Part shown: piece by piece, positions 1 through 64,000 of the stretch | Numbering within the stretch: position 1 is the stretch's first letter | Layout: the number at the start of each line of letters is the position of its first letter | NCBI RefSeq assembly: GCF_003073135.1 | Contig: NZ_PGDQ01000020.1 | Span: 1-64,000 of the forward strand | Source of the DNA: Euzebya rosea | GTDB lineage: Bacteria; Actinomycetota; Nitriliruptoria; Euzebyales; Euzebyaceae | Length of the DNA: 64,000 nucleotides | Reading direction: 5' to 3' | Made by a program: the position numbers and the translations under genes | The notes under the pieces: generated by a model | The model's input: only the letters and a program-made list of their open reading frames with translations | What the model was told of the DNA's origin: nothing | Databases searched by the model: none

Positions 1-590
1 TCGGTGCGGGCCTGCTCGGTGCGGGCCTGCTCGGTGGCGTCCGGCTCGGGGTCCGCGTGCACGGCGCCGTCGCCCCGATCCAGGGGTTCGAGCACCGCGG
101 GTTCCTCCCTGGCCAGTCGTCGGTCCTCCAGCACCATCAGCACCGCGACGAGCAGGGCCCCGACCGTGATGCCGATGTCGGCGACGTTGAACACCGGGAA
201 GTTCTGCAGCGGCGCGAAGTCGAGGTCGAGCATGTCGACCACGGCCCCGTCCCGGAAGATGCGGTCGGCACCGTTGCCGATGGCCCCGCCGACGACCAGC
301 CCGTAGGCGGTCGCCAGGCCCAGCGACCTGGTCTGGGGCAGCGCCCTGATGACCAGCACGGTGACCACGACGGCGACCAGGACGAAGACCCACGGCAGGC
401 GCAGCGGCAGCGAGAAGGCGCCGCCGGTGTTGCGGATCACCCGCAGCACGAGCGGGCCGAGGTCGTTGGGCACCTGCCCCTCGAGGCTGCGGACCGCAGC
501 GATCTTGGTGGCCTGGTCGAGGACGATCCAGACGACGGCCACCACGAGGGTGGTGGCGTACACGAGCTTCGAGCGATCTTGTTCAGGCAT
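1..590 (-). CDS. lspA: Lipoprotein signal peptidase (signal peptidase II), 3' end cut by window edge
   Basis: Membrane aspartyl protease that cleaves the signal peptide of prolipoproteins after lipidation. Reading from the ATG at 590, the protein has the family signatures in order: an LDQATK segment in the first helix, RNTGGAF, then GGAIGNGADR and VFNVADIG, whose aspartates are the catalytic pair. Four hydrophobic segments are visible. After the last helix a charged tail begins (LEDRRLAREEP) and ends at the edge in a 15-bp DNA repeat encoding EQART-like units, so the C-terminal tail is longer than usual. Its position near ileS and divIVA is typical of actinobacteria. The true 3' end lies outside the window. 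Confidence 0.93.
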   Translation of the reverse strand, partial: MPEQDRSKLVYATTLVVAVVWIVLDQATKIAAVRSLEGQVPNDLGPLVLRVIRNTGGAFSLPLRLPWVFVLVAVVVTVLVIRALPQTRSLGLATAYGLVVGGAIGNGADRIFRDGAVVDMLDLDFAPLQNFPVFNVADIGITVGALLVAVLMVLEDRRLAREEPAVLEPLDRGDGAVHADPEPDATEQARTEQART

Positions 591-650
591 GGGTGACTGC
601 CGAGTGTGCCATGTTGGTGGGTCGCGGCTCGGGTGGCCCGCGCGTACCCG

Positions 651-1556
651 TCAGGTGGCGGCCCGATCGCCCGCCGAATCGTCGAACCAGTCACGGATGG
701 CCCGGCACGCCGCGTCCGGTGCGTCGTCCTGCCAGTAGTGGTTGGCCCCCTCCAGCAGGACGGTGCGGTGGTCGGCGAAGGTCGCCTCCATCCGGCGCAG
801 CACCGGCGTGCCGAACGCGGGATCCCTGGTGGCCCACAGCAGCAGGGCCGGCAGGTCGGTCAGGCCGGTGGCCATCGTGTCGTAGCGCGTCTGGGCGAGG
901 AACGGCCGCGCCCCGGTGATCCGCTCCGGGAAGACGTGGGTGGGCTCTCGTGATGCCGGAGTGGGGTAGGGACCCCGCCACATGGCCATCTCGGCCTCCC
1001 CGGGACGACGGAGGCTGTGCGCCCGGGGGATGACCTGCTCCACGAAGGCGTTCAGGCGCTTGTGGGCGAACGTGCCGATCGGCCCGCCCATCAGCCACGA
1101 GAAGGCGGAGAACTGCACGTCGTCGACCGGCCAGCACCACGTGTTGCCGATCACGAACCGGCTGTAGCGGTCGGGATCGGCGGCCGCGGCCGCCAGGCCG
1201 ATCGGGCCTCCCCAGTCCTGCAGGACCATGGTCACGTCGGTGAGGTCGAGGCCGCGGACGAGGCCGGCGACGATCCGGGCGTGCTCCTCGGGCCCGAAGG
1301 CGTATCCCCGGCGAGCGCTCGACAACCCCATGCCCGGGTAGTCGGGGGCGACGCACCGGTAGTCGCTGGACAGGTCGGCGATCATGTCGCGGTACAGGAA
1401 CGACCAGGTCGGGTTGCCGTGCAGCATCAGCAGCGTCGGCCCCTCGCCCTCGTCGAGGTAGTGCACCGAGCAGTCGTCGACGTCGAGGAAGTGGCTCTCG
1501 AAGGGGTACAGCGTGTCGTCGACCCAGCTGGGCCGCTCACCGGGGGTCGGGTTCAT
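651..1556 (-). CDS. Haloalkane dehalogenase-like alpha/beta hydrolase
   Basis: Cytoplasmic alpha/beta-hydrolase of 301 residues, the usual size of haloalkane dehalogenases. HGNPTWSFLYR (residues 46-56) forms the oxyanion region. The nucleophile is Asp114 in VLQDWGGP, with the halide-binding Trp115 next to it. Asp245 (TRDPAF) and His273 (NHYW) complete the triad. An Asp rather than Ser nucleophile supports hydrolytic dehalogenation of haloalkanes, but substrate range cannot be read from sequence, and related epoxide hydrolases share the fold. The ATG at 1556 gives the family N-terminus; an upstream in-frame start would add a 46-residue basic stretch with no similarity. It is divergent from ileS across a 243-bp region containing an 11-bp inverted repeat. 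Confidence 0.82.
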   Translation of the reverse strand: MNPTPGERPSWVDDTLYPFESHFLDVDDCSVHYLDEGEGPTLLMLHGNPTWSFLYRDMIADLSSDYRCVAPDYPGMGLSSARRGYAFGPEEHARIVAGLVRGLDLTDVTMVLQDWGGPIGLAAAAADPDRYSRFVIGNTWCWPVDDVQFSAFSWLMGGPIGTFAHKRLNAFVEQVIPRAHSLRRPGEAEMAMWRGPYPTPASREPTHVFPERITGARPFLAQTRYDTMATGLTDLPALLLWATRDPAFGTPVLRRMEATFADHRTVLLEGANHYWQDDAPDAACRAIRDWFDDSAGDRAAT

Positions 1557-1607
1557 CGGCGCATCGTCCCACGCCACCGGCCCGTCCGGCCACCCCTCCC
1601 GGGCCCA

Positions 1608-1652
1608 CGCGTGTCGGGCGATCACGACCGGCGGCCCGATACCCGACACGCG
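1608..1652. promoter_or_regulatory. 11-bp inverted repeat in the divergent dehalogenase/ileS region
   Basis: The arms at 1608-1618 and 1642-1652 are perfect reverse complements (CGCGTGTCGGG / CCCGACACGCG) with a 23-nt loop. The loop contains a GATCACGACCGGCGGCCCG stretch that recurs with changes at about 1689-1708. It lies in the shared upstream region of two divergent genes, so it could be an operator or an RNA hairpin in the ileS leader. No T-box consensus was seen. Confidence 0.45.
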
Positions 1653-1799
1653 CCCGAGCGGTGACGGGCGGCGGTTCGGGGGACGGGTGATCACGGCCGG
1701 CGGCCCGGTCGGGTGCGTCGGCCGGTCACCTCGTCGGACGGTCCATCGCGGCTACGCTCTGCTCCCGCACGACGCACGTCCCCGCGAGAAAGCCGAGCA

Positions 1800-4700
1800 G
1801 TGTTCTCCCCCGTCGACCAGCAGCCCGACTTCCCGGGCATGGAAACCGCAGTCCTGCAGCGGTGGAAGGACCACCGGACGTTCCGGGCGTCGCTCGACGC
1901 ACGCGCCGACGGTCCGCTGTTCTCCTTCAACGAGGGTCCGCCGACCGCCAACGGTCGGCCGGGGGTCCACCACGTCGAGGCACGGGTCTTCAAGGACATC
2001 TTCCCCCGCTACCGCACGATGAAGGGGTACCGGGTCCCGCGGAAGGCCGGCTGGGACTGCCACGGGATCCCGGTGGAGCTCGAGGTCGAGAAGACGCTCG
2101 GCTTCACCCACAAGCAGGAGATCGAGGACTACGGCGTCGAGGCGTTCAACCGCCTGTGCCGCGAGTCGGTGGAGACCTACGTCGACGAATGGACGCGCCT
2201 GACCGAGCGCATCGCGTTCTGGGTCGACACCGACGACGCCTACTGGACGATGGACGCCTCCTACGTGGAGAGCGTCTGGTGGAGCCTCAAGCAGCTGTGG
2301 GACGCCGGGCTGCTGTACGAGGGGCACAAGGTCCTCCCCTACTGCGGCCGCTGCGGGACGTCGCTGTCGGACCACGAGGTCGCCCAGGGCTACGACCAGG
2401 CCGAGGATCCCTCGGTGTACGTCCGTTTCCCGCTCACCGAGGGTCCGCTGGCCGAGGCCGGTGCATCGCTGGCCGTGTGGACGACCACCCCATGGACGCT
2501 GATCTCCAACACCCTCGTCGCCGTCGGCGAGGACCTGCAGTACGTGCTGGCCCAGGCCAACGACGACGCCTTCCCCGTGGTCGTCGCCCGCGACCTGGTC
2601 CAGGCGGTCCTGGGCGAGGGAGCAACCGTCCACCGTGACGTCGCCGTGGAGGAGCTCCTCGGGCAGCCGTACCGGGCGCCGTTCGACTTCGTCGTCCCCG
2701 AGGGCCGCGCCCACTACGTGACGACCGCCGACTTCGTCACCACCAGCGACGGCACCGGGCTGGTGCACATGGCCCCGGCGTTCGGCGCCGACGACTACGC
2801 CATCGGCCAGCGCGAAGGGGTCGAGGTCGTCAACCCCGTCGACCTCGAGGGCCGCTTCACCGACCGGGTCACGCCCTGGGCGGGCCTGTTCGTCAAGGAC
2901 GCCGACGCGGGGATCATCGAGGCGCTCGGCGAGGCCGGGCTGCTGATCAGGGCCGAGACCTACACCCACACCTATCCGTTCTGCTGGCGGTGCAAGAACC
3001 CGCTGCTGTACTACGCCAAGCCGTCCTGGTACGTGGCCACGTCGCAGTACAAGGACAAGCTGCTGGCCGTCAACGCCGAGGTCGACTGGCACCCCGAGCA
3101 CATCCGCGACGGCCGCTACGGCGACTGGCTGTCCAACAACATCGACTGGGCGCTGTCCCGATCCCGCTACTGGGGCACGCCGCTGCCGGTGTGGCGCTGC
3201 GACGGGTGCGACGACGCGGTGTGCGTGGGATCGCGTGCCGAGCTCGGGGACCTGACCGGCAACGACCTGTCCGGCCTCGACCCGCACCGTCCCTACATCG
3301 ACGACATCACCTTCGAGTGCCGACGCGACACCGACCACGGCCCCTGCGGCGGAACCATGATCCGCGTGCCCGACGTCATCGACGCGTGGTACGACTCCGG
3401 CGCCATGCCGTTCGCCCAGTTCGGCTACCCCTGGGTCGAGGGGTCGGAGCAGACGTTCAGCGAACGGTTCCCCGCCGACTACATCTGCGAGGCCATCGAC
3501 CAGACGCGCGGATGGTTCTACTCGCTGATGGCCGAGTCCACCCTGCTGTTCGAGCAGAACAGCTACCGGACGGTCCTGTGCCTGGGACACATCGTCGACG
3601 CCGACGGCAAGAAGATGTCCAAGTCGTTGGGCAACATCATCTCGCCGTGGGAGATCGTGGATCGGCACGGCGCGGATCCGCTGCGGTGGCTGCTGCTGAC
3701 CGACGGATCGCCGTGGGTCAACCGCCGCGTCGGCCACGGACCCGTCGAGGACGTCGTCCGTCGGTTCTTCCTGACGCTGTGGAACAGCTACTACTTCTTC
3801 GTGACCTACGCCCGCATCGACGGGTGGACCCCGGACGTCCGACCGGCCCCGCCGGTCGCCGACCGGCCGGTGATGGACCGCTGGATCCTGTCGGAGCTGG
3901 CGCAGCTGATCACCACCGTCGACGAGGGGCTGGAGGCGTTCGACGCCACCACCGCCGGTCGTGCGCTGGAGGACTTCGTCGACGGGCTGTCCAACTGGTA
4001 CATCCGCCGGACCCGATCCCGGTTCTGGGCCGAGGGCACCTCGGCGGACAAGGACGCGGCCTTCGCCACCCTGCACGAGTGCCTGGTCACGCTGTCGGCA
4101 CTGCTGGCCCCGTTCACGCCCTTCGTGGCCGAGTCGCTGTACGACAACCTCGTCTGCACCGTCGACGCCGAGGCGCCCGACAGCGTGCACCTGCTGGACT
4201 TCCCCGTGCCCGACGCGGCTGCCGACGACGCTGGCCTCCGGCGCGCGATGGCCGCTGCGCGCGAGGTCGTCACCCTCGGCCTGCGCGCCCGCAACGAGGC
4301 ACAGATCGGCGTGCGCCAGCCGTTGCCACGCGCGCTGGTCACGCTGCCCGACACCGACGGCTGGGACCGCGTGGCCGGGGTCGTCGCCGACGAGCTGAAC
4401 CTGAAGGCCATCGAGCTGAGCGAGGGCGGCGACACCGTCAGCTACCAGCTGAAGGCCAGCTTCCGCGACCTCGGCCGGGTGTTCGGCAAGCAGACCCCCG
4501 ACGTCGCCGCGGCGATCACGTCCGCCGACCCCGATCCGATCGTGGCGGCCGTGCGTGCCGAGCAGTCCGTGGACCTCGTGCTGTCCGACGGCACGTCGGT
4601 CACCGTCGACCCCACGATGGTCCAGGTCGTCGAGGAGTCCCGGGAGGGCTGGACCGTTGCCTCCGAGGGGGGCGTGTCGGTTGCGCTGGACCTGACCGTC

Positions 4701-4967
4701 GACGACGTGCTGCGGCGCGAGGGCCTGGCCCGCGAGCTGATCCGCACCATCAACGACCAGCGCAAGCAGCTGGACCTGCAGCTGTCCGACCGTATCCGCC
4801 TGGAGCTGGCCATCGACGGCCAGCTGAAGGAGGCGGTGGCCGACCACCGCGAGGCCATCAGCCGCGAGACGCTCGCAACCGACATCACCGACGGGGCAGC
4901 CTCCGGCGGTGCGTTCGTGGAAGTCGGCGGACACGCCGCCCGTATCCGTATCGAGGTCAACCGATGA
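1800..4967 (+). CDS. ileS: Isoleucyl-tRNA synthetase
   Basis: Class I synthetase that charges tRNA-Ile with isoleucine; cytoplasmic and essential. The 1,055-residue length fits the long bacterial IleS form. The HIGH-equivalent motif is in GPPTANGRPGVHHV, followed by GWDCHGIPVE. KMSKSLGN is the KMSKS loop, with the editing domain between them and an anticodon-binding C-terminal half (WYIRRTRSRFW). Cysteine pairs in the CGRCG and CRWxCDGC-like segments suggest bound zinc. The GTG at 1800 is chosen because the N-terminus then starts just before the conserved DFPGMETAVLQRW segment; the earlier in-frame ATG at 1713 adds an arginine-rich leader lacking homology. The stop overlaps the ATG of the next gene (ATGA). 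Confidence 0.95.
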   Translation: MFSPVDQQPDFPGMETAVLQRWKDHRTFRASLDARADGPLFSFNEGPPTANGRPGVHHVEARVFKDIFPRYRTMKGYRVPRKAGWDCHGIPVELEVEKTLGFTHKQEIEDYGVEAFNRLCRESVETYVDEWTRLTERIAFWVDTDDAYWTMDASYVESVWWSLKQLWDAGLLYEGHKVLPYCGRCGTSLSDHEVAQGYDQAEDPSVYVRFPLTEGPLAEAGASLAVWTTTPWTLISNTLVAVGEDLQYVLAQANDDAFPVVVARDLVQAVLGEGATVHRDVAVEELLGQPYRAPFDFVVPEGRAHYVTTADFVTTSDGTGLVHMAPAFGADDYAIGQREGVEVVNPVDLEGRFTDRVTPWAGLFVKDADAGIIEALGEAGLLIRAETYTHTYPFCWRCKNPLLYYAKPSWYVATSQYKDKLLAVNAEVDWHPEHIRDGRYGDWLSNNIDWALSRSRYWGTPLPVWRCDGCDDAVCVGSRAELGDLTGNDLSGLDPHRPYIDDITFECRRDTDHGPCGGTMIRVPDVIDAWYDSGAMPFAQFGYPWVEGSEQTFSERFPADYICEAIDQTRGWFYSLMAESTLLFEQNSYRTVLCLGHIVDADGKKMSKSLGNIISPWEIVDRHGADPLRWLLLTDGSPWVNRRVGHGPVEDVVRRFFLTLWNSYYFFVTYARIDGWTPDVRPAPPVADRPVMDRWILSELAQLITTVDEGLEAFDATTAGRALEDFVDGLSNWYIRRTRSRFWAEGTSADKDAAFATLHECLVTLSALLAPFTPFVAESLYDNLVCTVDAEAPDSVHLLDFPVPDAAADDAGLRRAMAAAREVVTLGLRARNEAQIGVRQPLPRALVTLPDTDGWDRVAGVVADELNLKAIELSEGGDTVSYQLKASFRDLGRVFGKQTPDVAAAITSADPDPIVAAVRAEQSVDLVLSDGTSVTVDPTMVQVVEESREGWTVASEGGVSVALDLTVDDVLRREGLARELIRTINDQRKQLDLQLSDRIRLELAIDGQLKEAVADHREAISRETLATDITDGAASGGAFVEVGGHAARIRIEVNR

Positions 4968-5620
4968 CTGCCCGCAGCCTGCTCCGCCGAGCGCTCCTCC
5001 TCGCCGGCCTCGTCGGCCTCGTCGCCGGGGTCGTGTGGAGCCGCAAGGAGCTCAACGAACCCACCGACCGGACCGGCTCGGCGATCCCGCTGCCGCGGGT
5101 ACCCCGCGGGACCGACCGGATCGCCGACGCGCGCCTCGTCGCACGCCCCGGCGAGCCCGAATGGATCGTGGACCTGGCCGGCTGGGTACCGAAGCCCATC
5201 ACGAGCCGCCCGCTGCAGCTCCTGGCGATCGTGTGGGCCCTCCCCTCGACGGTGGTCGGCCTGCTCCTCGGCCTGCTGAGCGGCGCGACGCCGACGCTGC
5301 GCGACGGCGTGATCGTCTTCTCCCCCGTTCGCGGACCGGTCTGCTTCGCCCTCCACCGGGGTGGATTCGCCGCCACGACCCTGGGACACGTGGTCCTTGC
5401 CCGGCACGAGCCGTCGGCAGCCCTGATGGCCCACGAGCTCGTGCACACCCGGCAGGCGGAGCGGCTCGGCCCGCTCATGGGCCCCACCTACTGGTACCTG
5501 CTGGCCCGCTACGGCTACGCACGCCACCCCATGGAGCGTGCCGCGCGCATCGCCGGCCGCGAGGCGAAGCACGTGGGCGGTGGGCACACCCGTCCCACCA
5601 AACCTCCCGTCCACACCTAG
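4964..5620 (+). CDS. Small membrane protein with HExxH motif, function unknown
   Basis: A 218-residue protein translationally coupled to ileS (4-bp overlap). Residues 9-25 are a membrane segment or signal anchor and residues 86-107 a second one. The C-terminal part contains HELVH (residues 157-161), the zinc-metalloprotease pattern, in a helix flanked by arginines, followed by a tyrosine-rich YWYLLARYGYARHP stretch and ERAARIAGREA. A third zinc ligand is not obvious. It could be a membrane-associated metallopeptidase or a DUF family that merely resembles one. No specific name is justified; the link to ileS may only be co-transcription. Confidence 0.75.
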   Translation: MTARSLLRRALLLAGLVGLVAGVVWSRKELNEPTDRTGSAIPLPRVPRGTDRIADARLVARPGEPEWIVDLAGWVPKPITSRPLQLLAIVWALPSTVVGLLLGLLSGATPTLRDGVIVFSPVRGPVCFALHRGGFAATTLGHVVLARHEPSAALMAHELVHTRQAERLGPLMGPTYWYLLARYGYARHPMERAARIAGREAKHVGGGHTRPTKPPVHT

Positions 5621-5631
5621 GCTCCGCCTCG

Positions 5632-7791
5632 ATGGGCCCGCGGCACAGTCACCGATCGGGTCGCCTCGCCTCGGGCGGGGCGATCGCCGTGCGTCCGCGT
5701 GCCCGTTCCGTGGTGCCAGGAGTGCTGCTGGGCTGCATGCTGCTGGCCGGCATCGGCGTGCCCGCGGTCGTCCTGCCGGTCGTCGCACCCACGAGTCCCC
5801 TCCTGTCGTCGGCGGTGGCGGACCCGATGCCGGCCGCGACCGACGACGACGCCGCAGCGCTGGCCGGGGGCTGGCTGGCCCGGCAGGTCACCGCCAGCGG
5901 ATCGCCACGGGGAACCAGCACCGCGGAGGACCTGCGACCGGCCGGCTGGGCAGTGCTCGGCATGCTGGCGAGCGGTGTCGGCGAGACGGCAGCAGCCCGC
6001 GCGAGCGCGGCGATCGCCTCCGCGGTCGTCGACCGTCCCACCGACGAGCTCGCGACCGGCGAGCTGGGGATGGCCATCCTCGTCCGCGTCGCCCGGACGT
6101 CCACTCTCGTGCTCGGGCCGGACGACCTCGACCTCGTCGCGGAGCTGCAGTCCCGGACGCAGTCCAACGGGGTGGACGCCGGGCTGATCGGGTCGTCGTC
6201 GCTGCTGCAGGAGCCCGTGACGACCCACAGCCTCGGGCTCCTGGCCCTGGTGGCCGCCGGTGTGCAGCCGAGCGACGCCCAGCTGCGCTGGCTGGCCCAG
6301 CAGCAGTGCCCGTCGGGCGGGTGGCCGCTGTACCGCGACGCTGCGGCCCGGTCGACGGGGACGTGCGAGCTGCTCGTGCCCGACATGGCCATCACCGCCG
6401 TGGCCGCGCAGGCCTCGGCGGCCGCCGGCATCGAGGTGCCCTTCGACGTCGAACGGTTCCTCCGCGCGTCGCTCAACCCAACCGGCGGATTCGCGCCGGC
6501 GCCGGGCCTGTCCCCAACCCCGGCGGCGACGGCCCATGGGATACAGACCCACCGCGCGCTGCTCGGGGGCGACCCCGACGAGACGTGGTCGGGGACGGCC
6601 GGGACACCCCAGCAGGTCCTGCTGGCCGAGCAGCTCGGGTGCGGCTGGCACGGCGAGGACCGGGGCGCGGTCCCCGAACGGATGCTCGACACCACGCCGG
6701 ACGTCGCACAACCCTCCGCTGAGGGGCCGGGGGTGGCCGCCGCCGTCGAGGACGTCGCTGCGGCGACGCTGGTGTGGGCCGACGTGCAGCTCCCGATCGT
6801 CACGAGCGTCCCCAGAGTGGGCGACCCGTTCCCCGACTGTCCGGTGACGACGTCACGAGCAGCCGGCGCCGATCGGGTCGCCACGGCCGTCGCGCTGTCC
6901 GGCGAGGCGTTCCCCGACGGCGCCCCCGCAGCGGTCCTGGCAACCGCGTCCGGCTACGCCGACGCGTTGGCCGCCACGGCCTTGGCGGGTCGCCTCGAGG
7001 GGCCGGTGCTGCTGACCCCGCCGGCGGACCTGCCCGACATCGTCCTCGACGAGCTGGCCAGGCTCGGCGTGGAGGAGGTCGTGCTGATGGGTGGTCCCGC
7101 GGCCCTGAGCCGACGCGCCGAGTCGACCGCGGCGTCGGTGGACACCGTGGAGACGGTGCGACGCATCGCCGGTGACACACGGTTCGAGACCGCCGCCGCA
7201 GCGGCGGAGGAGGTCGGCGGCAACCGTGCGTTCCTCGCCAGGGGCGCCGGGCCGACCGATCAGGCACCGTGGGCCGACGCCCTGGCCGTGGGCGCATGGG
7301 CCGCGACGCAGGGCATCCCGGTGCTGCTGACGGAGGCCGATGTCCTGCCGGAGGAGACGGCCGCTGCGCTTGACGGGCGAGCCGAGGTCATCGTCGTGGG
7401 TGGGACGGCCGCGGTCTCCGAGGACGTCGCGCAGGCGGTGACGGCGCACGCCGATGCCGTCAGGCGGATCGGCGGCGGCAGTCGCCTGGCCACCTCCGCG
7501 TTGGCCTTCGCTGCCGCCCGCGCCGACGGGATCGACGTGGCCCGGGTCGCGCTGGCCACGAGCGCCGACTACCCCGACGCGCTGGCGGCGGGACCGGCGA
7601 TCGCCGCGCTCGGCGGCAGCCTGCTGCTGGTCGATCCGTCCGCTGGGGTGGCCAACCCCGACAGCGGCAACGCCCTCCTCGACGTCGACTACGTCGTGGA
7701 CCACCTGATGGCCGTCGGCGGCGTCGCCGGCCTGCCCGCACAGGTGCTGGCGGACGCCGCGGCCCTCGTCCGCGAGGGCGTCGACGGCTGA
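5632..7791 (+). CDS. Secreted surface protein: alpha-toroid repeats plus three CWB2 domains
   Basis: A 719-residue exported protein. Residues 1-27 are basic, 28-60 hydrophobic, and a signal-peptidase-like AVADP site lies near residue 62. Residues about 70-395 contain repeats resembling the alpha/alpha-toroid of prenyltransferases and terpene cyclases (WLAQQQCPSGGWPLY; LNPTGGFAPAPG). Residues about 403-719 hold three cell-wall-binding repeat 2 (PF04122-type) domains, each with a GYADALAA-like segment and a VVLMGGPAALS-like VxxxGG motif. CWB2 modules typically hold proteins non-covalently in the envelope. The catalytic DxDD of terpene cyclases is not seen, so the toroid is probably a binding scaffold. 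The ATG at 5632 follows the previous stop by 11 bp. Confidence 0.85.
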   Translation: MGPRHSHRSGRLASGGAIAVRPRARSVVPGVLLGCMLLAGIGVPAVVLPVVAPTSPLLSSAVADPMPAATDDDAAALAGGWLARQVTASGSPRGTSTAEDLRPAGWAVLGMLASGVGETAAARASAAIASAVVDRPTDELATGELGMAILVRVARTSTLVLGPDDLDLVAELQSRTQSNGVDAGLIGSSSLLQEPVTTHSLGLLALVAAGVQPSDAQLRWLAQQQCPSGGWPLYRDAAARSTGTCELLVPDMAITAVAAQASAAAGIEVPFDVERFLRASLNPTGGFAPAPGLSPTPAATAHGIQTHRALLGGDPDETWSGTAGTPQQVLLAEQLGCGWHGEDRGAVPERMLDTTPDVAQPSAEGPGVAAAVEDVAAATLVWADVQLPIVTSVPRVGDPFPDCPVTTSRAAGADRVATAVALSGEAFPDGAPAAVLATASGYADALAATALAGRLEGPVLLTPPADLPDIVLDELARLGVEEVVLMGGPAALSRRAESTAASVDTVETVRRIAGDTRFETAAAAAEEVGGNRAFLARGAGPTDQAPWADALAVGAWAATQGIPVLLTEADVLPEETAAALDGRAEVIVVGGTAAVSEDVAQAVTAHADAVRRIGGGSRLATSALAFAAARADGIDVARVALATSADYPDALAAGPAIAALGGSLLLVDPSAGVANPDSGNALLDVDYVVDHLMAVGGVAGLPAQVLADAAALVREGVDG

Positions 7792-7806
7792 CGGGCCGTC
7801 ATCGGC

Positions 7807-7826
7807 TCCGGTCGACGTCGACCGGA
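7807..7826. terminator. 20-bp perfect palindrome between convergent genes
   Basis: TCCGGTCGACGTCGACCGGA is its own reverse complement. It sits in the 42-bp gap between the convergent CWB2 gene and the proline-rich membrane protein. There is no T-tract on either strand, so it would be a hairpin-only bidirectional terminator; a palindromic protein site is the alternative. Confidence 0.45.
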
Positions 7827-7833
7827 CCGGACG

Positions 7834-8373
7834 TCAGGCCGGGGGTGGCGGAGGCGGCGGCGGGGTCGCCGCTGGACGGCTGGTCCCCGACGAGGACGCC
7901 GGCCGAGGGCTGGCGCCCGGAGGGGCCCAGCCGCCACCGCTCGGGGGGGCCGGCGCGCCCTTGGGCGGCGGTGCCGGTGCGGGCGGCGGTGCCGGAGCCG
8001 GCGGCGGCGTGGCGACGGGTGCCGCTGGTGGCGTGGGCGGGGCGTCCTGCACCGCGGGCGGGTCCTCCGTGGTTGCGTTCAGGTCCGTGGTCACGTCCTC
8101 GTCACGGGACAGGGCGTCCTGGCCGTTCCCGCTCCAGCCCGCGCCCTTCCACGTGGCCGCAGGGGCCGCGTCACCGGACGTGGTCGTCGGGGCGGCTGCC
8201 CGAACGGGCTTGGGTCGCCGGTTGCCGCGGAGCACGCCGACCAGCAGGAACACCCCCGCGGCAAGCGCGGCCGCGATGGAGACGTAGATGAGGTCGAGCT
8301 CCTCGGAGAACAGACCGCCGATCAGCAGGCTGACGGCTGAGACGAGGACGAGGATGAGGCTGATGAGGATCAC
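7834..8373 (-). CDS. Two-helix membrane protein with proline-rich tail, hypothetical
   Basis: A 179-residue protein from a GTG start with a GAAGG ribosome site about 8 nt upstream. Residues 1-22 and 28-49 form two membrane segments with a short acidic loop (SEELD) between them. The rest is a hydrophilic tail with an acidic patch and a proline/alanine-rich region (PPPAPAPPPAPAPPPKG) that ends in a polyproline run. Such tails occur in actinobacterial envelope proteins. It follows divIVA on the same strand, so it may belong to the division operon's 3' end. No known family was recognised. Confidence 0.7.
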   Translation of the reverse strand: MILISLILVLVSAVSLLIGGLFSEELDLIYVSIAAALAAGVFLLVGVLRGNRRPKPVRAAAPTTTSGDAAPAATWKGAGWSGNGQDALSRDEDVTTDLNATTEDPPAVQDAPPTPPAAPVATPPPAPAPPPAPAPPPKGAPAPPSGGGWAPPGASPRPASSSGTSRPAATPPPPPPPPA

Positions 8374-8481
8374 GCGTTGGCCTTCGGCCGCGAACGAACG
8401 GATGCGGAACGAGCCCGAGCGTACTGCCTCGATCGCCGACGCCCGGACAGGTACGGGGTCCGGTCGTCCGAGGACTCGGGC

Positions 8482-10065
8482 TCAGTCCCGGTGGGGTGCA
8501 TGCAGCAGGTGGACCAGGTCGATCTGGCTGCTCGAGGCCGAGCTGCCGCGTCGGCTGCCGGTGCTGCCCATGTCGTCGCCGACGACACGCAGGCGGGGGT
8601 GGTCGTCGGCGGCCGTCGAGCGGTCGTCCGACCCGTCGTCCAGCCCGTCGAGCGCGAGGAGGGGCTCCGCGGGGGGTGGACCGGATCGGTCCGCTTCCTC
8701 GGACTCCTCGGCCTCCGGCGTGTCGGCCTCGGGCGTGTCGGCCTCGCGCGTGTCGGCCTCGGACTCCTCGCGCTCCGACCGGGGCTCGTCGGCCTCCGAG
8801 GCCGCCGCGTCGTGCTCGGCGGGCTCGGCCCCGGACGGCTCGCCGTCCTGCTGCGCCGTATCCTCCGGCGAGCGGTCCTTCGCTGAGCGCTCCTCCGGCG
8901 AGGTGTCCTCCGGCGACGTGTCCTCCCCGTCGGACCCGTCGGACGCGTCGGTCGCGGGGGCCACGGCCGCGGTGACGTCCTGCTCGCCGGACGAGCCGGG
9001 GTCCTCGACCGCGGCGGTGTCCACGGTGTCGGTCGTCCGCAGCCGGTCGATGGTCGCCTGCATCTCCGCCGGGACGGCGGGCAGGGCACCGAGCCGTTCG
9101 ATCTCCGCCATCTGGCTCGACATCGCCTCGGTGATGACTCGGGCGTAGGCGGTGCGCTGCTCGGCCAGGCGTGCGGCCGTGCGGAGGGCGTCGTCGAGGA
9201 CCGCCGTCGCCTCGTCGCGCGCCTCGCCCACCCGACGCGAGGCGTCGGCCAGGAGCTCGGAGGCTCGGGCCTCGGTACGGGCGGTCATCGCGGCGGCGGA
9301 GGACTCGGCGTCGGAGATCGTGGCACGCGCCCGGGCATCGGCCTCGGCGATCAGCCGATCGGCCTCGGTCCGGGCGTCGGCCCGGGTGCGCTCGGCCTCG
9401 GCGCGGGCGTCGGCGACGGCCTGCTCGGCCACCCCTCGGGCTTCCTCGGTGGTCTGGTTGGCCTCGGCCCGTGCGGTCTCGACCAGGCGCTGGGCCTCGG
9501 CCTCGGCCTCGCTGCGCACGCGGTCCGCCTCGCGGTTGGCCTCGGCACGCTCGGCCGCCGCGGCCGCTCGCGCATCGTGCAGCAGGCGCTCGGCCTCCTC
9601 GCGGGTGCGGGTGCGCAGGCCCTCGGCCTCGCTGCGGGCCGCGGCCAGCGTCGCGGCTGCTTCTTCCTTCGCGGCGCCAACCGTGCGTTCGGCCTGTGCC
9701 TGAGCCTCGTGGACCGTCGCATCGGCGGTGCGCTGGGCGGTGATGAGCGTCCGCTTGAGCATCTTCTCGGCTTCCAGCGCGTCGCTGGCTGCGGACTCGA
9801 CCTGGGCCACCCGGGCGTTCGCGGCGGACTCGGCCTGCTGCACCCGTTCCGCGGCGGCGGCGACACGTTCGTCGGCCTGCGCACGGGCGTCGGCGGCGTG
9901 GCGCTCGGCGTCGTTCAGGCGCGCCAGCAGCCCCTCGCGTTCGCGGCGCAGCTCCTCGAGGGTGTCGGCCACCCGGTCCAGGAAGGTGTCGACGTCCTCG
10001 CGGTCGTAGCCGCGGAACTCGGTGGCGAATACCTGACGTTCGATGTCGTCGGGTGACAAGCTCAT
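8482..10065 (-). CDS. divIVA: DivIVA/Wag31-type polar growth and septum coiled-coil protein, enlarged
   Basis: The N-terminal 45 residues (LSPDDIERQVFATEFRGYDR, then a DTFLDRVADTLEEL helix) are the DivIVA lipid-binding crossed-loop domain that senses negatively curved membrane. A very long Ala/Glu/Arg-rich heptad coiled coil follows to about residue 330. The tail is acidic and low-complexity with 15-bp DNA repeats (EADTPEADTPEAEESEEAD). At 527 residues it is about twice the size of Wag31 (roughly 260). Its place after sepF and yggT is the standard actinobacterial arrangement. It has a GGAG ribosome site and ATG start. It probably recruits wall synthesis enzymes to poles or septum; whether it governs polar growth here is inferred. 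Confidence 0.9.
   Translation of the reverse strand: MSLSPDDIERQVFATEFRGYDREDVDTFLDRVADTLEELRREREGLLARLNDAERHAADARAQADERVAAAAERVQQAESAANARVAQVESAASDALEAEKMLKRTLITAQRTADATVHEAQAQAERTVGAAKEEAAATLAAARSEAEGLRTRTREEAERLLHDARAAAAAERAEANREADRVRSEAEAEAQRLVETARAEANQTTEEARGVAEQAVADARAEAERTRADARTEADRLIAEADARARATISDAESSAAAMTARTEARASELLADASRRVGEARDEATAVLDDALRTAARLAEQRTAYARVITEAMSSQMAEIERLGALPAVPAEMQATIDRLRTTDTVDTAAVEDPGSSGEQDVTAAVAPATDASDGSDGEDTSPEDTSPEERSAKDRSPEDTAQQDGEPSGAEPAEHDAAASEADEPRSEREESEADTREADTPEADTPEAEESEEADRSGPPPAEPLLALDGLDDGSDDRSTAADDHPRLRVVGDDMGSTGSRRGSSASSSQIDLVHLLHAPHRD
8711..8770. repeat. 15-bp in-frame tandem repeat in the divIVA tail
   Basis: Four successive 15-bp units starting at 8711, 8726, 8741 and 8756 share the core GCCTCGGGCGTGTCG with one to five changes. 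On the minus strand they encode the repeated DTPEA/DTREA pentapeptides of the acidic DivIVA tail. A similar 15-bp periodicity (TCCGGCGAGGTGTCC) occurs at about 8863-8925. The length multiple of 3 keeps the frame open. Confidence 0.75.
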
Positions 10066-10111
10066 GGCAGCTCCGTTGGCGTCCTCGCGATCACTCGCGC
10101 CCCAGGGCCGG

Positions 10112-10360
10112 TCAGCAGAGGATGGCCTGGAGGATGTTCACCCCAAAGAAAAGCACGAGGATGCTCAGATCCAGCGCAACCGCTCCCATCCGCATGGGCG
10201 GGATGGCGTTGCGAAGGGGGGCTACAGCCCAGTCCGTTGCCCTGACCGCCACGTCGTTGACGACCAGGAGCGGGTCCGGAGGACGGGGGATCCACGAGAA
10301 GATCACCCGGACGATGAGCAGGACCCAGAACGCGGTGAGCGCCCAGCAGATGATCAGCAT
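10112..10360 (-). CDS. YggT family membrane protein
   Basis: An 82-residue integral membrane protein with two hydrophobic segments and the family signature FSWIPRPPDPLL after the first, then VAPLRNAIPPMRMGAVALDLS before the second. YggT proteins are encoded next to sepF and divIVA in most actinobacteria and cyanobacteria and have been linked to nucleoid or division-site organisation. The biochemical role is unknown. It has a GGAG site upstream of the ATG and a 20-bp gap after sepF, so it is co-transcribed. Confidence 0.88.
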   Translation of the reverse strand: MLIICWALTAFWVLLIVRVIFSWIPRPPDPLLVVNDVAVRATDWAVAPLRNAIPPMRMGAVALDLSILVLFFGVNILQAILC

Positions 10361-10379
10361 GACTCCACCGTAGGTGGCG

Positions 10380-11009
10380 TCACGACGTCAGGCCACGATC
10401 CTGCAACCGCGACAGCTCGCCGGCGGAGATCTCCACGTCGGCCGGGGTCAGCAGGAAGATGCGATCGCCCTTGCGCTCGATGCGGCCGTCCAGCCCGTAG
10501 ATCAGGCCGGAGGCGAAGTCCAGCAACCGCTTGGCGACGGTCTCGCTGGCCCCCTGCAGGTTCATCAGCACCGGGACCCGGTCGCGGAAGTTCTCCCCGA
10601 CCTCCTCGACGTCGTTGAACGTCGTCGGGCTGGTGATGTGCACGTGGTCGGCCACACGGGGGCCGCTCGGCGCCGGCGGGTCCTCCGTCCGGGGGCCTCC
10701 GAGGACGTTGACCGTGCCGGTCGGTGCCACCGGTGCCGGTGACGAGGCCGGGCCCGAACCCGACGAGCCCATTCCCGACGAACCCATGCCCGACGAACCC
10801 ATGCCCGCGGGGGCCATGTCGTCGTCCATGGACCCGGCGGTGGGGATCCTGCGCACGTTCGACGGCTCCGACCGCGGCGCCGCCGGCGGTTCGGCGCTCA
10901 GTGGCGGCGCACCCATCGGCTCGGCCGTGGGCATGTCGTTGTAGTCGTCGTCGTACTCCTCGACCAGGCCGAGGAAGTGCATCGCACGCTTCCATCCGTT
11001 GGACGCCAT
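10380..11009 (-). CDS. sepF: Cell division protein SepF
   Basis: A membrane-tethering partner of FtsZ, and in actinobacteria the main membrane anchor of the Z-ring. The ATG at 11009 has an AGGGAG ribosome site; residues 1-15 (MASNGWKRAMHFLGL) form the amphipathic membrane-binding helix, followed by acidic EEYDDDYND. The middle is a disordered linker with three GMGSS-type repeats. Residues from about 125 form the DUF552 core that dimerises and binds the FtsZ tail (PTTFNDVEEVGENFRDRVPVLMNL, then FASGLIYGLDG and FLLTPADVEI). It has 209 residues. It lies downstream of ftsZ, pgeF and yggS in the same operon. Confidence 0.95.
   Translation of the reverse strand: MASNGWKRAMHFLGLVEEYDDDYNDMPTAEPMGAPPLSAEPPAAPRSEPSNVRRIPTAGSMDDDMAPAGMGSSGMGSSGMGSSGSGPASSPAPVAPTGTVNVLGGPRTEDPPAPSGPRVADHVHITSPTTFNDVEEVGENFRDRVPVLMNLQGASETVAKRLLDFASGLIYGLDGRIERKGDRIFLLTPADVEISAGELSRLQDRGLTS
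10759..10803. repeat. 15-bp tandem repeat x3 in the sepF linker
   Basis: Units of CCCGACGAACCCATG-type sequence start at 10759, 10774 and 10789 (the first with two changes) and encode GMGSS pentapeptides in the disordered linker. A degenerate fourth unit follows. It is an in-frame length polymorphism candidate. Confidence 0.75.
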
Positions 11010-11115
11010 CTGTTGCTCCCTTCCATGCCCCCCGGGGGGCGGTCGTGGCCGGTTGGTGGCCACGGTAGTTCGGTTGTGCTCGTGGACCGGCGAGGTGTCC
11101 CGCCCGTCCGGGCGG

Positions 11116-11805
11116 TCAGCCGTCGCGCGGACCGAAGATCGCGGTGCCGAGGCGGACGAGGGTTGCCCCCTCCTCCACCGCCAGCTCGTAGTCCCCGCTC
11201 ATGCCCATGGACAGGTGCACGATTTCGGGGAAGGACTCGCGCAGCTCGTCGCGCAGGGTGCGCAGCCGCACGAACGCCGGACGGGGATCGACCCCGAGCG
11301 CGGGGATCGTCATGACCCCCTGGACGGAGATGCCGGGGATCTCCCGGATCCGGGCGATCGCCGTGGGGGCATCGTCGATGGAGAAGCCCGCCTTGTCGGG
11401 GTCCTCCCCGGCGTTGACCTGCACCAGGACGCGCTGCACGCGCTGGTGGTCCCGAGCCTCCGCGGCGATGGCCTCGGCCAGCCGCATGGAGTCCACCGAG
11501 TGGATCAGCGTCGCGGCTCCCACGACCAGGCCGACCTTGTTGCGCTGCAGCCGGCCGACGAAGTGCCAGCGGACACCCAGCGGAGGGTCGGCCTCGTGGC
11601 GAGCCGCGAGCGCCTTGGCCCGGCTCTCGCCGAAGTCGACCTGCCCGGCATCGCGCGCCGCACGGACCGCGTCGTCGTCGAAGGTCTTGGAGACCGCGAC
11701 GACGGTGATCCCGCTGGTGGACCGGCCCGCACGCCCAGCGGCCTCGGCGATCGTGCGCCGGACGTCGTCGAGGCGCTCGCCGATGCTCGTCGCCATGTCG
11801 GTCAT
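11116..11805 (-). CDS. yggS: YggS/PLPBP-family pyridoxal-phosphate homeostasis protein
   Basis: A 229-residue PLP-binding protein with the alanine-racemase-like TIM barrel but no racemase partner domain. It buffers PLP and affects amino-acid balance. VVAVSKTFDD contains the PLP lysine (K in AVSK), FGESRAKAL replaces the usual FGEN segment, WHFVGRLQRNK and LSMGMSGDYELA are family signatures, and VRLGTAIFGPR ends the barrel. The ATG at 11805 has a strong GGGAGGA site and overlaps the pgeF stop. It sits in the usual place between pgeF and sepF. Confidence 0.93.
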   Translation of the reverse strand: MTDMATSIGERLDDVRRTIAEAAGRAGRSTSGITVVAVSKTFDDDAVRAARDAGQVDFGESRAKALAARHEADPPLGVRWHFVGRLQRNKVGLVVGAATLIHSVDSMRLAEAIAAEARDHQRVQRVLVQVNAGEDPDKAGFSIDDAPTAIARIREIPGISVQGVMTIPALGVDPRPAFVRLRTLRDELRESFPEIVHLSMGMSGDYELAVEEGATLVRLGTAIFGPRDG

Positions 11806-12590
11806 GGTTCCTCCCGCACGATCACGCCGATCTGTCGTCCCGGTGGGAACGCGTCGGCGTCGGCAGTCGATGCCCGGTGGCTGAACCACACCTCGGCGTC
11901 ACAGCGCGTGCAGCCGCCGACCCGATGGGTCCGGGTGACGCCACGGGCCGCCAGCTGGAGGGCGACGGCACCGGGAAGGTCGAGGGAGTCGGTCCCCCAC
12001 GACGTCCGAGCCCGCGCCCCGGGAAGTCCGGTCGTCGACACGACCTCCTCGGCCATCTCGGTGGGGACCTCGTAGCAGCACGGCCCGATCGCGGGGCCGA
12101 TGACGGCCGTGGCCGACTCGGCCGGGACGCCGCTGCTGGCCAGCAGCGCATCGACGGCCTCGCCGACGATGTCGAGCGCCACCCCTCCCCTGCCGGCATG
12201 CACCGCGCCGATGGCGTCGCCTGCCGACAGCAGGACGGGCACGCAGTCGGCGACGAAGACGCCGAGCGGCGTGTCGGGTCGCGTGGTGAGCAACCCGTCC
12301 GCCTCGGGTGGTGGGCCCCCATCGACCCCCTCGACGGTCGCGACGGCACGTCCGTGGACCTGGCGCATCAGCGCGACCGGTGCATCCGGCTGCCCCATCT
12401 CGGCCAGGAGGGCGCGCCGCGCCGCCATCGCGTCACCATCACCGACGGTGTCGGAGGCGGTGCCGTGCGCCCGGGTCGAGAACCCGTAGCGCACGTCGGA
12501 CCGCCCGGGCACGAGCCCGGTTCGGGGGACGGTGGGCGGCGCCACGGCGCTCGCCGGGACCGCGCCCGTCGCGGTTCGAGGGGCGTTCAC
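11802..12590 (-). CDS. pgeF: PgeF/YfiH laccase-domain protein (peptidoglycan editing factor / purine nucleoside phosphorylase fold)
   Basis: A 262-residue enzyme of the multicopper-polyphenol-oxidase (YfiH) family. Members act on purine nucleosides, and the E. coli homologue clears wrongly built UDP-MurNAc peptides. Metal-ligand motifs are visible: MRQVHG (His), FVADCVPVLL (Cys), AIGAVHAGRGG (His) and GPAIGPCCYEV. The GGCTRC and FSHRAS segments near the end are typical. It starts with GTG, 12 bp downstream of the ftsZ stop, and overlaps yggS by 4 bp. The position beside ftsZ is conserved in actinobacteria. Confidence 0.9.
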   Translation of the reverse strand: MNAPRTATGAVPASAVAPPTVPRTGLVPGRSDVRYGFSTRAHGTASDTVGDGDAMAARRALLAEMGQPDAPVALMRQVHGRAVATVEGVDGGPPPEADGLLTTRPDTPLGVFVADCVPVLLSAGDAIGAVHAGRGGVALDIVGEAVDALLASSGVPAESATAVIGPAIGPCCYEVPTEMAEEVVSTTGLPGARARTSWGTDSLDLPGAVALQLAARGVTRTHRVGGCTRCDAEVWFSHRASTADADAFPPGRQIGVIVREEP

Positions 12591-12602
12591 GTCGTCGTCG
12601 GG

Positions 12603-13805
12603 TCAGCGGCGCAGGAACGACGGGATGTCGAGGTCGTCGTCACCGTCGTCGTCGGCCACACGGTCCGACGCCGCTGGCGAGCGGAACACGTCCTCGTCGT
12701 CATCGTCGTCCTCGAGGATCGAGGGCAGCGGCGGCGGGCTGTCCACCCGCACGGTCCGACCGAAGTCGGGGCGGGAGGGCTCGCGCGTCGGGCGCAGCGG
12801 GGTGACGTTGGCGGCCTGGGCCGACATCTGCGTCGGCGCCTTCTCCTGCGCGGAGGTCGGCGAGTCGTTGAACCCGGCTGCGATGACGGTGACCTTGACC
12901 TCGTCGCCGAGGGAGTCGTCGATCACCGTACCGAAGATGATGTTGCCCTCGGGGTCGGCGTGGTCCTGGACGGCCGCAGCGGCCTCGTTGACCTCGTGCA
13001 GGCCCAGGTCGGAGCCACCGGCGATGGTCAGCAGCACGCCGCGCGCACCGTCCATGGAGGCCTCGAGCAGCGGCGAGGAGATCGCCATCTCGGCGGCCTG
13101 CCGTGCACGACCCTCACCGCGCGCCTTGCCCACGCCCATGGTGGCCGACCCGGCGTCGCGCATGACGGTGGAGACGTCGGCGAAGTCGGTGTTGATCAGG
13201 CCGGGTGTGGTGATCAGGTCGGTGATGCCCTGCACGCCGTGCAACAGCACGTCGTCGGCGAGGCGGAAGGCCTCCAGCATGGAGGTCTCGGTGTCGGAGA
13301 TCTCCAGCAGCCGGTCGTTGGGGATGACGATGAGGGTGTCGACCGCAGCGGCCAGACGGTCCACACCGTGCTCGGCCTGCATCGCACGCCGGCGGCCCTC
13401 GAAGGCGAACGGCCGGGTGACCACACCGATGGTGAGGGCGCCGAGCGACTTGGCGATGTCGGCGACGATCGGGGCGCCACCGGTACCGGTGCCACCACCC
13501 TCGCCGGCGGTCACGAAGACCATGTCGGCCCCCTTGAGGACCTCCTCGATCTCGTCGCGGTGCTCCTCGGCGGCCTTCTCGCCCACCTCGGGGTCCGAGC
13601 CTGCGCCGAGTCCACGGGTCAGCTCACGACCGACGTCGAGCTTGACGTCGGCGTCCGACATCAGCAGGGCCTGGGCGTCGGTGTTCACCGCGATGAACTC
13701 CACGCCCTTCAGGCCGGCTTCGATCATGCGGTTGACGGCGTTGACTCCGCCACCTCCGATCCCGACCACCTTGATGACGGCCAGGTAGTTCTGTGGTGCG
13801 GCCAC
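12603..13805 (-). CDS. ftsZ: Cell division GTPase FtsZ
   Basis: Bacterial tubulin that forms the Z-ring. It has 400 residues from a GTG start with an AAGGAG site 8-9 nt upstream. [15 protein letters not shown] opens the GTPase domain; GGGTGTG at residues 103-109 is the tubulin signature; NTDFADV and the T7-loop region are intact. The linker after residue 320 is short and acidic (DDDDDEDVF), and the C-terminal peptide [11 protein letters not shown] binds SepF and FtsW-type partners. It is preceded by an AT-rich intergenic region with palindromes rather than by ftsQ, so it probably has its own promoter and is transcribed with pgeF, yggS, sepF and yggT. Confidence 0.98.
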
Positions 13806-14169
13806 GAACGTGTCTCCTTGTCATTTCCCTGCGCTCTGCCGGCGCAGCTGTTCACTTCAACATGGGGGAAGACCCCTCACGAGCCGCTCCCCGAGGGGGT
13901 GATCCGTGGTGGGCATGGTGGGCGTGACCGTGTCGATCGAACCCTAACCCTCAAGTAGAGGGTTATACTTATGTAAACCTCTTGACTGGTCAGACCTTAC
14001 GCACTGCCTTCGCATGCGTCAACCTGACCACCCTGCCGGTGCCCCGGAGCAGTCCTCGTGAAACGGTGACGGCGGGTGGACGGTGGGGTCGGCGCGGCGG
14101 ACAATCGCCCGTGTCCGCGCCGTGCACGAGGGTTGCACGGCGGTCCGTTCGATGAGGGGAACCACCACC
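13806..14169. promoter_or_regulatory. Upstream region of ftsZ, divergent from a lipoprotein gene
   Basis: A 364-bp gap without a gene. Positions 13935-14000 are clearly AT-richer than the surroundings. TAACCCTC-AAGTA-GAGGGTTA (13945-13965) is a perfect 8-bp inverted repeat, and AGAGGGTT..AAACCTCT (13957-13982) forms a second, overlapping imperfect one. On the minus strand TATAAC (from the complement of 13961-13967) resembles a -10 element for ftsZ, but no good -35 was found at 17 bp. The rest of the gap shows nothing recognisable. Confidence 0.55.
13945..13965. repeat. Perfect 8-bp inverted repeat in the ftsZ promoter region
   Basis: The arms TAACCCTC and GAGGGTTA flank a 5-nt spacer (AAGTA). 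It overlaps the AT-rich stretch and the putative -10 box of ftsZ, a typical place for a repressor operator. There is no T-tract in the ftsZ direction to suggest a terminator. Confidence 0.6.
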
Positions 14170-14682
14170 ATGCAGGTCAACGCGCAGTCAGCCAGGTCCG
14201 TCGTCCGTTCCTCGATGCGCGCCGCGCTGCTGGCGCTGATGCTGCTGGCCACGGGCTGCAGCGCCCAGGACGTCGCGGAGAACATCGCCAACCAGGCGCT
14301 GGAGGAGGAGGGCATCTCCATCGACCTCGACGGCGACCAGATCACCGTGGACGGCCCCGACGGGCAGGTCAGCGTGGGACAGGGCCTGCCCGCCGACTTC
14401 CCGGCGGACTTCCCCCTCCCCCCGGGGGCCGAGGCACAGGGTGGTGCGGCGGGGGCGGGCCGTGACGTCGTGGCCGCCTTCCAGGCCGACGGGTCGGTGC
14501 AGGAGGTGTCGGACTTCTTCGCCAGCGAGCTGCCGGCCGCGGGCTACGAGATCACCCAGACGGCCGGTGACGGCTCCACCGGACAGGTCTACAGCGTCTC
14601 CGGCAACGGCTGGACGGGCGAGGTCGCCGTCGGACAGGGCGTCGGCACCAGCTTCACCGTCACCCTCGACCGCCTGGAGTAG
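14170..14682 (+). CDS. Putative lipoprotein inserted between ftsQ and ftsZ
   Basis: A 170-residue protein from the ATG at 14170 with an AGGGGA site 9 nt upstream. The N-terminus is a lipoprotein signal: basic start, hydrophobic ALLALMLLA, then TGC with Cys about residue 27. The mature part has a short acidic segment with DGDQITVDGPDGQVSVG and then a repeat-free alpha/beta region (DFFASELPAAGYEITQT, GNGWTGEVAVGQGVGTSFTVTL) similar in style to small secreted sensor-like domains. No family was recognised. It is on the opposite strand to the whole dcw cluster and divides it, flanked on both sides by repeats, which suggests insertion. Confidence 0.78.
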   Translation: MQVNAQSARSVVRSSMRAALLALMLLATGCSAQDVAENIANQALEEEGISIDLDGDQITVDGPDGQVSVGQGLPADFPADFPLPPGAEAQGGAAGAGRDVVAAFQADGSVQEVSDFFASELPAAGYEITQTAGDGSTGQVYSVSGNGWTGEVAVGQGVGTSFTVTLDRLE

Positions 14683-14751
14683 GTCGCCGACGTCGGCCCT
14701 GCGACGGCCGGCGCTGGCGTCCGGGTCCGGTGCTCGACCCGCCGCCGAACC

Positions 14752-14914
14752 CGAGATCGGTACCGGGCGACGATTGTCGGCAGGGGTGCATCGGTGCACC
14801 CGTCACCACAATCGTCGCCGGTTGCCGATCTCACGAAATCGGTATCGGGCGCCAATTGTCGACATGGGTGCACCGGTGCACCCGTCACCACAATCGTGGC
14901 CGAACGCCAATCGG
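14752..14914. repeat. Two direct copies of an approximately 82-bp palindromic element
   Basis: Copy 1 (14752-14832) is a long hairpin: GAGATCGG pairs with CCGATCTC at the ends, then CGACGATTGT pairs with ACAATCGTCG, with a GGGTGCA/TGCACCC centre. Copy 2 (about 14833-14914) repeats it with substitutions; the period is 82 bp (ATCGGTACCGGG at 14756, ATCGGTATCGGG at 14838). There is no ORF and no transposase. It resembles a REP/MITE-like element or a tandem terminator pair downstream of the lipoprotein gene. Confidence 0.7.
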
Positions 14915-14924
14915 CGCCTCAGCC

Positions 14925-15145
14925 GGTGTGGGAAGGCAGCCTCGTGCCAGCACGATCCCTCCCAGGGGGCTCCGCCCCCTTCGACCCCCGGTGCTGGCGT
15001 TGCGGTCCAGTACTGCTTCGGTGTGGAAATCCAGCCTCACGCCAGCACGATTCGTCCCAGGGGGCTCCGCCCCTTCGACCCCCGGTGCTGGCGTTGCGGT
15101 CCAGTACTGCTCTGGTGTGGAAATCCAGCCTCACGCCAGCACGAT
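14925..15145. repeat. 95-bp tandem repeat derived from the ftsQ 3' end
   Basis: GCCAGCACGAT starts at 14946, 15041 and 15135, a period of 94-95 bp. The last copy is the real 3' end of ftsQ (complement ATCGTGCTGGCGTGA, including the stop). Each unit also carries a GGGGGCTCCGCCCC hairpin and a CGCCAGCAC/GTGCTGGCG inverted pair. So the end of ftsQ with its downstream hairpin has been duplicated in tandem. With the palindromic pair it fills most of the 448-bp gap (14683-15130). Confidence 0.78.
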
Positions 15146-16402
15146 GGGCCGGTCGGGGATGCGGACGTCCAGCGCGCGGGGGTTCATGCCGTTGCCGACC
15201 GTCTCCTCCACCAGCGAGGCGATCGTGGCGGCCTTGACGTCGACCTGGACGGGACGGCCGAGGTGGGCCACCAACTCCACCGGGCCGGACTCGGTCGGCA
15301 CACGCAGCAGCGCGTCGACCTCGTCGTCACCAGCGGTGCTGTAGGACACCAGCCAGCGCTCCATGCCGGGGGGCATGCGGGCGGCGATCTCGGCTGCGGC
15401 CAGCACCGACGGCGACGTGACGACCGCACCGACGGGTGGCGCTGCGGTCAGGGCCATGGTCGTCACGCCCTCGGGGGCCTCGTCGACGGCCTCGATGACC
15501 AGCCCCTCGGCGTCCACCAGGTAGGTGTTGTCCCCGAACGTGCCTGCCAGCACCGGGGTGCGGGCCGACACACGGATCTCGATGGTGGAGGGCAGCCGAC
15601 GGCGCACGGTGGCGCGCTCGACCCAGGGCAGCTCGGTGACCTGGGCCTCGACGGCCTCGAGGTCCACGTCGAGCACGTTCTGGCCAGCATGGACCGACGC
15701 GACGTCCAGGACCTCCGTCGACACCTCACCGGGCACGCCGACGACGCGGACGTCCTCCACGGCAAGCAGGGGTGAACGGAGGGTTCCCCAGCCGAGCAGC
15801 ACGGTGGCCAGCAACGCCAGCAGGGAGGCCGTGACGACACGCTCGCGCCGGCGTCGGCGCTGCACCCCCTCGAGGATGCGCTCGCGCATGCGTGGGTGAC
15901 CGGTGACGTGGATCGGCCGCTCGGCGAGTCCGAGCACGACGAGCGGCGTCAGCCGTCGGCGGGGCCGTTGGGCCTCCGCTGCCCGGCGGGTCCGTGACCG
16001 CTTCCCCTGACGGGCCGGCGCCGGTCGGGACGGGGCCGTTCGGGCCTGTGCCTGCCGGGACGACGCCGCCTGCCGGGGTGATCCCGTCTGCCGCGTCCCG
16101 GAACGACGGCGGCGGCTTGTCGCGCGAGCCGAACGTGGCACCGACGGTCGCGTCGCGGTCGACCGGCCCGTCGTGCGGACGTCGGTGGCCACGGCGCCGT
16201 GACGTGACCCTTCACGCGACGCGCTACCCCCTCCCCCGCCACCGAACACCAGTTCGGCGTCGACGACCGCACGTCGTGAGCCGTCCGACGAGGACTGGGT
16301 GGCCGCGCGGACACGGACGTGGGACGGCGCGGGCCGGGGCTGCGGCGGCCGGGGTGCCGCGGCCAGGCCGAGGTAGCGGAGGGCGGGACGCAGCGCGCTC
16401 AC
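15131..16402 (-). CDS. ftsQ: Cell division protein FtsQ (POTRA domain) with long N-terminal extension
   Basis: A bitopic divisome protein that bridges early and late components. It has 423 residues: residues 1-187 are a cytoplasmic Ser/Arg/Pro/Gln-rich region far longer than in E. coli; residues 188-208 are the single membrane segment (VVTASLLALLATVLLGW); residues 214-285 form the POTRA domain starting VEDVRVVGVPG; the FtsQ beta domain follows (TYLVDAEGLVIE). Its ATG overlaps the murB stop by 4 bp. The 3' end lies inside a tandem duplication that separates it from ftsZ. Confidence 0.9.
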   Translation of the reverse strand: MSALRPALRYLGLAAAPRPPQPRPAPSHVRVRAATQSSSDGSRRAVVDAELVFGGGGGGSASREGSRHGAVATDVRTTGRSTATRPSVPRSARATSRRRRSGTRQTGSPRQAASSRQAQARTAPSRPAPARQGKRSRTRRAAEAQRPRRRLTPLVVLGLAERPIHVTGHPRMRERILEGVQRRRRRERVVTASLLALLATVLLGWGTLRSPLLAVEDVRVVGVPGEVSTEVLDVASVHAGQNVLDVDLEAVEAQVTELPWVERATVRRRLPSTIEIRVSARTPVLAGTFGDNTYLVDAEGLVIEAVDEAPEGVTTMALTAAPPVGAVVTSPSVLAAAEIAARMPPGMERWLVSYSTAGDDEVDALLRVPTESGPVELVAHLGRPVQVDVKAATIASLVEETVGNGMNPRALDVRIPDRPIVLA

Positions 16403-17388
16403 GCGGCCTCCCCTCCCCCGCTGCCGAGCGGGTCCGCGAATCCCTCGATGACGACCTCTGGCTGCAGCACGACCCCGTGGACGCGCTCGACCTCGGCGCG
16501 CACGTGGCGGATGACCTCGTGGACGTCGCGGGCGGTCGCGCCGGGGCTGACGGTGATGAAGTTGGCGTGCTTCGGGCTGACGCGCGCCCCACCGACGGCG
16601 TGGTCCTTCAACCCGGCGGCGTCGATCAGCCGACCCGCGGAGTCACCCGGGGGGTTGCGGAACACGCTGCCGCACGACGGCTGGTTGATCGGCTGGTGAT
16701 CACGCCGCCACTGCTTCATCTCGGCCATGTCGGCGGCCAGCGTGTCGGCGTCCTCGCGCTGCAGGCGCAGGCACGCACGTGTCACGACGGCGTCGCGGGG
16801 CAGGGCGGTGTGACGATAGGACATCTGCAGGTCAGCAGCGTGCCAGCGCTCGACCGTCCCACGCGTGAGGCGCACCACCTCCGCCCACTCCAGCACGTCG
16901 GCCATCTGGCCGCCGTGGGCGCCGGCGTTCATGCGGACCGCGCCGCCCACCGCGCCCGGGATCGCCACGCCGAAGGCCATGCCCCCCAGGCCGTGGCGTT
17001 CGAGTGTTGCCGCCAGCACGGGCATGGGTTCGGCCGCCCCGGCGATGACCGTCCAGTGGTTGCCGTCGGGATGGCGCGGGTCGGTCGGCTCGACCTCCAC
17101 CCCGCGGAACCCACGGCCCAGCGTGACGGCGATGCCATCCCAGCCGCGGTCGGCGATCAGCATGTTCGAGCCACGGCCGATGACCAGCCAGTCGACGGCG
17201 AACTCGTCGCACACGTGGGCGACGGCCCGCAGGTCGTCGTCGGACTCCGCGACCACCAGCGTCCGCGCGTTGCCCCCGACCTTCAGGGTCGTCCGCGGTG
17301 CGAGGGGTTCGTCGGCGGTCACTGCCCCGCCGACCCGGGCGACCAGCGCCTCGTACAGGGGGTCGCTCTGCCCCCACCCCGAGCTCAT
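16399..17388 (-). CDS. murB: UDP-N-acetylenolpyruvoylglucosamine reductase
   Basis: A flavoenzyme that reduces UDP-GlcNAc-enolpyruvate to UDP-MurNAc with NADPH in the cytoplasm. It has 329 residues. TTLKVGGNA and VIGRGSNMLIAD form the FAD-binding PP-loop region; GVAIPGAVGGAVRMNAGAHG is the family signature; QPSCGSVFRNP contains the catalytic Ser/Cys region of the type I enzyme; SPKHANFI closes the active site. It lies between murC and ftsQ with 4-bp overlaps on both sides, as in mycobacteria. Confidence 0.96.
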   Translation of the reverse strand: MSSGWGQSDPLYEALVARVGGAVTADEPLAPRTTLKVGGNARTLVVAESDDDLRAVAHVCDEFAVDWLVIGRGSNMLIADRGWDGIAVTLGRGFRGVEVEPTDPRHPDGNHWTVIAGAAEPMPVLAATLERHGLGGMAFGVAIPGAVGGAVRMNAGAHGGQMADVLEWAEVVRLTRGTVERWHAADLQMSYRHTALPRDAVVTRACLRLQREDADTLAADMAEMKQWRRDHQPINQPSCGSVFRNPPGDSAGRLIDAAGLKDHAVGGARVSPKHANFITVSPGATARDVHEVIRHVRAEVERVHGVVLQPEVVIEGFADPLGSGGGEAA

Positions 17389-18809
17389 GCGCCGCGTCCC
17401 TCCAGCCGCTCCAGCAGCTGGGGGCCGACGCCCGTGATGTCGCCGGCGCCCATCGTCAGCACCATGTCGCCAGGCTGGACGAGCTCGGCCAGCAGCTTCG
17501 GCAGGTCGCCGAGGCGTGGCATGAACCGGACCTCTGCCCCTGCGTCGGCGGCGCCGTCGGCGACCAGCGCACCCGTGATGCCCGGTACGGGGGCCTCACC
17601 AGCGGCGTAGACGTCGGTGACCACCACGAGGTCCGCGGCGGCGAGCGCCCGTCCGAGGTCCACGCCGAGGGCCTCGGTGCGGCTGTAGCGGTGGGGCTGG
17701 AAGACGGCGATGACCCTGCCGTCGGGGTTGGCCTCCCGGGCACCGGCGATCGTCGCGGCCAGCTCCGTTGGGTGGTGGCCGTAGTCGTCGACGACCGACA
17801 CGCCACCGACCGTCCCGAGCCGCTGGAAGCGGCGCATGGCCCCGACGAAGTCGCGCAGGCCGTCGGCCACACCCTCGGTCGACGCCCCCACGAAGCGGGC
17901 GGCCGCGATCGCTGCGGTGGCGTTCAGCACGTTGTGCCGACCGGGCACCAGGACGGAGAACTCGCCCAGATCCTCCTCGCCGTCGGCGACGCGGAACCGG
18001 CTGCCGCCCTCGGGGGTGGGGGTGACCTCGGTGGCGCGTACGTCGGCACCGTCGACCGTGCCGTAGGTGCGCACGAGGCCGGTCAGGTGGGGGGCGAGGG
18101 TGGCCGACCCCTCGTCGTCGGCGCACAGCAGCGCCAGGCCACCATCGGGTCGACGTTGGAGGAACTGCACGAACGCCTCGCGGTAGGCCTCGAGGTCGGC
18201 GTACTCGTCGTGGTGGTCCATCTCGACGTTGGTGATGATCGCCACGTCGGGGGTCAGGCGCAGGAAGGACCGGAAGGCTTCGTCGGCCTCGGCGACGAAC
18301 ACCTCGCCGGTGCCGTGGTGGGCCGACGTCCCACCGCCGTGCAGCGCCCCACCGATGGCGAAGGAGGGGTCCATGCCCGCCGCCTGCAGGGCCACGGTGG
18401 TCATCGACGTCGTGGTGGTCTTGCCGTGGGTACCGGAGATCAGGACGCGGGTGCTGCCCGTGAGCAGCAGCTCCAGCAGGTCGGCCCGAAGGACGACGGG
18501 GATGCCCAGCTCGTGGGCGCGCTTGCGCTCGACGTTGCCGCGCGGGACGGCGTTGGACACCACCACGACGTCGGCCCGCTCGACGTGGGCGGCGTCGTGG
18601 CCGACGTGGATCGTGGCCCCCATGGCCTCCAGGACCATGCAGGACGGGCCGCCGCGCAGGTCGCTGCCGGAGACGGGCATGTCGCGCTCGAGCAGGATCT
18701 GGGCCAGGGCGCTCATGCCCGACCCGCCGATCCCGATGAGGTGCACGCGGGTGTCGGCGGCAAGCTCCAGGCCGGCGGCGGTGGTCAGGTCGGGGTCGTC
18801 TGCGGTCAT
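17385..18809 (-). CDS. murC: UDP-N-acetylmuramate-L-alanine ligase
   Basis: ATP-dependent ligase that adds L-alanine to UDP-MurNAc, the first step of stem-peptide assembly. It has 474 residues. HLIGIGGSGMSALA (residues 23-36) is the Rossmann loop binding UDP, GTHGKTTT (126-133) the ATP P-loop, and VEMDHHDEY and DDYGHHPTE are Mur-ligase central and C-terminal motifs. It overlaps murG upstream and murB downstream by 4 bp each. Confidence 0.97.
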   Translation of the reverse strand: MTADDPDLTTAAGLELAADTRVHLIGIGGSGMSALAQILLERDMPVSGSDLRGGPSCMVLEAMGATIHVGHDAAHVERADVVVVSNAVPRGNVERKRAHELGIPVVLRADLLELLLTGSTRVLISGTHGKTTTTSMTTVALQAAGMDPSFAIGGALHGGGTSAHHGTGEVFVAEADEAFRSFLRLTPDVAIITNVEMDHHDEYADLEAYREAFVQFLQRRPDGGLALLCADDEGSATLAPHLTGLVRTYGTVDGADVRATEVTPTPEGGSRFRVADGEEDLGEFSVLVPGRHNVLNATAAIAAARFVGASTEGVADGLRDFVGAMRRFQRLGTVGGVSVVDDYGHHPTELAATIAGAREANPDGRVIAVFQPHRYSRTEALGVDLGRALAAADLVVVTDVYAAGEAPVPGITGALVADGAADAGAEVRFMPRLGDLPKLLAELVQPGDMVLTMGAGDITGVGPQLLERLEGRGA

Positions 18810-19945
18810 GGTGTGGCTACCTCCAGCACGAGCTCGGCCAGCCGGGCGGCGGCATGCGGGCGGCCGAACGCCGTGGCGGCGGCGACCACGCGCTCGTGGG
18901 TCGTGGGGTCGTGGAGCATCGGTTCGGCGGTGGCGACCAGCCGGTCGGCGTCCATGTCGGAATCGGGGACGACAACTGCACCGCCGGCAGCCTCGAGGGC
19001 TCGTCCGTTGGCGGTCTGGTGGTCGTCGGTGGCGTGCGGGTACGGCACGAGGATCGAGGGCAGGCCGAGCGCGGTCAGCTCGGCGATCGACGAGGCGCCC
19101 GCACGGCAGACGACCACGTCGGCGGCGGCGTAGGCCAGGTCCATGCGGGTGATGAACTCCTCCACGACCACGTGCAGGCCACCGTGGTCGACGGCGGTCC
19201 AGGCGGCGACGGTCTCGTCGTGGGTGCGGGCGCCGGTGGCGTGCAGGACCTGCAGCTCCTCGGGCCTGCTCCAGCGGCCGGCGGCGCCGGTGAGCGCCCG
19301 GTTGATCCGCTGCGCGCCCTGGCTGCCGCCGAAGACGAGGAGGGTCCGTCGGTCGGGGCGCAGCCCGAAGGCCTGCAGGGCCTCGTCGCGGAGACGCGCA
19401 CGGACGGCCACGAGGTCCTCACCGGGCGCGGCGTCGGGCAGCAGGCCCGGCCGCACGGGGTTGCCGGTCAGCACCGTCCTGGTCGTGCCGAACCCGTCGG
19501 CAGCCTGCTCGAAGGTCACGGCGACCGCGGCAGCGGCACGCGCCGCGAGCCGGTTGGCACGTCCGGGGACGGCGTTCTGCTCGTGGACCACCAGCGGCGT
19601 GCCGGTCGTGCGGGCCGCCAGCGCCAGCGGGACGGAGGTGTAGCCGCCGAAGCAGACCGCGGCGATCACGTCGGACTCGCGGATCAGCCGGCGGGTGGCG
19701 GTGATCGCCCGGCCGAGGACGGCCGGCAGCTTCAGGGCCGAGAGGTCCTTGCGCAGTGCCATGGCGGGCACGGTGTGCAGCGGCCAGCCGGCCTCGGGGA
19801 CCAGGCGTGCTTCGAGGCGGTCGGCGGTGCCGACGAAGGCGATCTCCAGGTCGGGACGGGCCTGGTGCAGGGCAGCTGCGGTTGCCAGACCGGGGAACAC
19901 GTGACCGCCCGTGCCGCCCGCGGCGAGCAGGACGGTGTCACCCAT
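18806..19945 (-). CDS. murG: UDP-GlcNAc:lipid I N-acetylglucosaminyltransferase
   Basis: A GT28 enzyme on the inner membrane face that converts lipid I to lipid II. It has 379 residues from the ATG at 19945. LLAAGGTGGHVFPGLA is the lipid I-binding glycine loop; VVHEQNAVPGRANR, FGGSQGAQRINRA and VCRAGASSIAELTALG are the family motifs, with the last binding UDP-GlcNAc. A far upstream start would read through the repeated tail of ftsW and is rejected. It overlaps the end of ftsW by 8 bp. Confidence 0.96.
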   Translation of the reverse strand: MGDTVLLAAGGTGGHVFPGLATAAALHQARPDLEIAFVGTADRLEARLVPEAGWPLHTVPAMALRKDLSALKLPAVLGRAITATRRLIRESDVIAAVCFGGYTSVPLALAARTTGTPLVVHEQNAVPGRANRLAARAAAAVAVTFEQAADGFGTTRTVLTGNPVRPGLLPDAAPGEDLVAVRARLRDEALQAFGLRPDRRTLLVFGGSQGAQRINRALTGAAGRWSRPEELQVLHATGARTHDETVAAWTAVDHGGLHVVVEEFITRMDLAYAAADVVVCRAGASSIAELTALGLPSILVPYPHATDDHQTANGRALEAAGGAVVVPDSDMDADRLVATAEPMLHDPTTHERVVAAATAFGRPHAAARLAELVLEVATP

Positions 19946-21242
19946 CGAGGGATGCACCGTCCTCCACGGACCGTGCCACCGGCACCCGTCCGTGCCGGGC
20001 CTCCACATCGCGCCCGTGCCGGGCCTCCACATCGCGCCCGTGCCGGGCCTCCACATCGCGCCCGTGCCGGGCGACCGACGCCAGCAGGCCCACACCCGCC
20101 ATCGTGATCACCAGCGAGGAGCCGCCGAAGGAGACCAGCGGCAGGGTCACGCCGGTCACCGGCAGCAGGCCGACGACGGAGGACATGTTGATGCTGGCCT
20201 GCAGGATCAGCCATGCGGTGACCGAGGCGGCCAGGAGGCGACCGAACACGTCGGTGGATCGGGAGGCGATGCGGATGCCGAGCCACGCGAACCCGGCGAA
20301 GGCGATCAGGACGAGCAGCGCGCCCAGCAGGCCGAGCTCCTCGCCGATGATGGCGTAGATGAAGTCGGTGTGGGCGTTGGGGATGTACAGCCACTTGCCG
20401 CGCCCCTGGCCGAGCCCCACCCCGAAGAACCCGCCGGACCCCAGGGCGATGAACCCCTGGGTGGTCTGGTAGCCGTAGGTGTCGGCGTAGGCGGTGGGGT
20501 CCAGCCACGCCGCGAGGCGACCCAGCCGGTAGGGCTTGGAGGCGACCTGGTACCAGCCGAACAGCCCGGCGAAGACCCCCATCACCCCGACGATGCGCAG
20601 CGGCAGGCCGGCCACGAACAGGGCGGTGCCACCGATGGCCATGACCAGCACGGCCGACTCCAGGTCCGGGCCCAGGGCGACCAGCGCACCGGCGACCACG
20701 ATCACCGGCGCCACCGGCCACAACAGGTCGAGCACGCCGCCCCGGTCGATCGAGCGCCACCGCGACGCCAGCACGTGGGCGACCCACAGCGGCAGGGTCA
20801 GCTTGATGATCTCCGCCGGCTGGATGGAGACCGGCCCCAGCGCGAACCAGCGCTTGGCACCGTTGACCTCCTCACCGACGACCAGCACCAGCGCCATGGC
20901 CACCAGTGTCAGCACCACGGCGGGCAGGGCGACGATGCGCCACCGCCGGTAGTCCACCACCGTGGCGACGAACGCCACCGGCAGGCCGAGGAACGCCCAG
21001 AACGCCTGCCGGCCGAAGACGTCGAAGGCGTCCCCGGTGTCGGCGGTCGACTGCACGAACGACGCGCTGAAGGTCATGACGAGGCCGAGCAGGAGCAGGC
21101 CGCCGGCCAGCAGGAGCAGCCACACCGAGTCGGAGGTGGCGCGACCCGAGACCACGCGGGCGAGCATGCCCGGCCGGGGGTCCGCCGCGGCGGTCGACGG
21201 CTCGGCGACAACCCTGTCCGGTTCCGATCCAACGGTCGTCAT
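19938..21242 (-). CDS. ftsW: Septal peptidoglycan glycosyltransferase FtsW
   Basis: A SEDS-family polymerase that works with FtsI at the septum. It has 434 residues with about ten membrane segments. GAKRWFALGPVSIQPAEIIKL, the LGPDLESAVL catalytic-Asp region, NAHTDFIYAIIGEELGLLG and the LPLVSFGGSSLV loop are all present. The cytoplasmic C-terminus carries three perfect RHGRDVEA octapeptides and a partial fourth, encoded by a 24-bp DNA repeat, an unusual basic tail. It is in the usual order murD-ftsW-murG. Confidence 0.96.
   Translation of the reverse strand: MTTVGSEPDRVVAEPSTAAADPRPGMLARVVSGRATSDSVWLLLLAGGLLLLGLVMTFSASFVQSTADTGDAFDVFGRQAFWAFLGLPVAFVATVVDYRRWRIVALPAVVLTLVAMALVLVVGEEVNGAKRWFALGPVSIQPAEIIKLTLPLWVAHVLASRWRSIDRGGVLDLLWPVAPVIVVAGALVALGPDLESAVLVMAIGGTALFVAGLPLRIVGVMGVFAGLFGWYQVASKPYRLGRLAAWLDPTAYADTYGYQTTQGFIALGSGGFFGVGLGQGRGKWLYIPNAHTDFIYAIIGEELGLLGALLVLIAFAGFAWLGIRIASRSTDVFGRLLAASVTAWLILQASINMSSVVGLLPVTGVTLPLVSFGGSSLVITMAGVGLLASVARHGRDVEARHGRDVEARHGRDVEARHGRVPVARSVEDGASLDG
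19991..20072. repeat. 24-bp tandem repeat (3.4 perfect copies) in the ftsW 3' end
   Basis: CGTGCCGGGCCTCCACATCG plus CGCC forms a 24-bp unit at 19991, 20015 and 20039, with a 10-bp partial copy at 20063. The copies are identical, which suggests recent expansion. On the minus strand they encode repeated RHGRDVEA in the FtsW cytoplasmic tail. Confidence 0.9.
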
Positions 21243-22513
21243 CGCAGCGCCTCCACTTCCCGCCTGAACACGTCTCCACGCTCGGCGTAGTTGCGGAACT
21301 GATCCATGCTCGCCGCCGCCGGCGCAAGCAGGACGGTACTGCCCGGGACCGCGATTTCGGCGGCACGTCGGACGGCGGCGTCGAGCTGGCCGACCTCCTC
21401 CACCGGTACACCGACACCGCGTGCGACCGCTGCGACCTCCGGGCCGCAGGCGCCGATGGTCAGGACGGTCCGGACCCGGCCCGGAAGGTCATCGGCCAGG
21501 GTCGCGAAGTCCAGGCCCTTGTTGAGGCCACCGGCGATCCACACGATGTCGTCGAAGGATCGCAGCGCCGCGAGGGCGGCGTGGGGGTTGGTGGCCTTGG
21601 AGTCGTTGATCCAGCGAACCCCGTCGTGCTCGGCCACCAGCTCGAGGCGGTGCGGCCCCGGCTCGAAGGCCTGCAGGGCCTCGCGCACGTCCTCGACGGA
21701 CGCGCCGGCCGCCAGCGCCGCCCGGGCGGCGACCGTGGCGTTGGCCAGGTTGTGGGGGCCGCCTGCGCGCAGGTCCAGGCCCTGCAGCACCTCGTCGTGG
21801 CCGACGTCGTCGACGCGGACGAGCTGTCCCGGGGGCGGGAAGGCCTCGATCGTCGCGACCGTGCCGGCGTCGGCGGTGAACGCGACGGTGACGTCCTGTG
21901 GACGCTGGGCCTGCCACATGCGGGCCTTGGCGGCCCGGTAGCCGTCGAGGCCCCCGTGCCAGTCCAGGTGGTCGTCGGCGACGTTCAGCAACGCCGCCAC
22001 GTCGGGACGCAGCTCGTGGCAGAAGTGCAGCTGGAAGCTGGACAGCTCGACCACGACGATCGGTGGTGGGGTGTCGGTGGCGAGGACCTGCACCAGCGGC
22101 ACGCCGATGTTGCCTGCGGCGGGTGCGCGGAGGCAGGCCGCGATCATCTCCGTGGTGGTCGTCTTGCCGTTGGTGCCGCTGACGGCGACCAGCCGTGTGC
22201 GGCCCTCGTTGAGCTGCCAGGCCAGCTCCGGCTCGGACCAGACCGGCACTCCACCGTCGACGGCGGCCGCCAGCAGCGGCTGCGTCGGCGGAACACCCGG
22301 GCTGGTGACGACGATGTCGATGTCGTCGAGCGCAGCAGGGTCGACCGTCCCCAGCCAAACCTCGACCCCGGCGGGCATCGTGGAGGTGTCGGCCTCGACA
22401 CGTTCGTCGACGGCCAGCACCTGCCAGCCCCGGGACAGGGCCGCCTCGGCGACGGCCACACCCGAGGCGCCGACACCGAAGACCAGGATGCGCCTCGGGT
22501 CGGTCGCGGTCAT
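21239..22513 (-). CDS. murD: UDP-N-acetylmuramoylalanine-D-glutamate ligase
   Basis: Adds D-glutamate to UDP-MurNAc-L-Ala. It has 424 residues. The N-terminal UDP-binding domain starts RRILVFGVGASGVA. SGTNGKTTTT (residues 112-121) is the P-loop, LNVADDHLDWHGGLDGY the central substrate segment, and INDSKATNPHAALAAL the C-terminal motif (KATN). Start and stop overlap mraY and ftsW by 4 bp, showing tight translational coupling. Confidence 0.97.
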   Translation of the reverse strand: MTATDPRRILVFGVGASGVAVAEAALSRGWQVLAVDERVEADTSTMPAGVEVWLGTVDPAALDDIDIVVTSPGVPPTQPLLAAAVDGGVPVWSEPELAWQLNEGRTRLVAVSGTNGKTTTTEMIAACLRAPAAGNIGVPLVQVLATDTPPPIVVVELSSFQLHFCHELRPDVAALLNVADDHLDWHGGLDGYRAAKARMWQAQRPQDVTVAFTADAGTVATIEAFPPPGQLVRVDDVGHDEVLQGLDLRAGGPHNLANATVAARAALAAGASVEDVREALQAFEPGPHRLELVAEHDGVRWINDSKATNPHAALAALRSFDDIVWIAGGLNKGLDFATLADDLPGRVRTVLTIGACGPEVAAVARGVGVPVEEVGQLDAAVRRAAEIAVPGSTVLLAPAAASMDQFRNYAERGDVFRREVEALR

Positions 22514-23550
22514 CCCGACCCCGCTCGCGACAGGTACTCGGCGTAGAACAGGCCGATGCCGAAGGCCGTGCAGAGCCCACCGATGATCCAGAAGCGGACG
22601 ATGACCTGGTTCTCGTGCCAGCCCAGCTGCTCGAAGTGGTGGTGGAAGGGCGCCATGCGGAACAACCGCCGGCCGCCCATCAGCCGGAAGACGGCCACCT
22701 GGAGGATGACCGAGACGGTCTCGGCGACGAACAGGCCACCGAGGATGATGAGCAGCAGCTCGGTCTCCGTCAGCACGCCGAGGGCCGCGAGCATGCCGCC
22801 GAGGGCCAGCGATCCGGTGTCACCCATGAAGATCTTGGCCGGATGGGCGTTCCACCACAGGAAGCCCAGCGTGGCCCCCATGACGGCTGCGGCGCCGATC
22901 GCGAGGGTGTCGGCGTGGATCCACGCCTCGTTGGTGTAGTCCAGCTGATGGCGGAAGATCCAGAACGCGATGATCGTGTACGCACCGAAGACCATCGCGC
23001 TGACGCCGCTGGCCAGGCCGTCGAGCCCGTCGGTCAGGTTCACCGCGTTGGAGGTGGCGGACAGGATCACGAAGCAGAAGATCGGGAACAGGACGGGCCC
23101 GAAGTCCAGCGACAGCGGCCCGATGAAGCTCAGGCGCGTCGAGGTCTCGGCGACGTACTGGGCGCCGAAGGCGAAGACGATCGCGACCAGCGCCTGCCCG
23201 CCGAACTTGGCGGTCTTGTTCAGCCCGAGGTTGCGCTGCTGCTTGAGCTTGATGAGGTCGTCGAGGAAGCCGACAGCGCCCATGCCGGCGAAGGTGGCCA
23301 TGGCCAGCGCCCCACCGGCGGAGTCCAGCCGTCCGGCCAGCGCCGCGGAGACCGCGTAGGCGATCAGCGCGGCGATGATGATCGCCGTGCCGCCCATGGT
23401 CGGGGTGCCGCGCTTGGTGTGGTGGCTCTGCGGGCCGTCGTCGCGGATCAGCTGGCCGAGCTCGCGGGCACGGAAGAAGCGGATGACCGCGGGTGTGCCG
23501 ACCAGGGACAGCACCAGCGACAGGGACGCCGAGACGAGGATGAACCTCAT
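22510..23550 (-). CDS. mraY: Phospho-MurNAc-pentapeptide transferase
   Basis: A polytopic membrane enzyme that transfers phospho-MurNAc-pentapeptide to undecaprenyl phosphate, forming lipid I. It has 346 residues and about ten membrane helices. HHTKRGTPTMGG, the aspartate-rich GFLDDLIKL, NAVNLTDGLDGLA and AHPAKIFMGDTGSLALGG are the catalytic and Mg-binding motifs; APFHHHFEQLGWHE is the HHH motif. It overlaps murF and murD by 4 bp. Confidence 0.97.
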   Translation of the reverse strand: MRFILVSASLSLVLSLVGTPAVIRFFRARELGQLIRDDGPQSHHTKRGTPTMGGTAIIIAALIAYAVSAALAGRLDSAGGALAMATFAGMGAVGFLDDLIKLKQQRNLGLNKTAKFGGQALVAIVFAFGAQYVAETSTRLSFIGPLSLDFGPVLFPIFCFVILSATSNAVNLTDGLDGLASGVSAMVFGAYTIIAFWIFRHQLDYTNEAWIHADTLAIGAAAVMGATLGFLWWNAHPAKIFMGDTGSLALGGMLAALGVLTETELLLIILGGLFVAETVSVILQVAVFRLMGGRRLFRMAPFHHHFEQLGWHENQVIVRFWIIGGLCTAFGIGLFYAEYLSRAGSG

Positions 23551-24926
23551 CGGGTGCCACCGTCCTCCAGCAGCGCCGCGGCCAGGACTTCCAGGCCGAC
23601 GCTGCGGCTGCCCTTGACCAGGACGACGTCGCCCTCGGCGACCAGCCCGGTGATGGTGTCGGTGGCCTCGCCCACGTCGGCCGCAGTCAGGATGCGACCG
23701 GTGAACCCGGCCTCCCGCGCCCCGTCGGCGATGGCACCGGCACGGCCCTCCACGACGACGACGCCGTCGATCCCCGCCTCGGCGAGGTGGGCGCCGACGC
23801 TGCGGTGGCCGGGGCCGGTCTCCTCGCCGAGCTCGGCCATGAAGCCCAGGACCGCCCAGCGCGACCCGTCGGTCCGGATGCTGGCGAGGGTGTCGATGGC
23901 GGCGATCGTCGACTGGGGGTTGGCGTTGTAGGCGTCGTTGACCACGACCACCCCGGTGGGGTTGGTGGTGACCTCCATGCGCCAGCGCGAGACGCCGGCG
24001 CTGGCCAGGCCGGCCGCGGCGACGTCACGAGGGACGCCGACGACCTCGGCGGCAGCCAGGGCGGCGAGGGCGTTGCCGACGTTGTGCATGCCCGGGCGCG
24101 GCAACCGGACGGTGACGTCACCGATGGTGAGCACGGCATGGGCGGCCTCGTCGACGGTCACGTCGTGGGGGTGCAGGTCGGCGGTCGCGGCGTTGCCGAA
24201 GGTGACGACCCGGCCGGGGCTGCGCTCGGCGAGGCCCGCGACCTCGGGGACGTCGGCGTTGAGGACGGCCACGCCCTCCTCCGACAGGCCCTCCACCAGC
24301 TCGCCCTTGGCCTGCACGATGGCGTCGAGGGAGCCGAACTCGCCGATGTGGGCACCGCCGATGGTGGTCACGATGGCGACGTCGGGGCGCAGCATCGGCA
24401 TGACCTCGGCGATGTGGCCGATGCCGCGGGCGCCGATCTCGCAGACCAGCACCTCGGTCTCGGCCGTCAGCAGGCACAGCGTCAGCGGCAGCCCGATCTC
24501 GTTGTTGAACGACCCGGGGTTGGCGACGGTGACCCGGGCCTCACCGATGGCGGCAGCCGTCAGGTCCTTGGTGGTGGTCTTGCCGTTGGATCCGGTGACG
24601 GCGATCACGATCGGATCGACCTCGTCGCGCACCCACGCGGCCAGGCCGGTGAGGGCGTCGAGGGGGTCGTCGACGACGATGCCGCCGGGCAGCCGTTCGG
24701 CGAGGCCCGCGTGGGCCTCGTCGCACAGGAAGCCGGTCGCGCCGGCGGCGACTGCCGCCTCGATCCAGTCGTGCCCGTCGCTGTGCTCGCCGACGAGGGG
24801 GACGAAGAGGTCGCCGGCCATCACCCGGCGGCTGTCGATCGCCACACCGGTGATGCGGTTGTCGGAGTCGGCGACCAGGTCGCCACCGACGATGTCGGCG
24901 ACGGCGGCCACGGCCAGGGGAATCAT
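23547..24926 (-). CDS. murF: UDP-MurNAc-tripeptide D-alanyl-D-alanine ligase
   Basis: Adds D-Ala-D-Ala to complete the pentapeptide precursor. It has 459 residues. The N-terminal domain has GVAIDSRRVMAGDLFVPLVGE, the P-loop TGSNGKTTT lies at residues 111-119, CEIGARGIGHI follows, and VVNDAYNANPQS is the conserved DAYNANP motif. The MurE stop lies directly upstream of its ATG, with no spacer. Confidence 0.96.
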   Translation of the reverse strand: MIPLAVAAVADIVGGDLVADSDNRITGVAIDSRRVMAGDLFVPLVGEHSDGHDWIEAAVAAGATGFLCDEAHAGLAERLPGGIVVDDPLDALTGLAAWVRDEVDPIVIAVTGSNGKTTTKDLTAAAIGEARVTVANPGSFNNEIGLPLTLCLLTAETEVLVCEIGARGIGHIAEVMPMLRPDVAIVTTIGGAHIGEFGSLDAIVQAKGELVEGLSEEGVAVLNADVPEVAGLAERSPGRVVTFGNAATADLHPHDVTVDEAAHAVLTIGDVTVRLPRPGMHNVGNALAALAAAEVVGVPRDVAAAGLASAGVSRWRMEVTTNPTGVVVVNDAYNANPQSTIAAIDTLASIRTDGSRWAVLGFMAELGEETGPGHRSVGAHLAEAGIDGVVVVEGRAGAIADGAREAGFTGRILTAADVGEATDTITGLVAEGDVVLVKGSRSVGLEVLAAALLEDGGTR

Positions 24927-26408
24927 CTACTGCACCTCTTGGAGGATGTTGCGGGCGACCTCGCGGTCGTCGAAGTGGATCCGGCCGTCGGCCAGCTCCT
25001 GGTACGGCTCGTGGCCCTTCCCGGCGATCACGACCACGTCACCGGGCCGGGCCTGCCGCAGGGCGTGGGTGATCGCGGCGGCGCGATCGGTGATCCGGAT
25101 GGCGGCGGCCGGGTCGGCCAGGCCCGCGACCATGTCGTCCAGGATGGCCTCGGGGTCCTCGCTGCGCGGGTTGTCGCTGGTGAGGACGGCGACGTCGGCA
25201 CCGGCAACGGCAGCACGCGCCATCAGCGGACGCTTGCCGGCGTCACGGTCGCCGCCGCAGCCGAGGACGACGAGGACTCGTTCGTCGGTCAGCCGGCGAG
25301 CGCTGTCCAGGACGTTGGTCACCGAGTCGGGCGTGTGGGCGTAGTCGACCAGGACGGCGAAGGGCTGGCCGGCGTCGACCCGCTCCATGCGCCCGGGGAC
25401 CCCTGCGATGGCGCCCACGCCAGCCACCGCCACGTCGACGTCGACCCCCGCGAGGTGGGCCGTGGCGATGGCCCCCAGGGCGTTGGTCACGTTGTAGTCA
25501 CCGGGGATGCCGATGCGGACGTCGTGCCGACTGCCCTCCACCACCGCGGTGAAGCTGGCGCCGTCGGGACCGGTGACCACGTCGGTGGCCGTCACGTCGG
25601 CGTCGCCGTGCCGTGAGACCGTCAGCACCGTCAGGCCGGCCGACCGCGCTCGCTCGGCCATGCGTTGCCCCCACTCGTCGTCGACGGTGATGGCTGCTGC
25701 CGGGACGAAGGCGGGCGTGAACAGCCGGGCCTTCGCCTCGAAGTAGTCGGCCATGTCGTGGTGGAAGTCGAGGTGGTCCTGGCTGAGGTTGGTGAACAGC
25801 GCCGCGCGCATGCGCACCCCGTTGAGGCGCCCGAGCGCGAGCCCGTGGCTGGACACCTCGATGGACGCCGCGGTGACGTCGTCGTCGCGCATGCGGGCGA
25901 ACAGGCGGTGCAGGTCGGTGGCCTCGGGGGTGGTCCGCACGCCAGCGATGACCTCGCTGCCGATCCGGGTCTCCACGGTGCCGACCAGGCCGGTCCGGCG
26001 TCCGGCGGTGCGCCAGATCGCGTCCAGCAGGTAGGCGGTCGTCGTCTTGCCGTTGGTGCCGGTCACCCCGAGCACGTCCAGGCTGTCGCTGGGGTTGCCG
26101 TGTGCGGCGGCGGCCGCCCAGCCCATGGCGTCGGCGACCGAGGGGACGACCAGCTGGTCGACGGGCAGGTCGGGCAGATGGCGCTCGACCAGCAGGGCGG
26201 GGCTGCCTGCATCGACGGCCGCGGGCGCGAAGTCGTGCCCGTCAGCCCGTTCGCCGGGCCGTGCCGCGAACAGCACACCGGGGCCGGCCATGCGGCTGTC
26301 ATGGGTGACGTCGGTCACGACCGATCGGCCGACACCGTGCAGGACGGCGTCGGGCAGCAGGTCGGCCAGGTCGGTCAGGGACGGGCCGGGAAGTTCGGAT
26401 GGGGGCAC
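24927..26408 (-). CDS. murE: UDP-MurNAc-L-Ala-D-Glu:meso-diaminopimelate ligase
   Basis: Adds the third stem-peptide residue. The P-loop GTNGKTTTA is at about residues 117-125; TNLSQDHLDFHHDMADYFEAK is the central segment. LTSDNPRSEDP contains the DNPR motif that marks meso-DAP rather than lysine enzymes, in agreement with dapC/D/E in this window. The GTG at 26408 (493 residues) is chosen because family similarity starts there (LTDLADLLPD, then DSRMAGPGVLFAA). No good ribosome site is seen, so the start could lie somewhat upstream, before the ftsI stop at 26545. Confidence 0.92.
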   Translation of the reverse strand: MPPSELPGPSLTDLADLLPDAVLHGVGRSVVTDVTHDSRMAGPGVLFAARPGERADGHDFAPAAVDAGSPALLVERHLPDLPVDQLVVPSVADAMGWAAAAAHGNPSDSLDVLGVTGTNGKTTTAYLLDAIWRTAGRRTGLVGTVETRIGSEVIAGVRTTPEATDLHRLFARMRDDDVTAASIEVSSHGLALGRLNGVRMRAALFTNLSQDHLDFHHDMADYFEAKARLFTPAFVPAAAITVDDEWGQRMAERARSAGLTVLTVSRHGDADVTATDVVTGPDGASFTAVVEGSRHDVRIGIPGDYNVTNALGAIATAHLAGVDVDVAVAGVGAIAGVPGRMERVDAGQPFAVLVDYAHTPDSVTNVLDSARRLTDERVLVVLGCGGDRDAGKRPLMARAAVAGADVAVLTSDNPRSEDPEAILDDMVAGLADPAAAIRITDRAAAITHALRQARPGDVVVIAGKGHEPYQELADGRIHFDDREVARNILQEVQ

Positions 26409-26544
26409 GAGGGGGAGTCGCCGTGGTCGTCGCGCCGGCCCCGTCGGCCGGCGTCTGGGCCGGCCCGAGGATACGGCCGAGGTCCCCGAGAAGCCGGGAG
26501 GGGTCGTGGTCGACCGGACACGCGACCCCAGGTACAGCCCGCGA

Positions 26545-28620
26545 TCAGCCGTCCGCACCGTCGTCACCGCCCGAGGATTCGGCCTCGGAGGACGTGTCGT
26601 CGGTCGCGTCGCCGGTGACGTCCTCGCTGGCTGCCTCCGTCGGGTCGGGCGCCGTCGCGAAGGTGTTGCCGAGGCGCTGGCCGACCGGCAGCGGCATCTG
26701 CGGGGTGTGCGGCGCGATGCGCTGGTCACGGAGCGCGAACTCCATGATCCGGCTGAACGTCGGCGCCGCGGACAGTCCGCCGTAGTGCGGCGTAGGTTCG
26801 TCCAGCATGACGGCGACGACCACCTGCGGGTCCTCGACGGGGGCGAAGCCGGCGAAGGTCGCGATGAAGGCGTCCTCCCGGTACCCGCGGGCACCCTCCA
26901 GCGGCTTCTGCGCCGTCCCGGTCTTGCCGCCCACGCTGTAGCCGCGGACGGCGGCCCGGCTCCCGGTGCCGACGTCGGACTCGATCACGTCGACCAGCAT
27001 CGCGGCGACGGTCTCGGCGGTCTCGGGGGACACGACCTGCCGGGGTTCGGCGGTCTCGGCCGGGGTGAAGACCCCGTCGGCGTCGACGGTGCCCTGGACG
27101 AGGCTCGGCGGGACGTAGGTGCCGTCGTTGGCGATGACACCGAAGGCCTGGGCGACCTGCACGAGCGTGGCGGAGACCCCCTGGCCGATGGCGATGGTCG
27201 GCAGGCTGGAGATCGACCAGTCGTCGACCTCGGCGAGCAGGCCGTTGGACTCGCCCGGGAAGCCCAGCCCGGTCGGACGACCCAGGCCGAACTCGGTGAC
27301 GTAGTGGTACAGCCGCTCCTCCCCCAGCGCCTGGGCGATCTTGATCGTCCCGACGTTGGAGGACCTGGCGATGATGTCGTTGACCGACCACCAGCTGGTC
27401 GCGTGGCCGCTGGAGTCGTTGAAGACCTCCGGGCCGATGGCGATCCGGTCAGCCACCTCGAAACTCTGGTCGGGGCCGATGACGCCGTCCTCGATGGCCC
27501 CGGCGATGGTGATGACCTTGTTGACCGAGCCCGGCTCGAACACGTCGGTCACCGCCCGGTTGCGTCGGGCGTAGGGCTCGGCGTCGGCGAAGGCGGTCGG
27601 CGCCACGGAGGGCACGCTGGCCATGGCGAGGATCTCGCCGGTCCGCGGGTCGAGCACCACCGCCGAGCCGCCGATCGCGTCGTAGGTCTCGACGGCCTCG
27701 ACCAGGATCTCCTCGGTGGCGAACTGCACCTCGCGGTCGATGGTCAGCCGGATGTCGGCGCCGGCGGTGGCGGGCACGACCTCGCGCGGGGCGGCGGTGA
27801 TCTCCAGCCCACCGGGGGCACGTTCGAGGCGCAGGGTGCCGGCGACACCCGCGAGGGCCTCGTCGTACTGCAGCTCGATCCCGGCGAGGCCGCTGTTGTC
27901 CACCCCGGCCCAGCCCACGACCTGGCTGGCGATCCGGTCGGCCGGGTACACCCGGTTGGGCTCCTCGAGCACGCCGATGCCGGCGAGCTCCATGGCGGTG
28001 ATCTCCTCACCGACCGCACGCGGCAGCTGTCGACCGAGGAAGACGAACTCCCGGTCGGCCGTCAGGTCCTCCACCAGGTCGACGACGGTGCGCCCCAGGG
28101 GCTCCGACAGCCGGGAGGCCAGGACGTAGGGGTCGATGTCGTTCTCGGCCAGCAGCCGGGGGTTGGCGAAGATCGTGGCGGCCGACAGGCTCATGGCCAG
28201 TGGGTCGCCCTCGCGGTCGGTCAGCGCCCCCCGGGTGGCGGGCAGGTCGACCTCGCGCTGGGTCTGCCGGCGGGCGAGCTCGCTGTAGTCCTCGGCGGCG
28301 ACGATCTGGACGGTGACCAGGCGCCACCCCATGAGCAGGGTGAGGAGCACGTAGATCAGCAGGAGCGCGAGCAGGCGACGGGAGCACTTCGCCCGCTGCA
28401 GGGCTCGCGCGAGCGCGTCGTGGGTGGCGATGAGCAGCCCGGCGGCCAGCGACGGCGGGGCGGGTGGTCGCGGGGCTCGCGGACGGCCGGGCGCGGCGGG
28501 TGGACGCCGCGGCGAGGACGGCGCGGTGACGGTTCGTGCGCCTTGGGTCGGGAGGGGTGACGTGGTCGGCCGGGTGGTGGTCCGCGAGCGGCGGGTGCGG
28601 GTGATGGTGCCGGACGTCAC
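26545..28620 (-). CDS. ftsI: Septal transpeptidase, class B penicillin-binding protein (FtsI/PbpB)
   Basis: DD-transpeptidase that cross-links septal peptidoglycan with FtsW. It has 691 residues from a GTG with GGGAG upstream. Residues 1-80 are a Pro/Arg-rich cytoplasmic tail, 82-105 the membrane anchor, followed by a pedestal domain. The active-site motifs are intact: SVNK (Ser365-Lys368), SSN (420-422) and KTG (566-568). An acidic tail rich in Asp, Glu and Ser ends the protein. The order rsmH-ftsL-ftsI-murE is canonical. Confidence 0.95.
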   Translation of the reverse strand: MTSGTITRTRRSRTTTRPTTSPLPTQGARTVTAPSSPRRPPAAPGRPRAPRPPAPPSLAAGLLIATHDALARALQRAKCSRRLLALLLIYVLLTLLMGWRLVTVQIVAAEDYSELARRQTQREVDLPATRGALTDREGDPLAMSLSAATIFANPRLLAENDIDPYVLASRLSEPLGRTVVDLVEDLTADREFVFLGRQLPRAVGEEITAMELAGIGVLEEPNRVYPADRIASQVVGWAGVDNSGLAGIELQYDEALAGVAGTLRLERAPGGLEITAAPREVVPATAGADIRLTIDREVQFATEEILVEAVETYDAIGGSAVVLDPRTGEILAMASVPSVAPTAFADAEPYARRNRAVTDVFEPGSVNKVITIAGAIEDGVIGPDQSFEVADRIAIGPEVFNDSSGHATSWWSVNDIIARSSNVGTIKIAQALGEERLYHYVTEFGLGRPTGLGFPGESNGLLAEVDDWSISSLPTIAIGQGVSATLVQVAQAFGVIANDGTYVPPSLVQGTVDADGVFTPAETAEPRQVVSPETAETVAAMLVDVIESDVGTGSRAAVRGYSVGGKTGTAQKPLEGARGYREDAFIATFAGFAPVEDPQVVVAVMLDEPTPHYGGLSAAPTFSRIMEFALRDQRIAPHTPQMPLPVGQRLGNTFATAPDPTEAASEDVTGDATDDTSSEAESSGGDDGADG

Positions 28621-28624
28621 GTGG

Positions 28625-29152
28625 TCAGCTCCCTGTCCGCACCATGGGCTTGGGCTGCGGCGCCGGCATGTCGGCCGGGTCGATCTCGAGGAACCCCGGC
28701 ACCTCGGGCTCCATCAGCCCCAGCTGGCCGAGCGCAACGTCCCGAACCCGGTTGGGGGACTCGAGCTGCGCGACCGCGGCGACGAGGTCGTCGTGGTGCA
28801 GCGTCAGGTCGGAGATCTCCTGTTCCAGCGCTCGGGCCTCGAAGGACGCCTCGGCGGCCAGGGCGTTGAGCGCCACGACCCCGAGGACGCCGAGGACCAC
28901 GATGGTCACGGCGAGTGCGGCGACCAGCGGGGCGGCCAGCCGGAAGGGGTCCCTGCGGTGATCGGGGACGGCCCGGACGGCCGCCCGACGACGTTCAGCG
29001 GCGGCCCGGCGGGCGTCGGCGGCCTGCTGGCTCGTCGGACCTGCAGGGCGGCCGCTCGGGGCGGTCGCCAGGCCTGCGGCGACCAGGAACGCCTCGGTTC
29101 GGGCGCGGGCGGTGGTGCTGCCACGGCGTGGCAGCTGCGCGACGGCGGTCAT
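28625..29152 (-). CDS. ftsL: FtsL-like cell division protein
   Basis: A 175-residue bitopic protein: a basic, Ala/Arg-rich cytoplasmic part to residue 70, one membrane helix (about 72-97), then a short leucine-zipper-like coil (LEQEISDLTLHHDDLVAAV) and the ESPNRVRDVALGQLGLMEP segment typical of FtsL/DivIC (septum-formation initiator) proteins. Such proteins are poorly conserved, so the call rests on topology and on its exact position between rsmH and ftsI. The PAPQPKP tail is unremarkable. Confidence 0.85.
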   Translation of the reverse strand: MTAVAQLPRRGSTTARARTEAFLVAAGLATAPSGRPAGPTSQQAADARRAAAERRRAAVRAVPDHRRDPFRLAAPLVAALAVTIVVLGVLGVVALNALAAEASFEARALEQEISDLTLHHDDLVAAVAQLESPNRVRDVALGQLGLMEPEVPGFLEIDPADMPAPQPKPMVRTGS

Positions 29153-29158
29153 CCGGCG

Positions 29159-30223
29159 TCACCGGGTCCCGAGCTGGTCGTCGGAGGCGTCGTCCGCGGA
29201 CAGGCGCTCGACGACCCGCAGCGTCGCCGAACGGGCGCGCGGGTTGCGGGCCACCTCTTCTTCGGAGGGGCGCTCGCCCTTGCGGGTGACGTGGGAGAGA
29301 AGGGGGACGCGACCGCAGCCGCACACCGGGAGACCCGGAGGGCAGATGCAGCCATCGGCCGCGTCGGAGAAGAACCGTTTGGCAATACGGTCCTCCAGGC
29401 TGTGATAGGCGAGCGTGGCGATGCGACCGCCACGATCGTGGGTGTTGGCGGTGCGCCCGCCCCGGCCGTCGACGTCACCGTCGCGGGGGGATGTTCCGGG
29501 GGCGGGCGCCGCCAGCTCCAGTGCCTGGGGAAGGGAGGCACCGAAGCGTTCGAGCTCTGAGTTGACCGCGATCCGCAGGCCCTGGAAGGCGCGGGTGGCG
29601 GGGTGGATGCCCTTGGCGCGGTCCTTGCGACGCTGCGTGCGGGGCATGGCCTGGGCGATGAGGTCGGCGAGGCCGACCGTGGTCGTGAAGGGACGGTTGG
29701 CGACGATCGCCTGGGCGATGCGCTTGGCGTGGGACTCCTCGCCGTACTCCGAGAGGATGCGCTCCAGCTCGGTCTCGCTGGCCGCGTTGACGAACTCCGC
29801 GGCGGTGGTGGGCGAGGTGGTGTCCATGCGCATGTCGAGGGGCCCGAAGGCACGGAAGGAGAAGCCCCTCCCGGGGGTGTCGAGCTGCATGGAGGACACG
29901 CCGAGGTCGTAGAGGACGCCCATGAGGGGGCCGTGCTGGGCGACGACGGGGGCAACGTGTTCGGTGAACTCGTCGAAGGGGGCGTGCACCAGGGTGACGC
30001 GGTCGGCGAATGCGGCCAGGCGGCGGCGGGCCAGGTCCAGCGCGTCGGGGTCGCGGTCGAAGCCGACGAGGTGGGTGTTGGGCCCGCTGGCGGCGAGCAG
30101 GCGGGCGGCGTGGCCGGCCGCGCCGAGCGTGCAGTCGACGAGGACCGCGGGACGGTCGTCGGTGACGGCGAGGAGATCGACGATGCGGTCGACCATGACG
30201 GGATCGTGTGGTGCGCTGGCCAT
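29159..30223 (-). CDS. rsmH: 16S rRNA (cytosine-1402-N4)-methyltransferase
   Basis: SAM-dependent enzyme modifying C1402 of 16S rRNA in the ribosomal P site; formerly mraW. It has 354 residues from the ATG at 30223. HDPVMVDRIVDLL opens the protein; DCTLGAAGHA is the SAM-binding loop, YDLGVSSMQLD the catalytic region, and FHPATRAFQ-like IHPATRAFQGLRIAVNSEL and TLAYHSLEDRIAKRFF are family signatures. A short insert (DGDVDGRGGRTANTHDRG) lies before the last motif. It is followed at once by ftsL. Confidence 0.95.
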   Translation of the reverse strand: MASAPHDPVMVDRIVDLLAVTDDRPAVLVDCTLGAAGHAARLLAASGPNTHLVGFDRDPDALDLARRRLAAFADRVTLVHAPFDEFTEHVAPVVAQHGPLMGVLYDLGVSSMQLDTPGRGFSFRAFGPLDMRMDTTSPTTAAEFVNAASETELERILSEYGEESHAKRIAQAIVANRPFTTTVGLADLIAQAMPRTQRRKDRAKGIHPATRAFQGLRIAVNSELERFGASLPQALELAAPAPGTSPRDGDVDGRGGRTANTHDRGGRIATLAYHSLEDRIAKRFFSDAADGCICPPGLPVCGCGRVPLLSHVTRKGERPSEEEVARNPRARSATLRVVERLSADDASDDQLGTR

Positions 30224-30282
30224 GACTCTCGGGTGGATCCTCGGTCGGTGGGCGCGACGCGGACGGTGCCAGGACGGGGCGA

Positions 30283-30420
30283 TCAGCTGAACAGCCACAG
30301 TGCCACCCCTCCCGAGATCAGCAGCGAGCCGGCCAGGGGTGCCACGACGGCGGCACGGCGCGTGGGAACCCCGGCGTCGACGAGGCCGAGCCGATCCAAC
30401 GGTCGATACAAGGTCTGCAC
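30283..30420 (-). CDS. Small (45-residue) membrane protein between mraZ and rsmH, hypothetical
   Basis: Reading from a GTG at 30420, which has a clear AGGAG ribosome site 5 nt upstream, there is a 45-codon ORF ending at TGA (30283). It has an amphipathic, basic N-terminus (YRPLDRLGLVDAGVPTRR) and one hydrophobic helix (AAVVAPLAGSLLISGGVALWLF) at the C-terminus. It starts 8 bp after the mraZ stop. No family was recognised. The good ribosome site and membrane helix support a real gene in the dcw operon; the short length leaves doubt. Confidence 0.55.
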   Translation of the reverse strand: MQTLYRPLDRLGLVDAGVPTRRAAVVAPLAGSLLISGGVALWLFS

Positions 30421-30428
30421 CAGGGCTC

Positions 30429-30884
30429 CTAGAAGATGTTGATGTCGAACTCGGCGGACAGCTCGGCGAGGTTGGACAGGCCGCCGCCTTCGTACTCGTC
30501 CCAGCGGGCCGCGTCCCAGATCTCCACGCGGGTGACGGCACCGACGACGGCGACGTCCTTGTCCAGGCGTGCGTACTCCCGCAGGTCCTGCGGGATGGAG
30601 ATGCGACCCTGCTTGTCCAGGGTCTGGGGCTCGGCGTTGCTGGCCACGAGGCGGGTGAACAGCCGCTCGCGCGGGTTGGAGGTCTTCAGCGAGCGGAGGG
30701 TGGTCAGCGTCTTCTTCCACTGCGACGGCGTCTGCAGCGTGAGGCAGTTGTCGTAGCCGATCGTCATGACCATTCCTTCCTTCAGTAGCTCGCGAAAGGT
30801 GGCGGGCAACACCAACCGACCCTTGGTGTCCATCGCGTGGTGATGGGTTCCAAGGAACTCGGCGCTGTCGTCCTGTTCCTCCAC
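30429..30884 (-). CDS. mraZ: Transcriptional regulator MraZ
   Basis: Double SpoVT/AbrB-fold DNA-binding protein that controls the dcw operon. It has 151 residues from GTG 30884, which has an AAGGAG site 4-5 nt upstream. FLGTHHHAMDTKGRLVLPATFRE and, in the second half, LDKQGRISIPQDLREYA are the paired DxKGR/LP motifs that read the DNA. It is first in the operon, and three TGGGN boxes lie in its own leader, so autoregulation is likely. Confidence 0.95.
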   Translation of the reverse strand: MEEQDDSAEFLGTHHHAMDTKGRLVLPATFRELLKEGMVMTIGYDNCLTLQTPSQWKKTLTTLRSLKTSNPRERLFTRLVASNAEPQTLDKQGRISIPQDLREYARLDKDVAVVGAVTRVEIWDAARWDEYEGGGLSNLAELSAEFDINIF

Positions 30885-30898
30885 TGTTCTCCTTCTGC

Positions 30899-30923
30899 AC
30901 CCACTGTGCCCCACCACCACCCA
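30899..30923 (-). promoter_or_regulatory. MraZ operator: three TGGGN boxes with 10-bp spacing
   Basis: On the minus strand the boxes are TGGGT (30923-30919), TGGGG (30913-30909) and TGGGT (30903-30899), each separated by exactly 5 nt. This matches the known MraZ binding pattern of TGGGN repeats one helical turn apart. They lie 15 bp upstream of the mraZ GTG and downstream of the predicted promoter. A further TGGGG is at 30945-30941. Confidence 0.8.
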
Positions 30924-30961
30924 CCGGGTCAACCACACGACCCCACTTCTCTTCACTCTTC

Positions 30962-30990
30962 TTAACAGTAGTTGCAAAAGCGCAGGTCAA
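30962..30990 (-). promoter_or_regulatory. Predicted sigma-70-type promoter of the mraZ/dcw operon
   Basis: On the minus strand the -35 TTGACC (30990-30985) and the -10 TGTTAA (30967-30962) are separated by 17 bp. Transcription would start near 30955, giving a leader of about 70 nt that contains the MraZ boxes. No transcript evidence is available. Confidence 0.55.
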
Positions 30991-31217
30991 CGTGGTGGTG
31001 GATGGTGGGTGGCCACGCACCTCCGATGCCATAGGAGCGCGCTTCGCCGCCGTCCCCGGCCGTCATCCGGGCGGTTTCGCGCGTCGGAGGGGACGTGGGG
31101 GGTCGTTCGGGGGTCCTGGTGGGGGCCCGGTGGGGCGCCGTGGGGGGCGACCGGGTCCCCCGGTGGGGGACGGTGGGTCGACCGGGGCCGGAGGGCTGCA
31201 CCTCCTCCCCCGCCGGT

Positions 31218-31375
31218 CCGCTCCGGCGGACGGAACAAATTTCTCGAAGTCCGGCAGGAAACCCGACCGCCTTTGGCGAATACTGTTCATAGCGGCGCCC
31301 TTGGCGGGAGCGCCCTCTCCTAAAGGCGGGAGCGAAGAGCCGGTCCCACGGCGGGGGCCGGCTCTTCGGCTTTTT
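31218..31375 (+). ncRNA. Candidate small RNA ending in an intrinsic terminator
   Basis: The 743-bp gap between mraZ and the M14 gene has no convincing ORF, but a plus-strand intrinsic terminator closes a structured stretch. Upstream of it are a GGCGC/GCGCC hairpin and a GGCGGGAGCG sequence occurring twice (about 31303 and 31325), preceded by an AT-richer segment (GGAACAAATTTCTCGAAG). It points away from mraZ and toward the 3' end of the next gene, so it would not be a leader of either. The 5' end and promoter are not defined. No Rfam family was recognised. Confidence 0.4.
31333..31375 (+). terminator. Intrinsic terminator
   Basis: GAAGAGCCGG (31334-31343) pairs perfectly with CCGGCTCTTC (31358-31367); the stem extends one more pair to C31333/G68. 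The stem is followed by GGCTTTTTC, giving five T residues. It is a classical rho-independent terminator for plus-strand transcription; the other strand lacks a T-tract. Confidence 0.75.
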
Positions 31376-31418
31376 CTGTTCGGGTGCGCCAGCTGGCGTC
31401 CTCGGGTCACCGTCGGAC

Positions 31419-31552
31419 GCCACACCCCGGACTGTGTCGCCGAACCGGCCACCCGTCGTCGTTGGGCGACACACCCCCGGGCGGGCGCGACCCCTCGCCC
31501 ACCACCGTGTCGCCGAACCGGCCACCCGTCGTGGTTGGGCGACACACCCCGG
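31419..31552. repeat. Palindromic repeat pair, period 73 bp
   Basis: GTGTCGCCGAACC...GGTTGGGCGACAC occurs at 31434-31472 and 31507-31545, followed in both cases by ACACCCC. The 8-bp arms GTGTCGCC/GGCGACAC are perfect, and copy 2 adds an AACC/GGTT stem. A degenerate end of a third copy (GCCACACCCCGG) lies at 31419-31430. It is non-coding, REP-like, downstream of the M14 peptidase gene. Confidence 0.7.
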
Positions 31553-31627
31553 GTGCAGGAGGGACGGGTGGGGAACGGCGACGCCCCCTCCGCCGTGGTG
31601 GCGAAGGGGGCGGCGGGGTGGCTGGGG

Positions 31628-33061
31628 CTAGTAGCTGGGTGTCCCGTTGACCGTGCTGCGCTCGGCCCGGGAGTCCAGCAGGAGGGGGATCACGTTCTTG
31701 GACTGCTGGGCCATCGGGAACACGGCCTGGTCACCGTCGACGGTCCACTCGACCTCGTGCAGGCCCAGCACCCCGGTCAGCGTCCCGTGGACGCCCTCGT
31801 CCTGGGTCAACGCCGAGGCCGGGATGCGGTACTCCTTCGCGCCGGGGTCGTCGAACGTCCGGGGCTGCAGCGATGCCAGGTCGGTGCTGGGGTGGGCCTC
31901 GTCCTGCCCGTCGAACCAGACGGTCCCCTGGTCGGCGCCGTCCTCCGCCCGGCGGACGGGCGCGCCGGCCGTGATGGCCATGGACGCCTCGCCCTTCTCG
32001 GCGAGGTGGCGGATCGCGGCGTCCATCACGACGCGCTGGGACGCCACACGGCGGAACAGGTTGTTGGTGGCCTCCGACGGGTCGTGGGGACGAGCCGACA
32101 CGGCCGACTCCACCAGGATGCCCATGGCGTTGCGCAGGCCGGTGGCGTTGCGAGCGATCCCGTCGTCCCAGTCGCCGGCCGTCTGGACACCGGTCGGGGC
32201 CCCGACGGGGGTCTGCAGCGGCCCGTAGTTCGGACCGACCTTGGCCAGCCCGTACTCGTCGGCGGTGTAGCCGGCGGCCTCGCAGTCGACCTTGACGTAG
32301 TCGAGGCAGAACTCCTTGGCGCCGGCCCGGACCTGCTCGTCGACATTGAGGTTGCGGGGCCACAGGTACAGCACGTCGTCGTCGTAGAGGACCGGCTGGC
32401 CGGGGCCGTACTCGTGGTGGTCCACGATCATGTACGGACGCCATTCGTTGCCGGCCGCCGCGTAGGCGCGGGCTTCGTTGGTCCGCAGGTTGAGGTGGTC
32501 GCGGTTGATGTCGGTGACCCCGTTCTCGCGGGCGTTGCGCTGCCGACCCCGGGGGTTGGCGGTGGGGGTGACGATGATGTTCACCTTCGACAGCAGCTCC
32601 AGCAGCGTCGCGTCCGTGGTGAAGGCGAGGTCGCGGATCAGCTCGATGCCGGCTTCACGGCCCGCAGGCTCGTTGCCGTGCTGGGAGCAGAGGATGTAGA
32701 CCGTCGGCCGGGTGCCCGGCGTCGCGACGTCACCCGTCTCGTCGGTGCCGAAGGCGAACAGGTGCACCGGCAGGGTGCCCGTGCTGCCGTCGCGCCGCGT
32801 GCAGTCGTCGAGGTCGGTCTCGCCGATGACCTCCATCGTGAAGCGGTTCGGCGACCTGGTGCCGAGGATGGAGTCGAAGAAGTCCAGCTCCTCGGCGTGG
32901 GTGGTCCAGGAGGTCCTGCCCTTGGCCTCGAAGGGCGTCTTCGGGGCGGAGCCGTCCTGCGCGAACGCGGGGGCGCCGATCAGGGTGGGGAGGGAGAACG
33001 CGCCAGCGGCGGCCGCGGTGGACGCGGCGCGGCCGAGGAACATGCGTCGGGACAACGACAT
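31628..33061 (-). CDS. Tat-exported M14-family zinc carboxypeptidase
   Basis: A 477-residue secreted peptidase. The N-terminus SRRMFLG with a hydrophobic stretch ending APAFAQ is a twin-arginine signal. Zinc ligands are His128 and Glu131 (SQHGNEPAGRE) and His215 or 216 (VDHHEYG). NPRGRQ and DINRDHL are substrate-binding motifs, and Glu317 (ILVES) is the catalytic base. The last 110 residues form a beta-rich appendage. M14 members hydrolyse C-terminal residues of peptides or peptidoglycan stem peptides; the substrate cannot be set here. An AAAGG site precedes the ATG. Confidence 0.88.
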   Translation of the reverse strand: MSLSRRMFLGRAASTAAAAGAFSLPTLIGAPAFAQDGSAPKTPFEAKGRTSWTTHAEELDFFDSILGTRSPNRFTMEVIGETDLDDCTRRDGSTGTLPVHLFAFGTDETGDVATPGTRPTVYILCSQHGNEPAGREAGIELIRDLAFTTDATLLELLSKVNIIVTPTANPRGRQRNARENGVTDINRDHLNLRTNEARAYAAAGNEWRPYMIVDHHEYGPGQPVLYDDDVLYLWPRNLNVDEQVRAGAKEFCLDYVKVDCEAAGYTADEYGLAKVGPNYGPLQTPVGAPTGVQTAGDWDDGIARNATGLRNAMGILVESAVSARPHDPSEATNNLFRRVASQRVVMDAAIRHLAEKGEASMAITAGAPVRRAEDGADQGTVWFDGQDEAHPSTDLASLQPRTFDDPGAKEYRIPASALTQDEGVHGTLTGVLGLHEVEWTVDGDQAVFPMAQQSKNVIPLLLDSRAERSTVNGTPSY

Positions 33062-33076
33062 CGGTCGAGGACCTTT

Positions 33077-33147
33077 CGGAAAGCAAACGGAGGGCTTTCC
33101 GGCTGGGTTCGACGTCGGTGCCCCGAACTCCTCCCGAGCAGGAGGAG
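33077..33147 (-). terminator. Two hairpins between serC and the M14 gene
   Basis: CTCCTCC/GGAGGAG (33128-33134 with 33141-33147) directly follows the serC stop and may end its transcript. CGGAAAGC/GCTTTCCG (33077-33084 with 33094-33101) lies in the leader of the peptidase gene and overlaps its AAAGG ribosome-site region, so it could also affect translation. Neither has a T-tract. Confidence 0.45.
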
Positions 33148-33149
33148 GG

Positions 33150-34265
33150 CTACGCGGTCAGCGCCTCGACGACGTGGTCGATGGCGGCGACGAGCTGCTC
33201 GACGTCGGCGGTGTCGACGGCGGGGAACAGCCCCAGGCGAAGCTGGTTGCGACCGAGCTTGCGGTAGGCGTCGGTGTCGAGGATGCCGTTGGCCCGCAGG
33301 ACGCTGGAGACCTGCGAGGCGTCGATGGCGTCGTCGAGGTCGATGGTGCACACGACCGGCGAGCGGTCGGCCGGGTCGGTCACGAAGGGGGTCGCCCAGT
33401 CGCGCTCCTCGGCCCAGCCGTAGACGATGCCGGACTTCTCGCGGCAGTCCTTGGCGACGGCGGACAGGCCACCCTCGGCCAGCAGCCACTCCACGGAGTC
33501 GGCCAGGAGGAACAGCGAGGACACGGCCGGCGTGTTGTAGGTCTGGTCCTTCGCGGAGTTGTCCAGGACGATCGACAGGTCGAGGGACGGCGGCGTGGGC
33601 CGACCGGTCGCGCGGATGCCGCCGATGCGGGCCTGTGCCGCCGGCGACAGCAGGGCGACGCAGAGGCCACCCTCGGCGCCGAAGGCCTTCTGCGGGGAGA
33701 AGTAGTAGGCGTCGACCTCGGTGGGGTCGAACTCGATGGCGCCGGCGCCGGAGGTGGCGTCGACCAGGACCAGGCCGTTGCCGGCGGGTCGGGTCACCGG
33801 TGCCGTCACGCCGGTGGAGGTCTCGTTGTGGGTCAACGCGTAGACGTCGACGCCCTCGATGCGCTCCAACGTGGGGTGGGTGCCGACCTCGGACTCCACC
33901 GTGATCGGCGACTCCAGGTGCGGGGCGATCTCGGCGGACTTGGCGAACTTGGAGGAGAACTCGCCGAACACCGCGTGTGCGGAACGCCGCTCGATCAGGC
34001 CGTAGCAGGCGGCGTCCCAGAAGAACGTGGCGCCACCGTTGGTGATGGCGACCTCGTAGTCCTCGGGAAGGCCGAAGTACTCCTTCATCCCCGAGCGGAT
34101 GCGCCCGACGATGTCCTTCACCGCAGGCTTGCGGTGGGAGGTGCCGAGGATGGTCGGGGCGGCCGCGGCGAGGCGGTCGACGGACTCCTGGCGCACCTTG
34201 GAGGGGCCGCAGCCGAAGCGGCCGTCGGCGGGAAGCAGGTCGGCGGGAATGGTGATGTCGCTCAT
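33150..34265 (-). CDS. serC: Phosphoserine aminotransferase
   Basis: PLP enzyme of serine synthesis, converting 3-phosphohydroxypyruvate to phosphoserine. It has 371 residues from ATG 34265. GCGPSKVR is the phosphate-binding start, GTSHRKPAV and TNGGATFFWDAA follow, and the YYFSPQKAFGAEGG segment carries the PLP lysine. The form with GPSKVR and a PQKAF lysine segment is the actinobacterial type of SerC. No Shine-Dalgarno sequence is seen, so the message may be leaderless. It is a single gene with a hairpin after it. Confidence 0.94.
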   Translation of the reverse strand: MSDITIPADLLPADGRFGCGPSKVRQESVDRLAAAAPTILGTSHRKPAVKDIVGRIRSGMKEYFGLPEDYEVAITNGGATFFWDAACYGLIERRSAHAVFGEFSSKFAKSAEIAPHLESPITVESEVGTHPTLERIEGVDVYALTHNETSTGVTAPVTRPAGNGLVLVDATSGAGAIEFDPTEVDAYYFSPQKAFGAEGGLCVALLSPAAQARIGGIRATGRPTPPSLDLSIVLDNSAKDQTYNTPAVSSLFLLADSVEWLLAEGGLSAVAKDCREKSGIVYGWAEERDWATPFVTDPADRSPVVCTIDLDDAIDASQVSSVLRANGILDTDAYRKLGRNQLRLGLFPAVDTADVEQLVAAIDHVVEALTA

Positions 34266-34377
34266 CGCCGTCAGGGTAGACCACGGCCGCGGACCCACCC
34301 GACGCCCCAACAGTGACAACCGGGCAGTGGCTCACCGACCTGCCCGAGGGTCGGCGGGGCCACCGTCCGGCGACCCG

Positions 34378-35094
34378 TCAGGAGTCGGGGATCTCCGCGA
34401 ACCCGTCGGCCAGCGGCTGGCCGCACAACGACGCCACCTGGTCGTGCACCGCGACGGTGGCCTGCCGGCGGGACCGGGGCGAGTCGTCGGGCAGGTGGAC
34501 GGCCTCGCCGAAGTGCACCCCCACCACTCCCCTGCGCGGGCGGCGCATCGAGGGTCGCGACTGTCCGCGTGGCCAGACCGTCGCCATGCCGGTCATGCCG
34601 ACCGGGACGATCGGGACCTCCGCGGCGGCGGCCATGCGGGCCATGCCCGAACGGAAGCGGTACAGCCGGCCGTCGGTGGAGCGGGTGCCCTCGGGGAAGA
34701 TGCCGATCAACGCGCCCGCCCGCAGCAGCTCCACGGCGACGTCGAGGGCCCCGAGGTCGGCCGTGCCCCGCTTGACCGGGATCATGCCCATGGCGACGTT
34801 GTAGCGACCCCCGATCCCCTCGGTGAGGGATGCCTTGCCGAAGAAGCGCATCGGCCGGGGGCTGGCTGCGCCCATGGCGAAGTGGTCGAGGAAGGAACGG
34901 TGGTTGGCGGCCAGCAGGGCCCCGCCGGACGCCGGCACCTGGCCCGTTCCCGTCACCGTGGCCCGCAGCCACCACAGGACCGTCGGGCCCAGCACCGCAT
35001 GGCTGACCCGCATGGGCGGGGTGGAGGGTCCGTCACCGACGACGGCCGTGCCCGGCGGGGGCGGCGTCGGGCCGTCGGCGTCGGCCGTGCTCAC
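34378..35094 (-). CDS. 1-acylglycerol-3-phosphate acyltransferase (PlsC-like)
   Basis: A 238-residue membrane-associated acyltransferase. NHRSFLD (His65-Asp70) is the HX4D catalytic motif and FPEGTRS (133-139) binds the glycerol phosphate. IPVKRG is also conserved. It uses acyl-ACP or acyl-CoA to make phosphatidic acid or a related lipid. A GTG start overlaps the fabG stop (GTGA), placing it last in the acyl cassette, which suggests it consumes the cassette's product. Confidence 0.9.
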   Translation of the reverse strand: MSTADADGPTPPPPGTAVVGDGPSTPPMRVSHAVLGPTVLWWLRATVTGTGQVPASGGALLAANHRSFLDHFAMGAASPRPMRFFGKASLTEGIGGRYNVAMGMIPVKRGTADLGALDVAVELLRAGALIGIFPEGTRSTDGRLYRFRSGMARMAAAAEVPIVPVGMTGMATVWPRGQSRPSMRRPRRGVVGVHFGEAVHLPDDSPRSRRQATVAVHDQVASLCGQPLADGFAEIPDS

Positions 35095-35828
35095 GCGAAC
35101 AGGCCGCCGTCGACCTGCAGGACGGTCCCGTTGACGTAGGCGGCCTCGTCGCTGCAGAGGAACGCGATGGCGGCGGCGATCTCCTCGGCCTCGCCCAGGC
35201 GGCCGGCGGGGATCCGGTCCAGCATGTCGCTGGTGTCGACGTCGTCGGTCATGGCGGTGCTGATGAACCCGGGGGCGACGGCGTTGACGGTGATGTTGCG
35301 CTTGCCGACCTCGCGGGCCAGCGACTTGGTCAGCCCCACGAGGCCGGCCTTGGAGGCGGCGTAGTTGGCCTGGCCGGCGTTGCCGTGCAGGCCGACGACG
35401 CTGGTGACGTTGACGATGCGGCCGAAGCGGGCGCGGAGCATCCGGCGGAGCACGGCACGCGACAGCCGGAAGGACGCGGTCAGGTTGACGTCCAGCACCC
35501 TCGCGAACGCGTCGTCGTCCATGCCGAAGACCAGGCCGTCGGCGGTGATCCCGGCGTTGTTGACCAGGACGGCCACCCCGCCGACGTCCTCCGCGGCCTC
35601 GGCCAGGGGGTCGATGGACGTGGACAGGTCGGCCTGGACCGCGCGGGCGGTCACGCCGGCGTCCTCGCAGGCGGTCACGACGGCAGCCGCGCCATCGGCG
35701 TCGCCGCCGTAGCCGACCAGGACGTTGCGTCCCTGCCGGGCCAGTGCGACGGCGGTGGCGGCGCCGATGCCCTTGGAGGCGCCGGTGACCAGCGCCCAGG
35801 TGCGGTCGTCGGTTGGCTGGTCGGTCAT
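35091..35828 (-). CDS. fabG: 3-oxoacyl-ACP reductase (FabG-type SDR)
   Basis: NADPH-dependent short-chain reductase of 245 residues. TGASKGIG (15-22) binds the cofactor; NNAGITAD is the NNAG motif; the triad is Ser143, Tyr156 and Lys160 (YAASK). It reduces the ketoacyl chain made by the ketosynthase. It lies between fabD and plsC on the same strand. The family is close to other SDRs, but the ACP, FabD and FabF neighbours support FabG. Confidence 0.93.
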   Translation of the reverse strand: MTDQPTDDRTWALVTGASKGIGAATAVALARQGRNVLVGYGGDADGAAAVVTACEDAGVTARAVQADLSTSIDPLAEAAEDVGGVAVLVNNAGITADGLVFGMDDDAFARVLDVNLTASFRLSRAVLRRMLRARFGRIVNVTSVVGLHGNAGQANYAASKAGLVGLTKSLAREVGKRNITVNAVAPGFISTAMTDDVDTSDMLDRIPAGRLGEAEEIAAAIAFLCSDEAAYVNGTVLQVDGGLFA

Positions 35829-35832
35829 CGGC

Positions 35833-36726
35833 CTACAGGTCCTCGGGAGTGGTGATGGCGATGCGGTCGATGCCGCGGTCGATGCGCTTGATCATGGCGG
35901 TCAGCACGGCCGTGGCGCCGAGCTCGACGACCTGCTCGATACCGGCGTCGCGCATGGTCAGCACGCTCTCGCGCCAGCGGACGGGGCTGGTGACCTGGTC
36001 ACGCAGCAGGGTGGGCCACTCGGTCGCGGCGGTGTGGGGGGCGGCGTCGACGTTGGCGACGACGGGCACGGTGGCGTCGGCGAACGGGGCAGCGTCCAGC
36101 GCCTCGCCCAGCGGGCCGACCGCGGCGGCCATGTGCGGCGAGTGGTAGGCGGCGCCGACGGGGATGTCGCGCACCTTGCCCTTGCCCTCGGCCAGGATCG
36201 CCTTGACCTCCGCGAGCTGCTCGACGGTGCCGCTGACGGTGATCTGGCCGACGGCGTTGTCGTTGGCGACGTGGGCACCGGCCCGTTCGCAGGCGTCGGT
36301 CACCTCCTCCACCTCGAAGCCGAGCGCGGCGATCATCGTGCCCGGCATGTCGTCGGCCGCGTCCTGGGTGGCGCGGGCCCGGACGTCGACCAGGCGCAGC
36401 GCGCTGGCGAAGTCCAGGACGTCGGCGGCGACGAGCGCGTCGTACTCGCCCAACGAGTGCCCGGCGACGAACGCCGGGCCGGCGCCGGGGGTGGTGGCCC
36501 GCCAGGCCTCCAGCAGCACGACGTGGTGGACGAACAACGCGATCTGGCAGTTCCTCGGTTCGCGCAGCTCCTCAGCCGGGGCGTGCAGGCCCAGCCGGGA
36601 CACGTCGAGCCCGAGCACGTCGTCGGCCTCGGCCCAGCGTGCGAAGGACGGGTGGTCCTGCCAGGCCTCGGCCATGCCGGGTTGCTGGCTGCCCTGTCCG
36701 GGGAACACCAGCGCCATCGTGCTCAT
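35833..36726 (-). CDS. fabD: Malonyl-CoA:ACP transacylase
   Basis: Loads malonyl onto ACP. It has 297 residues. FPGQGSQQPGM is the N-terminal oxyanion motif, GHSLGEY (89-95) contains the nucleophile Ser91, GAAYHSPHM carries the catalytic His, and the N-V-D-A segment (VVANVDAAPH) is conserved. The ATG overlaps the ACP stop by 4 bp, so expression is coupled. Confidence 0.94.
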   Translation of the reverse strand: MSTMALVFPGQGSQQPGMAEAWQDHPSFARWAEADDVLGLDVSRLGLHAPAEELREPRNCQIALFVHHVVLLEAWRATTPGAGPAFVAGHSLGEYDALVAADVLDFASALRLVDVRARATQDAADDMPGTMIAALGFEVEEVTDACERAGAHVANDNAVGQITVSGTVEQLAEVKAILAEGKGKVRDIPVGAAYHSPHMAAAVGPLGEALDAAPFADATVPVVANVDAAPHTAATEWPTLLRDQVTSPVRWRESVLTMRDAGIEQVVELGATAVLTAMIKRIDRGIDRIAITTPEDL

Positions 36727-36980
36727 GCGGATCGTGCCTTTCTGTCCAGTGCGTCGGAGACGGCCGCGACGAGCCTGCCATAGGTGGTGACGTCAGCGGA
36801 ATCGGCCTCGTCGAAGCGGATGTCGAAGGTGTCCTCGATCGCGACCTGCAGCTCGATGACCGACAGCGAGTCCAGCTGGAGGCCGTCCTGCAGCTCGACG
36901 TCGTCGTGGAGCGCGCTGGCTGGCACGCCGAACAGGTCGTCGATGACCTGGGCGACACGGGTGTGGATGGGTGATGACAT
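36723..36980 (-). CDS. Acyl carrier protein
   Basis: An 85-residue four-helix carrier with the phosphopantetheine site DSLS (Ser38 in LQLDSLSVIEL). It is acidic, as expected. It is coupled to fabD by a 4-bp overlap and follows the acyl ligase gene by 14 bp. It may be the housekeeping ACP or one dedicated to this cassette; the ligase next door favours a dedicated role, but this is inference. Confidence 0.93.
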   Translation of the reverse strand: MSSPIHTRVAQVIDDLFGVPASALHDDVELQDGLQLDSLSVIELQVAIEDTFDIRFDEADSADVTTYGRLVAAVSDALDRKARSA

Positions 36981-36994
36981 GGGGTGGTCCTCCG

Positions 36995-38551
36995 CTACCG
37001 CTGGGGGGCCGGGTCGTGCAGCGTCCGTCGACCCTCGAGGGCCTCGGCGCGCAGGGCGGCCTTGTCGATCTTGCCGGTGGCGTTGCGGGGCAGGGCGTCG
37101 ACGGCGGTGACCCGCCGGGGGACGGCGTGTCGACCGATGCCGTCGTCGACCAGCGCACGCAGCGCCATCACGTCCAGTTCGGAGCCGGACCGCAGGACGA
37201 CTGTCGCGAACACGGCTTCGTCGTGCAGGCCGTCGGGCACCCCGAAGACGGCGGCCTCGACGACATCGGGATTGCTGGCCAGCAGCTGCTCGACCTCCAC
37301 GGAGAACACGTTGGCGCCGCCCCGCATGATCACGTCCTTGGCACGGTCGAGCAGCCGGACGGTGCCGTCCGGGCCGACGGTGCCGATGTCCCCCGTGCTA
37401 AGCCAGCCGTCCACGATGACCGACGCGGTGACATCGGCGTCGTCGGCGTATCCGGGGGTGACGTTGGCGCCGCGGACCAGCAGCTCGCCGGGATCGGAGT
37501 CGGTGCGGATCTCGACCCCGGGGAGCGGACGACCGACCGTCCCGGGCATCGGTGGCGCCGAGGGGTCGTAGCGCAGCGCCGTGGCCGGCCCATGGGTCTC
37601 CGACAGCCCCCAGACGTCCCACAGCCGGAGGTCGGGGAACCGGCGGGCAAGCGTCGATGCGGTCTCCGGCGGCATGGGCGCGCCGCCGTAGATCAGGGTG
37701 CGCCACGTCGGGATCGCCGTCTCGCCGGCACGCGCGAGCATCCCCAGCCAGGCCGGGACGGCGTCGACGTAGGTGATGTTGGCCCTGGCCATGGTGCGGG
37801 CGGCACGGTGGGGCGTGGTCTCGGCGGGGATGACGTTGACCCCACCGACCAGCGGCATGGTGGTGGTCTGCGCCGACAACGGGCCGATGTAGTGCAGCGG
37901 CAGGCACACGAACGACCGGTCGGTGCCGTCCAGCCCGAGGAGGTGCACGTAGCCCATCGCCGCGTGGATCAGCCCCCCGGTGGTGACCCTGCTCATCTTC
38001 GGGACCCCCGTCGTGCCCGAGGTGGCGATCAGGGCGAGGGTCTGGTCGGGATCGGCCTCCTCGAAGGCGTCGGGGTCCGCAGGACCGTCCACGGACCACC
38101 CGCGGTCTGCCTCGACCACCGTGGTGTCGGTCCCGAACGCTGCGGTCCGCGCGGCCTCGATGTGGTGCTCGTCGGCGACGACGACCGTGGGGCGAGCCCG
38201 GTCCAGCTGGTCGCGCCACGCCGACGGCGAGAGGCTCGTGTTGAGCGGCAGGACGGTCACCCCTGCCCGGCTGGCGACGAACGGCAGGAGGAACAACGGC
38301 AGGTCGTGCCCCATCGCAACGGCGATCGTGGCGCCCTCGTCGACGATGGACCGCACCGCCGTTGCCGCGCTGTCGACCGCGCCGTGCAGCTCGGCGTAGG
38401 TGAGGGTCCCAGCCGGCGCCACGACCGCCTGACGGCGTCCGAACCGTCGTGCCGCACGCCTGAGGATCGCGTCGTGGCTGGCCGGCCGGCCGACGAAGGC
38501 CTGGACCGTCGTGCCCAGGTGGGCGACCGGCTCGAGGGCTGGCGATGGCAT
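36995..38551 (-). CDS. AMP-dependent acyl-CoA/acyl-ACP synthetase (ANL superfamily)
   Basis: Adenylate-forming ligase of 518 residues that activates a carboxylic acid as acyl-AMP and passes it to CoA or ACP. TSGTTGVPK (177-185) is the ATP-binding A3 motif, YGGAPMPPE and WGLSETHG the A4/A5 motifs, STGDIG and the KDVIMRGG hinge A7/A8, and the catalytic lysine lies in NATGKIDK near the C-terminus. Substrate residues do not allow a specific acid to be named. Set between the ketosynthase and ACP genes, it probably supplies a starter unit. Confidence 0.9.
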   Translation of the reverse strand: MPSPALEPVAHLGTTVQAFVGRPASHDAILRRAARRFGRRQAVVAPAGTLTYAELHGAVDSAATAVRSIVDEGATIAVAMGHDLPLFLLPFVASRAGVTVLPLNTSLSPSAWRDQLDRARPTVVVADEHHIEAARTAAFGTDTTVVEADRGWSVDGPADPDAFEEADPDQTLALIATSGTTGVPKMSRVTTGGLIHAAMGYVHLLGLDGTDRSFVCLPLHYIGPLSAQTTTMPLVGGVNVIPAETTPHRAARTMARANITYVDAVPAWLGMLARAGETAIPTWRTLIYGGAPMPPETASTLARRFPDLRLWDVWGLSETHGPATALRYDPSAPPMPGTVGRPLPGVEIRTDSDPGELLVRGANVTPGYADDADVTASVIVDGWLSTGDIGTVGPDGTVRLLDRAKDVIMRGGANVFSVEVEQLLASNPDVVEAAVFGVPDGLHDEAVFATVVLRSGSELDVMALRALVDDGIGRHAVPRRVTAVDALPRNATGKIDKAALRAEALEGRRTLHDPAPQR

Positions 38552-39838
38552 CTAGCGGTCCCTGTCGTGGGGGTCGTGACCCGCCCTGGTGACGACCAGC
38601 ACGGCGTTGTGGCCGCCGAACCCGAAGGAGGACGACATCGCTGCCCGCAGGCGGCCCTCCCGAGGATGCCCGAGGACGAGGTCGACCATACAGGCGGGAT
38701 CCTGGCGGAGGGTGTTGAGGGTGGCCGGGACGATGCCGTGGCGGAGCGCCTGCACGGTCGCCACCGCCTCGATGGCCCCAGCGGCGCCCATGAGGTGGCC
38801 GAAGGAGGACTTGGGCGCCGTGACCACCGGACGGTGCTCGCCGAACACGGTCGCCATGGCGGTGGCCTCCGCCAGGTCACCGACCGGGGTGGAGGTGGCG
38901 TGGGCGTTGACGTGGTCGATGTCCCCGGGCTCGAGGCCGGCGTCGGCCAGCGCGATCCGCATGGCCCGGACGGCGCCCTCGCCGTCGGGGGCGGGGCTGC
39001 TGGGGTCCAAGGCGTCGTTGGAGGCGCCGTAGCCCGCCAGCCATGCGAGCGGCGTCACCCCCCGTGCCGCCGCGTGCTCGGCGGTCTCCAGCACCAGGAT
39101 CGCCGCCCCCTCCCCCGCGACGAAGCCGTCACGGTCGACGTCGAAGGGACGGCTGGCGGTCGTGGGGTCGTCGTTGCGACGCGACATGGCCCCGGCGGCA
39201 TCGAACCCGGCCATCGTCAGGGAGTTGACGGCCGCCTCCGCCCCGCCGACGACGGCCACGTCGGCGCGGCCGGCCCGCAGCAGGTCCAGGCCCGACCCGA
39301 TGGCGTCAGCGGCCGACGCACACGCGGAGACGACGGCGCTGGCCGGCCCGCGGAGCCCGTGGCGCATGGCGACCTGCCCGGCGGCCATGTTGAGGGGCAT
39401 GGCGATGGACAGGTAGGGCCGGACCCGTCCGGGTCCCCCGTCGATCAGCCGCTGGTGCTGGCTGGTGAGCTCGTCCATCCCGCCCGCTCCGGAGGCGATC
39501 ACGACGGCCACACGGTCGGCGTCGATCCCCTCGACCGGCAGTCGTACCGCGCCCGCGTCCGGGGCGAGCAGTCCCGCGTCGGCCAGCGCCTCCTCCGCTG
39601 CCACGAGGGCGTAGCGGGCGAACGGATCGGTCTGGCGCAGCAGTCGCCTCGGCAACCTGTCGGACAGGTCTCCGGGGACCTCGCAGGCGAAGCGAACGCG
39701 ATGGGCGCTGGCGTCGTAGCGGGTGATCGGTGCCGCGCAGGAGCGGCCGACGAGCAGCCCGTCCCACAGCGCGGCCACGCCGACGCCGTGCGGGCTGACG
39801 GCGCCGAGACCGGTGATCGCGACCTTGGCTGGGCTCAT
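38552..39838 (-). CDS. fabF: 3-oxoacyl-ACP synthase II (FabF/KS)
   Basis: Condensing enzyme of 428 residues. Cys173 (VVSACASA), His313 (VNAHATSTPVGD) and His348 (KSSFGHLMGAAG) form the catalytic triad, with Lys343; the GFVAGEGA loop is present. It extends acyl-ACP by two carbons. It is first in the cassette, divergent from the ABC genes; its stop is directly followed by the ligase ATG. No fabH is in the window. Confidence 0.94.
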   Translation of the reverse strand: MSPAKVAITGLGAVSPHGVGVAALWDGLLVGRSCAAPITRYDASAHRVRFACEVPGDLSDRLPRRLLRQTDPFARYALVAAEEALADAGLLAPDAGAVRLPVEGIDADRVAVVIASGAGGMDELTSQHQRLIDGGPGRVRPYLSIAMPLNMAAGQVAMRHGLRGPASAVVSACASAADAIGSGLDLLRAGRADVAVVGGAEAAVNSLTMAGFDAAGAMSRRNDDPTTASRPFDVDRDGFVAGEGAAILVLETAEHAAARGVTPLAWLAGYGASNDALDPSSPAPDGEGAVRAMRIALADAGLEPGDIDHVNAHATSTPVGDLAEATAMATVFGEHRPVVTAPKSSFGHLMGAAGAIEAVATVQALRHGIVPATLNTLRQDPACMVDLVLGHPREGRLRAAMSSSFGFGGHNAVLVVTRAGHDPHDRDR

Positions 39839-39895
39839 GGTGCAGGCGTGGGTGGGGGACGGATCGGTTCCTCCTGCCATACTGGCGGGTCGCAG

Positions 39896-40918
39896 ATGGT
39901 AACCACCGAGCACGCAACGCCCGCGCCGGTCGATAGTGCCGCTCCCCCGGCGATCGAGGTGACGGGCCTGGTGAAGGCCTACGACGACCGGCGTGTCGTC
40001 GATCAGGTCGACCTCGCCGTGCCCGTGGGTCAGGTGGTGGCGCTGCTGGGCCCGAACGGGGCCGGCAAGACCACGACCGTGGAGTGCATCGAGGGCTTCC
40101 GCCGTCCCGACGCCGGGACCGTGAGGGTGCTGGGGCTCGACCCCGTCCGTGACCGCAACGCGCTGACGCCCAGGCTCGGGGTGATGCTGCAGGAGGGTGG
40201 GGTCTGGCAGGCCGCCACCCCACGCGAGGTGCTCAAGCTGTTCGCCCGCCTGCACCCGGACCGCTGGAACCCCGACGACCTGATCGAGCGCCTCGCGCTG
40301 GGCACGGTGGCGGGCTCGAAGTACCGGAACCTGTCCGGCGGCGAGAAGCAGCGGCTGAACCTCGCGCTGGCGCTGGTCGGCCGGCCCGAGGTGCTGATCC
40401 TCGACGAGCCGACGACCGGCATGGATCCCGAGGTCCGCCAGCAGACCTGGGAGCTGATCCGCGGGCTGCGCAACGAGGGCACGTCGGTGCTGCTCACCAC
40501 CCACTTCATGCAGGAGGCCGAGGTGCTGGCCGACCAGGTCGCCATCATGGCGCGCGGCCGGATGCTGGCCGAGGACTCACCCGCCGGGCTGATCGCCACG
40601 CACGCCCCACCCGGCATCGTCGTCACCTCGCCGGACAGGATCGACGCCGAGTCGCTGTCGGATTCGCTGGACGGCGCGCTGGTACTGGCCGACACCGCCG
40701 ACCGTTGGCTGGTCGACGCCGGGGACCGGGACCCGCAGTCGCTGCTGGTCGGGATCACGACCTGGTTCGCCGACAACGGCCGCCACCTGACCTCGATCGC
40801 CACCGGCGGCGAGGGGCTGGAGGCGGCGTACCTGGAGCTGACGCGCCAGGCCTTCGGCGAGCCGGCCACGTTGCCCGACGGCGCAGGCGGCGGCATGCCG
40901 CTGGAGGCCCGCCGATGA
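39896..40918 (+). CDS. ABC-2 type transporter ATP-binding protein
   Basis: A 340-residue ATPase of the DrrA/CcmA-like group. Walker [10 protein letters not shown] (52-60), signature LSGGE (146-150), Walker B VLILDEPT (167-173) and the H-loop TTHFM are present. An extra C-terminal domain of about 110 residues follows, as in DrrA-like exporters. It is coupled by ATGA to the permease. Substrate is unknown. In mycobacteria a similar ABC pair lies near ctaA/ctaB/tkt, which supports the call but not a substrate. Confidence 0.92.
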
Positions 40919-41652
40919 TGGGCGCGGTCAGCCGGCTGTCGGCCCAGACGGTCATGGAGCTGAAGCTGATGCTCCGCAACGCCGAGAACCTCATCGTCAC
41001 GTTCGGCATCCCGACGGGGATGCTCATCTTCTTCTCCATCATCCGCGTGCTGCCCACGCCGGACGACACCGAGCCGGTCGCCTTCCTGGCCCCCGGCATC
41101 CTGGCGCTGAGCGTCATCGGTGCGGCCATGGTGTCGTTGGGCATCCAGACCGGGTTCGAGCGGTTCTACCTGGTCCTCAAGCGGCTGGGGGCCACCCCGC
41201 TGCGCCGCTGGGAGCTGATCGCCAGCAAGGCGCTGGCGGTGCTGCTGACCGAGATCGCCCAGGTGGTCGTCGTGGTCGGCGTGGCGCTGGCGCTGGGCTG
41301 GCGACCCGAGGTGGACCAGCTGGCCCTCGCCGTCCCGGCGTTGCTGCTGGGCACGTCGGCGTTCGTCGGCATCGGCCTGTCGATGGCCGGCCGCCTGCGA
41401 GCCGTAGCGACCCTGGCGGCGACCAACGCGCTGTTCCTCGTCCTGCTGGTCTCCTCGGGGATCATCTTCCCCCTCGACCGGCTGCCCGAGGTCATGCAGT
41501 TCGGCGCCCGCCTGCTGCCGGCCGCCCCGCTGACCGACTGGCTGCGAGCCGCGTTCGACGGCGCCGACATCCCCGTCGCCTCGCTGATCGCCCTCCCCGC
41601 CTGGGCCGTCGGCGCCCCGATCCTGGCCTCCCGCATCTTCCGCTGGGAGTAG
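40915..41652 (+). CDS. ABC-2 type transporter permease
   Basis: A 245-residue integral membrane protein with six predicted helices. [12 protein letters not shown]-like start, [13 protein letters not shown] as the first helix, [15 protein letters not shown] as the coupling-helix region, and [15 protein letters not shown] before the last pair are typical of ABC-2 permeases. The first ATG overlaps the ATPase stop; a second ATG follows immediately. It ends just before the 26-bp minisatellite. Confidence 0.92.
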
Positions 41653-41698
41653 CGGGACCGACGCCCCCGCCCCTGTCCTCCCCCGGTGTGGGGCGCTC

Positions 41699-41854
41699 GG
41701 GTTCGGTCCGCTCCCCCGGGGTCCGGGTGCGATCCGCTCCCACGGGGCCCGGGTGCGATCCCTTCCCCCGGAGTCCGGGAGCGATCCCCTCCCACGGGGT
41801 CCGGGTGCGATCCGCTCCCACGGGGCCCGGGTTCGACCCCTTCCCCCGGGGGCG
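41699..41854. repeat. 26-bp minisatellite, six tandem units
   Basis: Units start at 41699, 41725, 41751, 41777, 41803 and 41829, each exactly 26 bp, with a core GGGTGCGATCCGCTCCCACG followed by GGGCCC. They alternate between CCACGGGG and CCCCGGGG/CCCCGGAG forms, suggesting a 52-bp higher-order unit. It is non-coding, in the gap between the convergent ABC permease and ctaB. There are no unique spacers, so it is not a CRISPR array. Confidence 0.9.
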
Positions 41855-41857
41855 GTC

Positions 41858-42190
41858 GATCGCACACACCCCGGCGTCTCGTGTGCGATCGGCCGCGCGT
41901 CAGGGCGTGCATCTCGCACGAGCGACTGGGGCGGGTGCGATGGGCCCCGCGATGGGGCGTGCACTGCACACGCCGCCCGTCGAGACGGCCACGTCGCCGC
42001 CACCCGTCCTCGTGGCACCGAGGCGTTCCCGACCCCCGCGGCCTGGGTGTCCTCCCCTCCCCTGGGGTCAGCTGATCGCACACACCCCGGCGACTCGTGT
42101 GCGATCGGCCGCGCGTCAGGGCGTGCACCTCGCACGAGCGGCTGGGGCGCGTGCGATCAACCGCGCGGATGGGCGTGCATCGCACACGCC
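41858..42190. repeat. Two copies of an approximately 116-bp palindrome-rich element, 216 bp apart
   Basis: GATCGCACACACCCCGGCG starts at 41858 and 42074; similarity continues through CTCGTGTGCGATCGGCCGCG, CAGGGCGTGCA and the final CGCACACGCC (41973 and 42190). Within each copy, GATCGCACAC pairs with GTGTGCGATC, and CGTGCA and TGCGATG-type sequences recur. Together with the minisatellite it fills the 566-bp gap (41653-42218). No ORF or transposase was found. Confidence 0.78.
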
Positions 42191-42218
42191 AGCGTCGGGG
42201 GCAACTCCCCCCAGTGGC

Positions 42219-43142
42219 CTAGACGAAGACGTCGGCGGCGAGGGCGAAGAACAGCAGGCCGAGGTAGGCGATGGAGAAGCGGAAGACCGCCATCGCGGGG
42301 CCGTGGACCTCGTCGTCCGCCTCGGCGCGCAGGCCGACGCGGTGCAACCGGAGGGTCAGCTGCGCGAAACGGATGCCCAGCAGCATCGCGATGACCATGT
42401 ACAGCGGTCCGGCACCGGCCACGAGGCCGAGCGCCAGGGAGAAGCCGACCATGATGAACGTGTAGCCCACGATCTGACGGGTCGTCTCCAGGGTCCCGGC
42501 GACGACGGGCAGCATCGGGAACGACGCGGCGGCGTAGTCCTCCTTGTAGCGCAGCGCGAGCGCCCAGAAGTGCGGGGGCGTCCACAGGAACACGATGGCG
42601 AACATCAACCACGGCACCAGCGACAGGTCGTTGGTGACCGCCGACCAGCCGGCCAGCACGGGCACGCAGCCCGCGGCGCCGCCGATGACGATGTTCTGGA
42701 CCGTCCGGGGCTTCAGGTAGGCGGTGTACACCAGCACGTAGAAGACGTTGGCGGCCAGCACCAGCAGCGCGGTCAGCAGGTTCGCCCACGCCCAGAGCAT
42801 CCCGAAGGAGATGACCTGCAGGAGGGCGGAGAAGACGATGGCGGCGCGCGGTTCGATGCGGTGGTTGGGCATCGGGCGGCGGCGCGTGCGGGCCATCAGC
42901 TTGTCGGCCTCGCGCTCGATGATGGAGTTGAACGCGTTGGCGCTGCACGCCCCGAGCGTCCCGCCGACCAGCGTGACGAACACCAGCCCGGCCGAGGGCA
43001 GCCCGTCGGCCGCGACGATCATGGCCGGCAGGGTCGTGACCAGCAGCAGCTCGACGATCCTCGGCTTGGTCAGCGCGACGTAGGCGCGGACGACGTCGCC
43101 GACGCTGGTGCCGGTGACCTCGGTGGTGGTGGAGGAGCTCAC
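42219..43142 (-). CDS. ctaB: Protoheme IX farnesyltransferase (heme O synthase)
   Basis: A polytopic UbiA-family enzyme that attaches a farnesyl group to heme B, forming heme O for cytochrome oxidase. It has 307 residues. [17 protein letters not shown] opens it; [22 protein letters not shown] holds the first Asp-rich motif (N-x3-D/E); [20 protein letters not shown] and [17 protein letters not shown] are family signatures. The GTG start overlaps the ctaA stop (GTGA). It ends at a repeat island. Confidence 0.95.
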
Positions 43143-44119
43143 GCGGGAACCTCGACGAGGGTGTCGGTGGTGACGTCGACGGCGGACTGCTCGTCGGCGC
43201 GGCACAGGCTGATCAGGACCATCACCATCGCGGCGAGGATCCACGAGGCCACGGCCAGGTGTGGGATGACGGACAGGAACGACAGCGACGACCACAGGTT
43301 GGCGACGCCGAGCAGGACCTGCAGGCCGGTCAGGGAGGCGGCGACCCGCGCCCAGGCCTGGGCCGCACCACCGATCCCCGCACGACGCATGCGACCGGCC
43401 GTCGCCATCGCCAAGCCGGCGACCACGAAGCCCAGGTACCGGTGGACGACGTTGACGGCCTCCGGCTCCATGGTGATCGGTCCGATGGAGAACAGCCCGA
43501 GCGCGGGGTCGTTGACGAAGGCCAGCCCGCCCATCACGCCGGTGAGGTGGCCGCCGACGAGGATCTGCAGCCACAGCACCCCGGTCACGACGGCGGCGAA
43601 GCGCCACATGCGCACGAGGCGCTCGGATCGGGACGGTCGGCGCAGGGGCTCCTGGGATCGCGCCGCGACGTGGACCAGCAGGGCCATGGTGGCGGTCCCG
43701 AGGCCGAGGTGGGTGGTGACCAGCTCGACCTTCACGAGGTTCCACACGACCAGGGCACCGAGGAGGGCCTGGACGTTGACGGCCACGGCGGCACCGACGA
43801 CGGGCCACAGCAGCCCCGGGGTCCGGCGATGGCGGGCCAGCACCCACACCAGCAACGCGGCGACCATCAGGCCGAGGACGCCGGCGACCAGGCGGTGGCT
43901 GTGCTCCAGCCACACGTTGATCCCCGACACCGAGCGACCGAGGCCGTCCACGGCGCTCACGTCGACGGGCGGCAGGAAGTCCCCGCCGCTGAAGCATCCG
44001 GGCCACGTCGGACAGGCAAGGCCGGAGTCGGTGGCACGGGTCGCACCGCCGATGGCGATCACCACGAGGGAGGTGATCGCGGCAACGACGGCGAGGCGGC
44101 GGAAGCCGGAAGAAGGCAT
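43139..44119 (-). CDS. ctaA: Heme A synthase
   Basis: A membrane oxidase that converts heme O to heme A. It has 326 residues and eight membrane segments. [19 protein letters not shown] is the first extracytoplasmic loop with the conserved Cys pair; [28 protein letters not shown] and [10 protein letters not shown] contain the heme-ligand histidines. The ATG at 44119 is chosen since the first helix starts there; an upstream in-frame start would add 25 residues. TAAACT on the minus strand near 44208 is a possible -10 box. Coupled to ctaB. Confidence 0.93.
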
Positions 44120-44322
44120 GGCAGGCGTGTCAGGCACGATGAGGAAGCGTCCCCGGGTCGGGATGGCGGCCGGCGGAGGGGGCACGCGGGCCACGGGGGA
44201 CGTCGGAGTTTACGCCCTCCGGGCGTGTCGGCCCCAACCCGAACACGGTGGGTCGGACAACAAACCCGCGCGCGCACGCCCGGACGGGTGTCGCCCGAGG
44301 TGTCGGTCGCCCACCCGACCGG

Positions 44323-44339
44323 ATAGCCTGCCCCATGTG
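44323..44339 (+). promoter_or_regulatory. Probable leaderless promoter of tkt
   Basis: TAGCCT at 44323-44328 has the TANNNT form of actinobacterial -10 boxes and ends 8 nt before the GTG start at 44337. There is no Shine-Dalgarno sequence between them. This spacing is typical of leaderless mRNAs in actinobacteria, where GTG starts are used efficiently. Confidence 0.5.
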
Positions 44340-46328
44340 ACCGACAACGACTCCCTTGCCGTCAGCGCCATCCGTGCCCTGTCCATCGACGCCGTCGAGC
44401 GGGCCAACTCCGGGCATCCCGGTGCCCCGATGGGCCTTGCGCCGCTGACCCACACGCTCTTCACGAAGCACCTGGTGCACAACCCCAGCAACCCGAACTG
44501 GATCGACCGCGACCGGTTCGTGCTGTCCTGTGGCCACGCGTCCATGCTGCTGTACTCCACGTTGCACCTCACGGGCTACGACGTGTCGATGGAGGACATC
44601 AAGAACTTCCGGCAGCTGGAGTCGCGCACACCGGGTCACCCCGAGTCCTTCGCCACCCCCGGCGTGGAGACCACCACGGGGCCGCTGGGCCAGGGTGTCG
44701 CCAACGGTGTCGGGTTCGCGCTTGCCGAGAAGATGCTGGCCGCCCGGTTCAACACCGAGGACACCACGATCGTCGACCACCGCACCTGGGTGCTGGCCTC
44801 CGACGGTGACCTCATGGAGGGCGTGGCCGCCGAGGCGTGCTCGCTGGCCGGCCACCTCGGCCTGGACAAGCTGATCGTCTTCTGGGACGACAACGAGATC
44901 ACCCTCGACGGCCCGGCCTCCTGGTCGTTCTCCACCGAGGACGTCGTCAAGCGCTTCGAGGCCTACGGCTGGCGCACCCTGGAGGTCGCCGACGGCAACG
45001 ACCTCGGTGCGCTGGACAAGGCGATGGAGGAGGCCAAGCAGTCCGACGGCCGCCCGACCCTCGTCCGCGTTCGCACCACCATCGGCTACGGCGCCCCCAC
45101 CAAGGCCGGCACCGCCAAGGCCCACGGCTCGCCGCTCGGCGCGGAGGAGGCCTCGGCCGCCAAGGCGGCCTACGGCTGGACCCACGAGCCCTTCGAGGTG
45201 CCCGACGAGGTCTACCAGGCCGCCAGCCAGGTCGAGCGCGGCAAGGTCGCCGAGGAGGCGTGGAACACCCTCTACGCCAGCTACGAGGAGGCCCACCCCG
45301 ACCTCGCGGAGGAGCTTGAGCGGGCGTTCGCCGGCGAGCTCGCCGAGGACTGGGACGCCGCCCTGCCCGAGTTCGACGACGGCCACAGCGAGGCCACCCG
45401 GTCCACGAGCGGCGCGGTCATCCAGCGCCTCGCGGCCACGGTGCCCGAGCTGATCGGCGGCTCGGCGGACCTCGCCGGCTCCAACAAGACGATGATCGAG
45501 AGCTCCGGCGCGGTCACCCGTGACCTGTTCGCCGCGCGCAACATCAACTACGGCGTGCGCGAGCACGCGATGGCCGGCATGGCCAACGGCATGGTGCTGC
45601 ACGGTGGCGTCCGGCCGTTCATCGGCACGTTCCTGACCTTCAGCGACTACATGCGCGGCTCGATGCGCCTCTCGGCCCTCTCCGGCCTCGGCGTGATCTA
45701 CGTGTTCACCCACGACTCGATCGGCCTGGGCGAGGACGGCCCGACCCACCAGCCCATCGAGCACATCGCGTCGCTGCGCACCATCCCGAACCTGCGGGTC
45801 ATCCGCCCGGCCGACGCCCGCGAGACCGTGGGTGCCTGGCTCGAGGCCGTGCAGCGCACCGACGGACCGACGGCGCTGGCCCTGTCCCGGCAGGACCTGC
45901 CGGTGCTCACCGGGTCCTCCGCCGACCAGGTCAGCATGGGTGCCTACGCCCTCAACGACGTCGCAGACCCCGACATCGTGCTCGTCGGTACCGGCAGCGA
46001 GGTCCAGCTGTGCGTCGCGGCCGCGGAGAAGCTGGCCGAGGAGGACGACCTGGCCGTCCGGGTCGTGTCCATGCCCTGCATGGAGCTGCTGGCCGACGGC
46101 GACCCCGACTACGCCGACGAGCTGCTCGGTGGCGGCGACGCCCCCGTGCTGTCGGTCGAGGCCGGCGTCAGCTTCGGCTGGGAGCGCTGGGCCGACGACC
46201 ACGTCGCCATGGACGACTTCGGTGCATCGGCCCCGGCCGAGGTGCTGTTCGAGGAGTTCGGTTTCACCCCCGCTGCGGTCGCCGACGCCGCCCGGGACCT
46301 GCTCGAGGAATGGGAGGACGACGAATGA
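44337..46328 (+). CDS. tkt: Transketolase
   Basis: A thiamine-diphosphate enzyme of the non-oxidative pentose phosphate pathway that moves two-carbon units between sugars. It has 663 residues. [12 protein letters not shown] and [12 protein letters not shown] are conserved; [13 protein letters not shown] through [10 protein letters not shown] binds the ThDP pyrophosphate and Mg; [12 protein letters not shown] contains the catalytic Glu, and [18 protein letters not shown] is the C-half signature. The GTG at 44337 is likely leaderless. tal follows with an ATGA overlap. Confidence 0.97.
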
Positions 46329-47416
46329 GCGACAAGAACCCGCTTCAGAAGATCCACGACGCCGGCCAGGCGATCTGGCTGGACTCGATCAAGCGGTCCT
46401 ACCTGGGCGAAGGCGCCTACCTGGACACGCTGATCAGCGCCGGTGAGATCCATGGCCTGACGTCCAACCCGGCGATCTTCGCCAAGGCCGTCGCCGAGGA
46501 CGACACCTACGACGCGCAGGTCGACCCGATGGTCGAGCAGGGCGCGGACGCCCGCGAGATCCTGTGGGCCGTCATGAAGGACGACATCGTGGCCGCCTGC
46601 GACCAGTTCGCAGCCGTGTACGAGTCCTCCGACGGTGCCGACGGCTACGTCTCCATCGAGGTCGACCCGGCCCACGCGTTCGACACCGAGCGCACCGTGT
46701 CGGAGGCCCTGTCGCTGTGGCAGGAGATCGACCGTCCCAACCTGATGGTCAAGGTGCCGGGCACCGAGCCGGGCCTGGCCGCCATCACCCGCCTCATCGG
46801 CGAGGGCCTGAACGTCAACGTCACGCTGCTGTTCAGCGTCGACCGCCACCGTGCGGTCATGGACGCCTACATGGCGGGCCTGGAACGTCGTCGCGACGCC
46901 GGCGGCAAGCTGGACCACATCGCCAGCGTGGCGTCGTTCTTCGTCTCCCGCGTGGACGCGAAGGTCGACGGCCTGCTGCCCGAGGGGCACGAGCTCCGCG
47001 GCAAGGTTGCGATCGCCAACGCCCGCGCGGCGTACGGCGCGTTCCTGGAGGTCACGGCATCCGAGCGCTGGCAGTCACTGGCTGCCGACGGCGCCAAGCC
47101 GCAGCGGCCGCTGTGGGCGTCGACGTCCACCAAGGACCCGTCGTTGCCCGACACCCTGTACGTCGACGAGCTCGTCGGCCCGCAGACCGTCAACACCGTG
47201 CCCGAAGCGACCATGGACGCCACGCGCGACCACGGCGCCGAGCCCACCGACAACCTGAACGGTCGGGTCGAGGAGGCGCTGGCGCTGCTGGCACGCCTGC
47301 CCGAGCTGGGCGTTGACCTCGGCCAGGTCACCAAGGAGCTGGAGACCGAGGGTGTGGAGAAGTTCGTCGACAGCTTCGAGGAGGCCGTCGCGACCGTCGC
47401 CGGCGCCGCCGACTAG
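46325..47416 (+). CDS. tal: Transaldolase
   Basis: Transfers a dihydroxyacetone unit via a lysine Schiff base. It has 363 residues, the size of the TalAB-type subfamily in actinobacteria. [13 protein letters not shown] and [12 protein letters not shown] start the barrel; [15 protein letters not shown] holds the Schiff-base lysine; [13 protein letters not shown] and [12 protein letters not shown] are family motifs. The ATG overlaps the tkt stop. The usual actinobacterial order tkt-tal is kept, but zwf is not downstream. Confidence 0.96.
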
Positions 47417-47441
47417 GCGACCACGGCCACACGGAGCACCG

Positions 47442-48620
47442 TCATCGAGGCGGGTCGGGCACCAGCTCGGCCCGCCTCGTGCGTTGCCGAGGCGGTGGCG
47501 GCAGGACGGCGGTCGCAGGATCCGGCGCGGGCCAGGCCGGTCGGGCTGGGGGCGCGTCCGGCTGCGGCGCCGCGTCTCCGGACCTGCGCCGGCCCACGAG
47601 CAGGCCGAGCACGGCGAGGATCGCCAGCAGGCCGAGCCCACCGCCGACGCGGGCCGCGGTCGGGAGCCCGCTGGAGGGGGTCGTCGACTCGGCGGCCACC
47701 GCCTCGGCGACCTCGCCCGCCGAGGGGAAGGTCAGTCGTGCCGTTGCCATGCGTTCCACGAGGCCCGACCGTAGCGTCATGTCGGCCCGCCACGGCCCGT
47801 CCGGAAGCGCGGCCCCGAGTCGTGCGGTGACGGTCCCCTCCTCCCCCGGTGGCAGGGTCGTGCCGAGCGCCACGTCGAAGGGCCCTGCGGTGGTCCCCCC
47901 GGGTCCGTCGGCGAGCTGCAGCTCCCCCGACAGGTCGATCGCGCGACCGCCGGTGTTGCGGACCAGCGTGTCCAGTCCGGGCCGACCGTCGTCGTCACGG
48001 GCCGGAAGGATGGAGACGATCTCGAAGTCGATGGGTGGGGCGCCGCCCGGGCCCACGGAGAGGTAGACACGCAGCCCGACACGGGTGGCGACCTGGACCC
48101 CATCGACGTCGCCGCCGGGCAGGCGTTCGGCGAAGACGACCGCGTAGTGCTCGCCGCGTGTCGCATCGGCCGGGACGTCGATCCGCATCGCCACCTCGGC
48201 ACGTTCGCCGGGCTGGAGGGTCAACGCGGACGGCTCGACGGTGATCCACGTCGCCAGCTCGTTCCGGCGCCTGCCGGCGTCGGCGACGAAGGCATCGTCG
48301 CGGATGTCGGCGGCGACAGGGTAGAGCTCGACGTCGAACGGGGTCGGCTCGCCGTTGCTGACCTCGAACCGACGCTCGATCGTCGTGGCGGGCGGCAGGT
48401 GGTCGATGACGTACACCTGGGCTCGCGGGTCGTCGACGAGGTCGGCGGGCGCTTCGAGCAGTCGCACGCCGATGCCCGGCGGGGGCAGGTCCTGCGCCGA
48501 GGAGGAACCTCCCGGCAGGAACGACGTCAGCAGCACCACGAGGACCAGCAGGGCCCCGTGCAGGGACCGTGCGGTCACCGACGCCGCGCGGGCGGGGGTG
48601 CTGGGGTTGGGGTGCGGCAC
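47442..48620 (-). CDS. DUF916 (WxL-interacting protein)-like membrane-anchored protein, copy 1
   Basis: A 392-residue exported protein. Residues 1-42 are a signal peptide ending SSAQD; residues about 48-325 form two Ig-like beta domains (GIGVRLLEAPADLVDDPRAQVYVIDHL, then LTLQPGERAEVAMRIDVP and FAERLPGG; a second with NTGGRAIDLSGEL and PDGPWRADMTL); one membrane helix (about 335-357) and a Pro/Arg tail follow. This is the layout of Firmicutes WxL-interacting proteins: signal, DUF916, a second beta domain, TM anchor. It is close to copy 2 at 49330-50616. Preceded by a small secreted WxL-like gene. Family assignment is by architecture, not by search. Confidence 0.72.
   Translation of the reverse strand: MPHPNPSTPARAASVTARSLHGALLVLVVLLTSFLPGGSSSAQDLPPPGIGVRLLEAPADLVDDPRAQVYVIDHLPPATTIERRFEVSNGEPTPFDVELYPVAADIRDDAFVADAGRRRNELATWITVEPSALTLQPGERAEVAMRIDVPADATRGEHYAVVFAERLPGGDVDGVQVATRVGLRVYLSVGPGGAPPIDFEIVSILPARDDDGRPGLDTLVRNTGGRAIDLSGELQLADGPGGTTAGPFDVALGTTLPPGEEGTVTARLGAALPDGPWRADMTLRSGLVERMATARLTFPSAGEVAEAVAAESTTPSSGLPTAARVGGGLGLLAILAVLGLLVGRRRSGDAAPQPDAPPARPAWPAPDPATAVLPPPPRQRTRRAELVPDPPR
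47446..47479. terminator. Hairpin between convergent tal and DUF916-like gene
   Basis: CGAGGCGGG (47446-47454) pairs perfectly with CCCGCCTCG (47471-47479) across a 16-nt loop. It overlaps the last codons of the minus-strand DUF916-like gene and lies 30 bp after the tal stop, so it may end both transcripts. There is no T-tract. Confidence 0.5.
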
Positions 48621-48685
48621 GGGCCCGTTCTACCTGTCGTGTCCACGAGGGCCGAGCAGGAGCGGCGGCGCCAGCGGATCGGCGC

Positions 48686-49234
48686 TCAGTTGATCGAGGT
48701 CGTCAGGGTGCCGGTGTAGTCGCCGGGGCTCTTGCCCGTGATCGGCACGGTGATGGTGCCGTTGATGGTGTAGCTGCTGGCCCCGAGCCCCAGGCCCAGG
48801 CCGATGGCGACGATGGCGTTGCCGCTCAGGGCACCGCCGGCCCGGAGGATGCCGGGCGCGGCGCTGCCGCCGCCCGTGGTGGCCGAGGTCGACAACCAGA
48901 TCATCCCGGCGTTGCTGATGGTGTTGGCACCGCTGGTCAGGTCCGAGGACGTCGCGGTGGCGGTGAAGACCCCCGGCAGGGCGCGGCCGTCGGTGATGAC
49001 GATGCCGTTGACGGGGATCGTGGCGGTCACCCCGGACGTCGAGGTCACGTCGGTCGTCGCGCTCGCCGCAGCGGGTGCGTCGATGGACAGGGTGCCGGAG
49101 TTGGTCAGGGAGAGCGTCAGGGCAGTGGTGTCGGCGCCGACCGGCAGGACCGTACCGGCACCCACGAGCGCGGCAGCCGCGACGAACGCGACGGCGGGGC
49201 GACGGATGGCAGCACCTGGCGAGAACGTCCTCAT
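48686..49234 (-). CDS. Small secreted WxL-like beta-sandwich protein, copy 1
   Basis: A 182-residue secreted protein from ATG 49234; signal peptide to about residue 34 (VLPVGAD). The mature part is Thr/Ser/Gly-rich and follows the WxL-domain plan: SLTNSGTLSIDAP, IVITDGRALPGVFTATATSSDLTSG, then MIWLSTSATTGG, and a closing TITVPITGKSPGDYTGTLTTSI. The WxL tryptophan position reads VFT here, but the sister protein has GWTA at the same place. Followed by a DUF916-like gene in the same direction, as in WxL operons. Likely surface-bound via its partner. Confidence 0.68.
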   Translation of the reverse strand: MRTFSPGAAIRRPAVAFVAAAALVGAGTVLPVGADTTALTLSLTNSGTLSIDAPAAASATTDVTSTSGVTATIPVNGIVITDGRALPGVFTATATSSDLTSGANTISNAGMIWLSTSATTGGGSAAPGILRAGGALSGNAIVAIGLGLGLGASSYTINGTITVPITGKSPGDYTGTLTTSIN

Positions 49235-49329
49235 CAGGATCTGATCGGCCGGTACGGGCCGGTCCTGAGCCGTCTCGGCGAAGGATCTCGGTTCGTGTTC
49301 GGGCCAGTGACGCCGAAGCGCCGCGGCCA

Positions 49330-50616
49330 TCAGCCGCGATCGTCCCCGGAGGTGGGCGGCATGGAGCGGGGCGGCGTGGCGGAGGGTGACATCGGCGGCG
49401 GCGGTGCCGACGCTGCGGACCGGGCGCGACCCGGTGGTGGGGGTGGCGGCGACTCGAGGGGCGGGGCCGCGGCGGACGGTGCCCCCGGGGGCGGCGGTGG
49501 CGGCGTCCGACCGGGGCGCCCGGGGGCCTCCCAGCCAGCGGGTGCCGAATCGCTCCCGGCGGCCCGGCCGGGCCGATCCGTCGAGGGTCCGGGCGTCGGT
49601 TCGCGTCCGGACCGACGGCGCCCCAGCCACACGGCGAGCGCAACGAGCAGCAGGAGCAACAGGCCCAGCCCGACGGCCACGACGGGTACCCGTGGGCTGT
49701 CGTCGTCCTCGGGGTCGACCACGACCGCGTCCTGTGGGGCACCTTCGGCCCCGGCCTCGTCGGGGAAGTCCAGCCGGGCGGTCGCCTCGCGGACCAGCGT
49801 GCCCGAGGTCAACGTCAGGCGGACTTCCCATGGTCCGCTGGGGATGGCGTCGTCGAGCTCCACGTCGAGGTCCACCGTCGTCGACGGGGCCAGCGTCGTG
49901 CCGGGCGTCACCTGGTAGGGGCCGGCGGTCAGGCCAGCGGGCCCCTGGTCGAGGCGCAGCTCGCCGCTGAAGTCCAGCGCCCGCCCGCCGGTGTTGGTGA
50001 CCTCGGCACGGACGACGCGCACGCCGTCGTCCCGGGTCGCGCCCGTCAGGGAGTCGATGCGGAAGTCGGTGGCCGGCTCCCCGCCGGGGCCGACCGACAG
50101 GTAGACCCGGATGCCGACGCGGGCGGCGACGCCGAGCTCGCCTTCCGCCACGTCGGTGGGTGGGCCGCGCTCGGCGAGCACGACGCCGTAGCGTTCGCCT
50201 TCCACGGCGTCGGGGGGGACGTCGATCCGCAGCGTGGCCGTGGCGGTGCCACGCGGGGCGACCCGTACGGTCGGCGGGTCGACGGTGATCCAGGAGGACA
50301 GCTCGTTGCCCTCGCGTCCGGCACCGGGGACGAAGGCGTCGCCGACGATCTCGGCGGCCACCGGGTACAGCTCGAGGAGCGATTCGGTGTCGTAGCCGTT
50401 GGTGACCTCGAAGTCGCGCTCGATGGTGGTGCCGGGTGCGACGTGGTCGATCACGTAGGACAGGGCCCGGGGGTCATCGACTCGGTCGGCCGGTGCCTCC
50501 AGCAGGCGGATGCCGAGGCCGTCCCTGACGTCCTGGGCAGACGCACCGGTGACGGCCAGGAGGGCGAGCAGCAGGACACCCAGCAGGCGGGGCAGCAGCA
50601 TCGATCGGGTCCGCAT
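49330..50616 (-). CDS. DUF916 (WxL-interacting protein)-like membrane-anchored protein, copy 2
   Basis: Paralogue of the gene at 47442-48620, 428 residues. Signal peptide to about residue 28 (VTGASAQD); beta domains with GLGIRLLEAPADRVDDPRAL, VIDHVAPGTTIERDFEV, VAPRGTATATLRIDVPP and NTGGRALDFSGEL; one membrane helix (about 325-346, VVAVGLGLLLLLLVALAVWLG) and a long cytoplasmic Pro-rich tail with PPPPPPG blocks. ATG 50616 is chosen for the signal peptide. It is separated from the upstream small gene by a 14-bp hairpin. Confidence 0.72.
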   Translation of the reverse strand: MRTRSMLLPRLLGVLLLALLAVTGASAQDVRDGLGIRLLEAPADRVDDPRALSYVIDHVAPGTTIERDFEVTNGYDTESLLELYPVAAEIVGDAFVPGAGREGNELSSWITVDPPTVRVAPRGTATATLRIDVPPDAVEGERYGVVLAERGPPTDVAEGELGVAARVGIRVYLSVGPGGEPATDFRIDSLTGATRDDGVRVVRAEVTNTGGRALDFSGELRLDQGPAGLTAGPYQVTPGTTLAPSTTVDLDVELDDAIPSGPWEVRLTLTSGTLVREATARLDFPDEAGAEGAPQDAVVVDPEDDDSPRVPVVAVGLGLLLLLLVALAVWLGRRRSGREPTPGPSTDRPGRAAGSDSAPAGWEAPGRPGRTPPPPPPGAPSAAAPPLESPPPPPPGRARSAASAPPPPMSPSATPPRSMPPTSGDDRG

Positions 50617-50636
50617 CGGGGCTGACCATAACTGGC

Positions 50637-50672
50637 GCAGCCGGCCCCGGGGATGGAACCGGGGCCGGCTGC
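50637..50672 (-). terminator. 14-bp perfect hairpin between small WxL-like gene and DUF916-like gene
   Basis: GCAGCCGGCCCCGG (50637-50650) pairs with CCGGGGCCGGCTGC (50659-50672), with an 8-nt loop. It lies 46 bp after the stop of the small secreted gene and 21 bp before the next start. No T-tract follows, so it may be a partial terminator or mRNA-stabilising hairpin that makes the secreted protein more abundant than its anchor. Confidence 0.65.
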
Positions 50673-50717
50673 GGGCCGTCGACATGTGTGCGGCGTGTCG
50701 CTCGCTGGGCGGTGGGG

Positions 50718-51242
50718 CTAGGAGATCGTGGTGGTCAGGGTGCCGGTGTACTCACCGGCACGGGCGGTGACCGGGACGGGGACGGTGATCGCGCCGTCGA
50801 CCGTGAAGGCGCCGGGGCTGAGGAGCGGAGCCCCCACGGCGATGACCGAGGAGACACCGAGCGACCCGCCCGCAGGCAGGCTGATGGCCGCCTGCTCATC
50901 GTGCGGGGTGATGGAGTCGGTGCCCCAGAGCAGGCTCGCGGCCAGGATCGTCTCACCGGTCTCGTCCCCACCGCCGGTGGTCAGGTCCGTTGCGCTTGCG
51001 GTTGCGGTCCAGCCGAGCAACGACCCCCGCTCGTCGGCGATGGCGACCGATGGGACGTCGACGGTCACGACGCTGTTGACCGCACCGCTCCCGGTGACGG
51101 TGTCGGGTGCGTCGATCGTCAGGTTGCCCCCGGCGATGGTGACGGTGATGGTGGTTTCGTCAGCGCCGCTCGGACCGGCCACGAAGGCCAGCATGGAGGC
51201 AGCAGCGACGGTGGCGGCGATCAGGGGGCGGCGACGGATCAT
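50718..51242 (-). CDS. Small secreted WxL-like beta-sandwich protein, copy 2
   Basis: A 174-residue secreted protein; GAGGA site and ATG 51242, signal peptide ending GPSGAD at about residue 28. It starts ETTITVTIAGGNLTIDAPDTV and has VAIADERGSLLGWTATASATDLT, which matches the GWTVTVSATDFT-like core of WxL domains, then ASLLWGTDS, and closes with TVDGAITVPVPVTARAGEYTGTLTTTI, the usual WxL-domain end. First gene of the four-gene block and paralogue of 48686-49234. Confidence 0.72.
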   Translation of the reverse strand: MIRRRPLIAATVAAASMLAFVAGPSGADETTITVTIAGGNLTIDAPDTVTGSGAVNSVVTVDVPSVAIADERGSLLGWTATASATDLTTGGGDETGETILAASLLWGTDSITPHDEQAAISLPAGGSLGVSSVIAVGAPLLSPGAFTVDGAITVPVPVTARAGEYTGTLTTTIS

Positions 51243-51346
51243 GGGGGGGTTCCTCGGGTGACGTACGTGTGGTGACACCCTCTGCATCGCCGCGTTACGT
51301 AGAGGAGTTGATGGTCCATCGGAGTCATTAATCGCCCGCAGAGGAA

Positions 51347-51928
51347 CTAGTCAGCCCATCGGATGATCTCGTCCAGGTCGTCTCGCGGCCGGTTCTGCGA
51401 CCCCGGCCGGCCGTCCTCGACGGGATGTCCCAGCGTCACGAGGCCGATCGGGTCCCAAGCCCGGGGGACCCCCGCTGCGCCCCGCAGCACCTGGCTGTCG
51501 ACGGCGAGGAACCCGGCGCCGAGCCCCTCCTCGACGGCCGCGAGGAGCAGCATGCCGAAGGCGGCCCCACCATCGACCCACGGGAACGGCACCGACCAGC
51601 CCTGGGGGCCGACCGATGCGGACTTGTCGGGTTCGGCGTAGCGACGGTCGTAGGCCCCGGTGTCCACGCAGGGGATCACGTGCACGGGTGCCACCGACAG
51701 CCACGGCTGGAGGCCACGCGCCACGTGCTCGGGTTCGCCGCACGCGTCGGCGATCCGCTGTCGGGGTTCCTGGTCAACGGCGACGACGAACCGCTGGGGC
51801 TGGCTGAAGCCAGCGCTCGGTCCCCGGCGTGCGGTGTCGAGGACCCGGCGCAGCACGACCGGGTCGACCGGGTCCGGTCGGTAGCGCCGCACCATCCGGC
51901 GGCGACGCACGACCTCGGTGAACTCCAT
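51347..51928 (-). CDS. Nitroreductase-family FMN oxidoreductase
   Basis: A 193-residue flavoprotein. RRRRMVRRYRPDPVD at the start and ARRGPSAGFSQPQRFVVV-like region are FMN-binding signatures; VDGGAAFGMLLLAAVEEGLGAGF is the dimer helix and GLVTLGHP the closing strand. Such enzymes reduce nitro, quinone or dehalogenation substrates, or process F420/FMN; the exact substrate is not evident. AGGAGC site and ATG start, 27 bp downstream of gyrA on the same strand. Confidence 0.88.
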   Translation of the reverse strand: MEFTEVVRRRRMVRRYRPDPVDPVVLRRVLDTARRGPSAGFSQPQRFVVAVDQEPRQRIADACGEPEHVARGLQPWLSVAPVHVIPCVDTGAYDRRYAEPDKSASVGPQGWSVPFPWVDGGAAFGMLLLAAVEEGLGAGFLAVDSQVLRGAAGVPRAWDPIGLVTLGHPVEDGRPGSQNRPRDDLDEIIRWAD

Positions 51929-51955
51929 GGCATGTGCTCCTGTCGTGCAGCCGGG

Positions 51956-55591
<3,636 letters not shown>

Positions 55592-55701
55592 GGGCCCCAG
55601 TGTGGCAAGCGGGTGCGACATCGCCGGGCAGGCGGTGCGTGCCCGGACCGACCACGCGACCGACCACGCGACCGGTCACCGGACCGGTGCGGACGAGCCG
55701 G

Positions 55702-56282
<581 letters not shown>

Positions 56283-56286
<4 letters not shown>

Positions 56287-57515
56287 CCGCCCGACACCAC
56301 CGCGCCGGCGGCGGCCGGAAGGCGGGTGTGGGTGTCCCGGGAGTCGAGCCATCCGTCCGGAAGCCGGACGGGCTTGGGGCCATGGGTGTGTCCGCGATGC
56401 ATCGAGACCGCACTCTCGGGCATCGGCGCCTCCCGGTCCACTGTCCCCAGCAGCTCGGCCATCTCCTCGAGCCGTTCCACGCGTCGCAGGGCGCCGCGCA
56501 ACGACTTGCCGAGCTCGAACCCCTGCAGGTACCACCCGGTGTGCTTGCGGATGTCACGCATGGCGACTGCCTCTCCGAGATGGTCGACCAGCTTCGTGGC
56601 GTGGTCGAGCAGGGTGTCGGCCACCTGGCCGAGGTTGGGTGGTGGCGGCACGGGACTGCCGGCCAGCGCGGCTTCGAGCTCGCCGAACAGCCACGGGCGG
56701 CCCAGGCAGCCCCGGCCGACGACCACACCGGCACATCCGGTGCGTGCGATCATCTCCACGGCGTCGGCGGCCTGCCAGATGTCGCCGTTGCCGAGCACGG
56801 GGACCTCGTCGCCGATGGCCTCGACCAGCGCGGCGATGGCGTCCCAGTCGGCGTGGCCGCCGTAGGCGTCCTGTGCGGTGCGACCGTGCAGGGTGACCGC
56901 CGCGGCGCCGAGGTCCCGGGCGATGCGCCCGGCCTCGAGGAAGGTCAGGTGGTCCGCGTCGATGCCCTTGCGCATCTTGACGGTGACCGGACGACCGCCG
57001 GCGGTCGAGACGGCGGCCTCGACCAGCTCGGCGAACAGGCCGAGTCGCCACGGGAGCGCCGCGCCGCCACCCATGCGGGTGACCTTGGGCGCCGGGCAGC
57101 CGAAGTTGAGGTCGATGTGGTCGACCAGGTCGTGCTCGGCCAGCACCGCCACGCCGTCGCGCATGTGGTCGGGGTCGATGGCGTACAGCTGCAGCGACCT
57201 GACCGGCTCGTCGGGGGCGAACGCCGCTCGGAGCATCGTCCGCAACCGCCCACCCGACAGCTCGTCGGCCAGCCGGGCCTTGTCCGACTCGGCGTCGAGC
57301 GACCCGTCGTCGGTGCGGAGCAGGGCCATGGCCCCGCGCTGGTCGGCTTCGACGAGGGCGCGGGCACCGACCATCTCGCTGACGTAGAGCCCGCCGCCGA
57401 AGGCGCGGCAGACGGCACGGAAAGGCACGTTGGTGACCCCCGCCATGGGGGCGAGGACGACCGGCGGGTCGACGGTGACGGCGGTGCGGGCACCAGCCAG
57501 GGTCAAGGGGCTCAC
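56283..57515 (-). CDS. tRNA-dihydrouridine synthase (DusB-like)
   Basis: FMN enzyme that reduces uridines of tRNA. It has 410 residues. [14 protein letters not shown] starts the TIM barrel; [13 protein letters not shown] holds the catalytic Cys; [20 protein letters not shown] and GNGDIW bind [14 protein letters not shown] follows. The last 130 residues form the helical tRNA-binding domain with [14 protein letters not shown]. It is coupled to maf by 4 bp. Confidence 0.94.
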
Positions 57516-57594
57516 GACCGTCGATGGTGCCAGCGACCGGCCCGATCGCAGCGTGTGCCGTCGACCACCCCGACCGAATGGACCCTCGACGAGG

Positions 57595-58008
57595 TCAGGA
57601 CTCGTGCAGCTCGGGACGGTCCCGCAGCGCCGCGATCGCGGCGATGGCGTCCTCGGCGCGGTTCGGCGGGACCAGCAGGTGGTCGTGGTGGAACCCCGCG
57701 ATGATGTTGCAGGGGATGCCCACGACCGCCAGGGCCGCGCTGACCGACGCGGTCAGGCCCACGGCCTCCAGGGAGGAGTGGACGGCCAGCGTCAGCCATG
57801 CGGCGGGGAACTCCGCGTCCATGCCCGCCTCCTCGGCGTCGGACTGGCGCAGCACGATCGTGGTGCCCTCGACCTCGGTGACGACCGCCGACAGCGGCAG
57901 GTCGGGCAACGGCGCCCCAGGCGGCAGGTTCACGTAGACGTACGTGCCCTCCCGCTGGCGAACGTCGAGTGATTCCAGCAACGTCCCGAGATCCGTTTCA
58001 CCAGCCAT
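57595..58008 (-). CDS. ACT-domain protein of unknown ligand
   Basis: A 137-residue protein resembling small two-ACT-domain (DUF2241-like) proteins. Two beta-alpha-beta halves are visible: GTYVYVNLPPGAPLPDLPLSAVVTEVEGTTIVL and AWLTLAVHSSLEAVGLTASVSAALAVVGIPCNIIAGFHHDHLLVP. Such domains bind amino acids and regulate enzymes. It lies between gyrB and dus on the same strand. The ligand is not predictable. Confidence 0.78.
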   Translation of the reverse strand: MAGETDLGTLLESLDVRQREGTYVYVNLPPGAPLPDLPLSAVVTEVEGTTIVLRQSDAEEAGMDAEFPAAWLTLAVHSSLEAVGLTASVSAALAVVGIPCNIIAGFHHDHLLVPPNRAEDAIAAIAALRDRPELHES

Positions 58009-58075
58009 GGGGCCACAACCTAGCCCATGGGGACCGGTCGACCCGTCAGCGTTGCCGGGACGTCAGATGTCGGTC

Positions 58076-60115
<2,040 letters not shown>

Positions 60116-60118
60116 TCA

Positions 60119-61231
60119 TCACCCGGCCAGGAACCGGCCCAGCGCCCGGCGTGCCGGTGCGAGGTTGGCGATCGGCACGTGCTCGCCCTGCTGGTGGGCC
60201 TGTGCGCCGAGCCCGGGGCTGTAGTTGAGGGCGGGGACGCCGATCTGGGCGAACCGGGCGACGTCGGTCCAGGCCTGCTTCGGGGTGACCGCACCGTCGA
60301 CGGCGTCGACGAACGCCTGGACGGCCGGGGCGTGGCGGTTGGGCGGGCAGGCGGGGGCGCGGTCGATGATCGCAACCTCGCCCACGTCGCCGATGCGCTC
60401 CCGCAGGACGGCCTCGGCGTCCGCAAGGTCCTTGTCGGGGGCGAAGCGGTAGTTGACGTTGACCGTGAACGCCCCGGGGATGACGTTGCGGGCGTTGTCG
60501 GTCCACGCCCGGGTGGGGTTGGTGACCTCGCGATAGATCATCCCGTCGACCTCGACGTCGACCGGGGCGTCCTCGCGCCAGCCGGCCAGCCACTCCCCGG
60601 CCTTGGTGAGGGCGTTGTCGCCCTGCCACGGGCGCGCGGAGTGCGCCGCCTGTCCGTGGAACGTGACCTCGGCGTGCAGGCCGCCCATGCAGCCGAGCTG
60701 GACCTCCATGTCGGTGGGTTCCAGGACGATCGCCAGCGCGGCGTCGGCCAGGCCGGGCATCGCCTCGAGCACGTCGGTCAGCTCGTTGCCCTCCTCCGGG
60801 CCCTCCTCCCCCGCGTAGGCCACGAGGGCCATGCGGTAGGGCCCCTTCGTCCGCAGCCGCTCGTCCTCGAAGGCATCCATCGCGATGGCAAGGCCGGCCT
60901 TCATGTCGCTGGTGCCACGACCGACGACCAGGTCGCCGTCGATCCGGGGCACGAGGTCGTCGGGGGTCGGCGGGACGACGTCGAGGTGGCCGACGAGCAG
61001 CACCAACGGACGGTCGTCCCCCTCGTCCTCGGGGACGCCCGCAACGACGGAGTTGCCCACCCGGACGACGACGTCACCGCGGCTGCCGTACCGGTCGGCC
61101 ATCCAGTCCGCGATGGGCCCCTCCTCACCCGTGACGCACGGCATCCCGCAGAGCTCGAGGAGCAGGTCGGTCAGGCGCCCGGTCAACGCATCGGTGGGGG
61201 CGGTCGGGGTCTCGGATGCCTCGGTCGTCAT
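60119..61231 (-). CDS. dapE: Succinyl-diaminopimelate desuccinylase
   Basis: M20-family zinc hydrolase that releases L,L-DAP from its N-succinyl form. It has 370 residues. VGHLDVVPP (zinc His), GRGTSDMKAGLA (Asp bridge), YAGEEGPEEGN (catalytic Glu) and VLEPTD are metal-site motifs; QAAHSARPWQGDNA and NYSPGLGAQAHQ(QGE) complete it. Coordinated with dapD and dapC downstream on the same strand, it feeds meso-DAP for MurE. Confidence 0.93.
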   Translation of the reverse strand: MTTEASETPTAPTDALTGRLTDLLLELCGMPCVTGEEGPIADWMADRYGSRGDVVVRVGNSVVAGVPEDEGDDRPLVLLVGHLDVVPPTPDDLVPRIDGDLVVGRGTSDMKAGLAIAMDAFEDERLRTKGPYRMALVAYAGEEGPEEGNELTDVLEAMPGLADAALAIVLEPTDMEVQLGCMGGLHAEVTFHGQAAHSARPWQGDNALTKAGEWLAGWREDAPVDVEVDGMIYREVTNPTRAWTDNARNVIPGAFTVNVNYRFAPDKDLADAEAVLRERIGDVGEVAIIDRAPACPPNRHAPAVQAFVDAVDGAVTPKQAWTDVARFAQIGVPALNYSPGLGAQAHQQGEHVPIANLAPARRALGRFLAG

Positions 61232-61262
61232 GCCGGCGAGCCTATCCCCGCCGTCGCCGCGG

Positions 61263-61769
61263 TCAGCCCTCGACGACCTGCTCGATCGTCACCAGGTCCG
61301 GATGCCGTTCGGCGAGGGTGGGGGCGATCCGCACGGTCCAGCGGCGGACCGACGACAGGGTGGCGTGCCGCTCGTACATCACCTCGAGGACGGCGGATGC
61401 CATCTCCGGTCCCATGCCGTTGAGCCGGGCCAGCCGGGCACGGGCCCTGGCCCCGCGGCCACGGGACTCCGCGAGCCCGTAGTGGGTGACCTCGTCGCAG
61501 GGTCGGCACTGCATCCGCAGGGCGGCGAGGGTGGCGATGCCCTGCCCGTCGACGATGCGGTGGTCCCAGACCTCGTGGCAGATCAGGCCCTTCGCCTGTG
61601 ACCGACCGCACACCTCGCATGCGCCGCCGGCCCGGTCGACCTCCTGGGCTCGGATGGCTCGCCAGGTCGCGGTGGGCAGCAGCCGGAACCCCGAGACACC
61701 CCAGACGGGCGAGGGGATCATCTCCGGGACGTGGACGAGCTTCGGCAGCCCCGAACCGTCGGGGTCCAC
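61263..61769 (-). CDS. HNH-like zinc-binding protein between dapE and dapD, hypothetical
   Basis: A 168-residue protein with GTG start. CEVCGRSQAKGLICHEVWDH and LRMQCRPCDEVTHYG give two CxxC pairs and His residues in the spacing of an HNH/zinc-ribbon fold. VWGVSGFRLLPTATWRAIR precedes it, and a basic helix (ESRGRGARARARLARL) follows. It lies 3 bp after dapD's stop and 31 bp before dapE. It could be a nuclease or a structural zinc protein; the catalytic HNH residues are not all evident. Confidence 0.7.
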   Translation of the reverse strand: MDPDGSGLPKLVHVPEMIPSPVWGVSGFRLLPTATWRAIRAQEVDRAGGACEVCGRSQAKGLICHEVWDHRIVDGQGIATLAALRMQCRPCDEVTHYGLAESRGRGARARARLARLNGMGPEMASAVLEVMYERHATLSSVRRWTVRIAPTLAERHPDLVTIEQVVEG

Positions 61770-61772
61770 GGC

Positions 61773-62894
61773 CTAGTTGGCGTGCAGCTCGGCGTTCAGG
61801 CCGCTCCACGAGCCGCCGTCGCGTACGAGCGCCTCGACCGCCCCGGTCTCGGAGTTCCGACGGAACAGCAGGCCGTCGGCGCCGGACAGGTCGCGGGCCT
61901 TGACCACCGACCCGTCGGGCATCGCCACGCGGGTACCGCCCGTCAGGTACAGGCCGGCCTCGACCACGCAGTCGTCGCCGAGGGAGATGCCGAGGCCCGA
62001 GTTGGCGCCGAGCAGGCAGCGCTCGCCCAGCCGGATCGTCTCCGTCCCACCGCCGGACAGGGTCCCCATGATGGAGGCGCCACCACCGATGTCGGAGCCG
62101 TCGCCGACCACCACACCCGCGGAGATCCGCCCCTCCACCATGGACGCACCGAGCGTCCCGGCGTTGAAGTTGCAGAAGCCCTCGTGCATCACCGTGGTGC
62201 CAGCCGCCAGGTGGGCGCCCAGCCGGACGCGGTTGCCGTCGGCCACCCGGACCCCCGAGGGGACGACGTAGTCGAGCATCGGCGGGAACTTGTCGACCAG
62301 ACGGACCTCGACGTGGCGCCCCTCGACCCTCGCGGCCAGGCGAGCGGCCTCGAACCCCTCGACCTCGAACGGGCCGTGGTTGGTCCACACGCAGTTGGTG
62401 AGCAGCCCGAAGACACCGTCCAGCGCGACGCCGTGGGGGGCGACCAGCCGGTGGCTCAGCAGGTGGAGGCGCAGCCAGGCGTCGACGGCGTCGACGGGCG
62501 CGTCGGCCAGGTCACCGACGAACGCCACGACGAGCTGCCGGGTCCCGCCGGCCGCGGGCACGTCGACCAGCGAGAGGAGCTGTCGCCAGGCGCCCAGGTT
62601 CGGGTGCGGCACGTCGACGGACTCGGCCGGGGCGACGACGGTGATCGCCGCGTCGAGCTGGCCGGGGGTCAGCCGGTGGGTGGCGGTGCCGGCCGCGTGG
62701 CCGACCTGCTGTGCGACGGCGACGGCCGACAGGGACGGCGTGTCGAGGTTGACCACCGGGAAGATGACGTCGAGGACCGAGCCGGACGGGCCGATGGTGG
62801 CCACGCCGACCGCCCATGCAGCGGGCTGGGCCCAGCCGTCGATGGTGGCCTCGAGGGCCGTGCGTGCCGTGGCGATGTCGTCGAGGGTGCGCAT
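61773..62894 (-). CDS. dapD: 2,3,4,5-tetrahydropyridine-2,6-dicarboxylate N-succinyltransferase
   Basis: A left-handed beta-helix enzyme of 373 residues that succinylates tetrahydrodipicolinate, the entry step of the succinylase branch of DAP synthesis. Hexapeptide repeats are clear from residue 230 on: GAHLAAGTTVMHEGFCNFNAG, VVVGDGSDIGGGASIMGTLSGGG, CLLGANSGLGISLGDDCVVEAGLYLTGG. The N-terminal domain fits the actinobacterial DapD type. ATG 62894. Confidence 0.95.
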   Translation of the reverse strand: MRTLDDIATARTALEATIDGWAQPAAWAVGVATIGPSGSVLDVIFPVVNLDTPSLSAVAVAQQVGHAAGTATHRLTPGQLDAAITVVAPAESVDVPHPNLGAWRQLLSLVDVPAAGGTRQLVVAFVGDLADAPVDAVDAWLRLHLLSHRLVAPHGVALDGVFGLLTNCVWTNHGPFEVEGFEAARLAARVEGRHVEVRLVDKFPPMLDYVVPSGVRVADGNRVRLGAHLAAGTTVMHEGFCNFNAGTLGASMVEGRISAGVVVGDGSDIGGGASIMGTLSGGGTETIRLGERCLLGANSGLGISLGDDCVVEAGLYLTGGTRVAMPDGSVVKARDLSGADGLLFRRNSETGAVEALVRDGGSWSGLNAELHAN

Positions 62895-62953
62895 GGCACA
62901 GAGCGTGCCCGTTCGTGTCCCGGCTCGCCAAGCCGTCGACCCGGGGCGGGCGC

Positions 62954-64000
62954 TCAGGTGGGCAGGACGCCGTCCGTGATCGCCTGTCGCCATGCGGCCG
63001 CCGCCTCGCGGCAGCCCTCCACCGAGGGGACGAGGGCCAGGCGCAGCCAGCCGGCACCGGCTGGCCCGAACGCCGAGCCGGGCGAGGCGATGATCCGGCG
63101 GGCCAGCAACGCCTCGGCGTAGGCCCGGTCGTCCCCTCCCGGCGTGCGCAGCCACAGGTAGAACGTCGCCTCCGAACCGCTGACCTCCAGCCCGACCTCG
63201 TCGCAGAAGGCCTGCATGACCTGTCGCTTGGCCTCGAAGACCTCGCGACGCTCGGCAACGTGCTCGTCGTCGGCCCAGGCGGCCGCGGCGGCGTGCTGGA
63301 CGAACTCGGGGCTGGCCGACCCGATGTTGGGCCGCATCGTCCGCTGGGCGGCGATCAGGTCGGGGTCGCCGACGAGGGCGCCGCAGCGGTAGCCGGTCAT
63401 GCCGCTTCGCTTGGACAACGAGAAGGCCACGAGCACCCCGGTCAGGTCGCCGTCGGCCACCTCCAGCATGGACGTCGGTGGGGTGTCGTCCGGTCGGTGG
63501 ATCTCGACGTAGCACTCGTCGGAGCCCATCACGACCCCGTGCTCCCGGGCCGTGGCCAGCTGGGCACGCAGCCAGTCGGGCTGGGCGACCGCGCCGGTGG
63601 GGTTGTGCGGGTAGTTCAGCCAGGCGACGAACGCGCGGTCAAGGCGGTCGGCAGGCATTCGGTCGAGGTGCAGCAACCAGCCCTCGTCGGGGGACAGGTC
63701 GACCCGGTCGGACTCGCCGCCGGCGAACAGGGTCCCGCGTTCGTAGGGCTGGTAGCCGGGTGACCCCCAGATGCAGTGCCGCTTGGACGACCCGGCGTCG
63801 AGCAGCCCGAGCGGCGCGTGGAAGATGCCCTCCTTGGATCCCGCGGTGGGCAGGACGTGGCGGTCCGGATCGACCTCGACGCCGAACCGGCGCTGTACCC
63901 AGCCGGCGACCGCCTGTCGCAGCTCGGGGATGCCGGCGGCCGTGGGGTACTGGCTGACCTCGGGGACGGCGTCGATCAGCGCCTGCCGGATGAAGGGCGG
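62954..64000 (-). CDS. dapC: N-succinyldiaminopimelate aminotransferase (DapC-like), 5' end cut by window edge
   Basis: Fold-type I PLP aminotransferase; about 348 residues lie within the window and the start is outside. PTAAGIPELRQAVAGWVQRRFGV, WLNYPHNPTGAV (substrate Arg/Asn region), SDECYVEI (PLP Asp) and FSLSKRSGMTGYRCG, which carries the PLP lysine, are seen. With dapD and dapE beside it, the succinyl-DAP aminotransferase role is likely; other class I aminotransferases share these motifs. Stop TGA at 62954. Confidence 0.9.
   Translation of the reverse strand, partial: PPFIRQALIDAVPEVSQYPTAAGIPELRQAVAGWVQRRFGVEVDPDRHVLPTAGSKEGIFHAPLGLLDAGSSKRHCIWGSPGYQPYERGTLFAGGESDRVDLSPDEGWLLHLDRMPADRLDRAFVAWLNYPHNPTGAVAQPDWLRAQLATAREHGVVMGSDECYVEIHRPDDTPPTSMLEVADGDLTGVLVAFSLSKRSGMTGYRCGALVGDPDLIAAQRTMRPNIGSASPEFVQHAAAAAWADDEHVAERREVFEAKRQVMQAFCDEVGLEVSGSEATFYLWLRTPGGDDRAYAEALLARRIIASPGSAFGPAGAGWLRLALVPSVEGCREAAAAWRQAITDGVLPT

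Follow-up and report, generated by a model that had tools for sequence, protein, structure and literature searches.

The window, which is the whole 64,000-nucleotide stretch of Euzebya rosea DNA that was analysed, contains a gene whose predicted product combines a leader, a toroid-type head and three CWB2 repeats (Table 1). The open reading frame extends from an ATG codon at 5632 to a TGA codon at 7789-7791 (719 codons plus stop), in agreement with the limits given to the gene in the original prediction. The neighbours of this gene are ileS, a gene for a small HEXXH protein and divIVA, with sepF and ftsZ also close. The HEXXH gene overlaps the end of ileS, and the gene under study begins 11 bases downstream of it.

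Table 1. Positions of the gene, its parts and its neighbour in the window, and of the related locus in the same genome
Feature	Position	Strand	Remarks
Whole gene	5632..7791	+	product of 719 aa with leader, toroid-type head and three CWB2 repeats
Leader, residues 1-66	5632..5829	+	hydrophobic stretch at residues 30-48
Alpha/alpha-toroid-type head, residues 68-398	5833..6825	+	related to the SCO2321 family and to toroids of B12-type ECF loci
Cysteine pair C226, C245 around a GGW motif	6307..6366	+	invariant in all 14 aligned heads
CWB2 repeat 1	6856..7116	+	E 5.1e-15; holds PVLL
CWB2 repeat 2	7162..7428	+	E 2.6e-18; holds PVLL
CWB2 repeat 3	7456..7746	+	third Pfam stretch; limits set by eye
Neighbour gene, small protein with HELVH zinc-protease-like motif	4964..5620	+	outside the proposed mechanism
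Cobalamin-riboswitch ECF locus, same genome	L011:7873-15054 (G000:C2)		toroid + SCO2322-like + CWB2 protein, SCO2322-like protein, T, ATPases, S

The gene, its placement and its CWB2 tail

A second genome of the genus (G022) carries an ortholog at the equivalent locus (L044:9494-11605). The two genes share 81% identity over 702 codons, with an overall dN/dS ratio of 0.206 (head, 0.214; CWB2 part, 0.151). The value of 0.21 in the head indicates that the gene is under purifying selection, and the shared place, the identity and the overall dN/dS therefore identify the frame as a conserved gene. Residues 1-66 evolve rapidly (dN/dS 0.89 over 49 codons) and include a hydrophobic stretch with a Kyte-Doolittle maximum of 2.37 at residue 30, as expected of an export leader, and this segment is regarded as a putative export signal.

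The placement of the gene between the HEXXH gene and divIVA is seen only in the window and in G022, which are two of the four genomes of the genus examined; the other two, G023 and G024, lack it. The run of ftsZ, yggS, sepF, divIVA and the HEXXH gene is present in all eight other genomes examined, and the corresponding stretches contain no toroid or CWB2 match at 1e-4. This run is followed by ileS in six of the eight; the G023 contig stops inside the HEXXH gene, and no match to ileS was found in the corresponding stretch of G024. A small proline-rich gene (7834-8373 in the window) has a match in four of these eight stretches. Within the class, 56 of 66 genomes contain a match to the HELVH small protein itself, and its gene adjoins the divIVA-ftsZ run in 8/8 other genomes examined and stands next to ileS in 6/8. 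A search of a plasmid collection returned five records (four from Priestia, one from Rossellomorea) in which the CWB2 part alone, and not the head, was matched, and a scan of genome contigs gave one weak match, to a Butyrivibrio MAG (34% over query residues 258-314).

The three CWB2 domains read from the sequence at the outset are recovered by Pfam, as PF04122 matches the protein in three stretches (127.5 bits against a cut-off of 24.9, E 2.8e-37). Nothing else in the protein is matched by Pfam at E values up to 5, and an S-layer model of NCBIfam also matches the CWB2 part. One report on CWB2 proteins of Clostridioides difficile describes three repeats and a PILL-type motif as necessary for anchoring (PMC4973711). 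The window protein is similar to those described there in its three tandem repeats and in the PILL-type motif of repeats 1 and 2. It differs in belonging to another phylum and in carrying SLLL in repeat 3, where P[ILV][ILV][LV] is expected. The leader and the three repeats support the surface location that had been proposed, with export and anchoring both being predicted. The E. rosea genome carries a very large set of CWB2 surface proteins, with at least 159 matches to the CWB2 domain (150 of 372 candidates scored) and at least 130 places that resemble the triple repeat at 1e-10 (150 of 225 scored).

Relationship and conserved residues of the head

The head alone matches no Pfam family, including PF01122 (Cobalamin_bind). 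The NCBIfam model SCO2321_fam (NF053823) matches residues 171-363 with model positions 23-212 (E 3.9e-15), at a score of 55.7 bits that is below the curated cut-off of 300. This model also has matches in control genomes (5 of 14 at E up to 1, 2 of 14 at 1e-6 and 1 of 14 at 1e-10), and weak single matches to it consequently mean little. In profile-profile comparison, the heads of the window protein and its ortholog match an alignment of 12 relatives from the class, from which the window head was left out, at 98.1% (E 1.2e-13). A rerun gave 97.9%, while the reversed profile gave 0.15% and the best of 50 column shuffles 0.87%. Ten of these 12 heads are encoded on a contig shared with an ECF S component, and an eleventh (L045) comes from a genome that has the S component on another contig. 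The twelfth (L056) comes from a genome without an S-component match, and its contig ends in a frame that by eye is T-like.

The alignment of the relatives in turn matches solved structures of toroid proteins. Its profile matches the squalene-hopene cyclase 1gsz with a whole-sequence E value of 1.6e-20 (best single stretch 1.6e-4) and matches 7xq4 in a single stretch at 6.6e-10. The 43 solved sequences that it matches at E up to 1 include no chain of transcobalamin or intrinsic factor. A profile of only the window head and its ortholog matches a solved squalene-hopene cyclase at E 0.033. At E values up to 1, Prenyltrans matches 10 of 14 aligned heads, TED_complement nine and Cobalamin_bind four (best 2.4e-4). 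AlphaFold2 with single-sequence input yielded a mean pLDDT of 39.8 for the full protein and 38.5 for the head, and because both predictions fall below 40, assignment of the toroid fold rests on sequence homology. The toroid-like head proposed in the original prediction is supported by this chain of homology through the relatives. The GGW/GGF repeats on which that proposal drew are likewise present as three matches (79, 229 and 285), the one at 79 in a helix predicted with low confidence. The acid motif DxDD of class II terpene cyclases is absent as claimed, with no D.DD anywhere in the protein.

Comparison with the SCO2321 model reveals a circular permutation within the class, in that the part at about 240-355 precedes that at about 40-250 in ten genomes (G039, G040, G041, G043, G044, G045, G050, G052, G056 and G058; in G043 the leading part is 182-352). 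Heads from G035, G038 and G048 are colinear with the model. The permuted order of the halves fits a closed ring, which allows permutation. Two circularly permuted head orders are seen among the class loci, one in L046, L047 and L048 and the other in L049 to L057. The window protein differs further from the SCO2321 family in its low score, its CWB2 anchor and its position outside an ECF locus.

Conservation within the head was evaluated across the 31 columns that are invariant in the 12 relatives, of which 19 are kept in the window head. Columns of Gly, Leu, Ala and Cys are kept in 16 of 21 cases, whereas polar non-cysteine columns are kept in 3 of 10. The difference between polar and other columns has a Fisher p value of 0.021, for a split counted by hand and a post hoc test on few columns of an alignment at 22-30% identity. 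The seven changed polar columns are an Asp that falls in a gap, K147M, Q199H, D253A, N300T, T362S and Q364E (residue of the relatives, window position, residue in the window). The ortholog has likewise lost all seven, with the identical replacement at five of them. Uncertainty in the alignment affects the surroundings of D253 and Q364, and D251 could stand in for the lost D253 via a two-residue shift. The changed side chains probably line the cavity of the toroid, and C226 and C245 may form a disulfide.

Related toroids and their B12-transport context

Matches to NF053823 at E up to 1e-6 are present in 23 of 66 genomes of the class, counting the window gene and its ortholog. Fourteen further toroid loci of the class were fetched (L011, from the E. 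rosea genome itself, and L045 to L057). An ECF S component is encoded on the same contig in 11 of the 14. Cobalamin riboswitches (RF00174) reach the gathering score in eight (L011, L046, L047, L049, L052, L055, L056 and L057) and are absent at that score from six; all eight lie on the strand of the toroid gene at its 5' end. In L046, L055 and L056 the riboswitch overlaps the beginning of the longest frame, ahead of the hydrophobic leader, indicating that the true start of the toroid gene is further downstream. A further riboswitch in G024 (L053) scores 31.0 bits, just below the cut-off. The E. rosea genome (5.5 Mb) contains at least three cobalamin riboswitches (145 of 364 candidates scored).

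The S component is likewise found in 23 of the 66 genomes, 19 of which are among the 23 with a toroid match. In 14 of these 19 genomes the two genes share a contig and are separated by a few kilobases; in the other five they are on separate contigs of fragmented assemblies. The pairing is not strict, since four genomes have the S component and no toroid match at 1e-6 (G036, G042, G046 and G057) and four have a toroid and no S component match (G022, G040, G043 and G061). For the S component, the match to a folate-family model is weak (E 2.9e-4, below the cut-off), and comparison with solved chains gave no match at E up to 1.

The ECF locus of E. rosea encodes a paralog of the window protein, P0003 (L011:8108-10384), followed by a gene for a SCO2322-like secreted protein. 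Its ECF genes encode a CbiQ-type T component (PF02361, 3.3e-9), fused ATPases and an S component (PF12822, 6.7e-12). Similar to P0003 and the other toroids of ECF loci in the class, the window protein possesses a toroid-type head, the cysteine pair and the scaffold residues, and six of those toroids also have three CWB2 repeats. In contrast to P0003, which stands with the ECF T, A and S genes, the window gene has no adjacent ECF-transporter genes, and it has lost seven of the ten invariant polar residues. Another distinction is that four of the six relatives with CWB2 repeats contain a SCO2322-like domain between head and tail, whereas in the window protein CWB2 follows the head directly and no second, beta-grasp domain is present.

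A beta-grasp name for this second domain was considered and is not confirmed, since DUF4430 (PF14478) matches in none of 66 genomes at 1e-4 and in one of 13 relatives at E 0.15. No credible solved structure was found for it either (best E 0.61). The nearest model is SCO2322_fam (NF040672; 1.1e-8 for the free-standing protein of L011 and 7.9e-4 for P0003, both scores below its cut-off), and the domain is therefore called SCO2322-like.

The 15 toroid proteins of the 14 loci have varied tails: six carry CWB2, four SLH and five no tail recognised by Pfam at 0.01, the last with LPxTG-like or membrane ends by eye. The combination of a toroid with CWB2 had been described as uncommon, and it is; it is not unique, as six further examples besides the ortholog occur in class loci (one each in L011, L052, L054 and L045 and two in L053). 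In L053:5186-7210 and L054 the head is joined directly to CWB2 within an ECF locus, as judged from reading and a motif scan for the second domain. Two toroid+CWB2 genes stand in tandem ahead of the ECF genes in L053:5186-10282 (G024); one has two SCO2322-like domains and the other has none. The fusion thus belongs to a recognisable set of anchored toroids with B12-uptake context and is ordinary in kind.

Tail comparisons suggest a possible tail swap for the window protein. The best own-genome match of the window tail among those compared scores 149 bits, and the P0003 tail scores 51 bits, the lowest of all compared. Scores of the window tail with 12 of 13 other own-genome tails exceed those with five of the six ECF tails; seven of the 13 were chosen by similarity to the window tail, and five of the other six score higher. 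The first tail tree was biased, as its own-genome tails were picked by similarity to the window tail. The second included six tails from loci picked by Pfam score (of seven tried; the L005 match was too short) in addition to the seven picked by similarity. In the best tree, the six ECF tails form a clade (100/99) with the window tail outside it, yet a common clade of the window and ECF tails has a p-AU of 0.42 and a common origin is not rejected. Duplication of P0003 followed by simple loss of the second domain was another option; among the tails compared, that of P0003 resembles the window tail least, yet this same p-AU leaves a common tail origin unrejected.

In the wider phylum, NF053823 matches 41 of 197 genomes at 1e-10. 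Nine of these loci were fetched, and a riboswitch is directly upstream in two (L081 and L083); RF00174 at the gathering score is absent from the other seven, including all four above the SCO2321 cut-off, whose genes have ECF T-like frames nearby by eye. L083 (G240) combines two toroid genes and ECF-like genes in a region where four cobalamin riboswitches fall within 16 kb.

The S component in 11 of 14 loci and the riboswitch in eight point to corrinoids as the ancestral ligand, and the relatives look like B12-capture proteins; since the support is gene context, we infer this role. In animal transcobalamin, B12 is bound between a helical toroid and a beta-grasp domain, and B12 capture in the same way has been proposed for bacterial toroid+SLBB proteins, including members with signal peptides and Gram-positive anchors (PMC1796856). 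The window protein shares the helical toroid head that these proteins, like intrinsic factor (PF01122), use for B12 capture, but has neither a second domain nor a match to PF01122. Literature searches by the name SCO2321 and for CWB2 with cobalamin returned nothing related, judged by title and the start of the abstract, and searches by the names SCO2322 to SCO2325 found nothing.

Possible ligands and roles of the window protein

It is proposed that the window protein is an anchored, repurposed toroid of the B12-capture type with a changed or different small ligand, a reading that we consider close to an even bet. The leader would export the protein, and the three CWB2 repeats would hold it to an anionic wall polymer, as suggested by the C. 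difficile proteins. The head would form a ring of alpha-helix pairs with a central cavity that holds a small ligand. Its relatives, the SCO2321-type toroids, are apparent surface capture proteins of B12-type ECF transporters. A copy without the SCO2322-like second domain carried by several relatives was probably placed near the ileS-divIVA genes in one sublineage, and most of its invariant polar residues have been replaced while the scaffold was kept. The relocated copy, the absent second domain and the replaced polar residues make an altered corrinoid or a different small molecule the most likely ligand, which would be held independently of the ECF B12 transporter.

Alternatively, the protein may still capture corrinoids, as a wall-held reservoir that passes B12 or its precursors to the ECF system or another importer. 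The nearest relatives with informative context are the toroids of cobalamin-riboswitch ECF loci, direct joining of head and CWB2 also occurs in such loci, and E. rosea itself has a complete ECF locus. However, a search for cobalamin riboswitches found none in the window, none in the surroundings of the gene (1300-8000) at E up to 1 and none at the ortholog locus, and the loss of seven of ten invariant polar residues also argues against an unchanged ligand. Moreover, the G022 genome retains the ortholog yet lacks any match at 1e-10 to the S component of this ECF type, and NF053823 matches it nowhere else at 1e-6, which suggests that the protein is decoupled from the ECF system. Binding of a corrinoid by the window head is consequently doubtful, and the reservoir role is unlikely, if still a serious contender.

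The two remaining explanations depart from vitamin capture. The head could be a module for interaction with proteins or polymers, comparable to thioester-containing complement toroids, with a structural role in the envelope near the division genes and no small ligand. The TED_complement matches in nine of the 14 aligned heads and the position of the gene close behind the HEXXH gene and near divIVA, sepF and ftsZ are consistent with this role. The gene is missing from the corresponding stretch of all eight other genomes, so it is no general division factor, and its nearest relatives sit with a vitamin transporter; this role is thus rather improbable. The carbohydrate- or lipid-binding function of the original prediction has no direct pointer, although toroids include terpene cyclases and a hydrophobic cavity is conceivable. 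No relative in the loci examined has a lipid or sugar context, and the S components and riboswitches place the family with a vitamin ECF transporter; such a ligand is not supported and appears very improbable.

A fuller version of the repurposed, anchored toroid is a chimeric receptor: a toroid that left a riboswitch-controlled ECF operon, gained the CWB2 tail of another lineage, moved beside ileS-divIVA, remodelled its cavity and holds a new small molecule at the surface. This complete sequence of events is speculative and on balance unlikely. The repurposed toroid would nevertheless represent a case of a vitamin-capture fold that seems to have been released from its transporter and fixed to the wall, for which the paralog P0003 in the same genome provides a natural control in binding tests. 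The wider set, with 14 loci, 11 of them with an S component, varied tails and permuted rings, suggests that transcobalamin-like capture of B12 at the surface may be frequent in these bacteria, and it provides the SCO2321 and SCO2322 families with a function that can be tested.
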